Assembly (NCBI GenBank): GCA_027310625.1
Contig: DAIDAM010000008.1
Coordinates: forward strand, 1 to 49,278
Origin: a bacterium
Lineage (GTDB): Bacteria > Patescibacteriota > Minisyncoccia > UBA6257 > 2-01-FULL-56-20
Direction: 5' to 3'
DNA length: 49,278 bases
Shown here in pieces: positions 1-49,278 of this stretch (its first letter is position 1; every line of letters starts with the position of its first letter). Under the pieces are notes generated by a model. It had not been told where the DNA came from and did not search any database. It worked only from the letters and a program-made list of their open reading frames with translations. A program made the position numbers and the translations under genes.

Positions 1-744
<744 letters not shown>

Positions 745-791
745 TTATAGCAGCTGGTCGGTAATTAAAACTAGCAGCTAAACCCAAACCA

Positions 792-1757
792 ATGTCCATT
801 TCACCCAAAGTTTCCATACTAATAACGGCTTACAACGCCGAAAAATTCATCAAAGAAGCGATTGATTCTGCGCTGCGTCAGGCATATTGGAATATCGAAG
901 TTGTCGTAATAAACGACGGCTCGACCGACGGAACGCATAAAATTGTAAAACCATATCTCAGCGACAAACGAATTGTTTATTTCGAGCAGCCGAACGGCGG
1001 AATTTCGAGAGCAAGAAACAAAGCGTTTGAACTCTCGCATGGGGACTACATAACTTTTCTTGATGCCGACGATAAGTACGCGCCGGAGAAAGTTGAGGAG
1101 GAAGTGAAATTTTTGGAAACGCACCCGGACTACGGAGTCGTTTATTGCCGTGTTTTGAGCTTTTACGATGACGCGCCGGAGAAGATATACGGTTACGCTC
1201 GTCCGATGCCGAGCGGGGACATTTTCCAGCAGTTACTAGAACATCAATTCATCAATCCCGGCTCGGTGATGATGCGACGCGAAATTTTTGCTTCCGAGAA
1301 CGGCTTTAATCCCGACTTCCGCGACGCCGAGGACTGGGATTTGTGGCGGCGTCTGGCGTACAAAGGCGTAAAGTTCGGCTATGTCAACAAGCCGTTCCAT
1401 TACAACCGCATGAGCAAAAAAAGCTTATCCGGCTTTCACAATCAAGTGAAAATGAAAAAAATGAATTTGCGGAGCTTTCGGGAGCTTTTCAGTAGAATGA
1501 CAGCGGAGGAAAAAGAAAAATACTGCGAACGTGAAATAATCCGCCTCTTGAAATTGAAGCTTGCCGTTGCCCATCTTTTGCTGGGCGAAAAAAATGAAGC
1601 GCTTGGTGTTTTCAAAGACGCTTTTTCCGGAAGCTGGCTTGCGATTTTTTATCCGCTCGTATTTTTAATTGTGAAAATTGTCCCGGGCACGATAATTTCG
1701 GCGGTCATAAAATTCTTTTGGAGCCGAAAGCACAAAATGTTATTCTATGAGGAATAA
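792..1757 (+). CDS. Family 2 glycosyltransferase
   Basis: SILITAYNAEKFIKEAIDSALRQ...VVINDGSTDGT...FLDADDKYAPEKVE; GT-A fold DXD motif. Confidence 0.92.
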   Translation: MSISPKVSILITAYNAEKFIKEAIDSALRQAYWNIEVVVINDGSTDGTHKIVKPYLSDKRIVYFEQPNGGISRARNKAFELSHGDYITFLDADDKYAPEKVEEEVKFLETHPDYGVVYCRVLSFYDDAPEKIYGYARPMPSGDIFQQLLEHQFINPGSVMMRREIFASENGFNPDFRDAEDWDLWRRLAYKGVKFGYVNKPFHYNRMSKKSLSGFHNQVKMKKMNLRSFRELFSRMTAEEKEKYCEREIIRLLKLKLAVAHLLLGEKNEALGVFKDAFSGSWLAIFYPLVFLIVKIVPGTIISAVIKFFWSRKHKMLFYEE

Positions 1758-1759
1758 TT

Positions 1760-2848
1760 ATGCCTAGACACGAAAGAGAAAAAGTTTTGGTTACGGGAGG
1801 TGCGGGTTTTATCGGTTCGCACACCGCCGACGCGTTGGCGAAGAAAGGATATTCGATAGTCATTATAGATAATCTCGCGCCGCCGGTGCACAACGGCAGG
1901 TGGCCGAAATACGTCTTAAATAAAGGGTACAAACTTATCTGTGGGGACGTGCGCAAAAAAGCGGATTTGGCAAAAGCGCTCAAAGGAGTTCATTACGTCT
2001 ATCATCTCGCCGCCTACCAGGACCAGCGTCTCGATTTCAGCAAATTTTTTCACACCAACACCGTCAGCGCGGCGCTGATTTACGAACTGATTTTGGAAAA
2101 GAAACTGCCGGTCGAAAAAGTGATTCTCGCAAGCACGCAGTTTGCTTACGGCGACGGGATGTATCAGTGTGCACATAGAGACCAGAGATTAGAAACCAGA
2201 AACAAAGTTTTTTATCCCGAACTTCGCACTGAAAAACAATTTAAATCAAAAAGGTTTGACATCCTCTGCAAACACGGCAAACCCGCGAAATTCCATCCCT
2301 TCCGCGAAGACCAGCAATTGACGCCGACGAATTCCTATGGCCTTTCCAAAGAAGCCATCGAGCGTCTGGCGCTCCGGCTCGGAAAAACATACGGCGTGCC
2401 GACGACGCTTCTCCGCTATTCTATCGTCCAAGGACCAAGGCAGTCGCCGCGGAATCTTTATTCCGGCGCGCTCCGTATTTTTACGGTACAGGCGCTCGCC
2501 GGCAAGCCGATTACGGTTTACGAAGACGGCCAGCAGACACGCGACTTCATTAACATTGACGATGTTGTTGCCGCCAATCTTCTTTGTTTGAAAAACAGGA
2601 GGACCGATTTTAAGATTTTCAACGTCGGCGGCGGCAAGGCGTACAAAGTTATTGACTTCGCGAAGACGGTGAAAGAAATCACCGGCTCGAAATCGCCGAT
2701 TGTCATCGGCGGCTTTCGCAGAACCGATACGCGTCACGCCGTTTCCGATATTTCCAAACTGAAAAAACTCGGCTGGCGGCCGAAATTCGGACCGGAGAAA
2801 TCGGTTAAGGATTACGCCGAGTGGTACCGAAGGGAATACCGAAATTGA
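1760..2848 (+). CDS. NAD-dependent epimerase/dehydratase (extended SDR)
   Basis: VLVTGGAGFIGSHTADAL N-terminal Rossmann motif; YxxxK-like YGLSK; carries a short in-frame word-repeat insertion (HRDQRLETRNK). Confidence 0.9.
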   Translation: MPRHEREKVLVTGGAGFIGSHTADALAKKGYSIVIIDNLAPPVHNGRWPKYVLNKGYKLICGDVRKKADLAKALKGVHYVYHLAAYQDQRLDFSKFFHTNTVSAALIYELILEKKLPVEKVILASTQFAYGDGMYQCAHRDQRLETRNKVFYPELRTEKQFKSKRFDILCKHGKPAKFHPFREDQQLTPTNSYGLSKEAIERLALRLGKTYGVPTTLLRYSIVQGPRQSPRNLYSGALRIFTVQALAGKPITVYEDGQQTRDFINIDDVVAANLLCLKNRRTDFKIFNVGGGKAYKVIDFAKTVKEITGSKSPIVIGGFRRTDTRHAVSDISKLKKLGWRPKFGPEKSVKDYAEWYRREYRN

Positions 2849-2849
2849 C

Positions 2850-4445
2850 ATGCCTTTCCGGAAAATCGCCGTTTTTCTCGAAGAGAAAAGAACGCGCTTA
2901 ATTATACTCTTCGCACTGGTCGCGCTTTATGCGATTTTACTCGCTCAAAACATCGCTTCACCGCTCTGGGGAATTCTCGACGACGAACCGGCTTTATTCG
3001 GCATCGCCGCCAAAAATTGGATAAACCATTCTCCGCTAACGTTTAACTTCGGGATGTGGCTTCCCAAATGGGTATGGGGCGGGAATGGATATTTTCTCCA
3101 TCACCCGCAATTCATCGCTTTCCCGCTTTACTTTTCATATTTGTTTTTCGGCGTCGGCGAGTGGCAGACACGGCTTCCGGCGATAGTATTTTCACTTCTT
3201 TCACTCGTCGCGTTTTGGTTTTTGATTGAACTTGCGTTCCGCAATCACTTTTTGACGCTGGTGGCGTCCTTCTTTTTCGTGCTTTTTCCCACCTCTGTTT
3301 TTTTCGGCAGAATGACTTCTTTCCATGTGTTCGCAAGCTTCTTTACCATTCTTTCTTTTCTTCTTCTGCTTCTCATCGAAGCTAAAAAGGAGCGAAAATA
3401 TGTTTGGTTTTTTCTCCTCAGCGTTGTTGTCGGCGGGTTTTCGGATTGGACATATTTTCTCGGCGCATTCGCGGCCTGGCTTTACATAATTTTGAAGAAG
3501 GATATCGCCTATCGCCGCACATTGTTCTGGTTGGTGCCGCTGGCGGTGGTGGTATCGGCTGCAATAACGGCGTTTCAGATGCTTCTGCTGGGGGGAACCG
3601 CTGCACTTTTAGAGGTGGTAGGTGTGTTTGCCAACCGCACGACGCAATATCAAGCTTCGCTTATCAAACTGATTTTATTTAGGGGAGAAAATGAAATCAG
3701 GATGTTCACCGGCATCGGCCTTGTCCTTGCTTTGGCCGGCGCCGCGTTTTTGTTCAGAAAAAAGGAACATCGGCTTGTCGCCGGCGTACTTCTTTTTCCG
3801 GGCGCCGTTTACCTTCTGCTGATCGGCGGCTGGTCCCTGGCGCAAAACCATCCTTTTTGGACCTTTAATCTGATACCCTTTATTGCCCTGGCTGCCGCCT
3901 ACGCGCTTCAAAGAGTGAAAAACGTTGCATTTATTGCATTAATTGCGGTGTTCGTTTTTGAAAGCGCCTGGCTCACTTACGGACTGTTTAACACCAGGTC
4001 TTTTGAAAAAGACGATTATGCGCTTTTCAAAAAAATCGACCGCGAAGTTCCTGTGCAGGAGATTATTTGCTCTGGCAAAGTAAATCCCACTTACGCGCAA
4101 TCGTTCATTTTTAATCACGAGATGGAATATGGTTTATGTGCCAATTCTCGTTATGCGGTGATGAGAAGATGGGAACCGGCAATCGAGTACGCCAAGCAGG
4201 TATCGTACGGATTAGACAAACCATTTGTTTCCAACGCAAGGAAAAGTTCTCCGGAAGTTGCTCTTGCCATAGAAATGATAAAATTATTCCCGGCACTGAA
4301 AGCGCGCGTAACGCAACTTATAGGAGATAGCGGCGCCGATTACCGCGAGAAAATTGCCATGTCCGCCGAGGAAGAATATCTTAGGCAGCAGCGCGGCTTC
4401 AGAGAAATCGAGTGCTCAACCAACTTTTGTTTTTATCGACGATGA
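2850..4445 (+). CDS. Polytopic membrane glycosyltransferase, GT39/ArnT-like
   Basis: ~10+ hydrophobic segments; N-terminal WGILDDEPALFGIAAKNW resembles the DE motif of ArnT/PMT-like enzymes. Confidence 0.7.
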   Translation: MPFRKIAVFLEEKRTRLIILFALVALYAILLAQNIASPLWGILDDEPALFGIAAKNWINHSPLTFNFGMWLPKWVWGGNGYFLHHPQFIAFPLYFSYLFFGVGEWQTRLPAIVFSLLSLVAFWFLIELAFRNHFLTLVASFFFVLFPTSVFFGRMTSFHVFASFFTILSFLLLLLIEAKKERKYVWFFLLSVVVGGFSDWTYFLGAFAAWLYIILKKDIAYRRTLFWLVPLAVVVSAAITAFQMLLLGGTAALLEVVGVFANRTTQYQASLIKLILFRGENEIRMFTGIGLVLALAGAAFLFRKKEHRLVAGVLLFPGAVYLLLIGGWSLAQNHPFWTFNLIPFIALAAAYALQRVKNVAFIALIAVFVFESAWLTYGLFNTRSFEKDDYALFKKIDREVPVQEIICSGKVNPTYAQSFIFNHEMEYGLCANSRYAVMRRWEPAIEYAKQVSYGLDKPFVSNARKSSPEVALAIEMIKLFPALKARVTQLIGDSGADYREKIAMSAEEEYLRQQRGFREIECSTNFCFYRR

Positions 4446-4746
4446 GAAAAGATTTCTTTTGGGGAAGGTTAACCTTTTTATCAACAAATGCAGGGGCGAA
4501 ACTTTTTGCAAGAAGGTTATCTCGCTTGACGAGGTCGAAAGCGCTGATTTTTTGAAAATGGACATCGAAGGAGGAAAGTTCGAAATTTTCAGGAACACGA
4601 AAAATTTCCGCAAGTTAAAAAATATGACGATCGAATTCCACGACTTGCCGAAACCATTGGAAGAGAAATTGAAATCACAGGGGTTCGAAGTGATTACGGA
4701 ATACACTTCGGAAAACGCAAGTTATCTTTATGTGGTGTTGGGGTAG
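4423..4746 (+). pseudogene. N-truncated FkbM-family methyltransferase remnant
   Basis: GKVNLFINK...VISLDEVESADFLKMDIEGGKFEIFRNTKNF matches the C-terminal FkbM motif DFLKMDIEG; the N-terminal SAM-binding half is absent and the ORF overlaps the GT39 3' end. Confidence 0.6.
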
Positions 4747-5985
4747 TCAAACAAAAATTCCTATTCCCACCAGGAGCCACATCAAGCGGAACAAGGACAT
4801 ATTGTCGAACATCGAGGCGACAACGAGCCCGGCAAGCGAGGAGAGGACGTAAGCCAGCCATAGTTTCATTTCGTAATCTGCTACGCGGATTTTTTCGAAC
4901 AAATTCGAAAAAGCGACAGCAAAAGCATAAATAAATCCTGCCAAGCCGATCGGCCCGGCGAGCACCAGAAATTCAAGAATGGTGTTGTGCGGTCCCTGCG
5001 GGCCGGACCCTGTATTTACGGGTTTGTAGTTTACGCCCGAGCCAGACCGCGATTCCAAGAGTTTTTTTGAGTATATACCCCATAGGTCAAAACGATGCTG
5101 GTCGCCCAAAAGGCCCTGCTGAGCAGCCGCCGATGCTCGAGTGTTTTCTGTTTGCGAAAACATACCGGCAAAGCTGGGGCTAATTCTCGAAAGAATTAAA
5201 GTTTTGGTCTCCGATGTGAGAATTAAAAAGGCAGCGGCAAAAATCAGGATGAGCGATAAAAACGCGAACGCGATTTTTTTGATATTTTTTTCTGCCCAGA
5301 AGAAAATAAACATTGAAAATGACAGCGCCAAGCCCAGCCAGGAAGCTCGCGATTGAGCCCAGAGCATAATCGCCGAAAGCCCGATGCCTGTTGCAAAGAA
5401 GACAAGAAAACTTTTTTTGAAAGGGTTAGTTCTTTCTAGAGCAAAAACAGAAATGCAAGTTAAACTCACTATAAGGTAATAACCGACGTTTGATGGCCAA
5501 TTCTCGAAAAGCTGGAAACGATACATCGCAATTCCCAATTTTGTGTTTTGCAGGAAGAGCATCGGCAGGTAAACGAGCGTTGAAAGCTGTGCCAACGCCG
5601 CTTTTTTATAAAAGTTTTCGTCGAAACTTTGGAAAAAAGAAACGAGAAACAGAATCGCGAAGACCTCGGCAAATCTGCCGATGTTCAACAACCCTTCTTT
5701 TGTGAAAACAAGTCCTTCGGAGAAATAGCCGTTCAGCGAAGCGACGACAATGCCGAGAACAATTAACGACAAAGCGATTAAAATATTTTTTCGAGCAAGA
5801 AACTTTTCATACCCCGTTCTAAAGCGGACAATTACGAAAAAAGCTATTAAAGCTGAAACAAAAAAAAGAATGTCGCTTGCGCGCTTTATGAAAAAAGGAT
5901 AGGAATTATTTCTGACGATTAAGAGCGCCACGCCGGCGAGAAAAAAATATTTTCCCACAGAGATTATTTTTTCTTTGAAGAGCAT
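4747..5985 (-). CDS. O-antigen ligase/polymerase-like membrane protein
   Basis: Multi-TM; ALFSQSRASWLGL-like AQSRASWLGLALS and GPQGPHNTILEFLVLAGPIGL motifs. Confidence 0.8.
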   Translation of the reverse strand: MLFKEKIISVGKYFFLAGVALLIVRNNSYPFFIKRASDILFFVSALIAFFVIVRFRTGYEKFLARKNILIALSLIVLGIVVASLNGYFSEGLVFTKEGLLNIGRFAEVFAILFLVSFFQSFDENFYKKAALAQLSTLVYLPMLFLQNTKLGIAMYRFQLFENWPSNVGYYLIVSLTCISVFALERTNPFKKSFLVFFATGIGLSAIMLWAQSRASWLGLALSFSMFIFFWAEKNIKKIAFAFLSLILIFAAAFLILTSETKTLILSRISPSFAGMFSQTENTRASAAAQQGLLGDQHRFDLWGIYSKKLLESRSGSGVNYKPVNTGSGPQGPHNTILEFLVLAGPIGLAGFIYAFAVAFSNLFEKIRVADYEMKLWLAYVLSSLAGLVVASMFDNMSLFRLMWLLVGIGIFV

Positions 5986-6067
5986 TTAGACGATTATAAC
6001 CCAATTTCATCAGCGAAAAACAATTTTGACACCTCGGCGAAATTGTTTTAGCATTTTGTTTATCCAG

Positions 6068-7078
6068 ATGATTGTAGTCAGGGCACCACTTCGCATAAGC
6101 TTCGTCGGGGGAGGAACGGACATCGGCGATTTTTACAGAAGGCATCCCGGGAGAGTAATTTCCACCGCGATCGACAAATACGTCTACGTTGTTATTAATC
6201 GCACCCCGCTGATTCCGAAGGTCTCGGCGCGCTATTCCGTTTCCGAAACCGTCAATAAGCCGGACGAACTTCAACACACGCGCATCAAGGCGGCGCTTTT
6301 GGATTTGGGCATAGGAAGGGGAATTGAAATCGGTTCGTTTGCGAGTTTGCCCGCGAAAACCGGACTCGGCTCGTCTTCAAGCTTTTCGGTGGCGCTGATG
6401 AAAGGGCTCCACGCCTTCAACGGCAGAAAACTGGACAAAGGCGAGGCGGCGGAAGAAGCGTCGCGGCTTGAAATAGAACTTCTCGGCGAGCCGATAGGCA
6501 AGCAGGACCAGTACGCCTCGGCTTTTGGCGGCTTCAACGTCATTCAGTTCAATCCCAATGAAAGCGTTGACGTTAATCCTGTCCTTTTGGATTACAAAAA
6601 GCGGCTCGGACTTGAAAACAGCATTCTTCTTTTCTTCACCGGCATCACGCGCGCGGCGTCAAGCGTTCTTACGGAGCAGAAATCAAATATAGACAAAAAA
6701 ATGGACACATTGAAGCAAATGGCGGAATCCGTTCATGAATTCGAGAAAAAACTTCTTGCGGGCGACTTCAAGGGACTCGGTGAAATGCTTCATCAGGCGT
6801 GGCTTCGGAAGAAAAGTTTGGCTTCCAACGTTTCCAATTCCGCGATAGACGATTTCTACGGCGCTGGGATGGATTCCGGAGCGTGGGGAGGCAAAATTTT
6901 GGGCGCGGGCGGAGGCGGTTGCGTTATGCTTCTTGTTCCCGAAGAAAAAAAACCCGCGGTCAGGGAAGCGATGAAAAAGGTCGCCATATCCCGCAATTTA
7001 GAGGAATTTCGCGAAATTCCGGTAAAATTTGTCCAGTCCGGCGCCGAAATTGTTTTTAACGGCGACGAAAATAGATAA
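6068..7078 (+). CDS. hddA: GHMP kinase, D-glycero-alpha-D-manno-heptose 7-phosphate kinase-like
   Basis: MIVVRAPLRISFVGGGTDIGDFY...GLGSSSSFSVALMKGL...GAWGGKILGAGGGGCVMLL. Confidence 0.8.
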   Translation: MIVVRAPLRISFVGGGTDIGDFYRRHPGRVISTAIDKYVYVVINRTPLIPKVSARYSVSETVNKPDELQHTRIKAALLDLGIGRGIEIGSFASLPAKTGLGSSSSFSVALMKGLHAFNGRKLDKGEAAEEASRLEIELLGEPIGKQDQYASAFGGFNVIQFNPNESVDVNPVLLDYKKRLGLENSILLFFTGITRAASSVLTEQKSNIDKKMDTLKQMAESVHEFEKKLLAGDFKGLGEMLHQAWLRKKSLASNVSNSAIDDFYGAGMDSGAWGGKILGAGGGGCVMLLVPEEKKPAVREAMKKVAISRNLEEFREIPVKFVQSGAEIVFNGDENR

Positions 7079-7187
7079 ACGCGCAAAAGTCGCAATGAGT
7101 ATCAATAAGTATCGCGAAGCAAATATCCATAAATATTAAACTTTGATATTCATTGATACTTGTAGATACTATTGAGTTGATAATCAC

Positions 7188-7790
7188 ATGAGAGATTTTA
7201 TTGTCGAGTTTTCCAAAAAATTCACAACGGCGATAGAGGAGTTGCCGCGCGAGGAAATCGCCAAGGCGCTTAACGTTCTTCAAGGCGCCTATGAGAACGA
7301 CGGCCGCGTTTATGTTTTCGGCAACGGCGGCTCGTGGGGCATTGCCGGGCATTGGGTGACGGATTTCAATAAAACGATTTTCAGCAATCATCTTGAAAAG
7401 CACAAACATCGTTTCGTCGTCAGCCGCATTCCGGCGAGCGAAGAGGAACTGACGGCGTGGGCGAACGACGTCGGCTACGACATGGTTTTCGCCGGCCCGC
7501 TCGACAACGTTCTTGAGGATGGCGACGTGGTTATCGCCATTTCGAGTTCCGGCAATTCGACGAACATCATCAAAGCTGTGGAAGTGGCGAAAAAGCACAA
7601 AGTTCCGGTTATCGGTTTGTCGGGCTTCGACGCTTCCAACAAACTGAACCAGCTCGCCGACATAAAAATCCACGTGCCGACGCCGAAAGGCGAGTACGAA
7701 GTCGTGGAAAGCACGCACGACACCGTGATGCATTTGATGACGAAATATTTCAAGAGTTATTTTGACCATCTTGCGGAAACCGACAAATAA
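7188..7790 (+). CDS. gmhA: SIS-domain phosphoheptose isomerase
   Basis: VYVFGNGGSWGIAGHWVTDF...VIAISSSGNSTNIIKAVEVAKK; neighbours hddA/gmhB-like genes. Confidence 0.82.
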   Translation: MRDFIVEFSKKFTTAIEELPREEIAKALNVLQGAYENDGRVYVFGNGGSWGIAGHWVTDFNKTIFSNHLEKHKHRFVVSRIPASEEELTAWANDVGYDMVFAGPLDNVLEDGDVVIAISSSGNSTNIIKAVEVAKKHKVPVIGLSGFDASNKLNQLADIKIHVPTPKGEYEVVESTHDTVMHLMTKYFKSYFDHLAETDK

Positions 7791-7814
7791 CCGATGACTG
7801 ATAACTAATGACTG

Positions 7815-8375
7815 ATGACGAAAGCCGTTTTTCTTGACCGCGACGGAGTTATCAACCGCGAAGTTGATGTTTTGCGAAGCGTCAAGCAACTCCGCATTTT
7901 GCCGAAAGCGGCGGAAGCGATAAGGAAAATAAATAGAATCGGCTTTCTTGCGATTGTGATTACCAACCAGCCGGTCGTCGCCCGCGGCTGGCTGACGGAA
8001 AAAGAAGTTGACAGGATTCATGCCGTTTTAATTAAGCGGCTCGGCGCAAAAGGAGCGAAACTGGACGCGATTTATTACTGCCCGCATCATCCGAACGCAA
8101 ATCTGAAGAAATACCGCATGAAATGTTCCTGCCGCAAGCCCAACATTGGATTGATAAAAAAAGCGGCGAAAAATTTTGGGATAAACCTCAAAAAAAGTTT
8201 CATGGTCGGCGACAGCACACGCGACATTCTCGCCGGCAAGCGCGCCGGAATGAAAACAATTCTTGTAAAAACGGGGTATGCTGGAAAGGATAGAAAGTAT
8301 GATGTAAAACCTGATTTCACGGCCACGGATCTCAATAAAGCCGTCGGTATAATTAAAAAACACGTAAAGCAGTAA
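7815..8375 (+). CDS. gmhB: HAD-family D,D-heptose 1,7-bisphosphate phosphatase
   Basis: AVFLDRDGVINREVD...ITNQPVVARG...CSCRKPNIGLI...MVGDSTRDILAGKRAG. Confidence 0.85.
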   Translation: MTKAVFLDRDGVINREVDVLRSVKQLRILPKAAEAIRKINRIGFLAIVITNQPVVARGWLTEKEVDRIHAVLIKRLGAKGAKLDAIYYCPHHPNANLKKYRMKCSCRKPNIGLIKKAAKNFGINLKKSFMVGDSTRDILAGKRAGMKTILVKTGYAGKDRKYDVKPDFTATDLNKAVGIIKKHVKQ

Positions 8376-8386
8376 AAAAACTAACC

Positions 8387-8438
8387 GTTGTGCTATAGCA
8401 CAACGCTGTGATATGTCATAACATAGTGGCAGAAAAAT
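8387..8438. repeat. Composite palindrome family (GTTGTGCTATAGCACAAC + ...CATAGTGGCAGA)
   Basis: GTTGTGCTATAGCACAACGCTGTGATATGTCATAACATAGTGGCAGAAAAATT. Confidence 0.85.
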
Positions 8439-8448
8439 TTCGTAATTT

Positions 8449-9264
8449 ATGTCGAATAACGTGAAAAAACAGAACGGTCGAGTTTCTACTATCCGGCAAG
8501 CCGTTATTCTTTCCGCCGGCCTGGGCACGCGCCTGCGGCCGCTGACCGACAACATTCCGAAAGTGATGGTGCCGTTTTCGGGAAAGCCGCTTCTTCAATG
8601 GCATGTTGAGCAGCTGAAAAAGCACGGCGTTTCGGAATTTTTCATAAATCTCCATTACTTGCCGGATGTGATTCGTGATTATTTCGGCGACGGCTCGAAA
8701 TTCGGCGTGAAAATAAATTATTTTTTGGAGCAGCCGGAAATTCTTGGCACTGCGGGCGGCATTAAAGATTTCTCCGCCGAAGGCGGATCCCCGTCCGCCG
8801 TCAGGCGCGGCGCCTCTGGCGGAGAAGGCAAATTGCGCGGCGATTTTTTCGTGATCTACGGCGATGTGTTTTCCCTGCTTGACTATTCCAAAATGGCGGA
8901 GGCGTTTTATGCGAAAAAAGATAACCCCATCGGGATGACGATTGTCGGATTCAACGACCATCCGCACGATTCCGACCTCGCACAAGTTGACGAAAATCTG
9001 AAATTTATAAAAGTTTATCCAAAACCGAACAAAGAACTGCCGCCGAACTGGCGCGCGATGCGGACGACATTCATTTTCAACGAGCGGATTTTGAAATATA
9101 TTCCGGCGAACAAGTATTACGAAATAGACCACCAGTTACTGCCCGACATTTTGCCCAAAGGAGAAATCTTCTACGGCTACGAAACCGACGATTTTCTGAA
9201 AGACATCGGCACGCCGGAACGCTACGCGGAAGTGCAGAAATATCTTACGGAGAAAGGATTGTAG
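8449..9264 (+). CDS. Sugar-phosphate nucleotidyltransferase (HddC-like)
   Basis: AVILSAGLGTRLRPLTDNIPKVMVPFSGKPLLQWHVE; GTAGGIKDF...FFVIYGDVFS; contains palindromic in-frame insertion at 8770-8826. Confidence 0.85.
   Translation: MSNNVKKQNGRVSTIRQAVILSAGLGTRLRPLTDNIPKVMVPFSGKPLLQWHVEQLKKHGVSEFFINLHYLPDVIRDYFGDGSKFGVKINYFLEQPEILGTAGGIKDFSAEGGSPSAVRRGASGGEGKLRGDFFVIYGDVFSLLDYSKMAEAFYAKKDNPIGMTIVGFNDHPHDSDLAQVDENLKFIKVYPKPNKELPPNWRAMRTTFIFNERILKYIPANKYYEIDHQLLPDILPKGEIFYGYETDDFLKDIGTPERYAEVQKYLTEKGL
8770..8826. repeat. 57-bp palindromic element inside the nucleotidyltransferase CDS
   Basis: TTCTCCGCCGAAGGCGGATCC...GGCGCCTCTGGCGGAGAA, 57 bp = 19 codons. Confidence 0.88.
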
Positions 9265-9268
9265 AAAT

Positions 9269-9318
9269 AAAACGCCGTCCGGTAATCTTCTTTGAGATTA
9301 TTTTCCCGGACGGACGTT
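9269..9318 (-). terminator. Terminator of the Gfo/Idh/MocA-EamA pair
   Basis: Minus strand AACGTCCGTCCGGG...CCGGACGGCGTTTTATTT. Confidence 0.65.
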
Positions 9319-9327
9319 GATTGTGCG

Positions 9328-9352
9328 CCTGCCTGCAGCAGGCAGGCGCCCC
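9328..9352. repeat. CCTGCCTG..CAGGCAGG palindrome
   Basis: GCGCCTGCCTGCAGCAGGCAGGCGC; further copies near 11510, 35430 and 35598. Confidence 0.85.
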
Positions 9353-9364
9353 TGCGACGCGGAC

Positions 9365-10483
9365 TCACGGCATTGCCACCCTGTCTTGTTCAAGGCCGGT
9401 TTTGCGGACCAGTTCGTTGAACTCGACGATTGCCACCGCTTTGCCGATGTGACCGTGCGTCCTGCCGTTTAGGAGCTCCTTGAAGTCCAAGAACGACAAC
9501 GTAGCATAGTCATCGGCAGTAACGATTGCCGTCGCGCCCGACGAACCGGACGACTCAACGACGAGCTCATACGGCTTCTCGTAGTTGAGCGTTGCGCGGC
9601 CGTTCTCGAAGTCCAACCGGAGGAAACGCTCGTTCTTGGGCCAGTACTTGCCGACTTCAAAGCTGAAGGTCGGCATGCCGTAGCTTGCGATGAACATTCC
9701 TTCGGCGCGAGCGTATGTCTCGCCCTCACTCACTTTCGCGACGGGACGATACTCGCCGGGACGCATCCACGAATCGTACTTCCCGAGCTTGACGCGCAGA
9801 CCGACAACTTTTGAATCCGCCAAGCCGAGGTCGTAGAGCGAGCCGAACATGTGCGAAAGGAGATCGCGCACCATCCCGCCCTGATTGCCGTCAAGGAGCC
9901 AGAGGCGATGGTCGGCAGTGCTCCGCGTTCCTTCGCCCTCAAGCATTTTCCCTACAACTTTCTTCAGGCAGCCGAGTCGGGCGTAAACCTCGCGGATTCT
10001 TCCGTCCGCTTTGAGATATTTCAGCCGCGGGTCGTCCCTCCGCAGTTTTCTCGCCGCGTAGAGGAGACCGAGCGCCTTCCCGCTGTTGCAGTACTCCGCC
10101 GCGTAGACGAGACGAGGATGCGCTTCCGCAAGCTTCAGGAATTTCCGCAGCTCGTCCATGCTCACGACCGCCGGTTTCTCCACGTACACAGGCATTCCAC
10201 GGCTCGTGAAAAACTCGGCGTACTGGAGATGCGACGCGTTCGGGGTCATGATGATTCCCGCCGCGTTTTCGGGAACCGGCAAGCGGTCAAGCTCGCGCGG
10301 ATGAAGCAACGCTGCTTTTTGTGCCGCAATGAACTGCTTCGCCTTCGGATGCAGAGCATCGTGAGGCAATACATCTATCGCGGCCAAAACGCGCATGTTG
10401 AGGTTCGGGTTGGTGGAGGTAACCACGCTGGCGACGGTTTTGTAAAAACCCTCGCCTGCTCCGGCAACAATCAGGTTAATCAC
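9365..10483 (-). CDS. Gfo/Idh/MocA-like oxidoreductase
   Basis: GTG start with SD AAAGGAGAAG; INLIVAGAGEGFYKTVASVV...GIIMTPNASHLQYAEFFTSRGMPVYVEKPAV (EKP motif). Confidence 0.75.
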   Translation of the reverse strand: MINLIVAGAGEGFYKTVASVVTSTNPNLNMRVLAAIDVLPHDALHPKAKQFIAAQKAALLHPRELDRLPVPENAAGIIMTPNASHLQYAEFFTSRGMPVYVEKPAVVSMDELRKFLKLAEAHPRLVYAAEYCNSGKALGLLYAARKLRRDDPRLKYLKADGRIREVYARLGCLKKVVGKMLEGEGTRSTADHRLWLLDGNQGGMVRDLLSHMFGSLYDLGLADSKVVGLRVKLGKYDSWMRPGEYRPVAKVSEGETYARAEGMFIASYGMPTFSFEVGKYWPKNERFLRLDFENGRATLNYEKPYELVVESSGSSGATAIVTADDYATLSFLDFKELLNGRTHGHIGKAVAIVEFNELVRKTGLEQDRVAMP

Positions 10484-11364
10484 TACACTTCTCCTTTCGT
10501 GTCCATGGCGAGCCAGAAGCTCGAACCGATGATTAGGATGCCGCCAACGATGGCTGGGATCGTCGGCAGTTCGCTGAGGAAAAAAACAGCGTACGCTGTC
10601 GCGAATACCGGCTCGCTTTTGCCGAGGATGGAGACGTGGAGTGCCCTCGTTCTGCTGATGCCATAGTTGTGGATTCCGGAAGCCACGAAGGCGAACAGGA
10701 ATCCGAACGCGGCCAAGGGCCAGAACATACTCCAATTCATCTCGACGAGCGTTCCGTTCCAGCCGAGAATCGGCAGAAGGATGAGAACGCTCAAAGCGAA
10801 CCGCCAAGTGTTTACAACGCTTACCGTCCGACCGCTTTCTTCTTTGACGAGCTTGCGGTAGAGGACGATGAGCAGGGCGTAGAACACTGCCGAAGCAAGC
10901 CCCAGCGTAATCCCGAGCGTGTGGCTCCAGCCAAGCGCTATCCCGTCGGAGTAAAGCACGCCTGTGCCGATGACCGCCAAGCCGAGTGCAATCCACTCGT
11001 TCCGCCTCGTTTTTTCTTTGAGAAACAGCGGGGCGAAGAAGAGCAGAAACACCGAGACCATTTGGTGCGCAACCGCCGCGTTTGCCACCGTAGTGAGACG
11101 GAAGGCAACGAAGTAAGTAAGGTCGTTGGCGAGCGCGACTACCGCGAGTGCCGCGAGCAGCCGCTTTTCGCGCGAGGACAGCGCGGGAAATCCTTGTCTC
11201 CACGCCATCGGCCAAAAGAAAACCAGACCGACGACTTGGAAAGCAAGAAGAAACAGAAGCGGGTTGATGTCCGGGAAAAAGCGCAAGAAGAGCGCGTAAC
11301 CCCCGAAGAGCGACATGGCGAACAACACGAGGAGGTCGCCGTACAGCGTATTTCCGTTTTTCAT
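10483..11364 (-). CDS. EamA/DMT-family transporter
   Basis: 10 TM-like segments; MKNGNTLYGDLLVLFAMSLFGGYALFLRFFP...VPALKE-like LFLKEKTRRNEWIALGLAVIGTGVL repeat architecture. Confidence 0.8.
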   Translation of the reverse strand: MKNGNTLYGDLLVLFAMSLFGGYALFLRFFPDINPLLFLLAFQVVGLVFFWPMAWRQGFPALSSREKRLLAALAVVALANDLTYFVAFRLTTVANAAVAHQMVSVFLLFFAPLFLKEKTRRNEWIALGLAVIGTGVLYSDGIALGWSHTLGITLGLASAVFYALLIVLYRKLVKEESGRTVSVVNTWRFALSVLILLPILGWNGTLVEMNWSMFWPLAAFGFLFAFVASGIHNYGISRTRALHVSILGKSEPVFATAYAVFFLSELPTIPAIVGGILIIGSSFWLAMDTKGEV

Positions 11365-11552
11365 TTCATTCCCTTTCTTTAATTCTATCAGGTATTCATA
11401 AATCAAAAGCTCTTACGTTTCCGTAAGAGTGCTGGGAAAATGTAAACACAAATTCATAAAATTGTAAAGCCGCGCTCGGATTTCTCCGAAACGCGGCTTT
11501 GTTTTTGTTGCCTGCCTGCCGGCAGGCAGGCAGGTGTGCCGTTGCGATCAGT

Positions 11553-12278
11553 TCAGGACTTCGACGGCGCGAACGCGTAGCCCTGTGTGCCGAAGTTGTA
11601 GCGGCCGGCACGCAGGTCTTCGATGCCTTTTCGTTCCCGCTCGGCTGTGCGGCAGTAGGCCTTGGAGATGAGAAGTTGCGACAGATACGACGTTACGTGC
11701 GGCATTTTCATCATCAGCACGGCTTCCGCGGCGATGAATTTCACTCCGTAGTCACGGAATCCCGCCTCCGCCTTGAGCGCGAACTCGTAGAATTCCTGGC
11801 AGCGCGCGAGGTGAACGAGGACCGAGACGATGGTTATCTGCCGCAGGCCGCGTTCCTTCGCGAGATGAAGTACTTGAAGGACGTCATCTCGGGTATTCTT
11901 GTTTTTGTCGAAGATGATGATTTCCTTCGCTTTGTGGCCGAGATACTCGAGGCGTTGAACGAAGTACTCCTTCATGATTCTTCCCTCGGTCAAGGTCGGG
12001 TCTGGATCATCCGCGAGATAGTTCGGTCGGCCTGCGGCGAAAACGACGAGGGGTGCATCTCTTCCGCCGGAAACAAGCCCGGAGAAAAGTTCCGACGCCG
12101 CCATTGCGTTGAACTCGGAGCCGGCGATGACGACGCGGGGATCGTCGCTGTTCATTTCCAGGTCGCCGGCGCAGATTCCAGAGTGGCCGTTTTTCTCCGA
12201 CAACCTCTCGATGCCTTGTGTGGGGTGCCAGCCGTTGGCTTTCTCGATGCCACGCCCGAAGACGCAGAGTATGTCCAC
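11553..12278 (-). CDS. YdcF/ElyC-SanA-like (DUF218) protein
   Basis: VVIAGSEFNAMAASELFSGLV...PLVVFAAGRPN...MKEYFVQRLEYLGHKAKEIIIFDKNKNTRDD. Confidence 0.65.
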   Translation of the reverse strand: MDILCVFGRGIEKANGWHPTQGIERLSEKNGHSGICAGDLEMNSDDPRVVIAGSEFNAMAASELFSGLVSGGRDAPLVVFAAGRPNYLADDPDPTLTEGRIMKEYFVQRLEYLGHKAKEIIIFDKNKNTRDDVLQVLHLAKERGLRQITIVSVLVHLARCQEFYEFALKAEAGFRDYGVKFIAAEAVLMMKMPHVTSYLSQLLISKAYCRTAERERKGIEDLRAGRYNFGTQGYAFAPSKS

Positions 12279-12515
12279 TTTCTTTCCTTTCCGCGGCGGT
12301 GCCGCTGAAGCGTTACAGTTAATCGGAAATTTTTCGTGTTACAAGCCGCAGTTTGTTGCGCCTGCGGAGCTGTCGCCTATATAAGCATAAAATCAGTTTT
12401 TTGTAAAGGTTTGAAAACAACCCTTCGACTGCGCTCAGAATGTTTCAACGATGTTCAAAACAAAAACGCGGTAGGGTCCGCTTTGGGCGGAATGCCGCGT
12501 CGTCGAACTCGTGCG

Positions 12516-13385
12516 CTAGATGCGGATGACCCTCTGCTCTCTTCGGAGGAGCTTGAGGGCGGTCACGTAGTCGTGCAAGTGCCCGTTGGAGAAAACGAGG
12601 TCGCTGCAGTTCTCCGGCGACCACTTTCTTCCGCAGTGGTCGGTGACTTTGCCGCCTGCTTCCTCAACGAGAAGCACGAGCGGCAAGTTGTCCGTCGGCT
12701 TGTTGCCGTTGGAAATCAGAACGTCAATGCTCATCGGTAAAGATTTCCCCGACGCGAGGCGCGTCCCCGACCAGCACGACGACATCCCGAATCGCGCGCG
12801 TCTCGTGGCAATGATTGCGCGAAGGTTGAAGGCGAGCTCACGACCGAAGGTTTCATTTCGCGCGCCCTCGAGCCAAACAAACACTTCTTTGATGTCGCGT
12901 TTTTGCGAGACCGCGAGCCGGCGCCATCCTTCTCCCGGGATATGTTGCCATGCCCCGCCCCCTCTCAGAGCGAAGTAGAAACCCCGATGACGAAGGGGAT
13001 AAAAGGGAAGCCAGATAACCGAGAACTTCACGTCCCCGCGCTCCACCAGTGCGAGCATCGCCCCGCACATCGGCGTCAACGTGCCGATGTTATGGGTGCC
13101 GTCGCAGGGGTCTATCACGAAGAACTTCTCCGCTCTCGGCGACCACTTGCGCCAATCGTGCTTTCCCTCTTCGCTCAGGACTGGGCAGCCCGGGAAGTCC
13201 TCGGCGATGATGCTTTTCATTTCTTTTCCGGACGCCCCGTCCAGCCAGCCAACCATCTCGCCGTCCTTTTTCTTCTTGAGAGCCTGCTTTCCGAGCAGCG
13301 CTTTCTCAAAGAGCGGTCTCAAGCGCTTTTCAAACGCCGCCTTCATTTTTCTTGCGATGAGAAAGAAATCAGGAGCGTTGTTCAT
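12516..13385 (-). CDS. Inositol monophosphatase-family protein
   Basis: PVLSEEGKHD...FFVIDPCDGTHNIGTLTPMCGAMLALV (DPxDGTxN signature); SD AAGGAAAA upstream of ATG. Confidence 0.8.
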   Translation of the reverse strand: MNNAPDFFLIARKMKAAFEKRLRPLFEKALLGKQALKKKKDGEMVGWLDGASGKEMKSIIAEDFPGCPVLSEEGKHDWRKWSPRAEKFFVIDPCDGTHNIGTLTPMCGAMLALVERGDVKFSVIWLPFYPLRHRGFYFALRGGGAWQHIPGEGWRRLAVSQKRDIKEVFVWLEGARNETFGRELAFNLRAIIATRRARFGMSSCWSGTRLASGKSLPMSIDVLISNGNKPTDNLPLVLLVEEAGGKVTDHCGRKWSPENCSDLVFSNGHLHDYVTALKLLRREQRVIRI

Positions 13386-13542
13386 ATTTTCCTTTCCGCG
13401 GCGGTGCCGCAAGTTAAGGTTGATAGGTTAGTCAGTTTTATTCAGTTTTCGGCGGAGATTTTGCAACCTCCGAAACTGCGCCTATGGAATCACAAAATCA
13501 ATTGTTTGTCAAACAAAATTTTTTCTGTTATCTTTAGCTTTT

Positions 13543-14400
13543 ATGAGTAATCCCAAGGTCTCCGTTCTTCTCGCGACATACAATCGCGCGCGTTTGATAA
13601 AGTCCGCCGTTGAGAGCGTTCAAAACCAGTCGTTCAATGACTGGGAAATTATCATCGCCGACGACGGCTCGGCGGACAACACGCGGCAGATAGTCACGAA
13701 GCTGCGCGAAAAAGAATCGCGAATTATCTACACGCGAAGCGAAGTGAATCAGGGGATTTCCAAAAACTACAACCGCGGATTGCGGCTGGCGGAAGGGGAA
13801 TACATCGCTATGCTTGACGACGACGATCCGTGGTGCGACCCGAAGAAGCTCGAAAAACAAATTGCTTTTCTCGAGAATAATCCCGAATACGTCGGCTGCG
13901 GGGGCGGTGTGATTGTCGTAGGTGAAGGAGGAAATCCCGCCGACGCTAAAGTTATGGCGGGCAGAGAAATTTACAGGTATTTGAAGCCGCGGACTGACGA
14001 GGATATCAGAGAGAAAATGCTTTTCGGAAATCCGATGGCGAACAGCACGACGATGTTTCGCCGGAGTGCCGGCGAGAAAGTGGGCTGGTACGACGAAACG
14101 ACGCGCTACTCCGGCGACCGGGATTTTTGGCTGAAGATGGGACTCATCGGAAAGCTCTGCAACCTTCCGGAATATTTTTCGTACTACTTGATGTCAAACG
14201 ACAATACGTCCATAAAAAAAATAAAGCCGCATCTCAAGGCGTCTTTAATGATAATGAAAAGATACAAAGGCAAATATCCCCATTATTACGCCGCGCTGGT
14301 TTTCAATTACCTCCAATATTTTTACGCTTTCGTTCCGGAAGGAATAAGAAAGTCGGTGCACCCGGTTCTTGCGAGAGCAAAAAGAAAATTATTCGGCTGA
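13543..14400 (+). CDS. Family 2 glycosyltransferase
   Basis: VSVLLATYNRARLIKSAVESVQNQSFNDWEIIIADDGSADNT...YIAMLDDDDPWCDPKKLE. Confidence 0.92.
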   Translation: MSNPKVSVLLATYNRARLIKSAVESVQNQSFNDWEIIIADDGSADNTRQIVTKLREKESRIIYTRSEVNQGISKNYNRGLRLAEGEYIAMLDDDDPWCDPKKLEKQIAFLENNPEYVGCGGGVIVVGEGGNPADAKVMAGREIYRYLKPRTDEDIREKMLFGNPMANSTTMFRRSAGEKVGWYDETTRYSGDRDFWLKMGLIGKLCNLPEYFSYYLMSNDNTSIKKIKPHLKASLMIMKRYKGKYPHYYAALVFNYLQYFYAFVPEGIRKSVHPVLARAKRKLFG

Positions 14401-14406
14401 TTGGAT

Positions 14407-15918
14407 TCAGGATTTCGTTTGAGATGCGTTTTCTTCGGATGAGCCGGCATTCCGTCCGGCGTTCAGTATATACCTTATTTCCTCGAGAAGCGGCTCTTTG
14501 AAGAAGTGAATGAGTGCGAGGTAAGAAGCCGCCGCCAGCGGTATCGCAAGAATAACGTTCACGCCTGTTTTCAAAAGGGCGTAGAAAAGTATTGAAGAGA
14601 TTATCGCGGACGAAAAAATTTTCCCGAGTTTGAGGTTCAAATCGAAGCCGACTATTTTCCACGCCACGTACCAAAGGTAGGAGTCGGCGATGATGGACGA
14701 GATGAGCGTGGCGACGGCGGAGCCGCTTATGCCGTAGGGGGGTATGAGAAGAAGGTCAAGGGCGACGTTCGTTAGGCCACCTATTGCCGCGTAGATAATG
14801 AGTATTTTTTGTTTGTCGTAGACGAAAACGACATTATTGAGTATTACGGCTACAAAACTGAAAGCGAAGGTGAGGAGAAGAATTTGAAACGACAGAGTTG
14901 CCGGCAGATATTCGCTGCCGAAAAGGAGCGTGATGATTTCCCGTCCGCCCGCTATTCCCGAGAACGCAACCACAAAAGAAAAAGAAAGGGCAAACCTCAA
15001 GATGTTCTGTATTGCTGTTCTTATTCTTGCTTTTTCCTCTTTCACGAACCGCGAAAAAATAGGAAGCGAACTTTGGGCGACGGTGCCGGCGAAAATGTAA
15101 AGAAGCTGTATTACCCTCACCGCCGCCGAGTAAAAGCCGACATCCTGCGCTTTCCGAAACATTCCGATGATGAGAATATCAGTGTTCAAAAGGAGCAAAC
15201 CCAAGACGCCCGAGATGGCGAACGGCCAAGCGGAGGAAAGTATTTCTTTTACGAGCGGTTTTGAAAAATTTGAGAAAGCCGTAGCGGCGTCTTTTCGGAG
15301 AACGAAAAGCGTCGCAATGAGCCCCGCCGCCGTGCCGACGGCGTAAGCGAGCGTGAACGCTTTTACTGTCGGATGAAGATAAAGCGCTCCGAAACCGAAA
15401 GCGACAATGGCGATGTTTGTGAAAATATAAAGTCCCGCCTCAATCTCCATTTTTTCCCGCGACCTGATGAGCGAGAAACCGAAGTTACGGAAAGTGTCGA
15501 AAACGAGAATCAACGCCATCATGTTCAGGAGCGGAATTACCTCGGGTATGGAGGCGAATTTGGGGGCGGTGAAGACGACGACGAAAACGCCGATGGCAAG
15601 AAGCAATATCTTTATCGAAAGCGAAGTGGAAATTATCTGCCCCTGCCTTACTATGTCTCCCTTTGCTTTCGCGCTTTCGCGCGTGAGGATGGCGTCGATG
15701 CCGATGTCGACGAAAATCGTCAGGAAGGCGACGAGCGTTATGCCGTACGAAAAAACGCCCCAGCCGGCGGCGCCGAGAATGCGGGCGGCGTAAATGATTA
15801 TGGCGGCGCGTATCAAACGGCCGCCGAGGTTGCCGACCGCAAGCCAGAAGGCGTTTTTGGCGAGCGTTTGTCTGTTAGTTATATTTGCGAACAAGAGATT
15901 CTTTACATTTTTCAGCAT
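14407..15918 (-). CDS. Oligosaccharide flippase (Wzx/MATE-like)
   Basis: 503 aa, ~14 TM; NAFWLAVGNLGGRLIRAAIIIYAARILGAAGWGVFSYGI typical Wzx N-terminus. Confidence 0.88.
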   Translation of the reverse strand: MLKNVKNLLFANITNRQTLAKNAFWLAVGNLGGRLIRAAIIIYAARILGAAGWGVFSYGITLVAFLTIFVDIGIDAILTRESAKAKGDIVRQGQIISTSLSIKILLLAIGVFVVVFTAPKFASIPEVIPLLNMMALILVFDTFRNFGFSLIRSREKMEIEAGLYIFTNIAIVAFGFGALYLHPTVKAFTLAYAVGTAAGLIATLFVLRKDAATAFSNFSKPLVKEILSSAWPFAISGVLGLLLLNTDILIIGMFRKAQDVGFYSAAVRVIQLLYIFAGTVAQSSLPIFSRFVKEEKARIRTAIQNILRFALSFSFVVAFSGIAGGREIITLLFGSEYLPATLSFQILLLTFAFSFVAVILNNVVFVYDKQKILIIYAAIGGLTNVALDLLLIPPYGISGSAVATLISSIIADSYLWYVAWKIVGFDLNLKLGKIFSSAIISSILFYALLKTGVNVILAIPLAAASYLALIHFFKEPLLEEIRYILNAGRNAGSSEENASQTKS

Positions 15919-15976
15919 ATTCAGTTATACTTCCTTACTATAAATAAATAACACCTTTTTTCATAGTTTTACGTCC

Positions 15977-16471
15977 GTGAAAAAGCCCAGGAAAGTTTCC
16001 AAAGCAAAAAATAAGAAGAAAAAAATCGTCGCTGTCAGCGGCGGTTTCGACCCGCTTCATGTCGGCCACATCCGCCTTTTCCGAAGAGCGAAAAAACTCG
16101 GCGACGAGCTGGTCGTGATTTTGAACAACGACAACTGGCTCAAAAAGAAAAAGGGTTATATTTTTATGCCGCAGGAGGAAAGACGGGAATTGATAGAAGC
16201 GATTGACGGGGTTGATAGAGTAATTTTGACAAGCCATCCGGAAAATCCCGAGGATATGAGCGTTTGCGCCGAGCTTGCCGAAGTAGAGCCGCATATATTC
16301 GCCAACGGCGGAGACAGAAAACCGGACGGCGACCCCGTTCCCGAAGTTGAATTATGCGGCGAGCTCGGCATCGAACTCGTTTACAATGTCGGCAACGGCG
16401 GAAAGGTGCAGTCCAGCTCATGGCTTTTGAACAAATTTTTGGAAGAAAAATCTAACGGAGCGAGTCAATAG
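15977..16471 (+). CDS. Adenylyl/cytidylyltransferase-family protein
   Basis: VSGGFDPLHVGHIRLFRRAKKLGDELVVILNNDNWL (HxGH nucleotidyltransferase motif). Confidence 0.85.
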   Translation: MKKPRKVSKAKNKKKKIVAVSGGFDPLHVGHIRLFRRAKKLGDELVVILNNDNWLKKKKGYIFMPQEERRELIEAIDGVDRVILTSHPENPEDMSVCAELAEVEPHIFANGGDRKPDGDPVPEVELCGELGIELVYNVGNGGKVQSSSWLLNKFLEEKSNGASQ

Positions 16472-17366
16472 TTTTTCCGATTCCTTCCTCCAGTTTTATT
16501 TTGGGGCGCCAGCCGAGAATTTTTTTCGCGCGCCCGCTGTCGAGCGCAATCTGATAGACCTCACCCCTTCTAAATGGTGCGTAAACCGGCTTCTTGCGGA
16601 AATTCAGTTCTTTAGCGATGATTTCGAAAATTTTCTTGTCGCTGACTTTTTTGCCCCAACCCAAATTCAGAACTTCATTTTTCCCGTGGCGGAGGGCAAT
16701 GTTGTTTGCTCGCACAACATCGTCTATATGGACGTAATCGCGCGCTTTCGCGCCGTCGCCGAAAATCGTCGGGCGGATACCGCGCTTCATCAGTTTTGTG
16801 AAAATCGGAACGATATGGCTGACATCCCTCGGCCCGTAGATATTCGGGTAGCGGAAAACGAGATATCTGAATCCGGAGGATTCGGAGTAAAATTTTATCG
16901 CCCCTTCTCCGAGCAGTTTGGAAAGTCCGTACGGAGACAGAGGAACCGGGGCGGCGTTTTCATCTGCGGGAATTTTTTTCGGCTGCCCGTAAAGCGTTCC
17001 TCCACTGGAAGCAAATATGAATTTTTTCCTCGGCGATTTCCGACAGTATTTTCCGAAGAGAAGAAGAAGGTTGACCGTGCCCATAACATTGGTTTCGTGG
17101 GTCAACGTCTGGTTGTCGATGGATGACATCACTAAAGAAACGGCCGCGTGATGATTCACTATTGTCGGCCTCTCGCGCTTGAAAATTCTTTCCATCTCCG
17201 AAAAATTTCTGATATCGGATTTGTAAAATTTCGCTCGATGATTCAGATTTTTTCTGAAGCCGGTGGAAAGATTGTCAACCACGACGACTTTGTGCCCGGC
17301 TTTAACGTAAGCATCGACAATATGCGAAGCTACGAATCCCGCGCCGCCGGTGACCAAAATTTTCAT
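16452..17366 (-). CDS. NAD-dependent epimerase (GalE-like)
   Basis: MKILVTGGAGFVASHIVDAYVKAGHKVVVVDNLSTG...NHHAAVS...SPYGLSKLLGE. Confidence 0.9.
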   Translation of the reverse strand: MKILVTGGAGFVASHIVDAYVKAGHKVVVVDNLSTGFRKNLNHRAKFYKSDIRNFSEMERIFKRERPTIVNHHAAVSLVMSSIDNQTLTHETNVMGTVNLLLLFGKYCRKSPRKKFIFASSGGTLYGQPKKIPADENAAPVPLSPYGLSKLLGEGAIKFYSESSGFRYLVFRYPNIYGPRDVSHIVPIFTKLMKRGIRPTIFGDGAKARDYVHIDDVVRANNIALRHGKNEVLNLGWGKKVSDKKIFEIIAKELNFRKKPVYAPFRRGEVYQIALDSGRAKKILGWRPKIKLEEGIGKTIDSLR

Positions 17367-17389
17367 TCCTTTAAATTATTACTTTTTGT

Positions 17390-18361
17390 TTATTTTCGGG
17401 CAAGCAATGCGTCCGCAGGAGAAAAGCGATAGTCGAAGCCGACGGATTTTATTTTCGAGCCGTTCACGTTTATCGGATAAATCAAGCCGTTCGCGGAATC
17501 GGGATGCGTCGGGATTTTGCCGAGCGTTAAATTCCAAGCGAGCCAGAACAGTGGACGGACAAGCGATTTCGGGATTTTGATAACGATTTTGCCGAGGAGT
17601 TTTGCCATATCGCGCGCCGTAAGAAACGACGGCGGAGCGACGTTGTAAATTTCTTTTTTCCCTTTCTTGACGGGCGAGTTCAGGATCTTGATTATTGCTT
17701 CTGTCACGTCTTCTTCGTGCACGAACTGCCGCGCCCACAAGGGGTCCGCTTCTATCACGAAAGGCAAAAGTTTTCTTATGAATGAAACCAAGCTTATTGA
17801 TTTGCTCCCAAGGTTTTGCCCGATCGGCCCAGTGACGCTCCCGAGCCGGAGAACGATGGTTTCCGTCTCGGGACGCAACGCCGAAATCGTTTCAAAGAGA
17901 ATTTTTTCAACTTCTTTTTTCTGGAGTCCGTAAGGAGATTTATTTTCCTTGAGCGGCGAGGTTTCTTTCAAAAGCGACCCAATGTTTTCGGGAAACGCTC
18001 CGTAGGCAGCGACGCTTGAAGAATATATCAACTTCGGGATTTTGTTTTTGAAAGTGAAATCGAAGACGTTTCCGCAATTCGCAAAATTTTCTTCGGCCGT
18101 TTGGCGAATTTTTCCGTAAGGACTTCTTATTTTGAACGCGAGGTGAACGACGGCGTCAAGCTGGCCGTGTTCAAGCGCTTTTTTCTCCCAGCCGTGTTCG
18201 GCAAGATTGTGTTTTATCCAGAAAAGTTTGGAACTTTTTATATCATCCGGTTGCGGGAGAAGATCTATTCCGACCACTTTCTCGATTTTCTTTTCTTGAA
18301 GAAGTTTTTGGAGAAGTACGCGCGCTATGTAACCGGCGCTTCCGGTAAGCAATATCCTCAT
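17390..18361 (-). CDS. NAD-dependent epimerase/dehydratase
   Basis: MRILLTGSAGYIARVLLQKLL...VVHLAFK...SPYGLQKKEVE. Confidence 0.85.
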   Translation of the reverse strand: MRILLTGSAGYIARVLLQKLLQEKKIEKVVGIDLLPQPDDIKSSKLFWIKHNLAEHGWEKKALEHGQLDAVVHLAFKIRSPYGKIRQTAEENFANCGNVFDFTFKNKIPKLIYSSSVAAYGAFPENIGSLLKETSPLKENKSPYGLQKKEVEKILFETISALRPETETIVLRLGSVTGPIGQNLGSKSISLVSFIRKLLPFVIEADPLWARQFVHEEDVTEAIIKILNSPVKKGKKEIYNVAPPSFLTARDMAKLLGKIVIKIPKSLVRPLFWLAWNLTLGKIPTHPDSANGLIYPINVNGSKIKSVGFDYRFSPADALLARK

Positions 18362-18370
18362 GATTTTATT

Positions 18371-19690
18371 TTATCTTCCCTGCGCGGTGAACAAAACTTT
18401 AATCGTTTTCACGATGATTACAATGTCCAAGGCGACCGACCTGTTTTTTATGTAGTAAAGGTCGTAGGCAAGGCGTTCCCTCGTTTGCTCGAGCGAAGCG
18501 GTAATCGGATATTTCACCTGCGCCCATCCCGTTACGCCGGGGCGGACCAAAGTTCTTATCGAGTAGTGAGGAATGCTTTTTTCAAGGTTTTCGTAAAAGT
18601 CCACGAAGTCGGGACGCGGCCCCACGAAAGAAACGTCGCCTTTGATGATGTTGATGAGCTGGGGCAGTTCGTCAATGTGAGTTCTTCTCAAAAATTTCCC
18701 TACGCGCGTGATTCTTCTATCGTTTTCCTCCGGCCATTTGTGCGCCTCGTTTATTTTCATCGTCCTGAACTTGTATATCGTGAATTTTTCCCTGTTTCTG
18801 CCGACGCGGGTTTGCTTGTAAATCGCCGGTCCGGGCGACGATATTTTTACCAGAGCGGCTGCAATGATTTCAATCGGCAAAAGCGCGATGCCGATGATTA
18901 TGGCCAATGCCAGCTCAATTCCGCGTTTCAAGTTGTCGTAAAACTTTTCTTTTTCAACTATCTCGTCCAAGAACCATTCTTCATTCACCTCGTCCAGCGG
19001 AACTTTTTGAAAAATTGTTTCGTAAAATGTCGGTAAGTCCGTGACGTCAACGCCGAGAGTCAGAAGGCCGTAAAAAATCTTTGCGGCATCTGTTTCGTTT
19101 TTGAAGCGCCGCGGAATGACTATCAAATCTATTCCGTTTTCCCTGACAAATTTTTCCCAATTACTCGCTCTTTTTAGCGAAGACGATTTTTCGTTTTCTC
19201 TGACAAAGATGCTTATTTCATAACCGAGTCGGGGATTTTTTCCGACGAAGTCGTAGATTTCTTCGGCGGCGCGGCTGGAACCGATTAGCGCCACTCTTGT
19301 TTTGGGATAAAATCCTGCAGTCAGTTTGTTGAAAGAGCTGCGCCAGGTTGCTTCAAGAATCGCGAAGACAATCGTAAATATGAGAAGATTCGTTTTGGGA
19401 GTTATTCCGAAATAGGGTACGAAGTAGAAAAAGAGCGTTGAGATGACCGCGCTCACGGCGATGGCGAGCGAAAGCGTTTTCAGGAAATCAATGTTGTTCC
19501 GCAGGCGCCTCGGGTCGTAGAGTCCGGAGACGTAAAAGACAATTAACCAAAGAACAAAAAGCGCGCTGAACGGCGCGAGGTGGGCGTCGGTGAATTTGCC
19601 GAAGTTCGAACCGTAGCGGAGAACGAGCGTGAGAAGAAGACCTAAATAAAGAACGGCCAAATCACCTATTAAAAGCAGTGTTGTTTGCAT
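18371..19690 (-). CDS. Undecaprenyl-phosphate sugar phosphotransferase (WbaP/PNPT family)
   Basis: N-terminal 4-5 TM; C-terminal KISSPGPAIYKQTRVGRNREKFTIYKFRTMKINEAH...TRVGKFLRRTHIDELPQLINIIKGDVSFVGPRP. Confidence 0.95.
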   Translation of the reverse strand: MQTTLLLIGDLAVLYLGLLLTLVLRYGSNFGKFTDAHLAPFSALFVLWLIVFYVSGLYDPRRLRNNIDFLKTLSLAIAVSAVISTLFFYFVPYFGITPKTNLLIFTIVFAILEATWRSSFNKLTAGFYPKTRVALIGSSRAAEEIYDFVGKNPRLGYEISIFVRENEKSSSLKRASNWEKFVRENGIDLIVIPRRFKNETDAAKIFYGLLTLGVDVTDLPTFYETIFQKVPLDEVNEEWFLDEIVEKEKFYDNLKRGIELALAIIIGIALLPIEIIAAALVKISSPGPAIYKQTRVGRNREKFTIYKFRTMKINEAHKWPEENDRRITRVGKFLRRTHIDELPQLINIIKGDVSFVGPRPDFVDFYENLEKSIPHYSIRTLVRPGVTGWAQVKYPITASLEQTRERLAYDLYYIKNRSVALDIVIIVKTIKVLFTAQGR

Positions 19691-19698
19691 TTGAGCAA

Positions 19699-20442
19699 TC
19701 AGTTGTTTCTCAAGTCGGAATGTTCTTTCGTGAGCGATTTTTTGAAATAGCTCACCGAAAGGAAATTCGCCGCGTAGCGCGCGCCGGTTTTCACAACCCC
19801 TTCTTCCATCAACCGCCTCCCCGAAGCGTAAATCGGCAGTGAAAAACTGAATTTCACGTCGCCGACGCCGTTCAAACGTCTGGCGATATCCGTGTCTTCG
19901 CCATAAAACTCGATGGATGTGTCGAACCCCCCTATTTTTTCGAGTGCTGAGCGCCTGACGATAAAATTTCCTCCCTGAACCATGGAACCGATTCTCAAAA
20001 CATGCTTGTTTATCAGATAGATCAGAAAACCAAACCCGTAGAACGCTCTTGTGAGCGCCCTCGTAAAAACAGGCGCGTCATAATAGTGGTGCGGGCCGCT
20101 CAGGCAAATAAGTTCGCGATTCTCGGAAAATTCGTCGACGACTTTTTTCAACCATCCTTCGGGAAGAACGACGTCGGCGTCCACGTTCGCTATCAATTCT
20201 CCTCTGGATTTCACGAATCCCGCCTGCCTCGCGCGCGTGAGCCCTTTCCGCGGTTCGTTGACGACTTTAACGCCGCCGTATTTTCTCGCGACTTCGGGAG
20301 TTTTGTCGGTGGAAGCGTTGTTGACGACGATAATTTCGCAGGCAATCCCTTCGTTGCGCGCCACTTCGTTCAAAACCGATTGCAGGCAAAGGGGAAGCGT
20401 TTTTTCTTCGTTATACGCCGGTATGACAAAGCTTAATCTCAT
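19699..20442 (-). CDS. Family 2 glycosyltransferase
   Basis: LSFVIPAYNEEKTLPLCLQSVLNE...VVNNASTDKTPEVARKYGGVKVV...NVDADVVLPEGWL. Confidence 0.92.
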   Translation of the reverse strand: MRLSFVIPAYNEEKTLPLCLQSVLNEVARNEGIACEIIVVNNASTDKTPEVARKYGGVKVVNEPRKGLTRARQAGFVKSRGELIANVDADVVLPEGWLKKVVDEFSENRELICLSGPHHYYDAPVFTRALTRAFYGFGFLIYLINKHVLRIGSMVQGGNFIVRRSALEKIGGFDTSIEFYGEDTDIARRLNGVGDVKFSFSLPIYASGRRLMEEGVVKTGARYAANFLSVSYFKKSLTKEHSDLRNN

Positions 20443-20518
20443 GGAGCAATCGCGAACAACGCCAATTTTTATTAAATAACGCGAACATTCGCGTTATTCT
20501 TTATCATAATTCGCATTA

Positions 20519-21712
20519 TTAGCGATTATTTCTATTGTACTCCTTAATCACTTTTTCGTAAATTTTTTCCCATTCTATTGAGATACTTTCGGAACTGAAA
20601 TTCACGGCGAATTTCCTCGCGCCTTCGCCAAGTTTTTTTCTCGTTTCGGAATTTTTGAAAAGGAAAATTATTTTTTCCGCGAGTTCTTCGTGGTCGCCGG
20701 GCTCGACGAGAATCCCGTTTTTCTTGTTGACATACTCCGGCAACGCTCTTGCTTTCACAGCCACGATTGGTAGGCCTGAGGCCATCGCCTGCATCATTAC
20801 CATACTCTGCGTGTCGGATGTGCTCGTGATCGCGAAGACCGAGGAAGCATTGTACGCTTCGCAGAGTGTCGGTTTTTCCAAAAATCCCAAAAATTTCACC
20901 GAATCGCCGACGCCCGATTTTTTCGCCAATGATTTCAATTCTCCTTCAGCGCTTCCGTGGCCGGCGATGGCCAGTTCCGCTTTCGGAAATTCTTTTTTCA
21001 CCAGCGGCATCGCTTTCACTATTACGTCCACGTTTCTTTCCGGTGAAAGTCGTCCGGCGTGGATTATCGTGTAATCGGAAAAACCGAATTTTTTCCGGAG
21101 CCAGTTTTTGTTCGGAAGCGGGGCGAATGTTTGAACGTCAATCGGGTTGGAAATCACGTGCGATTCTACGCACAATCCGCAAAAATTCATTTCGTCAATA
21201 ACCGAGCGCGACGGCGCCGTCACCAAATCGCACTTGTTGTAGTACCAGTTAACGTAGGCGATTACTTTCTTTTTCGCCCATTCGTTTTTCAGCGGACCGT
21301 ATCTTACATACTCTTCTATCGCCGTGTGGTTTGTGCCGATGAGCGGTTTTCCGAGAATTTTTGCTGATATGAGCGCGTCAAGACCGGCGCCGAAAAAAAG
21401 CTGGGTGTGGATGACATCGGGGTTGAACTTGCGGATGTTGAACAAAACCAGCGGATTGGGGACAACGACTCGCCCCTGTCCCGTTCCGGTCGAATACGGA
21501 ATCGACGGAAGACGAACTATTTCTATATTTTTACCGAGCTTCACCTCCTCTTTTTTTAGACCGACCCTTGCATAATTTTTTCGGGAATAACGCGGCACGT
21601 AAAATTTTATTTCGTGTCCGCGTTCGTCGAGTTCTTTTGCAAGCGATATTATTGAATCCGAAATTCCCGAAATCTCCGGATGAAAAACGTCTGAGAAAAT
21701 CGCTATTTTCAT
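20519..21712 (-). CDS. Family 4 glycosyltransferase
   Basis: MKIAIFSDVFHPEISGISDSIISLAKELDERGHEIKFYVP...HAGRLSPERNVDVIVKAMP...EPGDHEELAEKI. Confidence 0.92.
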   Translation of the reverse strand: MKIAIFSDVFHPEISGISDSIISLAKELDERGHEIKFYVPRYSRKNYARVGLKKEEVKLGKNIEIVRLPSIPYSTGTGQGRVVVPNPLVLFNIRKFNPDVIHTQLFFGAGLDALISAKILGKPLIGTNHTAIEEYVRYGPLKNEWAKKKVIAYVNWYYNKCDLVTAPSRSVIDEMNFCGLCVESHVISNPIDVQTFAPLPNKNWLRKKFGFSDYTIIHAGRLSPERNVDVIVKAMPLVKKEFPKAELAIAGHGSAEGELKSLAKKSGVGDSVKFLGFLEKPTLCEAYNASSVFAITSTSDTQSMVMMQAMASGLPIVAVKARALPEYVNKKNGILVEPGDHEELAEKIIFLFKNSETRKKLGEGARKFAVNFSSESISIEWEKIYEKVIKEYNRNNR

Positions 21713-21730
21713 AAGTATATATTACAGTTA

Positions 21731-22645
21731 ATGCTAATGGAAAAACTTAGGTTTGAAAACGAAGAGCGAAAACTGCAGCTTAGGGAAAAAGTGGAGAAAT
21801 TCAATGTTGCCGGAGGAATAGCGAGGGTTGTAGAAATTGAACCAAGCAAACCAAAAACGGAAATTCCTGTTTTTTTCGCGCCTGCGTGGTCATGTTCCAC
21901 AGAGGTTTACAGGCCGGCCCTAGAAGAACTAGCGCAACAAAAGCGTAGGATTATCTCAATTGACCATCCGCGCGTGGGCGGCGATTTAAGCTCGGCTCCG
22001 GAGGGAGCTGTAGATAAATATCCCCAAGAAATACTGAGAAGAGCATTGAATATCATTGAAACGATCGATAAAAAGAAAATAGAAAAAGTAGACGCGATTG
22101 CGCATTCCATTGCCGCTGTAGATACAGTTATTGCCGCGATGCTTCGTCCCGAGAAGTTTCGCAATATCGTTTTTTTCGGGGCAGCCGGGTTAATCGGCAA
22201 AGATACATTCCCGAGATTACTTAAAGGTTTCGTTGGACAAATTAAGAGGGCGGAGACAATGAAAGAAATACCAATTACTGAAACAGAGAAAAAAGTAGTC
22301 GCCAAGGCGGCGACGGAGGCGTTGAAATACTTTGTTAAAAATCCAATCCGCGCCCTTAGAGAAGCCGTGGCTTTAACGAAAGATGAAAGCCAAATCGCAG
22401 AAATGATGCGATATCTCCATAATGAGAAAGGCATCGGCATTGTCGTTATGCATGCCGTTGACGACCCGGTGTTTCCTATGAACCGAATACAAAAAATGGT
22501 GAAAGCCGATATGATTGACGGATTTCTGTCTGTTCGCGGCGGTCACGGCGAAATAGGTAACCATCCGGAACTTTACGTAACGGCAGCAGACCAGATGTTG
22601 ACGGCAATGGAGGAAAAAAGTAACAAAAAAGAAGTCGTGAAATAA
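21731..22645 (+). CDS. Alpha/beta-hydrolase-like protein
   Basis: PVFFAPAWSCSTEVYRPALEELAQQKRRIISIDHPRVGG...VDAIAHSIAAVDTVIAAML...FPMNRIQKMVKADMIDGFLSVRGGHGEIGNHPE. Confidence 0.75.
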   Translation: MLMEKLRFENEERKLQLREKVEKFNVAGGIARVVEIEPSKPKTEIPVFFAPAWSCSTEVYRPALEELAQQKRRIISIDHPRVGGDLSSAPEGAVDKYPQEILRRALNIIETIDKKKIEKVDAIAHSIAAVDTVIAAMLRPEKFRNIVFFGAAGLIGKDTFPRLLKGFVGQIKRAETMKEIPITETEKKVVAKAATEALKYFVKNPIRALREAVALTKDESQIAEMMRYLHNEKGIGIVVMHAVDDPVFPMNRIQKMVKADMIDGFLSVRGGHGEIGNHPELYVTAADQMLTAMEEKSNKKEVVK

Positions 22646-22680
22646 CTCCGCCACGCCAACGTTCCATTGCAGACCAGACA

Positions 22681-22709
22681 TTGACATTTTTTAGATTTTA
22701 GTGTACTAT
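22681..22709 (+). promoter_or_regulatory. Sigma70-like promoter for 22741 ORF
   Basis: TTGACA (22681-22686), 17-nt spacer, TACTAT (22704-22709). Confidence 0.65.
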
Positions 22710-22740
22710 TGCAACGGTAGTTTAACGTGGAGATTGAAAA

Positions 22741-23109
22741 ATGAACCGCATCCATCGCTTTTTCGCGCCCTATACCTCACAGACGATGCCCATCAGCTTC
22801 CAGATGAAGGAAGCAATGTACCCCGTCGTCTTGACAGTTCTGTTGTCGGGGGTAAGCATGACGCCGCTGTTCTATGTGGGGTACTGGGCTGTCGGCCTGC
22901 TGTTGACTGCGGTCATGTGCATCGTGCTCCGCAGCATCTACAGCGGCTTGATGTATCTGCTCTCCGAGCCGACCGAAGAAGGCAATAGGTATATCGGTCC
23001 AAGTGTTCACGGCTTGGCGGAAATGTTCTCGCTTTTGCTTGGATTGGTCGCTGCTGCCGCCGGCTTTTGGAGTGCTGCGTATATCGCTGGATGGCCGCCG
23101 ATCAACTGA
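22741..23109 (+). CDS. Small membrane protein of unknown function
   Basis: 122 aa, several hydrophobic helices; consensus-like promoter upstream, hairpin terminator downstream. Confidence 0.65.
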   Translation: MNRIHRFFAPYTSQTMPISFQMKEAMYPVVLTVLLSGVSMTPLFYVGYWAVGLLLTAVMCIVLRSIYSGLMYLLSEPTEEGNRYIGPSVHGLAEMFSLLLGLVAAAAGFWSAAYIAGWPPIN

Positions 23110-23161
23110 CGCCGCTCACAATCAGGTTCCGGGCGATTACCTAAAAATATCGCCCATAAAC

Positions 23162-23198
23162 AAAAGGTGTGATTCAAGAGAATAACGCCTTTTGTTTT
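23162..23198 (+). terminator. Rho-independent terminator after 22741 ORF
   Basis: AAAAGGTGT...AACGCCTTTTGTTTTTTTA. Confidence 0.6.
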
Positions 23199-23226
23199 TT
23201 TATCACTATAATATCGGAATAATAAT

Positions 23227-23940
23227 TTATGTTTTTTCCAATTTCTCCGATATTTTTTCAGTTACCTTTTTGTAAGCGTAATAAATTCCGACAACGATAA
23301 TCAGTCCGATGATCAAGATATACTCGGCGTTTTTGATGTAGCGTGATATAGAATCATAAATTTGTCCGAAGTAGTATCCGATAGCGATGAAAATCACCGC
23401 TCTTATCAAGGCGACTATGAAATTTATCAAAGTGAATTTTCTGACGGACATCCGCGTTGAGCCGACAAGCATCAGTCCGGGTACGGGGAGAATCGGGGCG
23501 AGTTTTATGGCGGTGAGCATTTTGCCCGGATGTTTGCGAACAAGATTTTCCCATTTTTTCGTTTTTTCTTCCGTCAGTCCGAAATAGCGTCCGTATCTTT
23601 CGGCGACCGCGATTCTCCCGAAATAGCCGATAGCGTAAAGAACCAAATCAATCAAAATCTCGCCGAAAACGGCTATCAGAAAAACGATTGTGACGTCGAA
23701 ATATCCGAGAGCCGCCGCGAAAGCCGCCGCCGAGATTATTATCGGTCCGAATGTAAATATTCCGACGAATGTCAGAAAATAACCTCCGGCGATGACCCAT
23801 TGAAGCGCTGCGGAAAAAGAAATTTCCTGCGGAAGATTGATTTTTTCTCCTCGGTAAAATTCAAAGTGAACCAACGCGGCTATGATGAGCGTTATTGTCG
23901 CGGCCAGGATGAGAATGTAAATTATCTTTCTTGCGCTCAT
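23227..23940 (-). CDS. DedA/VTT-domain membrane protein
   Basis: AALGYFDVTIVFLIAVFGEILIDLVLYAIGYFGRIAVAERYGRYFGL...KHPGKMLTAIKLAPILPVPGLMLVGSTRMSVRKF. Confidence 0.85.
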   Translation of the reverse strand: MSARKIIYILILAATITLIIAALVHFEFYRGEKINLPQEISFSAALQWVIAGGYFLTFVGIFTFGPIIISAAAFAAALGYFDVTIVFLIAVFGEILIDLVLYAIGYFGRIAVAERYGRYFGLTEEKTKKWENLVRKHPGKMLTAIKLAPILPVPGLMLVGSTRMSVRKFTLINFIVALIRAVIFIAIGYYFGQIYDSISRYIKNAEYILIIGLIIVVGIYYAYKKVTEKISEKLEKT

Positions 23941-24047
23941 TGGTTAATGATACCAGTTTTCATGCGCGATGGTCCGCATCTGTGCATGGACAGCCGCCTG
24001 GTTTTGCGGGACGCAATCGCTTTGGTATAATTTACCGTGCTGACAAT

Positions 24048-24719
24048 ATGGCTAAAAAGATTGCCGATATCTTTCGCGAACACGCCGGCTTTTGGACGAA
24101 AGAAAGAAAAAAATCTCTTTATACGGGGATTTTGTTTTTGATTGCTTCTTTGATAGCCCAGTCCTTTGCCGGGCGATACTCCAGCAAAAGCGCGACCAAC
24201 ATCGTCGGCGATTTGTTTTTGGACAACCTGCCGACAATTGACCTCACCCGCATCCTCGTTGAGGGAGCTTTCCTGCTCGTCATTTTGGTAATTATTCTCC
24301 TTCTTCTGAAACCAAAATATATTCTTTTTTCACTTAAGGTCGTCGCGCTTTTCACGATAACAAGGGCGTTTTTCGTCACTCTGACGCACCTCGGCATTTA
24401 TCCCAACGAGATAACTCTCGGAGACAGCTTCCTCGACAAGGTCTACGTTCTTGTGGGTATGAAGGACGGATTCTTTTTCTCGGGACATACGGGGATGGCG
24501 TTTCTTCTGGCTCTGATTTTCTGGCGCGAGAAATTCTGGCGGTACTTTTTTATAGCATTGTCTATTGTTTTTGGCGCAACCGTTCTTTTGGCGCACGTGC
24601 ATTATTCTATAGACGTTTTCGCGGCTCCTTTCATAACTTACGCCATTTTCAAGCTCGCGGAGCAGGAACTTTTCAAAAAGGACTACGCGATAATGGCGGG
24701 GGACCTGCCGAGCACATAA
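24048..24719 (+). CDS. PAP2-like (sphingomyelin synthase-like C-terminal) membrane protein
   Basis: DGFFFSGHTGMAFLLALIFW...LLAHVHYSIDVFAAPFITY (SGHTG and HYSxDV motifs). Confidence 0.8.
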   Translation: MAKKIADIFREHAGFWTKERKKSLYTGILFLIASLIAQSFAGRYSSKSATNIVGDLFLDNLPTIDLTRILVEGAFLLVILVIILLLLKPKYILFSLKVVALFTITRAFFVTLTHLGIYPNEITLGDSFLDKVYVLVGMKDGFFFSGHTGMAFLLALIFWREKFWRYFFIALSIVFGATVLLAHVHYSIDVFAAPFITYAIFKLAEQELFKKDYAIMAGDLPST

Positions 24720-24740
24720 CATAACTTGTTATGTGCTCGG
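24708..24740. terminator. Perfect 14-bp hairpin overlapping the PAP2-like stop codon
   Basis: CCGAGCACATAACA-TAACT-TGTTATGTGCTCGG; followed directly by TTGACA. Confidence 0.55.
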
Positions 24741-24770
24741 TTGACACCCCTTTGTTTCCCGTGCTAAATT
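24741..24770 (+). promoter_or_regulatory. Candidate promoter of the DsbA-like gene
   Basis: TTGACA at 24741 abutting the upstream hairpin; CTAAAT/TAAATT 17-18 nt downstream. Confidence 0.5.
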
Positions 24771-24777
24771 TGAACCA

Positions 24778-25485
24778 ATGGAACCGAGAAGCAGCAGCTA
24801 CCTCCTGCCGGCGAGCATCATCGTTGCGGCAGTTTTAATTTCCGGCTCGATAATTTATTTGGTCGGCGCGTCTAAAACCGGAACGGGAAACACCGGAAAG
24901 TACACAGCGGACGTTGCGGCGAATGCGAGCGAATCGTTCAGGAACACTTCGTCAAACGACGTCATTCTCGGCGACCCGAAGGCGCCGGTAACGCTCATTG
25001 AATACGGCGACTACCAGTGCCCGTTCTGCGGCCGTATGTTCTCGCAAGTCGAACCGAGGCTTCGCGATGAATACATCAAAACGGGCAAAGTTAAAATGGT
25101 TTTCAGAAATTTCCAGTTTCTCGGGACGGAATCCGTTCTGGCGGCGGAGGCGGCGGCTTGCGCGAAGGAACAAGGAAAATTCTGGGCCTATCGCGACGCC
25201 ACTTATCAGGCGGAGATTAAGGACGGCATAGAAAACAACGGCAATCTCAACAGAAATCTTTTTGTAGCTCTTGCCAAGAACGTCGGGCTTGACGTTGAAA
25301 AATTTTCTTCCTGCTACGACAGCGGCAAGTACGAGAACCAAATCAAACAGGAGACGAGCGACGCCGCTTCACTGGGCGTGAATTCCACGCCGACCAATTT
25401 CGTGAACGGACAAGTTATAAACGGCGCGCAGCCGTACGAGCAGTTCCAGTCGGCAATCGAGAACGCGCTCAAAGGAGCGAAGTAA
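24778..25485 (+). CDS. DsbA-like thiol:disulfide oxidoreductase (membrane-anchored)
   Basis: N-terminal TM; VTLIEYGDYQCPFCGRMFSQVEPRLRDEYI (CPFC), ...GVNSTPTNFVNGQ (cis-Pro). Confidence 0.9.
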   Translation: MEPRSSSYLLPASIIVAAVLISGSIIYLVGASKTGTGNTGKYTADVAANASESFRNTSSNDVILGDPKAPVTLIEYGDYQCPFCGRMFSQVEPRLRDEYIKTGKVKMVFRNFQFLGTESVLAAEAAACAKEQGKFWAYRDATYQAEIKDGIENNGNLNRNLFVALAKNVGLDVEKFSSCYDSGKYENQIKQETSDAASLGVNSTPTNFVNGQVINGAQPYEQFQSAIENALKGAK

Positions 25486-25520
25486 AAAGCGACAAAGAAA
25501 CATAGAGATAGTGGGGCAAA

Positions 25521-25594
25521 CCCCCACACCAAACAGCAAGCACAGCGCGAAGCGCTAAATTTTAAACTTTAACACTTGCTGTTTGGTGTGGGGG
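25521..25594. repeat. Palindromic element, CACCAAA family, perfect 20-bp terminal inverted repeats
   Basis: CCCCCACACCAAACAGCAAG ... CTTGCTGTTTGGTGTGGGGG. Confidence 0.9.
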
Positions 25595-25620
25595 AAAAGG
25601 GCGAAAAATAAAAATAATAA

Positions 25621-25815
25621 ATGGCTTTCAACAATCAGGGTTTCCAAAGAACGATGCACAAGGCGGGAGACGCCGATGGCTGCACCGGCGGCTGGACTTG
25701 CTCCAACTGCAAGGCGTCCATCGAAGAACTTCCTTTCGCTCCCGACCCGAGCCGCCTCGGACAGCTTCTCTGCCGCGACTGCCATCGCGCGAGGAGGCAG
25801 TCGTCCGGAAGGTAA
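25621..25815 (+). CDS. Small zinc-ribbon (CxxC-x(n)-CxxC) protein
   Basis: 64 aa; GGWTCSNCKASIEELPFAPDPSRLGQLLCRDCHRARR. Confidence 0.75.
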   Translation: MAFNNQGFQRTMHKAGDADGCTGGWTCSNCKASIEELPFAPDPSRLGQLLCRDCHRARRQSSGR

Positions 25816-25924
25816 ACCCAGCCAGCGGCTGGGTAAAACCCGTTCAAAATGCTTGTAAATCCGCCCCGAAACATCGGGGCGGATTGTTTTGCCGTATTGC
25901 AATTTTTTGAGAAAGGTTCTGCAG

Positions 25925-25976
25925 CCACTATGACGCGTCATAGCACTATGCTATAGCATAGTGGCAGAGTTTTTAC
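25925..25976. repeat. Composite palindrome family (CTATGCTATAGCATAGTGGCAGA)
   Basis: CCACTATGACGCGTCATAGCACTATGCTATAGCATAGTGGCAGAGTTTTT; related copies at 8387 and 35490. Confidence 0.85.
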
Positions 25977-25991
25977 TTTTACCACCTTGTT

Positions 25992-26020
25992 TTGACAAAC
26001 GCGCAAAATGGGGGTATAAT
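25992..26020 (+). promoter_or_regulatory. Full-consensus sigma70-type promoter
   Basis: TTGACA-17 nt-TATAAT upstream of the lipoprotein gene. Confidence 0.85.
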
Positions 26021-26122
26021 ATCCCTAACTTAACAAGTTCATACCGGGTAGTAACGCTGAAGTTCTTAGCCAACCGGTTCCGACTAATGATTTTATCCGC
26101 CTCGCGCGGAGAAAGGTGTGTC

Positions 26123-26707
26123 ATGTTTGCGTATTTGAAGTTCGCGGTTGCTGCCGTTTTCTTGGGCTTCCTTGCCGGGTGTGCGACGACGGGCGGCGAG
26201 GTGAAACAGCCCGACGTTACCCCTGACGTTCAGAGGGCTCTCGCTGGAAGGACGTTGAAGGAGATGCCTATCTACGTAAAGCCGGGGGTGGTGTACTACG
26301 AGCTTTCCAACTTTGAATTGCGGAAGGTACCGACCTCGTCGCTGGTTGCGTCGGACGTGGAAAACGGAAAAAGCTTCAAGAATCGCTTTGTGAAGCAGCT
26401 CCGTGAAGACGGCTTCAGGCTGGCGGATCTCCCATGCGCCGAGTGCCTGGAGATGGAGGTGGGATTTCTCTCGAGTTCCGGGATCTACACTATTGGTTAT
26501 GGAGCCACCCTGGACGTAGCCTACGACAATGTCTACGTATTGAGAGTGGAGAGAGGCGCGACTAGAAACAGAACCATCTGGGGAGGAAAGATGGATTACG
26601 TAGAAAGCGACAGCGAGTGGCTCTCGCGTAATGCGGCCGATGGGCTCCTTCAGGAGTGGGGGAAAAAATTCGGAAAAATCCCCGCCGCCGCGGCAGCAGA
26701 CCGGTAG
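26123..26707 (+). CDS. Predicted lipoprotein, unknown function
   Basis: MFAYLKFAVAAVFLGFLAGCATTGG signal peptide with lipobox LAGC. Confidence 0.75.
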   Translation: MFAYLKFAVAAVFLGFLAGCATTGGEVKQPDVTPDVQRALAGRTLKEMPIYVKPGVVYYELSNFELRKVPTSSLVASDVENGKSFKNRFVKQLREDGFRLADLPCAECLEMEVGFLSSSGIYTIGYGATLDVAYDNVYVLRVERGATRNRTIWGGKMDYVESDSEWLSRNAADGLLQEWGKKFGKIPAAAAADR

Positions 26708-26731
26708 CACAGCACAGCAAGGAATCAGTTA

Positions 26732-26766
26732 GGGGCAGAGAGTTTCTCTCTGCCCCTCCTTTTTTT
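26732..26766 (+). terminator. Rho-independent terminator
   Basis: AGGGGCAGAGAGTTTCTCTCTGCCCCTCCTTTTTTT. Confidence 0.85.
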
Positions 26767-26772
26767 ACAACT

Positions 26773-28506
26773 CTACGGCGCAACCTCTTTTATATTTGTT
26801 TTTTTGACGGTGACTGTTGCTTGATAAGCAGCGTTGCCGAAACCGTTTGCGCAAGAAAGAGTGTAAGTAGTCGTCTCCTTCGGCGCAACGGTTTTCGAAC
26901 CGGAGACGCCAACGCTCCCTATTCCCTGATTGATGGAGCAGGAGTTGGCGTTGTTGCACGTCCATTGGAGAGATGTAGTTTGAGGCGGGATGATTGACGA
27001 AGGGGATGGAGAAAAGGCGCAGGTCGGGAGCAAGAACTGCTCGAGGGTCGGCTTAGCCGGCGGGGTTGTGGTTGCGGCTGAAGTTGAAGTAGGCAGGGTT
27101 GCAGCATTGAATCCTTCAGACCACGTCCAACTGCCGAGATTGACGCCGTTAGCGGGATTTTCAACCGTGCCGTAGGCGGTCGGCCCCACTACACTGTTCA
27201 CGACCTGGTATGATGAGAGCGATGCTGTGTAGGAACCGATTTGCCCTAATAGGGCACCTCCAATGTTTCCTGTTGTTATATCTAATAATTCAGAAGGGAT
27301 AATCACATCCGTGATGGTAAATGGTGCAACAAATGACCCGACAAACAGCACCCCGCCCAATATGTCACAAAAGAACCCGCAGCCGCTCTTCCTGTCCGAA
27401 TAAGCCGCTGTTCCGACGCGTCCGTCCGCGGACATCGCGTAAGTGCGGCAGTCAACTGACACGCTGGAACTGAAAAATCCGTCGCTGGAGTTATATTCGC
27501 ATTTCGGCGGGCGCATCCAGACGATGTCGCTGTTGAGCGACCTCACTGTAGAAGTGGTTTGCGGGTCCACGGAGCCGGATATTTTTGATATTGAAGTCGC
27601 CGGCTCTCCCCAGTTTGAAGTTGGATTATAATACCAGTATTCAGCGCCATCCGTTCCGCCAAACGGCGGATAGGCTACGTATGTCCTTCCGTTTTGATAC
27701 CAAACAACAGGGGTGAAGCAGATTTGCGCAGGCTTATATGCATCTTCACTATTTTCATAGGGTTGACAAAGACTGTAAGAGTATGAACCGATCTCATCGC
27801 CAATTGAGTATGTAAAAAGCTTATACGGGCTTGTACACGAACTGGGGTCATCGTAACACCGGGGCGCGGCGAATCCGTAACGAGGATCGCTGTACTGCGC
27901 CACGTAATTCCCGCTTATTGAAAAACCAATATTCAATCTTCTCGCGCTTGGCACAATATTTTCGTAAGAGCCGGAAGTTGTAACGGAAAATTCTACTTGT
28001 TGCGGATTGAGATAGCGCACCTGCGTTGTTTGCGAAAGGTCAGTCATATAGGGATACGCCGGCTGGGTGTAAACCTGAGCGAGAGCGTTTGTACTACCAC
28101 CCACGTAATATTCAACCAATCCGCTCAAATCTTTCGGCGGATTGAAAGCAAAAGCGGATTGAAAAATTTTTTCCGAGGCGGCAACCCTGTCCGGAGCGAC
28201 TACGCTTGCCGGATAAGGGAAATCGCTTGTTCCCGATTCTCTAAGAAACCCGCCCCCAATATCTTTTCCTGGCCAGTAATTTCCGGCGGTATTCCGATAA
28301 TCGCCGTAAATCGAGCTGTTATTTTGATTTATTATGAAATAACTAATGTAACCACTGGGGTCGTTAATTTGAGCCGATGGAGAAGCGGAATTCTCATCGC
28401 TACTGTATAAAGAAATAGCCAGCGCTGTGTTAGGCTTTGGAAAAATACTCGCGGCAAGCGCGACTATCAGAAAAATGGAGAGGGAAGAGATAATTCTTCG
28501 AGGCAT
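26773..28506 (-). CDS. Large secreted/surface protein with C-terminal Ig/PKD-like Cys-containing domain
   Basis: Signal peptide MPRRIISSLSIFLIVALAASIFPKPNTALA; C-terminal CAFSPSPSSIIPPQTTSLQWTCNNANSCSINQG...TTTYTLSCANGFGNAAYQATVTV. Confidence 0.8.
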   Translation of the reverse strand: MPRRIISSLSIFLIVALAASIFPKPNTALAISLYSSDENSASPSAQINDPSGYISYFIINQNNSSIYGDYRNTAGNYWPGKDIGGGFLRESGTSDFPYPASVVAPDRVAASEKIFQSAFAFNPPKDLSGLVEYYVGGSTNALAQVYTQPAYPYMTDLSQTTQVRYLNPQQVEFSVTTSGSYENIVPSARRLNIGFSISGNYVAQYSDPRYGFAAPRCYDDPSSCTSPYKLFTYSIGDEIGSYSYSLCQPYENSEDAYKPAQICFTPVVWYQNGRTYVAYPPFGGTDGAEYWYYNPTSNWGEPATSISKISGSVDPQTTSTVRSLNSDIVWMRPPKCEYNSSDGFFSSSVSVDCRTYAMSADGRVGTAAYSDRKSGCGFFCDILGGVLFVGSFVAPFTITDVIIPSELLDITTGNIGGALLGQIGSYTASLSSYQVVNSVVGPTAYGTVENPANGVNLGSWTWSEGFNAATLPTSTSAATTTPPAKPTLEQFLLPTCAFSPSPSSIIPPQTTSLQWTCNNANSCSINQGIGSVGVSGSKTVAPKETTTYTLSCANGFGNAAYQATVTVKKTNIKEVAP

Positions 28507-28508
28507 CG

Positions 28509-29003
28509 TTATTGCGTCATCAGAAAGATGACTTTGGAGCCATCGTTGAGTATTTTCAAATTCACCACGCTGCCGGATTTCAAATCGGAAATTGTTCCGC
28601 TCGCTTCGCGAAGAAGCGTCGGATTTCCCGGAGTCGGTTCAAACCTAACTATTTTGTCGTTTTTGCCGACGGGAACTTTTACGGAGGTTGTCGTCGCGCT
28701 TTGGGTATTGAAAGGATTCACCAATCTCACTTCCAGCGTAAACTCGCTTGCGGATGCGGAAGTGACTTTGCCGATAATTATCTGGCCCGGAGTCAACGAC
28801 GTTACTCGTTTCACCAAGTCAGGCGGAAATTGCTGTCGGGAAAGCGCTTTTTGCAAGGATTGCGGCTGAAATCTTGCGAAGAGCGCTTCTCTATTCTTGT
28901 AAAAACCGTAAGCCGCCGCAATCAAGCCGAGCAAAAAACCGCCGAGAAAGACCGAAACTACGACTGTCCAGAACGTTGATTTTTTGACGGGAGGAATTTG
29001 CAT
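28509..29003 (-). CDS. Single-pass membrane protein of unknown function
   Basis: TM STFWTVVVSVFLGGFLLGLIAAAYGFY then extracytoplasmic domain; 2-nt gap to the large secreted protein, likely operonic. Confidence 0.65.
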   Translation of the reverse strand: MQIPPVKKSTFWTVVVSVFLGGFLLGLIAAAYGFYKNREALFARFQPQSLQKALSRQQFPPDLVKRVTSLTPGQIIIGKVTSASASEFTLEVRLVNPFNTQSATTTSVKVPVGKNDKIVRFEPTPGNPTLLREASGTISDLKSGSVVNLKILNDGSKVIFLMTQ

Positions 29004-29128
29004 TTCCTTAATTGATATTATACAAGATTGAACCTTCACGTTTAGGGGGCGCTTGTGGATAACTCCGGATGAAAAATTTCTGGTTTTTTCGTTGACTTCA
29101 GAACGTACGTTTTGATAAAATAACTCCG

Positions 29129-29308
29129 ATGACCAAAAATTACGTCATTCTTGTTCTCGGAATCTGGATTTTAGTTTCTCCTTGGACGCTCGGGTTTTCG
29201 AGTATCGCGATTATGATGTGGAGCAACGTCATTTCGGGAACAATTCTTATTTTGATTAGCGTCTGGGAGATTTTCGGCAAAGAGGAGAACGGCGAGAGTA
29301 ATCAGTAA
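29129..29308 (+). CDS. SPW-repeat-like small membrane protein (59 aa; below ORF track cutoff)
   Basis: MTKNYVILVLGIWILVSPWTLGFSSIAIMMWSNVISGTILILISVWEIFGKEENGESNQ*. Confidence 0.65.
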   Translation: MTKNYVILVLGIWILVSPWTLGFSSIAIMMWSNVISGTILILISVWEIFGKEENGESNQ

Positions 29309-29373
29309 TCAGTTATTAGTCATCAGTTATTTCAGTTATTAGTCATAAGTCATCAGTTATTAGTTGCTGAACC

Positions 29374-29610
29374 ATGTCCAAAGTTACGATTTACACCACG
29401 CCCAGCTGCGTTTACTGCAGAATGGCGAAGGAATTTTTCAAAAAGAGCGGAGTGGAATTCGTGGAACACAACGTCGCCGGGGACGACGCCGCGCGGGACG
29501 AGATGATTAAAAAGTCCCGCCAGTTAGGCGTGCCCGTGATTGACGTCGGCGGCGAAATTTTCGTCGGCTTTGACAAAGAAGGATTGAAAAAAGCGCTGGA
29601 CATACGTTAG
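29374..29610 (+). CDS. Glutaredoxin-like protein
   Basis: VTIYTTPSCVYCRMAKEFFKKSGVEFVEHNVAGD...GVPVIDVGGEIFVGF. Confidence 0.92.
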   Translation: MSKVTIYTTPSCVYCRMAKEFFKKSGVEFVEHNVAGDDAARDEMIKKSRQLGVPVIDVGGEIFVGFDKEGLKKALDIR

Positions 29611-29612
29611 TT

Positions 29613-29734
29613 AATATCGAGAGCGTGAGCGAGCAAGTATCCTAATATCGTCTCGCGCAACGAGACAAGCATCATGCCGAAATTAATAGAAACTTGGCTT
29701 CGCCGATATTTGCTCGCCTGCGGCTCGCGATATT
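29613..29734. repeat. Inverted-repeat element (AATATCGCGAGC...GAGCAA(A/G)TATC family)
   Basis: Left arm AATATCGAGAGCGTGAGCGAGCAAGTATC, right arm GATATTTGCTCGCCTGCGGCTCGCGATATT, internal hairpin GTCTCG..CGAGAC. Confidence 0.85.
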
Positions 29735-29748
29735 GTCATTGAGAAGAT

Positions 29749-29844
29749 ATGTATGATCTCATAATCATCGGCGGCGGACCAGCGGGCGTTGCCGCGGGAA
29801 TCTACGCCGCGAGCCCCGTACAATTCCCGCGAAAAGTATTTTAG
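29749..29844 (+). pseudogene. Truncated, synonymously diverged duplicate of the trxB 5' end
   Basis: MYDLIIIGGGPAGVAAGIYAASPVQFPRKVF*; first ~21 codons match TrxR but differ at many synonymous sites. Confidence 0.8.
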
Positions 29845-29857
29845 TTACACTTTAACT

Positions 29858-30775
29858 ATGTATGATTTGATAATTATTGGCGGAGGACCGGCCGGTGTTG
29901 CTGCGGGAATCTACGGGGCGAGAAAAAAAATAAAAACCCTTATCATCACCGATTCCTTCGGCGGGCAATCGTTCGTTTCGGCGGGAATCGAAAACTGGAT
30001 AGGGACGAAATCCATTTCCGGTTTCGATTTCGCGAAAATGCTCGAGGAACATCTTCGCGCGCAGGAGGACATAGAAATAGAAGGCGACGACACGGCGACC
30101 GCCGTTGAAAAAACCGGCAATGGATTTTTGGTGACGACCAAGCTCGGAAAAAAATTTGAAACGAAATACATTTTGATAACCACGGGAAGCCAAAGGAGAA
30201 AACTCGGCGTGCCGGGAGAAAAAGAACTGAACGGAAGAGGGGTCTCGTACTGCTCGACGTGCGACGCGCCGCTTTTCAAAGGGAAGGACGTTGTCGTCGT
30301 CGGCAGCGGCAACGCGGGACTGGAAGCCGTCATAGACCTTTTGCCTTATGCGGCGAAAATTTATCTGATGGAGCGTTCGGACAAGTTGAAGGGCGATTCC
30401 GTAACGCAAAAAAAGTTCATTGACAATCCGAAAGTCCAGATTTTGACGATGGCGCAGACGACGGCGATAGAAGGGAAAGATTTCGTGACGGGAATCAAAT
30501 ACCAGGACCTCAAAAGCGGCGAGACGAAAGCGCTTATCGTCGGCGGAGTGTTCGTTCAAATCGGCGCCGTGCCGAGCTCCGATTTGGTGAAAGGGTTGGT
30601 GGAAACGAACCCTTACGGCGAAATAAAAGTGAACCATCAGAATCAGCAGACCTCCGATCCGGCAATCTGGGGGGCGGGCGACGTCACCGACGTTCTTTAC
30701 AAACAAAACAACATTTCGGCGGGGGACGCCGTGAAAGCGGTGCTGAACATAGACGAGCAGTTGCGGAAGAAATGA
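29858..30775 (+). CDS. trxB: Thioredoxin reductase-like FAD/NAD(P) oxidoreductase
   Basis: MYDLIIIGGGPAGVAAGIYGARKK...GVSYCSTCDAPLFKGKDVVVVGSGNAGLEA...GAGDVTD. Confidence 0.92.
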   Translation: MYDLIIIGGGPAGVAAGIYGARKKIKTLIITDSFGGQSFVSAGIENWIGTKSISGFDFAKMLEEHLRAQEDIEIEGDDTATAVEKTGNGFLVTTKLGKKFETKYILITTGSQRRKLGVPGEKELNGRGVSYCSTCDAPLFKGKDVVVVGSGNAGLEAVIDLLPYAAKIYLMERSDKLKGDSVTQKKFIDNPKVQILTMAQTTAIEGKDFVTGIKYQDLKSGETKALIVGGVFVQIGAVPSSDLVKGLVETNPYGEIKVNHQNQQTSDPAIWGAGDVTDVLYKQNNISAGDAVKAVLNIDEQLRKK

Positions 30776-31263
30776 CGTCGTTGAATTGGAATAACTTACT
30801 CAAAATCGTTTATCGGAAAGCGCAGGAAAGCACAAATCCGTCCACACAAAACGCGGCGATTCTCGTTGATGATTCCGGCAAAGTCATTGCGTCTGCCGAT
30901 AATGGATTTCCGTCGGGAATAGCTGAAACGGAGGAACGCATGTTGAAGCCGCTGCGCCATAAGTTCAGCGTGCATGCCGAACGCAACGTTGTCTATCAAG
31001 CCGCAAAATTGGGCATCAAGACCGAAGGACTCACAATGGTGTGTTCATGGGCAACGTGCAGCGACTGCGCGCAAGCGATTATTCAATCAGGAATTGTCCG
31101 CTTAGTGACTCACCAGCAAGCCCTGGAGAAATCAGGCGAGTGGAGAGAAGATATTGACCTTGCGTTCAGCATGCTTCGTGAAGCAGGAATCGAGCTTATA
31201 ATTTATGACGGAAAAATCGGCGGCGTAAAAATCAGACGCAACGGAATCAAGTGGGAACCATAA
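30772..31263 (+). CDS. dCMP/cytidine deaminase-like protein
   Basis: VHAERNVVYQAAK (HAE) ... WATCSDCAQAII (zinc-binding Cys); ATGA overlap with trxB. Confidence 0.85.
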   Translation: MTSLNWNNLLKIVYRKAQESTNPSTQNAAILVDDSGKVIASADNGFPSGIAETEERMLKPLRHKFSVHAERNVVYQAAKLGIKTEGLTMVCSWATCSDCAQAIIQSGIVRLVTHQQALEKSGEWREDIDLAFSMLREAGIELIIYDGKIGGVKIRRNGIKWEP

Positions 31264-31373
31264 GGGCTTGACATAAAGTGATTGGTACGCTTAAAATATC
31301 GTTTACTTTTAATCGTACGCAGTTCAACAACCGGACTGGTCGCTGGTCACCGGTCACTACGTTGCTCCAATCT

Positions 31374-31664
31374 ATGAACTTCAAACCCTTATCCAATCGC
31401 GTTTTCATCGAGCCGCTGGAGGAAGAAAAAACCACGAAGTCGGGAATCGTAATTCCGGACACCGCAGAAAAAGAAAAACCCGTCAAGGGAAAAATTCTTG
31501 CCGTCGGTCCGGGAAAATTGAACGATAAAGGCGAGCGCTCGCCGATGTCAGTCAAAGTCGGCGACACAGTGCTTTTCAAAAAATACGGACCGGACGAAAT
31601 AGAAATCGAAGGCAAAAAATATCTGGTCGGCGATGAGGAAGATATATTAGCAATTTTGGAATAA
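31374..31664 (+). CDS. groES: Co-chaperonin GroES
   Basis: MNFKPLSNRVFIEPLEEEKTTKSGIVIPDTAEKEKPVKGKILAVGPG...VKVGDTVLFKKYG. Confidence 0.95.
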   Translation: MNFKPLSNRVFIEPLEEEKTTKSGIVIPDTAEKEKPVKGKILAVGPGKLNDKGERSPMSVKVGDTVLFKKYGPDEIEIEGKKYLVGDEEDILAILE

Positions 31665-31766
31665 TCACGAAATTAATCACGAATCGCGTCTCGAATTATC
31701 TCGAACCGGCTTACTTAGAGAACATTAGAGAAAACATTTCGTGATTGATTCGAAAAAAATATTATC

Positions 31767-33413
31767 ATGGCAAAACAAATCTTATTCGACGAAAACGCGC
31801 GGGTGGCGCTCAAAAAGGGAATAGACAAACTCGCGCAGGCGGTGAGAATGACGCTCGGTCCGCGGGGGCGGGCGGTCGTCATTGAAAAAGGATACGGCGC
31901 GCCGCAAGTTACTTTTGACGGCGTGACGGTGGCGAAAGAAGTCGAGCTGGAAGATAAATACGAAAATCTCGGCGCCGATTTTATCAAACAGGCGGCGGAC
32001 AAAACGAACGACAACGTCGGCGACGGCACGACCACTTCCGTCGTTTTGGCGCACGCGATGATTGAGGAAGGCGAAAAAGCGATACGCGACAAAGGGTTCA
32101 ACGTCATTCAGCTTTCGGAGGAACTCAAAAAAGCCGCCAGCGAAGTCGTGAAGTCGCTTGAAGCCCAGCGCGAGGCGATAAACGACAACAAAAAAGTTGA
32201 GGAAGTGGCGACGCTTTCGGCAAAGGACGCCGAAATCGGCAAGCTCATCGCCGAAGTGATGGGAAAAATCGGCAAAGAGGGCGTCGTTACAATTGAGGAT
32301 TCAAACACCATCGGCAACTCTTACGAAATGGTGGAGGGAATGCAGTTCGACCGCGGCTACGTTTCGCCGTACATGATAACGAACGCGGAAAGAATGGAAG
32401 CGATTTTGGAAGACCCGCACATTTTGGTTACCGACAAAAAGATTTCTTCCATCCAGGAACTTCTGCCGCTCCTTGATAAACTCCTTCAGGCGGGCAAGAA
32501 GGAACTTGTCATCATCGCCGACGAAGTGGAGGGCGAAGCGCTGGCGACGCTTCTCGTCAACAAACTGCGCGGAATTTTCACGGCGCTGGCGGTGAAAGCG
32601 CCGGGCTTCGGCGACAGAAGAAAAGAAATGCTTCAGGACGTCGCGATTGTCACCGGCGCGACATACGTTTCGGAAGACGTCGGCAAAAAACTGGAAAATA
32701 TTGAAATCGCCGATTTGGGTCATGCCCATAAAGTTGTTTCCAACAAAGACAACACGACCGTCGTCGGCGGCAAAGGCGACAAGAAAGCGATTGACGAGAG
32801 AATCGCGCAGCTCAAAATGCAGATTAAGAAAACTGACTCCGAGTTTGACAAAGAGAAACTGCAGGAGCGGCTCGGCAAACTTTCGGGCGGCGTGGCTGTT
32901 ATCAAAGTCGGCGCGCCGACGGAAACGGCGCAGAAAGAATTGAAACAAAGGGTGGAAGACGCCGTCTCGGCGACGAGAGCGGCGATGGAAGAGGGAATCG
33001 TGCCGGGGGGCGGAATCGCGCTTTACAACGTCGCCACCGGGATGTCGGGAACGGCGAAAGAGAAAAACGATGTCGGAAAAGCGGCCGCGGCGATAATCAA
33101 CCGCGCGCTCGTTTCGCCGGTTCAGGCGATTGTCGCCAACAGCGGCGAGCACTGGAGCAGAGTGGAAGCGGAACTCTCAAAACGCTCGCAATCGGATTCT
33201 TGGAAAGGGTTCAACGCGCTCACCAATCAAACGGGCGATTTGAAATCAGCCGGCATCGTTGACCCGCTGAAAGTCGTCAAGACCGCTTTTATGAACGCCG
33301 TTTCCGTCGCCGCCAATTATTTGACCGTCGGCGCGGCGATGACGAACTTGCCGGAGAAAAAGAATCCGCCAACCGGCGGAATGGGAATGGGCGATATGGG
33401 GGGAGATTACTGA
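31767..33413 (+). CDS. groEL: Chaperonin GroEL
   Basis: MAKQILFDENARVALKKGIDKLAQAVRMTLGPRGRAVVIEKGYGAPQVTFDGVTVAKE... C-terminal GGMGMGDMGG. Confidence 0.98.
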   Translation: MAKQILFDENARVALKKGIDKLAQAVRMTLGPRGRAVVIEKGYGAPQVTFDGVTVAKEVELEDKYENLGADFIKQAADKTNDNVGDGTTTSVVLAHAMIEEGEKAIRDKGFNVIQLSEELKKAASEVVKSLEAQREAINDNKKVEEVATLSAKDAEIGKLIAEVMGKIGKEGVVTIEDSNTIGNSYEMVEGMQFDRGYVSPYMITNAERMEAILEDPHILVTDKKISSIQELLPLLDKLLQAGKKELVIIADEVEGEALATLLVNKLRGIFTALAVKAPGFGDRRKEMLQDVAIVTGATYVSEDVGKKLENIEIADLGHAHKVVSNKDNTTVVGGKGDKKAIDERIAQLKMQIKKTDSEFDKEKLQERLGKLSGGVAVIKVGAPTETAQKELKQRVEDAVSATRAAMEEGIVPGGGIALYNVATGMSGTAKEKNDVGKAAAAIINRALVSPVQAIVANSGEHWSRVEAELSKRSQSDSWKGFNALTNQTGDLKSAGIVDPLKVVKTAFMNAVSVAANYLTVGAAMTNLPEKKNPPTGGMGMGDMGGDY

Positions 33414-33420
33414 ACAAACA

Positions 33421-33444
33421 AAAAACCGCCCCGGCGGTTTTTTG
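33421..33444 (+). terminator. Rho-independent terminator after groEL
   Basis: AAAAACCGCCCCGGCGGTTTTTTG. Confidence 0.9.
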
Positions 33445-33445
33445 T

Positions 33446-33475
33446 TTGACTTGATTCTCGCCGGAGAGGTATTCT
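33446..33475 (+). promoter_or_regulatory. Promoter fused to groEL terminator
   Basis: TTGACT (33446-33451), 18-nt spacer, TATTCT (33470-33475). Confidence 0.55.
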
Positions 33476-33540
33476 TTTCTCGGTACTACCTGAAAGATTT
33501 CTTTCAGGGCTGAACAACTTTTTCATCGGAGAGCCATAAC

Positions 33541-33825
33541 ATGAGCGCAATGGAAGAACTTTGCAGGATGACCTACGCAGTTGAACACAATCCCAATTGC
33601 CGGATGCCGTTCATGGTGCGATTGGCTGGCCGTGCAGCCGCCGCCGTAGATTTCAAACCCCCCGAGTGGACAGATGACGTACTCGGCTACGGCAAGACCA
33701 TGGAGGGGGCGGCGAGACGCGCGCTGTCTAAACGCAAAAGGCAGCAAAAGATTCCTCTTCGGAGACTGCTCGTTGAGCGCGAGAAACACCACGAACCACG
33801 GCTTATCGCCGTTGGATACAGATAA
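33541..33825 (+). CDS. Small protein of unknown function (94 aa)
   Basis: Flanked by promoter-like and terminator sequences; no family recognised. Confidence 0.55.
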   Translation: MSAMEELCRMTYAVEHNPNCRMPFMVRLAGRAAAAVDFKPPEWTDDVLGYGKTMEGAARRALSKRKRQQKIPLRRLLVEREKHHEPRLIAVGYR

Positions 33826-33852
33826 GGCAGCGGGGTCCGCAGGGGTCCGTAA

Positions 33853-33882
33853 GGGCGGCACAGAGCAACGCCGCCCTTTTTG
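33853..33882 (+). terminator. Rho-independent terminator
   Basis: GGGCGGCACAGAGCAACGCCGCCCTTTTTG. Confidence 0.85.
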
Positions 33883-33883
33883 T

Positions 33884-33913
33884 TTGACTTACCCGCCCAT
33901 GAAAGATTATTCT
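33884..33913 (+). promoter_or_regulatory. Promoter fused to preceding terminator (threonine synthase)
   Basis: TTGACT-18 nt-TATTCT, same layout as 33446-33475. Confidence 0.55.
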
Positions 33914-33979
33914 CTTTTCAGCGCCTGAAGGCATTTATGATTTTTTCGGGCATTGATTGACAACCAAGAGGAGACAAAA

Positions 33980-35311
33980 GTGAAAGCGAAAAATGAATTG
34001 AGCTGGATGCAGTGCATGCGCTGCGGTTCGAAGGTTCCTCTCTACGGCGCAAAGAGTTTCCTGTGTCGCTGCGGCGGCTTGTACGATGTCCGCCACGATT
34101 TCTCGGAGATTGCTAGAGGGGGGCGTGTCTATTGGCATGACGTTTTCGACAAGCGTTGCCGCCCGGTAAGGGGGCATGCGGAAACAACCTCCGGGGTTTG
34201 GAGATTCACGGAGCTCGTCATGCCGAGCATCGAGCGTTACAACATCGTGACGCTGGGCGAGGGCGTTATGCCGTTCTGGCGCGCGGGGGAGAACCTTCGC
34301 AACTGGGTCGGCGGCAACCTTGACCTTTGGATTATGCCGGAAGGCCTTACGCCAACCGCATCGTTCAAAGATTTCGGCGGTACGGTGATGGTCAGCGTCG
34401 CGAAGCAATCCGGCGTGGAAGCGATCGGCTGCGCCTCCACGGGCGATACTTCTGCGATGGCGGCGGCATACGCGGCGGCGGCGGGGATGAAATGCGTCGT
34501 TGTCCTGCCGAAAGGCAAAGTCACCGACGCCCAACTCGTTCAACCGCTTGCTTACGGCGCCAAAGTCATCAGCATCCCGGGCAGTTTCGACGACTGCATG
34601 CGGGTTGTGCGCGAACTGGTTGACGCCGGCAAGATGTTTCCCGCGAACAGCCTGAATCCGGCGCGCATCGAAGGGCATCAGGCGACCGTGTTCCTGGCCG
34701 CCCAGTTTTTCGACTGGTGTCTTCCGGACTGGTTTGTCGTTCCCATTGGTAACGGCAGCAATTCCAGTTCGGTCGGTAAAGGCATGCGCACGTTGTCCGA
34801 ATTGGGACTTGTCGGTCGGCGTTCGCGGATTCTCGGCACGCAGTCCGAAGCGGCAAACCCCCTCGCTATGTCATGGGGAACGGTTCAAAAAGACGGCTGC
34901 GCCCAGGCGAGCGAGAGTGAATGGATGAAAGCATACAAACCTCTCGAGGAGCTGGGGGATACAACGGCGACAGCCGCGAGGATAGGAAACCCCGTCTCTG
35001 CCGAGAAGGTCATGCGCGAAGTGGTTTCCGCCGACGGTGCGGTGCTTACTGTGTCGGAAATCGGCCTCAATACCGCTGTGCTCGTGGCTGGCCGAGACGG
35101 GCACTTCGTCTGTCCCCAGACAGGGATGGCTCTCGCGGGATTGCGCAAAGCCGTACCCCTCGGGCTGATTCGCGAAAGGGAACGGGTCGTCGTCGTTTCC
35201 ACGGCGGCCGGCATCAAGTTTCCCGGCGTGGTCACCGAGTACGGTGACGGAACGGTTCTCGAAACCGGGAGCTGCAGAACCGAGGAAATCGCCGAAGCGA
35301 TCGGCGTTTGA
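33980..35311 (+). CDS. thrC: Threonine synthase
   Basis: GTG start with SD AGAGGAG; N-terminal Zn ribbon CMRCGSKVPLYG...CRCGGLYDVRHDF; PLP-lysine region GLTPTASFKDFGGTVMVS. Confidence 0.88.
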   Translation: MKAKNELSWMQCMRCGSKVPLYGAKSFLCRCGGLYDVRHDFSEIARGGRVYWHDVFDKRCRPVRGHAETTSGVWRFTELVMPSIERYNIVTLGEGVMPFWRAGENLRNWVGGNLDLWIMPEGLTPTASFKDFGGTVMVSVAKQSGVEAIGCASTGDTSAMAAAYAAAAGMKCVVVLPKGKVTDAQLVQPLAYGAKVISIPGSFDDCMRVVRELVDAGKMFPANSLNPARIEGHQATVFLAAQFFDWCLPDWFVVPIGNGSNSSSVGKGMRTLSELGLVGRRSRILGTQSEAANPLAMSWGTVQKDGCAQASESEWMKAYKPLEELGDTTATAARIGNPVSAEKVMREVVSADGAVLTVSEIGLNTAVLVAGRDGHFVCPQTGMALAGLRKAVPLGLIRERERVVVVSTAAGIKFPGVVTEYGDGTVLETGSCRTEEIAEAIGV

Positions 35312-35329
35312 GAATGGGCGAGTTCGCCC

Positions 35330-35356
35330 GGGCGGTGCGTTGCGCCGCCCTTTTTG
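35330..35356 (+). terminator. Rho-independent terminator
   Basis: GGGCGGTGCGTTGCGCCGCCCTTTTTG. Confidence 0.85.
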
Positions 35357-35357
35357 T

Positions 35358-35386
35358 TTGAAAACTATGTTTTATAGTGATAAAAT
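35358..35386 (+). promoter_or_regulatory. Candidate promoter for the lemA region
   Basis: TTGAAA-17 nt-TAAAAT overlapping the preceding terminator tail. Confidence 0.5.
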
Positions 35387-35404
35387 CAACTTATGTCAGG
35401 TAGT

Positions 35405-35475
35405 GTCGTGCCTGAGGCAGATCCCTGCCCGTCCCTGCCTGCGGCAGGCAGGCGGCAGGCAGGCGCCTCTGGCGG
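35405..35475. repeat. Nested palindromic repeats (CCTGCCTG..CAGGCAGG inside GCCTGAGGC..GCCTCTGGCGGA)
   Basis: GTGCCTGAGGCAGATCCCTGCCCGTCCCTGCCTGCGGCAGGCAGGCGGCAGGCAGGCGCCTCTGGCGGA. Confidence 0.8.
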
Positions 35476-35489
35476 AAAAATTCAATTGC

Positions 35490-35537
35490 TGTGCTAAAGC
35501 ACAACGCTATGCTATAGCATAGTGGCTGATTTTTTCA
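35490..35537. repeat. Composite palindrome family (CTATGCTATAGCATAGTGGC)
   Basis: TGTGCTAAAGCACAACGCTATGCTATAGCATAGTGGCTGATTTTTT. Confidence 0.85.
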
Positions 35538-35627
35538 CATTGGCTTCTTGCAAAGATATCGTAAATAATTTAAATAATTATTGATGAGTTGAATTTCCCT
35601 GCCTGTGATAGGCAGGTACTACTTGGT

Positions 35628-35693
35628 ATGCCTGAAGCATTCTGGATAATCGTCGGAGTCATATTCATCTTATTCGTTTTATTTTTCATATGA
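35628..35693 (+). CDS. Candidate 21-aa single-TM microprotein coupled to lemA
   Basis: MPEAFWIIVGVIFILFVLFFI*, stop overlaps lemA start (ATGA). Confidence 0.35.
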   Translation: MPEAFWIIVGVIFILFVLFFI

Positions 35694-36244
35694 GCGTTAC
35701 AAATATTGTCATCGTCATTGTCATCGTCATTGCCCTCTGGCTGGTTTACGTCTACAACCGCCTTGTTACTTTGCGGAATCGCGCGAAAGAGGCGCTGTCC
35801 GATATTGATGTTCAGACCAAACGGCGTTACGACCTGATTCCGAATCTCGTCGAAAGTGTGAAAGGTTACATGAAGCACGAGCGCGTGGTTTTTGAAAAAG
35901 TCACCGAGGCGCGCACTCGGGCGATGGGCGCAACGAGCAATAAAGACAAAGCCGCCGCCGAGAATATGCTTTCCGGCACGCTTAAAACCTTGTTCGCCGT
36001 CGCCGAAAATTATCCGCAGCTGAAAGCAAACGAAAACTTCATGCAACTTCAGCAGGAACTCACGGACACGGAAGACAAAATCCAGGCGGCGCGCCGGTTT
36101 TACAACGGCAGCGTGCGCGATATGAACATCGCCATCCAAACTTTTCCGACGAACGTCATTGCGAATACTTTCGGCTTCGCGGCCATGGAATTTTTCGGCG
36201 TAGAGAATGAAGCAGAGCGCCAGCCGGTGAAAGTTAGTTTTTAA
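35690..36244 (+). CDS. lemA: LemA family protein
   Basis: YNRLVTLRNRAKEALSDIDVQTKRRYDLIPNLVESVKGYMKHE...AARRFYNGSVRDMN. Confidence 0.95.
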   Translation: MSVTNIVIVIVIVIALWLVYVYNRLVTLRNRAKEALSDIDVQTKRRYDLIPNLVESVKGYMKHERVVFEKVTEARTRAMGATSNKDKAAAENMLSGTLKTLFAVAENYPQLKANENFMQLQQELTDTEDKIQAARRFYNGSVRDMNIAIQTFPTNVIANTFGFAAMEFFGVENEAERQPVKVSF

Positions 36245-36246
36245 TA

Positions 36247-36843
36247 ATGGAAGTATCGACGGTTATCTTCGATTTTGCCGGCGTTTTGACCACCGGTAAT
36301 TTTTTTCCTGCCCTGGCGAAGAGATTAAGCGATAAATTTGGAGTAGATCGCGGAGAAACGGAAAAGAGATTGTACGCTAACGAGAAAGCATATATGAAAG
36401 GGGAGGAGACAACGAAGGATTTTTGGGAAAAGTGTTTTCCTAATGCAGAAATTACATTGGAAGATTTCGTAGGCGAATTTAGTGAAGCGTATGAACTCAA
36501 CCCCGCCGTTTTGAATATAATCAAAGACATCAAAAAGAATTACAGCACTTTTTTGCATTCGGACAACTTCGATGCTCTCAGCTCGGCTATAAAAAATGAT
36601 CAGCGCATTACACCCCTTTTCGAAAATATGTTCTTTTCGAACGAGTTGGGTTCGACGAAGGAAGAAGAAAATTCTTTCCTTGCGGTTCTAGAAGATGCCG
36701 GCAAAAAACCCAGCGAGTGTGTTTTTATTGACGACAAAGAGAAAAATCTCAAAGCCCCAAGCAAAATAGGTATGCATACTTTACTTTTCAAGGAGCCGGA
36801 GCAATTATTGATTGACCTTAGAAATCTCGGTTTAAAAATATAG
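36247..36843 (+). CDS. HAD-superfamily hydrolase
   Basis: VIFDFAGVLTTGNF...FFSNELGSTKEEENSFLAVLEDAGKKPSECVFIDDKEKNLKAPSKIGMHTLLF. Confidence 0.8.
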   Translation: MEVSTVIFDFAGVLTTGNFFPALAKRLSDKFGVDRGETEKRLYANEKAYMKGEETTKDFWEKCFPNAEITLEDFVGEFSEAYELNPAVLNIIKDIKKNYSTFLHSDNFDALSSAIKNDQRITPLFENMFFSNELGSTKEEENSFLAVLEDAGKKPSECVFIDDKEKNLKAPSKIGMHTLLFKEPEQLLIDLRNLGLKI

Positions 36844-37743
36844 ATGGCCAACATTTATAATCAACAAGAATCGAATATACGTCGTACATGGGTGCTTTTC
36901 AGCGCGTTTCTGATTGTCGTCATCGGGCTCGGCTGGGTATTTTCTTACGTTTACGGCAATCCGGGGATTTTGTGGTTTGCGGCGGCGTTCAGCATTATTT
37001 CAAGCGTTTTGAGCTACTGGTATTCCGACAAACTCGCGCTTTCGATGGCGCGCGCCGTTCAAATCGAAAAAAAAGACAATCCGCAGCTCTATAACATAAT
37101 TGAAAATCTTTCCATAACCGCTGGCTTGCCGATGCCGCGAGTGTATATCGCGCCGGGACAGCAAATAAACGCCTTTGCGACGGGACGAGATCCGCAGCAC
37201 GCCGCCGTCGCCGTCACGGAAGGCGCGCTCAAGCGTCTGGACAAAACCGAACTTGAAGGAGTCCTCGCCCACGAACTTTCTCACGTCGGCAACCGCGACA
37301 TTCTCGTATCCACCGTCGCCGTCGTTCTTGCGGGAATAATTTCCCTTTTGAGCGATTTCTTTTTGCGCTCGCTCTTTTGGGGCGGTTTCGGAAGGAGAAA
37401 CGACAACAATCGCGGCGGAGAAATTTTTTTTCTCATCGGTTTTGTTCTCTCGATACTCGCGCCCATCGGCGTGATGCTTATTCAGCTCGCGATTTCGCGG
37501 CGGCGCGAGTCGCTTGCCGACGCCTCGGGAGTTCTTCTCACGCGCTATCCCGGCGGTCTGATTTCGGCGCTCAAAAAAATCGCCGCCGACCAAATACCGC
37601 TGCCGACAGCGCGCGATTCCACGGCGCATCTCTGGCTCGATAATCCTTTCAAAGGCGAATCGACATCATGGTGGCAGAAATTATTTATGACCCATCCGCC
37701 GATAGAAGAGCGTATCGCTGCACTAGAACAAATGTCGAGATGA
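36844..37743 (+). CDS. htpX: HtpX-like M48 metalloprotease
   Basis: LEGVLAHELSHVGNRDILV (HExxH) ... THPPIEERIAALEQM. Confidence 0.95.
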   Translation: MANIYNQQESNIRRTWVLFSAFLIVVIGLGWVFSYVYGNPGILWFAAAFSIISSVLSYWYSDKLALSMARAVQIEKKDNPQLYNIIENLSITAGLPMPRVYIAPGQQINAFATGRDPQHAAVAVTEGALKRLDKTELEGVLAHELSHVGNRDILVSTVAVVLAGIISLLSDFFLRSLFWGGFGRRNDNNRGGEIFFLIGFVLSILAPIGVMLIQLAISRRRESLADASGVLLTRYPGGLISALKKIAADQIPLPTARDSTAHLWLDNPFKGESTSWWQKLFMTHPPIEERIAALEQMSR

Positions 37744-37753
37744 TTTTTACTTG

Positions 37754-37830
37754 CCCCGTCACCAAAAGAGCAGCAGATTCATTTCTTCCCGGCGGTGAGC
37801 CGAGGAAGCACTGCTCTTTTTGGTGCGGGG
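37754..37830. repeat. Palindromic element, CACCAAA family
   Basis: CCCCGTCACCAAAAGAGCAG ... CTGCTCTTTTTGGTGCGGGG; same family as 25521-25594. Confidence 0.88.
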
Positions 37831-37880
37831 TGACCCATCCGCCGATAGAAGAACGGATTGCGGCGTTGGAACAAATGTAA
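37831..37880 (+). pseudogene. Duplicated htpX 3' end (synonymously diverged)
   Basis: TGACCCATCCGCCGATAGAAGAACGGATTGCGGCGTTGGAACAAATGTAA = THPPIEERIAALEQM*. Confidence 0.85.
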
Positions 37881-37884
37881 ACAA

Positions 37885-38360
37885 TAAAAATCCTAATTCC
37901 AAAATCCTAAATCCTAAATAAATTTTAATGTCCCAAATCCAAAATCGTAAACGATACGATCTTGAGGAAAGAACTTTGCGTTTTGCACAGCGGTCTGTAA
38001 ATTTTTCGCAAAAACTTCCCAAGAACCTTGAAAACATAGAGATTAGAAAACAATTTGTGAGGTCGACTGGTTCTGTGGCTGCAAATTACATTGAAGCCAA
38101 CGAAGCATTGAGCAAGAAAGACTTTATTATGAGGATAAAAATTTGCAGAAAGGAAGCAAAAGAGAGTGAACTTTGGTTCAAACTTGCAGTAAGTGGCAAC
38201 AATAATGAAATTGATAAAGAACGCCAGGAGTTGATCGGCGAAGCTGTAGAGCTTAGGAAAATTTTCGGTTCGATTTTGGAGAAATCTAAATAGTTTTCGA
38301 AATTCGTCATTTCATTTTTTTGACATTATTTAGGATTTAGACATTGTTATTTAGGATTTT
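37885..38360. mobile_element. Candidate element: four-helix-bundle ORF bracketed by inverted AATCCTAAAT word repeats
   Basis: Left AAAATCCTAAATCCTAAATAA, right ATTATTTAGGATTTAGACATTGTTATTTAGGATTTT (inverted). Confidence 0.5.
37928..38293 (+). CDS. Four-helix-bundle protein (23S rRNA IVP / S23-like)
   Basis: RYDLEERTLRFAQRSVNFSQKLPKN...QFVRSTGSVAANYIEANEALSKKDFIMRIKICRKEAKESELWFKL. Confidence 0.88.
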   Translation: MSQIQNRKRYDLEERTLRFAQRSVNFSQKLPKNLENIEIRKQFVRSTGSVAANYIEANEALSKKDFIMRIKICRKEAKESELWFKLAVSGNNNEIDKERQELIGEAVELRKIFGSILEKSK

Positions 38361-39140
38361 ATGAGATATAAATTTGGAAAGACAATCATCATCGCCCTCG
38401 GCGGTTCAATCGTTTATCCTGATGAAATTGATTCGGCGTTTATCAAAAAATTCAGAGTACTCATTCTCAAATTTCTCAAAAGAAAGCGCAGGTTTGTGCT
38501 TGTTGTCGGGGGTGGGCGGGCTGCCCGCCTTTTTCAGGAAGCGGCGCATGCGGTTGTTCCGGTGACCGACGAAGACAAGGACTGGCTCGGCATTCACGCC
38601 ACGCGGCTGAACGCGCATCTTTTGCGGACCGTTTTTCGCAATATTGCCGACCCCGTCGTGATAGACAGCCGCGACAAATTAAAGAAATTATCCGCCCATG
38701 GCGGAAGATATCCGGTAATCATCGCTTCCGGCTGGCGGCCGGGTTGGTCGACGGATTACATTTCCATAGCGATTGCGGATTATCTCGGCGCGAAAGAAGC
38801 GGTGATCGCCGGCAAACCCGCGCATGTTTACCCCGTTAGAAGCAGCCGCGCCGGCGGTCCCGGAGGGACTCCCCGACCGCGGTCGGGGAGCGCGACTTCT
38901 AACGGGGTTGACGACAAAGACCTCAACAAAGAAAATCCTTTGCACGAATTGTCGTGGAGTGAATACCGCAAACTGATTCCCGAAAAATGGAAGCCTGGGC
39001 TTCACTCGCCGGTTGACCCCGTGGGCGCAAGGTTGGCTCAAAAGAAAAAAATCGCCGCGATTATCATCAACGGCAAAGATCTGAAAAATTTTGAGAATTT
39101 GCTGAACGGTAGAAATTTTAAGGGAACTGTTATAAGGTAA
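38361..39140 (+). CDS. Amino-acid-kinase-fold UMP kinase (archaeal-like) with palindromic insertion
   Basis: TIIIALGGSIVYPDEID...VLVVGGGRAARLFQEAA...DWLGIHATRLNAHLL...DPVGARLAQKKKIAAIIINGKDLKN; insertion at 38831-38907. Confidence 0.8.
   Translation: MRYKFGKTIIIALGGSIVYPDEIDSAFIKKFRVLILKFLKRKRRFVLVVGGGRAARLFQEAAHAVVPVTDEDKDWLGIHATRLNAHLLRTVFRNIADPVVIDSRDKLKKLSAHGGRYPVIIASGWRPGWSTDYISIAIADYLGAKEAVIAGKPAHVYPVRSSRAGGPGGTPRPRSGSATSNGVDDKDLNKENPLHELSWSEYRKLIPEKWKPGLHSPVDPVGARLAQKKKIAAIIINGKDLKNFENLLNGRNFKGTVIR
38831..38907. repeat. Palindromic element (CCCCGTTAGAAG...CTTCTAACGGGG) inside UMP kinase-like CDS
   Basis: 12-bp perfect terminal IR, inner palindrome CCCCGACCGCGGTCGGGG. Confidence 0.9.
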
Positions 39141-39293
39141 AGAAACTAAAGGAAGGGTCGCCCCGATAGTGTCCGCCCGAGGCGAAACTACGGGGCAGGT
39201 GCCGTGGTCTAGTGCGGCTGTTTGTCCCGATTTCTCAAAATGGTAATTTTAGGGAAATCGAGGATCCTCGAAAATTTAATTTTCTTGCGGAGC

Positions 39294-39378
39294 GGAGAGG
39301 TCGCATAGTGGTCTAGTGCACACGCTTGGAAAGCGTGCAACCCGCAAGGGTTCGCGAGTTCGAATCTCGCCCTCTCCG
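39294..39378 (+). tRNA. tRNA-Ser(GGA)
   Basis: Acceptor GGAGAGG/CCTCTCC, D-arm GCATAGTGGTCTAGTGC, anticodon loop TTGGAAA, long variable arm, GTTCGAATC T-loop. Confidence 0.93.
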
Positions 39379-39469
39379 CCCCGCAAGAAAATAATTTTCG
39401 GGAGAAAGACTGTATACCAGAAATGGTATCGAGAGTTCTCGTGCCAGAGGCAGATCCGCCTTTGGCGGA

Positions 39470-39580
39470 GAATCTCTCACCCTCCGCAGTGTGCGGGAGA
39501 ATGCGTATTCGCGAGTTCTCCGCCTCCGCTAGAGCTTCGGCGGACAGGGAATCTCTCACCCTCCGCAGTGTGCGGGAGAA
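39470..39580. repeat. Two 32-bp perfect direct repeats within a tandemly duplicated ~80-bp unit
   Basis: GAATCTCTCACCCTCCGCAGTGTGCGGGAGAA at 39470-39501 and 39549-39580. Confidence 0.9.
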
Positions 39581-39657
39581 AGCAAAAATTTTGACATAGA
39601 AGCGCTACTCGTCTTAACCTGTAGGCTGCAGTAAACCAACTGAATAAGGGGTGACAC

Positions 39658-40395
39658 GTGAACGTGAGACTTCTTGGTAAGTGTCCGAGATGCGGTGCCG
39701 ACGACTCCATCGCTATCAACCACGACAATGGCGAGGAAAAAGCCGCCTGCGAGAAGTGCGGCTGCGGCTGGGATGACTGGCTTCAGCTCGAGCGAGACGA
39801 AAAGAAAAAAGGCAATAACCTCATCTTCGTATGGGTAAATGTCGGCAATGGGTGTGCGATGGTTCATAACCCGCGAATTGACGAGATACCCTGCGCGAGA
39901 GTCATCGTCAACGTGCTGAACGTCGCGGTGATGGTTCGCTTCAAACTCGGCGTGTCGTTTGCAACCGAAGGCGGGCTGAATGGAATCGTGAAGCACGACG
40001 GCGGCAAGGGGTACGTGGACCTCACGAACGCCTGCGGTTACATCGGCTTGATGGAAGACGACATGTACTCTCCGAACCCCGTGAGAAAAGCCGTTCTCCG
40101 GTGGTACGGAGACCTGCTGAATCTCCTCTTTGAAGACGAGCTCGTCGTTGACGGCAAGAGCTTTGGCAGGGGAGCGATTCTCAAGCTCTCCGGCGAGGCG
40201 CCCGTAACGAAGGTTCAGAAAGCGACCAACTTGCTCTGGCTGGTTCTCTACAAGAAGACCGGAAGCAAGGGATTTGCTGACGAAGTGTTTCTGCGGATGA
40301 GGGCAGCACTGAGGCAGTCGTTGGTCGCGCCTTACATCGCGGGACTCACCGACGAGCAGATCGCGAAGTTTTTCGTTCCACCGCCGTGGCGCTAG
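39658..40395 (+). CDS. Protein of unknown function with N-terminal zinc ribbon
   Basis: GTG start; LLGKCPRCGADDS...AACEKCGCGWDDW. Confidence 0.65.
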   Translation: MNVRLLGKCPRCGADDSIAINHDNGEEKAACEKCGCGWDDWLQLERDEKKKGNNLIFVWVNVGNGCAMVHNPRIDEIPCARVIVNVLNVAVMVRFKLGVSFATEGGLNGIVKHDGGKGYVDLTNACGYIGLMEDDMYSPNPVRKAVLRWYGDLLNLLFEDELVVDGKSFGRGAILKLSGEAPVTKVQKATNLLWLVLYKKTGSKGFADEVFLRMRAALRQSLVAPYIAGLTDEQIAKFFVPPPWR

Positions 40396-40422
40396 CCGCA
40401 CGCAAACGCCGGGGAACGTCAG

Positions 40423-40450
40423 CCGAGCACATGAAGCTTTGTGTGCTCGG
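40423..40450 (+). terminator. Hairpin terminator
   Basis: CCGAGCACATGAAGCTTTGTGTGCTCGG followed by TTTTG; stem sequence shared with 24708-24740. Confidence 0.65.
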
Positions 40451-40488
40451 TTTTGCTTTATTTGTACGTTTGGTAAAATATTCCCACT

Positions 40489-41004
40489 ATGAACAACACG
40501 AAAAATATTCTCGTGGTTGCGGCGATAATTCTTCTGGCGGGAATAGGCGGATTCGCTTACAGATACTTTGCGCAGCCGCAGACCGGAAATTCCGGCACGC
40601 AAACAACCGCAGTAAACTCGCCCTCGGTTTCGGAAACTTCTTCCGCGCCTCAAAAAACAAATCCATCCGCTCCAACGCAGACCCGGCAACAGGAAACGGC
40701 GATAACCTATAACAATGGCGGATTTTTCCCGCAAAGCATAACGGTGAAAAAAGGAGCGACGGTCGTTTTCAAAAACGAGAGCAGTTTCGAGTTCTGGCCG
40801 GCGTCCGCCGTTCATCCGGTTCACGCCGTCTACGACGGCACATCGCTCGAACAGCATTGTCCGAACCCCAGCGGCACGGCTTTCGACGCCTGCGCGCCGG
40901 TGCAACCCGGCTCTTCGTGGTCGTTCAAGTTCGATAAAATCGGTTCCTGGGGTTATCACGACCATTTGAACCCAGGCAACTACGGAAAAGTAACGGTGCA
41001 GTAA
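40489..41004 (+). CDS. Cupredoxin-like secreted copper-binding protein
   Basis: N-terminal TM; FFPQSITVKKGATVVFKNESSFEFWPASAVHPVH...GSWGYHDHLNPGNYGKVTV. Confidence 0.85.
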   Translation: MNNTKNILVVAAIILLAGIGGFAYRYFAQPQTGNSGTQTTAVNSPSVSETSSAPQKTNPSAPTQTRQQETAITYNNGGFFPQSITVKKGATVVFKNESSFEFWPASAVHPVHAVYDGTSLEQHCPNPSGTAFDACAPVQPGSSWSFKFDKIGSWGYHDHLNPGNYGKVTVQ

Positions 41005-41011
41005 CGATACG

Positions 41012-41377
41012 ATGGAAGAGTCAACCAAGCTCAAGTCGGTTTCTCTTCTTTTGCGCGTCGGCATCGCTTCCACATTTTTGTATCCTGCGATTGCTTCCTT
41101 TCTTGACCCTTACTCCTGGGTGGGATTTATGCCGCGGTTTTTGAGAAATATTTTTCCTTCCGCTTTTTTACTTTCGGCGTTCTCGGTTTTCGAAATAATT
41201 GTCGCGCTCTGGCTTTTGTGGGGGAAAAAATTATTTTACGCTTCGCTGCTTGCGGCTTTGACGCTTGCGGCGGTGATTTTTTTCAATCTCGGCGCGATGG
41301 ACATTGTTTTTCGCGACTTCGCCATACTTTTCGCCGCCCTCGCCCTTGCCCTTCTTGACCGCCGCCTGAATAATTAG
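41012..41377 (+). CDS. DoxX-like membrane protein
   Basis: SLLLRVGIASTFLYPAIASFLDP...RDFAILFAALALALLD; 4 TM. Confidence 0.65.
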   Translation: MEESTKLKSVSLLLRVGIASTFLYPAIASFLDPYSWVGFMPRFLRNIFPSAFLLSAFSVFEIIVALWLLWGKKLFYASLLAALTLAAVIFFNLGAMDIVFRDFAILFAALALALLDRRLNN

Positions 41378-41380
41378 GTT

Positions 41381-43462
41381 ATGGAGTATCTCAACCTTCT
41401 TGCGCCGACGATTGAAAGTTTGGGCGGCTTCGGTTATTGGCTGATTTTTCTCATTGCTTTCAGCGAATCGCTCGCTTTCGTCGGAACGATTATTCCCGGC
41501 TCAATACTCATTTATCTCGCAGGATTCCTCGCGTCCCGCGGATATTTCAGCATCATCAACCTCATCTGGTTCACGACCGCCGGCGCGATTCTCGGCGACG
41601 GCTTGAGTTATTTTCTCGGCACGAAAGGAAAACATCTTTTCAAGAACGAAAACAAACTTTTGAAGTTGAGTCATCTCGAGAAGGGCGAGGAATTTTTCAG
41701 AAAACACGGACCGAAAAGCGTTTTCATCGGCCGTTTTGTCGGGCCGCTGCGCCCGATTATTCCTTTCATTGCCGGTTTGTCGCGGATGGACAAAAAAACT
41801 TTCTTCCTCTGGAACATTTCGAGCGCGATTCTCTGGTCCGTTTCCCATCTGCTCGTCGGCTATTTCTTCGGCGGCGCGATTGGCGTGATAGAAGCGTGGA
41901 CGACGAGAGCGGGGATAGTCGTTGCGTCCATTGCCGGCGCGCTTGCTTTGTTTTGGCTTCTCATCAAGGCAAGCAGACCGTTTCTTGATTTTGTGAAATC
42001 GGCTTACGCGGCTTCCGCAGCGAAAGTCGCCTCCCTTGCTCCGTTCAGAAGATTTTACGGGAATAATCCCGCCTTGCTCGGCTTTTTGAAGGAAAGATTT
42101 TCGAGCGAGAGGTTTTCCGGTTTGCCTCTTACGCTCTTTTCGGCGACATTCGTTCTTGTTCTCCTTCTCTTTTTCGGCGCCGCAAGAAGCGTTCTCTCCT
42201 CCGGCGTTTTTATATCGTCCGACGAACGAATTTCAAACGCGCTCTTTTTGTTGAGAGACGCAAAACTCGTTATTTTCTTCACGTGGATAGCTCTTCTATC
42301 CAAGTGGCAGGTGATTGTCGCGGCCGCGCTCGCGCTGACGCTTTTCTTCCGGCTTTGGCGAAAAGATTTTTACATTCTACCCCTTTGGATAACGGTCGGC
42401 GCAGGCGAACTTTTCAATTTTTTGAGCGGACTCGCTTTTTACCGCGAAATTCCCGAATCCGCCCTTTATCTGAGGAGCGGCTCGTCGTTTCCGGACGGGT
42501 ATTCCGTAATGGCTGCCGCTTTTTACGGGTTTCTTTTTTACATTGCGTTTCGGCATTCGCGGGCGTGGGGCGGAAAAACGAACGCTTTGTTCTTCGGTTC
42601 GTCGGCGATTCTCATGGTCGGGTTTTCGGTTCTTTATCTCGGGGAAAGTTTTTTGAGCGGCGTTCTCGGCGGCTATCTTCTCGGGCTACTTTGCATGATG
42701 GTCGGGGTATCGCTTTCCGAGTTTTTGAAGTCGCGGGAAACGTTCGCCCCGCCCGCGGTAAGCGCGAAACTTATTTCTTACGTTCTTCTTGCGGCTTGGG
42801 TCGTTTTCTACGCCGGATTTTCGCTTTTGTATAACCCGTCGCTGAAAGAACTTTCCAAACCTCCGGAAACTACGAAAGTTCCCCGAGCAATAAATATTTT
42901 TGAAGACGGGAAATTACCCAAGTTTTCGGAAGAACTTTTCGGCGGAAGAGCGGAACCCATCAGCTTCATTCTGGTTGCAAAAAACGATGACGAACTTTTT
43001 TCGGCAATGAGTCGCGCCGGCTGGAGATTATCCGACCCGGTCGGCGTCGGTTCGCTTCTGCGTCTCTCAAAATCGCAGATTACAGGCGAGTTTTACGCCG
43101 GGGCGCCGATGACTCCATCTTTCTGGAATTCCGGCACGAACGATTTCGGTTTTGAAAAACTTTTTTCGCCGTCCGACATTTATTCCCGACGCCACTTTAG
43201 GGTTTGGAAGACGAATTTTGAGGCGCCCGAAGGGCGGGTTTACGTTGGCAATGTCCGCCTTGACGAATCAAAATGGCTCGTGATTCGGAAATCCAGTCCT
43301 TATGCGGACGTTGAAAGAGAACTTTTGTTTTCCGACTTGAGCGCAGCAGGCGTAATTTTGAAATCAAAAAAGTACGACTTTGTCGGAATAGTTGAGCCGA
43401 TGAAAGATACCTCAAGTTCGTTTTTCACTGACGGGAAAGTTTATGAGGTTGTGCTGAAGTGA
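41381..43462 (+). CDS. DedA-PAP2-LssY multidomain membrane protein
   Basis: DedA: FSESLAFVGTIIPGSILIYLAGFLAS...FIGRFVGPLRPIIPFIAGLSRM; PAP2-like TM region with SGSSFPDGYS; C-terminal LssY-like domain (FILVAKNDDELFSAMSRAGW). Confidence 0.8.
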   Translation: MEYLNLLAPTIESLGGFGYWLIFLIAFSESLAFVGTIIPGSILIYLAGFLASRGYFSIINLIWFTTAGAILGDGLSYFLGTKGKHLFKNENKLLKLSHLEKGEEFFRKHGPKSVFIGRFVGPLRPIIPFIAGLSRMDKKTFFLWNISSAILWSVSHLLVGYFFGGAIGVIEAWTTRAGIVVASIAGALALFWLLIKASRPFLDFVKSAYAASAAKVASLAPFRRFYGNNPALLGFLKERFSSERFSGLPLTLFSATFVLVLLLFFGAARSVLSSGVFISSDERISNALFLLRDAKLVIFFTWIALLSKWQVIVAAALALTLFFRLWRKDFYILPLWITVGAGELFNFLSGLAFYREIPESALYLRSGSSFPDGYSVMAAAFYGFLFYIAFRHSRAWGGKTNALFFGSSAILMVGFSVLYLGESFLSGVLGGYLLGLLCMMVGVSLSEFLKSRETFAPPAVSAKLISYVLLAAWVVFYAGFSLLYNPSLKELSKPPETTKVPRAINIFEDGKLPKFSEELFGGRAEPISFILVAKNDDELFSAMSRAGWRLSDPVGVGSLLRLSKSQITGEFYAGAPMTPSFWNSGTNDFGFEKLFSPSDIYSRRHFRVWKTNFEAPEGRVYVGNVRLDESKWLVIRKSSPYADVERELLFSDLSAAGVILKSKKYDFVGIVEPMKDTSSSFFTDGKVYEVVLK

Positions 43463-43467
43463 ATTTG

Positions 43468-43553
43468 TGCCCGGGGCCGGAATCGAACCGGCATGGCCTG
43501 TTACAGCCACGACATTTTAAGTGTCGCGTGTTTACCTATTTCACCACCCGGAC
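43468..43553 (-). tRNA. tRNA-Leu(TAA)
   Basis: Reverse complement GTCCGGGTGGTGAAATAGGTAAACACGCGACACTTAAAATGTCG...GGTTCGATTCCGGCCCCGGGCA; anticodon loop CTTAAAA. Confidence 0.93.
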
Positions 43554-44024
43554 ATATTTTCTACCACCGCGACCCCTATGATTCGGGGTTAAGCTATGGC
43601 AATTAGGACACAAAACTCTCAAATTCTCTATTCTATTATCATGCCTATCTCCATTTATGTGGTCAAGTTCAAGGGGTAAGTGTCCACCTTCTGTTCTTTT
43701 AGCCCAACCGCATTGTTCACAATATCGCGGCTTCAACCCTTCTCGAAAAAGTCTGTTTTTTAACTTGAAACTTTGATAGTAACTATTTTTTATTAGAATA
43801 CTTTTTAGTGGCAAACGAGGCTTACCTATTCCTTTCAATCCTTTGTTCCAGGCCTTTCCTTTGAAATGAGCAGTGCTTATTTTATACTCTTTTATGTATT
43901 TCTTTACTTGATCGTAATTGCCGCCCGCTTCACGAAGTTTGAGCTTGACAAGAACTTGTCTAAAGCTCGACGAATTAAGAACCGCTTGCCCTAGTTGTTC
44001 TTCCGTCCAAGATCTTCTCTTCAC
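43536..44024 (-). CDS. HNH endonuclease
   Basis: CEQCGWAKRTEGGHLPLELDHINGDRHDNRIENLRVLCPNCHSLTPNHRGR; 3' end overlaps tRNA-Leu. Confidence 0.88.
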   Translation of the reverse strand: MKRRSWTEEQLGQAVLNSSSFRQVLVKLKLREAGGNYDQVKKYIKEYKISTAHFKGKAWNKGLKGIGKPRLPLKSILIKNSYYQSFKLKNRLFREGLKPRYCEQCGWAKRTEGGHLPLELDHINGDRHDNRIENLRVLCPNCHSLTPNHRGRGGRKYVRVVK

Positions 44025-44092
44025 TACCCAATGATAACAAAATGGAAGACGCGAAGCAACAACTGGCTAAAAGTGTTTACCTTTTAAAATCG

Positions 44093-44164
44093 AGGCGCGA
44101 GAGGGATTCGAACCCTCGCATAGTTGTTTTGCAGACAACCGCGTTACCTCTTCGCCATCGCGCC
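44093..44164 (-). tRNA. tRNA-Cys(GCA)
   Basis: Reverse complement GGCGCGATGGCGAAGAGGTAACGCGGTTGTCTGCAAAACAACTATGCGAGGGTTCGAATCCCTCTCGCGCCT. Confidence 0.95.
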
Positions 44165-44179
44165 TTCTGCAATCAAATC

Positions 44180-44629
44180 CTACTCCAGCGAGAGCAATTT
44201 TTCCACTTTCGCCGCGTTTTCCGGTCCGCGGTCTATTTCAAACCAAATTCTCGGCATCGGCTTGAGATTCAATTTTTTGAAAAGGATGTTCTGAAGAAAA
44301 TTTCTCTTTTTTGAAAGCGCGTCCAAAACCTCTTTTGCTTTTTCTTCGGGAAGAACGCTTACCATAACCCTCGCTGTTTCCAATTCGTCGTCAACTTTCA
44401 CTTCCATTATTGTCGCCAGACAATTTTCAAACTCCATTTCCTTCACGATTATCTTGCTAAGCTCTTCGCGTATCAGTTTTCCCATGCGCTCAGGGCGATG
44501 CTTCATCCCGTTAGAGACAGGTTGCCTCAGGCAACCGTGATATCGCGACCAAACTTCATCTTTAGAGCTTTTCTTGATTGTTTGATAAACATCCTTTTTA
44601 AACTTTAAGTTGTCTCTAACGGGATTCAT
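44180..44629 (-). CDS. rbfA: Ribosome-binding factor A with palindromic-element-derived N-terminal extension
   Basis: MKHRPERMGKLIREELSKIIVKEMEFEN...ARVMVSVLPEEKAKEVLDAL; first ~40 aa lie in an IR element. Confidence 0.85.
   Translation of the reverse strand: MNPVRDNLKFKKDVYQTIKKSSKDEVWSRYHGCLRQPVSNGMKHRPERMGKLIREELSKIIVKEMEFENCLATIMEVKVDDELETARVMVSVLPEEKAKEVLDALSKKRNFLQNILFKKLNLKPMPRIWFEIDRGPENAAKVEKLLSLE
44507..44623. repeat. Palindromic element (CCCGTTAGAGACA...TGTCTCTAACGGG) at the rbfA 5' end
   Basis: 13-bp perfect terminal IRs, inner palindrome GGTTGCCTcAGGCAACC; same family as 38831-38907. Confidence 0.9.
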
Positions 44630-44662
44630 CTCCTTACAATCAACGCTTAAGAATGCTTATCA

Positions 44663-45088
44663 TTACTCTTTTTTGTCTTCCGGAGAGATAATTTTGTCAG
44701 TGATTCCCCCGAGGGTTTGCAGGCAGTTTTTCTCAATCATTCCTATCATCATTCTGTTATATTCTATTTTTTCTCTGGCTTCGTCTGCATTGACGTTTAT
44801 CCGGCCTTCAATCGCGTGCGTCAGTTCGACAACTTCCGCGCGCATTTTGTCCACGTAATCGCGCAAAGCGTACTCGGCGACAACGGCCGTACCGCCGCCT
44901 ATCTCTCCTTTTGTTCCAAAAACGTTTTCTAAAATTTTCCTGTCGCTGACGCCAAATGGTATACCGCTTTTAAAATCCTGGCCTTTTTCTGCGACGATAG
45001 AAGCGATGTGTTTAAGTTCAGCCTTTTCGTGCGCTTTTTTTACAGGGGCAAATTCTGGTTCAGGCAGTGATTGTTCGTAACGGTTCAT
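44663..45088 (-). CDS. Conserved-looking protein of unknown function
   Basis: 141 aa ORF between infB and rbfA on the same strand. Confidence 0.5.
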   Translation of the reverse strand: MNRYEQSLPEPEFAPVKKAHEKAELKHIASIVAEKGQDFKSGIPFGVSDRKILENVFGTKGEIGGGTAVVAEYALRDYVDKMRAEVVELTHAIEGRINVNADEAREKIEYNRMMIGMIEKNCLQTLGGITDKIISPEDKKE

Positions 45089-45160
45089 GATTTAACAATA
45101 CACCCCCGTATCAAGAAAATGCAAGAATCTCCACAAACCATTTTCTGTTACTTCCCCGGA

Positions 45161-46705
45161 CTAATGTATTAAAAGGACATCTCCGACTTTTATTTCCGTT
45201 CCCGAACTCACTAAAAGCCCCGCTTCTTTTCCTTCGGCGACTTCGCTCACGTCTTTTTTCTGCTGCTGGAGATTTGAAATTCTTCCTTCGCCGACAACGG
45301 CGCCGTCCCGTTCTATTTCAAACTGCGATTTATTTTTGAAAATCCCCGATTCCACTTTCCCGCCGACCACCTGTTTTCCCAAATCGCTTTGGTTGAATAC
45401 GGCGAGTATCTTCAGCGTTCCGAGCGGAGCGGGTTTTTCGAGCTGGAGCAAAAACTCATCTACCGCTTTCAAGAGTTCGTAAATTATTTCCGAAGAAATT
45501 ATTTTTACTTTATTCGTTTCGGCAAACGCTTTCTGCACTTTTCCTGTTCTGCTTTTGAAAGCGATTATCGCCGCCTTGGTCGAAGCGGCGAGCTTGACGT
45601 CGTTGTCCGTTACGTCGCCGACCGACTCGGCGATTATTTTTATCGGCTTTTTTTCGGCGATGGCCTTTATTATTCCGGCGAGCGCTTCCAATGAACCGCT
45701 GTCAGACGATTTTATTATTAATCGCAGAACGGGCGACTCTTCTTTTTCTGCAGGAAGATTTACTGGCCTGATTTCCGGCGGTTCAATCTTGCCCACCGCA
45801 GGCAAGGCCGCTTTTTCCCCGGCGCGGAATTCCTCGCCGACCTGCGGCAGGGTTTCAAATCCGATGATGAGGGCAGGGGATGAGGGAAAAAGTTCCTCCG
45901 CCTGTTTGCCGGTGAAGTCCTCCAATATTTTTATTTTGCCCTTCGCGGTTGCGGTTGAAATCGGTTCGCCTTTTTTGAGAACGCCGTTTTTAACGATGAC
46001 GGACGCTTCCAATCCGCGCCTTTGGTCCAGTTTTGCCTCAAGAACGTATCCGCCCGCAGTCGCGTTTTCGTCGTATGTTAAGTGTTCCACTTCGGCGGCG
46101 AGAAGGATTAGGTCAAGAAGTTCGTTCACGCCTTCGCCGGTTTTTGCCGATACCGGTTGGTAACTTATCTGTCCGCCGTAGCCCTCCAGAAGAACGCCTG
46201 CGGACATAAGTTCGTTTTTTACGCGCTCAATGTCGGCGTTGTTCTTGTCTATTTTCGTAATGGCGACGACGAATGGGGTTTTCGTTTCTTCCAAAATTTT
46301 TATTGATTCCTTCGTTTGCGGCTTCGGTCCTTCGTCGGCGGCGACGACAAGAACGGCAAGGTCGGCGACATTCGCCCCGCGGGAGCGCATTTTTATAAAC
46401 GCTTCGTGCCCCGGCGTGTCGATGAAAGTTATTTTACGGGCCGCTGATTCGCGCTGATTGGGCTGATTTATGCTGATATCATTCGGATGGGCGCTTTCGG
46501 ATTGCCGAAGCCCAGTAGGCGGAGGCGCGCTATTCGGATGCACAATCTCGTAAGCGCCAATGGATTGCGTTATGCCGCCCGCTTCCCGCGAAGCGACGTT
46601 CGTTTTTCTGATGTAATCCAAAAGAGTCGTCTTGCCGTGGTCCACGTGACCCATGACGACGACAACGGGCGGCCGCCGTATTTTTCCTGCGTTTTCTTGC
46701 GCCAT
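45161..46705 (-). CDS. infB: Translation initiation factor IF-2 (with in-frame insertion in the G domain)
   Basis: [45 protein letters not shown]...[21 protein letters not shown]. Confidence 0.97.
46439..46546. repeat. Word-repeat insertion inside infB
   Basis: Minus strand CATCCGAATAGCGCG...CCCATCCGAATGATATCAGCATAAATCAGCCCAATCAGCGCGAATCAGCGG. Confidence 0.8.
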
Positions 46706-46779
46706 CATCCATAAAACCTAACAAAAAAGATTGCTGAACGCAAATTGAAATATAGCGCGGTACATTGTAATATGGAAAT

Positions 46780-47793
46780 ATGGTAGAATCGCTAAAATCC
46801 AAAAGAATAAAATTCCCGCGTCGAAGACAGAGAGAATTCTTGGAAAAATGCCGGCTGAAATTAGAATTCACGTTTGAAGAATTGGCGAGATATCTCAGAA
46901 TTGATACTCGCACAGCGACCGATTGGAAACGCGAGAAATTTCTTATGCCAGCAAGCGCCGTGGAAGCATTAAGCCGGAAGGCCAAAGTGTCAATCCCGGC
47001 CGGCGGAAAAATTTTGGGACAATTTTGGTATACGAAAAAAGGAGCGAGAAAGGGCGGACTTGTCACGTATAGAAAATATGGACGAGTAGGCGGAGACCCC
47101 GCATTTAGAAAAAGGCGCTGGCGCGAATGGTGGGATGGAAAAGGAAAATTCACCAAACACCCGATAATCAACGTCAGTTTACCAATAAAAACTCCAAAAT
47201 TGTCTGCGGAATTGGCCGAGTTTATAGGCATTATTTTGGGAGACGGGGGAATAAGCAAATATCAAGTAACCGTTACTCTTCATCATGTAGACGACAAAGA
47301 ATTCATGAAATTCGTCGTAAATTTAATTACAAAGTTATTTGATGCGATCCCAGGTGTTCACCATAACCCCAAAGATTCCACAAATACGATTTTCATATCG
47401 AGAGTGAAATTGGTAAAGCTGCTTACTGAAAAACTTGGCTTGAAAGCCGGCGACAAAGTGCGAAATCAAATTGATATACCTTTATGGATTAAAAAGAACG
47501 AAAAGTTTCGAATTGCCTGTATACGCGGACTTTTAGATACCGACGGTTCTGTTTTCATTCATAAATATCGTTCAAAGAATAAGCAGTATAAGTACAAAAA
47601 AATCGATTTTACAAATAGATCTTTGCCGCTTTTGAATTCAGTCAGCAAGCTACTTGTAGAATTGGGAATTAACCACAGATTCCGCGATAGATATCAGATA
47701 AGAATAGAAGCTCAAAAAGACGTTAAAAAATATTTCGACTTGATTGGAAGCCATAATCCTAAGCATTTGAAAAAATATCGCGCCGCGCTATAA
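46780..47793 (+). CDS. LAGLIDADG homing endonuclease with N-terminal HTH-like region
   Basis: AELAEFIGIILGDGGIS and RIACIRGLLDTDGSVF paired LAGLIDADG-type motifs; N-terminal TFEELARYLRIDTRTATDWKREKF HTH-like. Confidence 0.9.
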   Translation: MVESLKSKRIKFPRRRQREFLEKCRLKLEFTFEELARYLRIDTRTATDWKREKFLMPASAVEALSRKAKVSIPAGGKILGQFWYTKKGARKGGLVTYRKYGRVGGDPAFRKRRWREWWDGKGKFTKHPIINVSLPIKTPKLSAELAEFIGIILGDGGISKYQVTVTLHHVDDKEFMKFVVNLITKLFDAIPGVHHNPKDSTNTIFISRVKLVKLLTEKLGLKAGDKVRNQIDIPLWIKKNEKFRIACIRGLLDTDGSVFIHKYRSKNKQYKYKKIDFTNRSLPLLNSVSKLLVELGINHRFRDRYQIRIEAQKDVKKYFDLIGSHNPKHLKKYRAAL

Positions 47794-47811
47794 TGCAATT
47801 AGTTTACAAAC

Positions 47812-47898
47812 GGAGGGTTGCGCCGAATGGCAAGGCAGCAGTTTGCTAAACTGCGACGGTGTAAAAGCCGTCTATGGGTTCGATTCCCATACCCTCCG
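47812..47898 (+). tRNA. tRNA-Ser(GCT)
   Basis: GGAGGGTTGCGCCGAATGGCAAGGCAGCAGTTTGCTAAACTGC...long variable arm...GGGTTCGATTCCCATACCCTCCG. Confidence 0.95.
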
Positions 47899-47903
47899 CA
47901 CAA

Positions 47904-47940
47904 CAAAAACGGCACGGCTTTATGTCGTGCCGTTTTTGTT
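47904..47940 (+). terminator. Rho-independent terminator after tRNA-Ser(GCT)
   Basis: AAAAACGGCACGGCTTTATGTCGTGCCGTTTTTGTTTT. Confidence 0.85.
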
Positions 47941-48088
47941 TTGCGTCGTCGGTATTTTCTTACATCGCTGCGCTCTTATCTTCCTGAAGCGGGGTGATGC
48001 TAAATTCGACCCATTTCATCTTTTCAAAATAAGAGGGTTGTGCTACAATATCCTGTCCGCGCGGGTCGCCGCGCGGCCGTGAAAGAAA

Positions 48089-48835
48089 ATGGAAAATCTC
48101 AGCATATCGCTTTCATCGGAAAAATTGGGAAATCTTTTCGGACTGCCGTTTACAAACACCCTCTTTACGGCGTGGGTTGTTATTTCTCTCTTATTAATTG
48201 TCGGCTTCGTCGTCAGAAAAAAAATATCGCTCGTGCCGGGGAAATTGCAGAGCGCCATCGAGATGTTCGTGGAGTATCTTTTCGGATTCATTGAAGAAAC
48301 GCTCGGTTCGCGGGAGCTGGCGAGACGCTATTTCCCGCTCATCGCCACGATTTTCATATTTATTCTTACTGCCAATCTTTTTGACTTTCTCCCGATCTTC
48401 GGCGCCATCGGAGTATACAAGGGAGAAAAATTCGTGCCCCTTTTCCGTCCGGTGAACGCCGACCTCAACTTCACGCTTGCGCTCGCCATCATTTCTTTTT
48501 TGGTAATAGAAATTTCCGGAATCGTCGTGCTCGGTTTCTTGAAATACGGCTCAAAGTTTGTTAACTTCAGGGAAGGCGCGATGGGATTTGTCGTCGGCAT
48601 TCTTGAAATCGTCAGCAACCTCGCGCGTCTCGTATCGTTCTCCTTCCGGCTTTTCGGAGCAATTTTCGCCGGAGAAGTGCTTCTGATGGTCATCGGCGCG
48701 TTCGTGCCTATTTTTTTGCCGGTGCCGATGATGGCTTTCGAGGTCTTCATCGGAATCATTCAGGCGGCGATTTTCGCGGTATTGACGCTCGCCTTCATCA
48801 AGATATCGCTGATGGAGCCGCACGGAGCGCACTGA
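48089..48835 (+). CDS. atpB: F0F1 ATP synthase subunit a
   Basis: LPIFGAIG...GAMGFVVGILEIVSNLARLVSFSFRLFGAIFAGEVLLMVI; conserved Arg region in TM. Confidence 0.95.
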   Translation: MENLSISLSSEKLGNLFGLPFTNTLFTAWVVISLLLIVGFVVRKKISLVPGKLQSAIEMFVEYLFGFIEETLGSRELARRYFPLIATIFIFILTANLFDFLPIFGAIGVYKGEKFVPLFRPVNADLNFTLALAIISFLVIEISGIVVLGFLKYGSKFVNFREGAMGFVVGILEIVSNLARLVSFSFRLFGAIFAGEVLLMVIGAFVPIFLPVPMMAFEVFIGIIQAAIFAVLTLAFIKISLMEPHGAH

Positions 48836-48878
48836 TAACTGTTAACTGATGACTAGTAACTAATAACAATGACAATGA

Positions 48879-49211
<333 letters not shown>

Positions 49212-49220
49212 ATTGCGATG

Positions 49221-49278
49221 AATTTCGCGAGCCGCAGATGAGCAAATATCCCGGTATCGCAGCGAAGCTGCAAGTATC
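49221..49278. repeat. Arms of the AATATCGCGAGC..GAGCAAATATC family at window end
   Basis: ATTTCGCGAGCCGCAGATGAGCAAATATC then GGTATCGCAGCGAAGCTGCAAGTATC. Confidence 0.75.

Follow-up and report, generated by a model that had tools for sequence, protein, structure and literature searches.

An archaeal-type UMP kinase-like gene in the window, the whole 49,278-nucleotide stretch of DNA analysed here, is split in frame by a 76-bp palindromic element. Comparison with orthologs shows this segment to be an insertion. We consider it probable that it is a recently arrived, non-autonomous MITE-like element, and that the family to which it belongs is mobilised by an autonomous form encoding a GIY-YIG nuclease. 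An earlier note on this DNA had proposed a mobile insert, and this part stands; missing from it were the extent of the family, the duplication of its target and the GIY-YIG partner.

The kinase gene (38361-39140, plus strand, 259 aa) was assigned from matches to TIGR02076 (E 1e-39) and AA_kinase (PF00696, E 1e-15), with archaeal-type uridylate kinases as the closest solved structures. The TIGR02076 match stays under the cut-off for whole proteins, a shortfall for which the insert is probably responsible. The open reading frame reads HVY-PVRSSRAGGPGGTPRPRSGSATSNG-VDDKD without a break, with SSRAGGPGGTPRPR as the peptide encoded by the insert. Alignment with the kinases of relatives is unbroken to residue ~158 and restarts at ~184-196, and the segment is absent from all 13 aligned orthologs. 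A same-genus ortholog (L011) provides an empty site, reading GCGCATGTTTAC|GACAAGGAC without interruption where the window has GCGCATGTTTAC followed by CCCGTTAG...CTAACGGGG, TTGAC and GACAAAGAC. Compared to this empty site, the precise insertion spans 38832-38912, i.e. 81 bp or 27 codons. Its parts are the element itself (38832-38907, minus strand, subfamily A, bounded by CCCGTTAGAAG...CTTCTAACGGG(G) terminal repeats) and a duplicate of the 5-bp target TTTAC. The left copy is located at 38827-38831, while the right copy (TTGAC, 38908-38912) carries one change, leaving four of five bases equal. The absence from all 13 orthologs and the uninterrupted L011 site thus identify the segment as a derived insertion, and an ancestral loop of the kinase is ruled out. 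This bears out the earlier proposals that the gene is split in frame, that such kinases normally lack the insert and that about 27 residues are added.

A bacterial pyrH was not found in the 97%-complete genome, so the interrupted gene may encode its only UMP kinase; this fits an enzyme that tolerates the insert and would still be working. The insertion point lies in a loop that contacts ATP in UMP kinases generally, hence the enzyme could be impaired.

The terminal inverted repeats CCCCGTTAGAAG (38831-38842) and CTTCTAACGGGG (38896-38907) match perfectly for 12 bp, as originally described, and for 13 bp when the flanking A/T is counted. An internal palindrome had been reported as 18 bp long; it is present, but as a perfect 22-bp palindrome (CTCCCCGACCG/CGGTCGGGGAG, 38869-38890) that folds as inner hairpin 1. 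Minimum-energy folds of 19 family members place a second inner hairpin, GTCCC-GGA-GGGAC, at 38857-38869. As single-stranded DNA, the kinase segment folds at -30.2 kcal/mol compared to -18.9 kcal/mol for shuffled sequences (z -4.9). The two-hairpin architecture recurs in most single folds of the 19 members with differing stem sequences; within subfamily A the fold is likewise kept with differing stems, and three outer-stem pairs are changed on both sides. RNAalifold on the 19-sequence alignment recovers the outer stem and one inner stem only, because hairpin lengths vary.

Approximately 25 CCCGTTAGA...TCTAACGGG elements are dispersed through the genome (766 kb, 21 contigs), and they carry no transposase gene. 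A whole-genome 12-mer search returned 25 matches, mostly facing pairs, compared to 5 for the reversed control. Exact CCCGTTAGA ends number 43; almost all of them face a second such end, and the four unpaired ends have degenerate partners. The interiors fall into subfamily A (69-75 bp, cloverleaf-like), subfamilies B and C (114-120 bp), other types, and one 275-bp copy containing a GIY-YIG gene. Subfamily A also occurs at C3:111024, C14:869, C20:9809 and C7:7147, as well as in other genera. Across the phylum, the exact paired short form (66-96 bp) was found in 38 of 380 Patescibacteria genomes, and the reversed-pattern control gave none. The fold z-score, the 12-mer excess and this paired pattern therefore indicate more than chance. 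Target duplication was assessed for 61 short elements by comparing the five bases to the left with five starting one base to the right of the element. These flanks match at four or five of the five positions in 57% of cases, compared to 22% when flanks are permuted between elements whose boundary bases are identical (z 7.8).

The second family member, already placed at the start of rbfA by the earlier note, was located at 44507-44623 (minus strand, 117 bp, subfamily B). It has the same terminal repeats, a different interior, and TTCAT duplicated at 44502-44506 and 44625-44629. The native rbfA ATG is at 44506, and the RbfA match begins at residue ~43. If the duplicated upstream ATG is used, rbfA (44180-44629, minus strand) gains an N-terminal extension MNPVRD...PVSNG, with the copy contributing 41 codons in frame 5' of the native start. 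Further in-frame hosts are glmS (C14:869), a copper-type P-ATPase (C7:5423), an open reading frame that by sequence appearance resembles a membrane glycosyltransferase (C3:111024), and valS in the relative G009. All in-frame copies except that in the ATPase use the PVR...SNG frame. Frame-breaking insertions are invisible to the open-reading-frame criterion, so the in-frame copies are no proof of a frame preference, and most family members lie outside any long open frame. On both strands, two of the three frames of subfamily A are open, and adding 6 to its length gives a multiple of three in every close copy. This would allow copies within coding sequence to survive as peptide inserts, of 27 residues in the kinase. 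A rule of length in threes for all copies was rejected as not general, with lengths divisible by three in 27 of 50. The valS open reading frame of G009 (L096) has an apparent internal histidine-phosphatase domain directly after the palindromic element.

The 275-bp copy (C10:48228-48502) has the same CCCGTTAGA repeats as the short elements. Long elements of this kind measure ~275-280 bp, and their sole gene encodes a GIY-YIG nuclease of ~86 residues that spans from repeat to repeat. The domain in the partner protein matches PF01541 (E 3.5e-15), and the catalytic Y, Y, R, H and E residues are invariant among 17 sequences. A GIY-YIG gene was found in 30 of 41 CPR genomes searched. When 70 GIY-YIG loci of relatives were fetched blind to their flanks, 30 proved to be tightly bounded by inverted repeats with a score of at least 12, compared to 3% for permuted flanks, a null that is conservative because repeats are common to related loci. 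The repeats vary by nuclease lineage and mostly start with CCC. Among named loci, 77 of 80 have terminal repeats scoring at least 12 (67 exact CCCGTTAGA), a count biased towards one repeat type by limiting the scan to the close GIY-YIG clade, the broad alignment being too diverse. The named loci belong mostly to Parcubacteria and Microgenomates, which makes the present genome evidently one of the Patescibacteria.

The association was recovered equally by a search blind to protein, in which exact repeat pairs 265-295 bp apart occurred in 15 of 380 genomes (control 0). Thirteen of the 15 long elements read in this way encode GIY-YIG (E <=4e-33). The short form is present in 13 of the 15 genomes with long elements and in 25 of the 365 others (Fisher p 1e-12, relatedness ignored). 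An exact-match long element is missing from 25 of the 38 short-element genomes in the sample, and in several relatives that carry short elements the GIY-YIG genes are all distant ones. Some short elements are thus relics or are moved otherwise.

At least three terminal-repeat types besides CCCGTTAGA pair a nuclease element with short elements. Repeats of the CCCAGTANTAC type occur only in G004 and G018, the two of eight genomes with a GIY-YIG gene bearing CCCAGTANTAC, where they also bound elements of 68-128 bp with 4-bp duplications (CAAG, CAAA, AAAG). The CCTCCCAACTTTTTGGA repeat in G049 likewise bounds a nuclease element and short elements. The CCCCGTAAGAAA family of the present genome forms a tandem, TATG[GIY-YIG element]TATG[short element]TATG, in which the last ~30 bases are common to both elements (C3:33444-33889, L146), with a third copy at C3:25251-25378.

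GIY-YIG elements with CCCGTTAGA repeats were also seen in MAGs named Woesearchaeota, Omnitrophota, Planctomycetota, Thermodesulfovibrionia and Nitrospinota (L226, L229, L243-L246, L263, L266, L268, L277, L287 and L300). Transfer or binning error could account for the elements in Omnitrophota and the other MAGs. A gene-exchange study (PMC12455944) counts a GIY-YIG protein among the genes that Patescibacteria have donated, which agrees with the presence of the elements in these MAGs.

Target choice can be read from the nuclease elements with clear ends, of which 51 of 70 adjoin an ATG on the right. In 47 of the 51, this ATG starts a frame that is 60 codons or longer or that runs to the end of the locus, while 31% of other downstream ATGs reach 60 codons. 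The usual flanks are ATGAAT on the left and ATGAA on the right, so that the duplication restores the downstream start codon; the TGA stop codon of the nuclease often overlaps the restored ATG. In the kinase, the target is GTAAA (TTTAC on the plus strand), which is related in motif but does not lie at a start codon. A different location is seen in three genera, where GIY-YIG elements with CCCCCCACCACTTYTSATG repeats (L118, L120 and L123, from G004, G014 and G050) are found at the 5' portion of the gene for RNase P RNA. Their insertion point is directly before AGGAAAGTC(C/G)GGAC, and the adjoining sequence matches Rfam RF00010 at 67.8 bits in L118, with weak partial matches in L120 and L123.

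We propose that the ~275-bp element with the GIY-YIG gene is the autonomous form of the CCCGTTAGA family. Its nuclease would recognise the terminal repeats and cut short targets, ATGAA or GTAAA for instance, in a staggered fashion. The full element and its short derivatives would then be joined in, and fill-in would yield the ~5-bp duplication; at a start codon the duplication would restore the downstream ATG, thus making the insertion mild. That the nuclease is the mobiliser appears probable, as it is the only gene found between the repeats, independent repeat types each have a nuclease lineage, and long and short forms co-occur. The cutting and joining chemistry is likewise inferred.

The strongest competing explanation is that an unseen transposase, perhaps of the DDE type, moves the elements in trans as ordinary MITEs, with GIY-YIG a passenger or accessory nuclease that invaded the same repeats. 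Terminal repeats with a ~5-bp duplication are indeed typical of DDE transposases, for which duplications of 5 bp are usual, and the many short-element genomes lacking an exact long element are readily accommodated. No other gene was seen between the repeats, however: pairs in the present genome enclose at most 134 bp or GIY-YIG, and 13 of the 15 long elements found by repeats alone encode GIY-YIG, not a DDE transposase. Several unrelated repeat types, each with its own GIY-YIG lineage, also argue against a passenger, and we regard this explanation as unlikely. Less probable again is homing or gene conversion, in which the nuclease would cut element-free sites, host repair would copy the element, and the repeats would be recognition half-sites only. 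GIY-YIG domains are those of classical homing nucleases (PMC1564403), but the insertion sites lie in unrelated genes that have only a short motif in common. Moreover, copying between homologous flanks gives no target duplication, contrary to what is seen, and a survey of CPR rRNA genes placed GIY-YIG insertions outside homing (PMC11270868).

Mobilisation of REP elements by the Y1 (RAYT) transposase of the genome is very improbable. One Y1_Tnp gene is present (C10:105154-105855, L044:1655-2356), and family members, like REP elements, are small palindromic repeats with REP-like hairpins. The Y1 gene is nevertheless bordered by palindromes of its own, GGAAGTCGGACTTCC, and by no CCCGTTAGA repeat, on which basis RAYT was rejected as the mobiliser. 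The present family also shows target duplication, and we know of none in IS200-like transposition. A spliced intron or intein-like segment that leaves the protein normal can practically be dismissed: the outer stem joins both ends and the reading frame is kept, but the Rfam scan of the window returned tRNAs only, with no RNA family or group I/II intron over the element, the ~75-76-bp segment is far below self-splicing intron or intein size, and most family relatives lie outside long open frames.

Mobilisation by the GIY-YIG nuclease thus remains the preferred reading, and known systems resemble it in part. Prokaryotic MITEs likewise have terminal inverted repeats, target duplication, many gene-less copies and a longer partner with the same ends; here, in contrast, the partner is ~275 bp long and encodes a GIY-YIG nuclease alone, with no known transposase. 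Rickettsia palindromic elements are ~150 bp long and form ten families, with nearly half of the copies located in open reading frames (PMC10969869). Compared by description only, both are short selfish palindromes that add a peptide in frame to unrelated coding genes. The present elements belong to another phylum and are shorter (66-120 bp); they also have a well-defined terminal repeat, duplicate their target and possess a full-length relative that bears a nuclease. The CPR rRNA-gene survey, restricted to rRNA genes, describes GIY-YIG in non-intron insertions together with ORF-less insertions below 200 bp, and contains neither of the terms inverted repeat and palindrome (PMC11270868). By description, its insertions are akin to the present family in being from CPR and in combining GIY-YIG with short forms.

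The open-licence literature yielded no description of a bacterial GIY-YIG element that combines terminal repeats with a duplicated target, and we know of no precedent for a GIY-YIG nuclease acting as transposase. The case is evenly balanced for a new class of DNA transposon, in which an ~86-residue GIY-YIG protein would be the complete mobility enzyme of start-codon-targeting ~275-bp elements. It would act on terminal repeats specific to each family and mobilise folded derivatives of 60-130 bp in trans, some of which would be retained across Patescibacteria as peptides inserted in frame into essential enzymes. If so, one small nuclease domain would be enough for a transposition that uses terminal repeats and duplicates its target, adding a further kind of transposase and an autonomous mobile element among the smallest known. 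This would account for the many GIY-YIG genes in CPR genomes, and perhaps for the short uncharacterised insertions that have been described in their rRNA genes. Besides Rickettsia, there would then be another independent instance in which selfish DNA extends essential enzymes of reduced genomes by peptides, here with an empty site and a candidate mobiliser.

Other repeats were observed in the genome. A 74-bp element with 20-bp CCCCCACACCAAACAGCAAG repeats (25521-25594 of the window) extends into the start of a minus-strand open reading frame (25555-25941). It has relatives at C10:52658 and C10:53321, and in G018 and G022 GIY-YIG genes are flanked by repeats of a similar kind. A short family of 60-106 bp with ACCGAGCACATAAA repeats is found at C3:47076 and, on C10, at 71712, 83557, 87285 and 89290. 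Just 5' of the kinase gene, a 121-aa open reading frame (37928-38293), which we take to resemble four-helix-bundle/S23-type proteins, lies between repeats of the AAATCCTAAAT kind.
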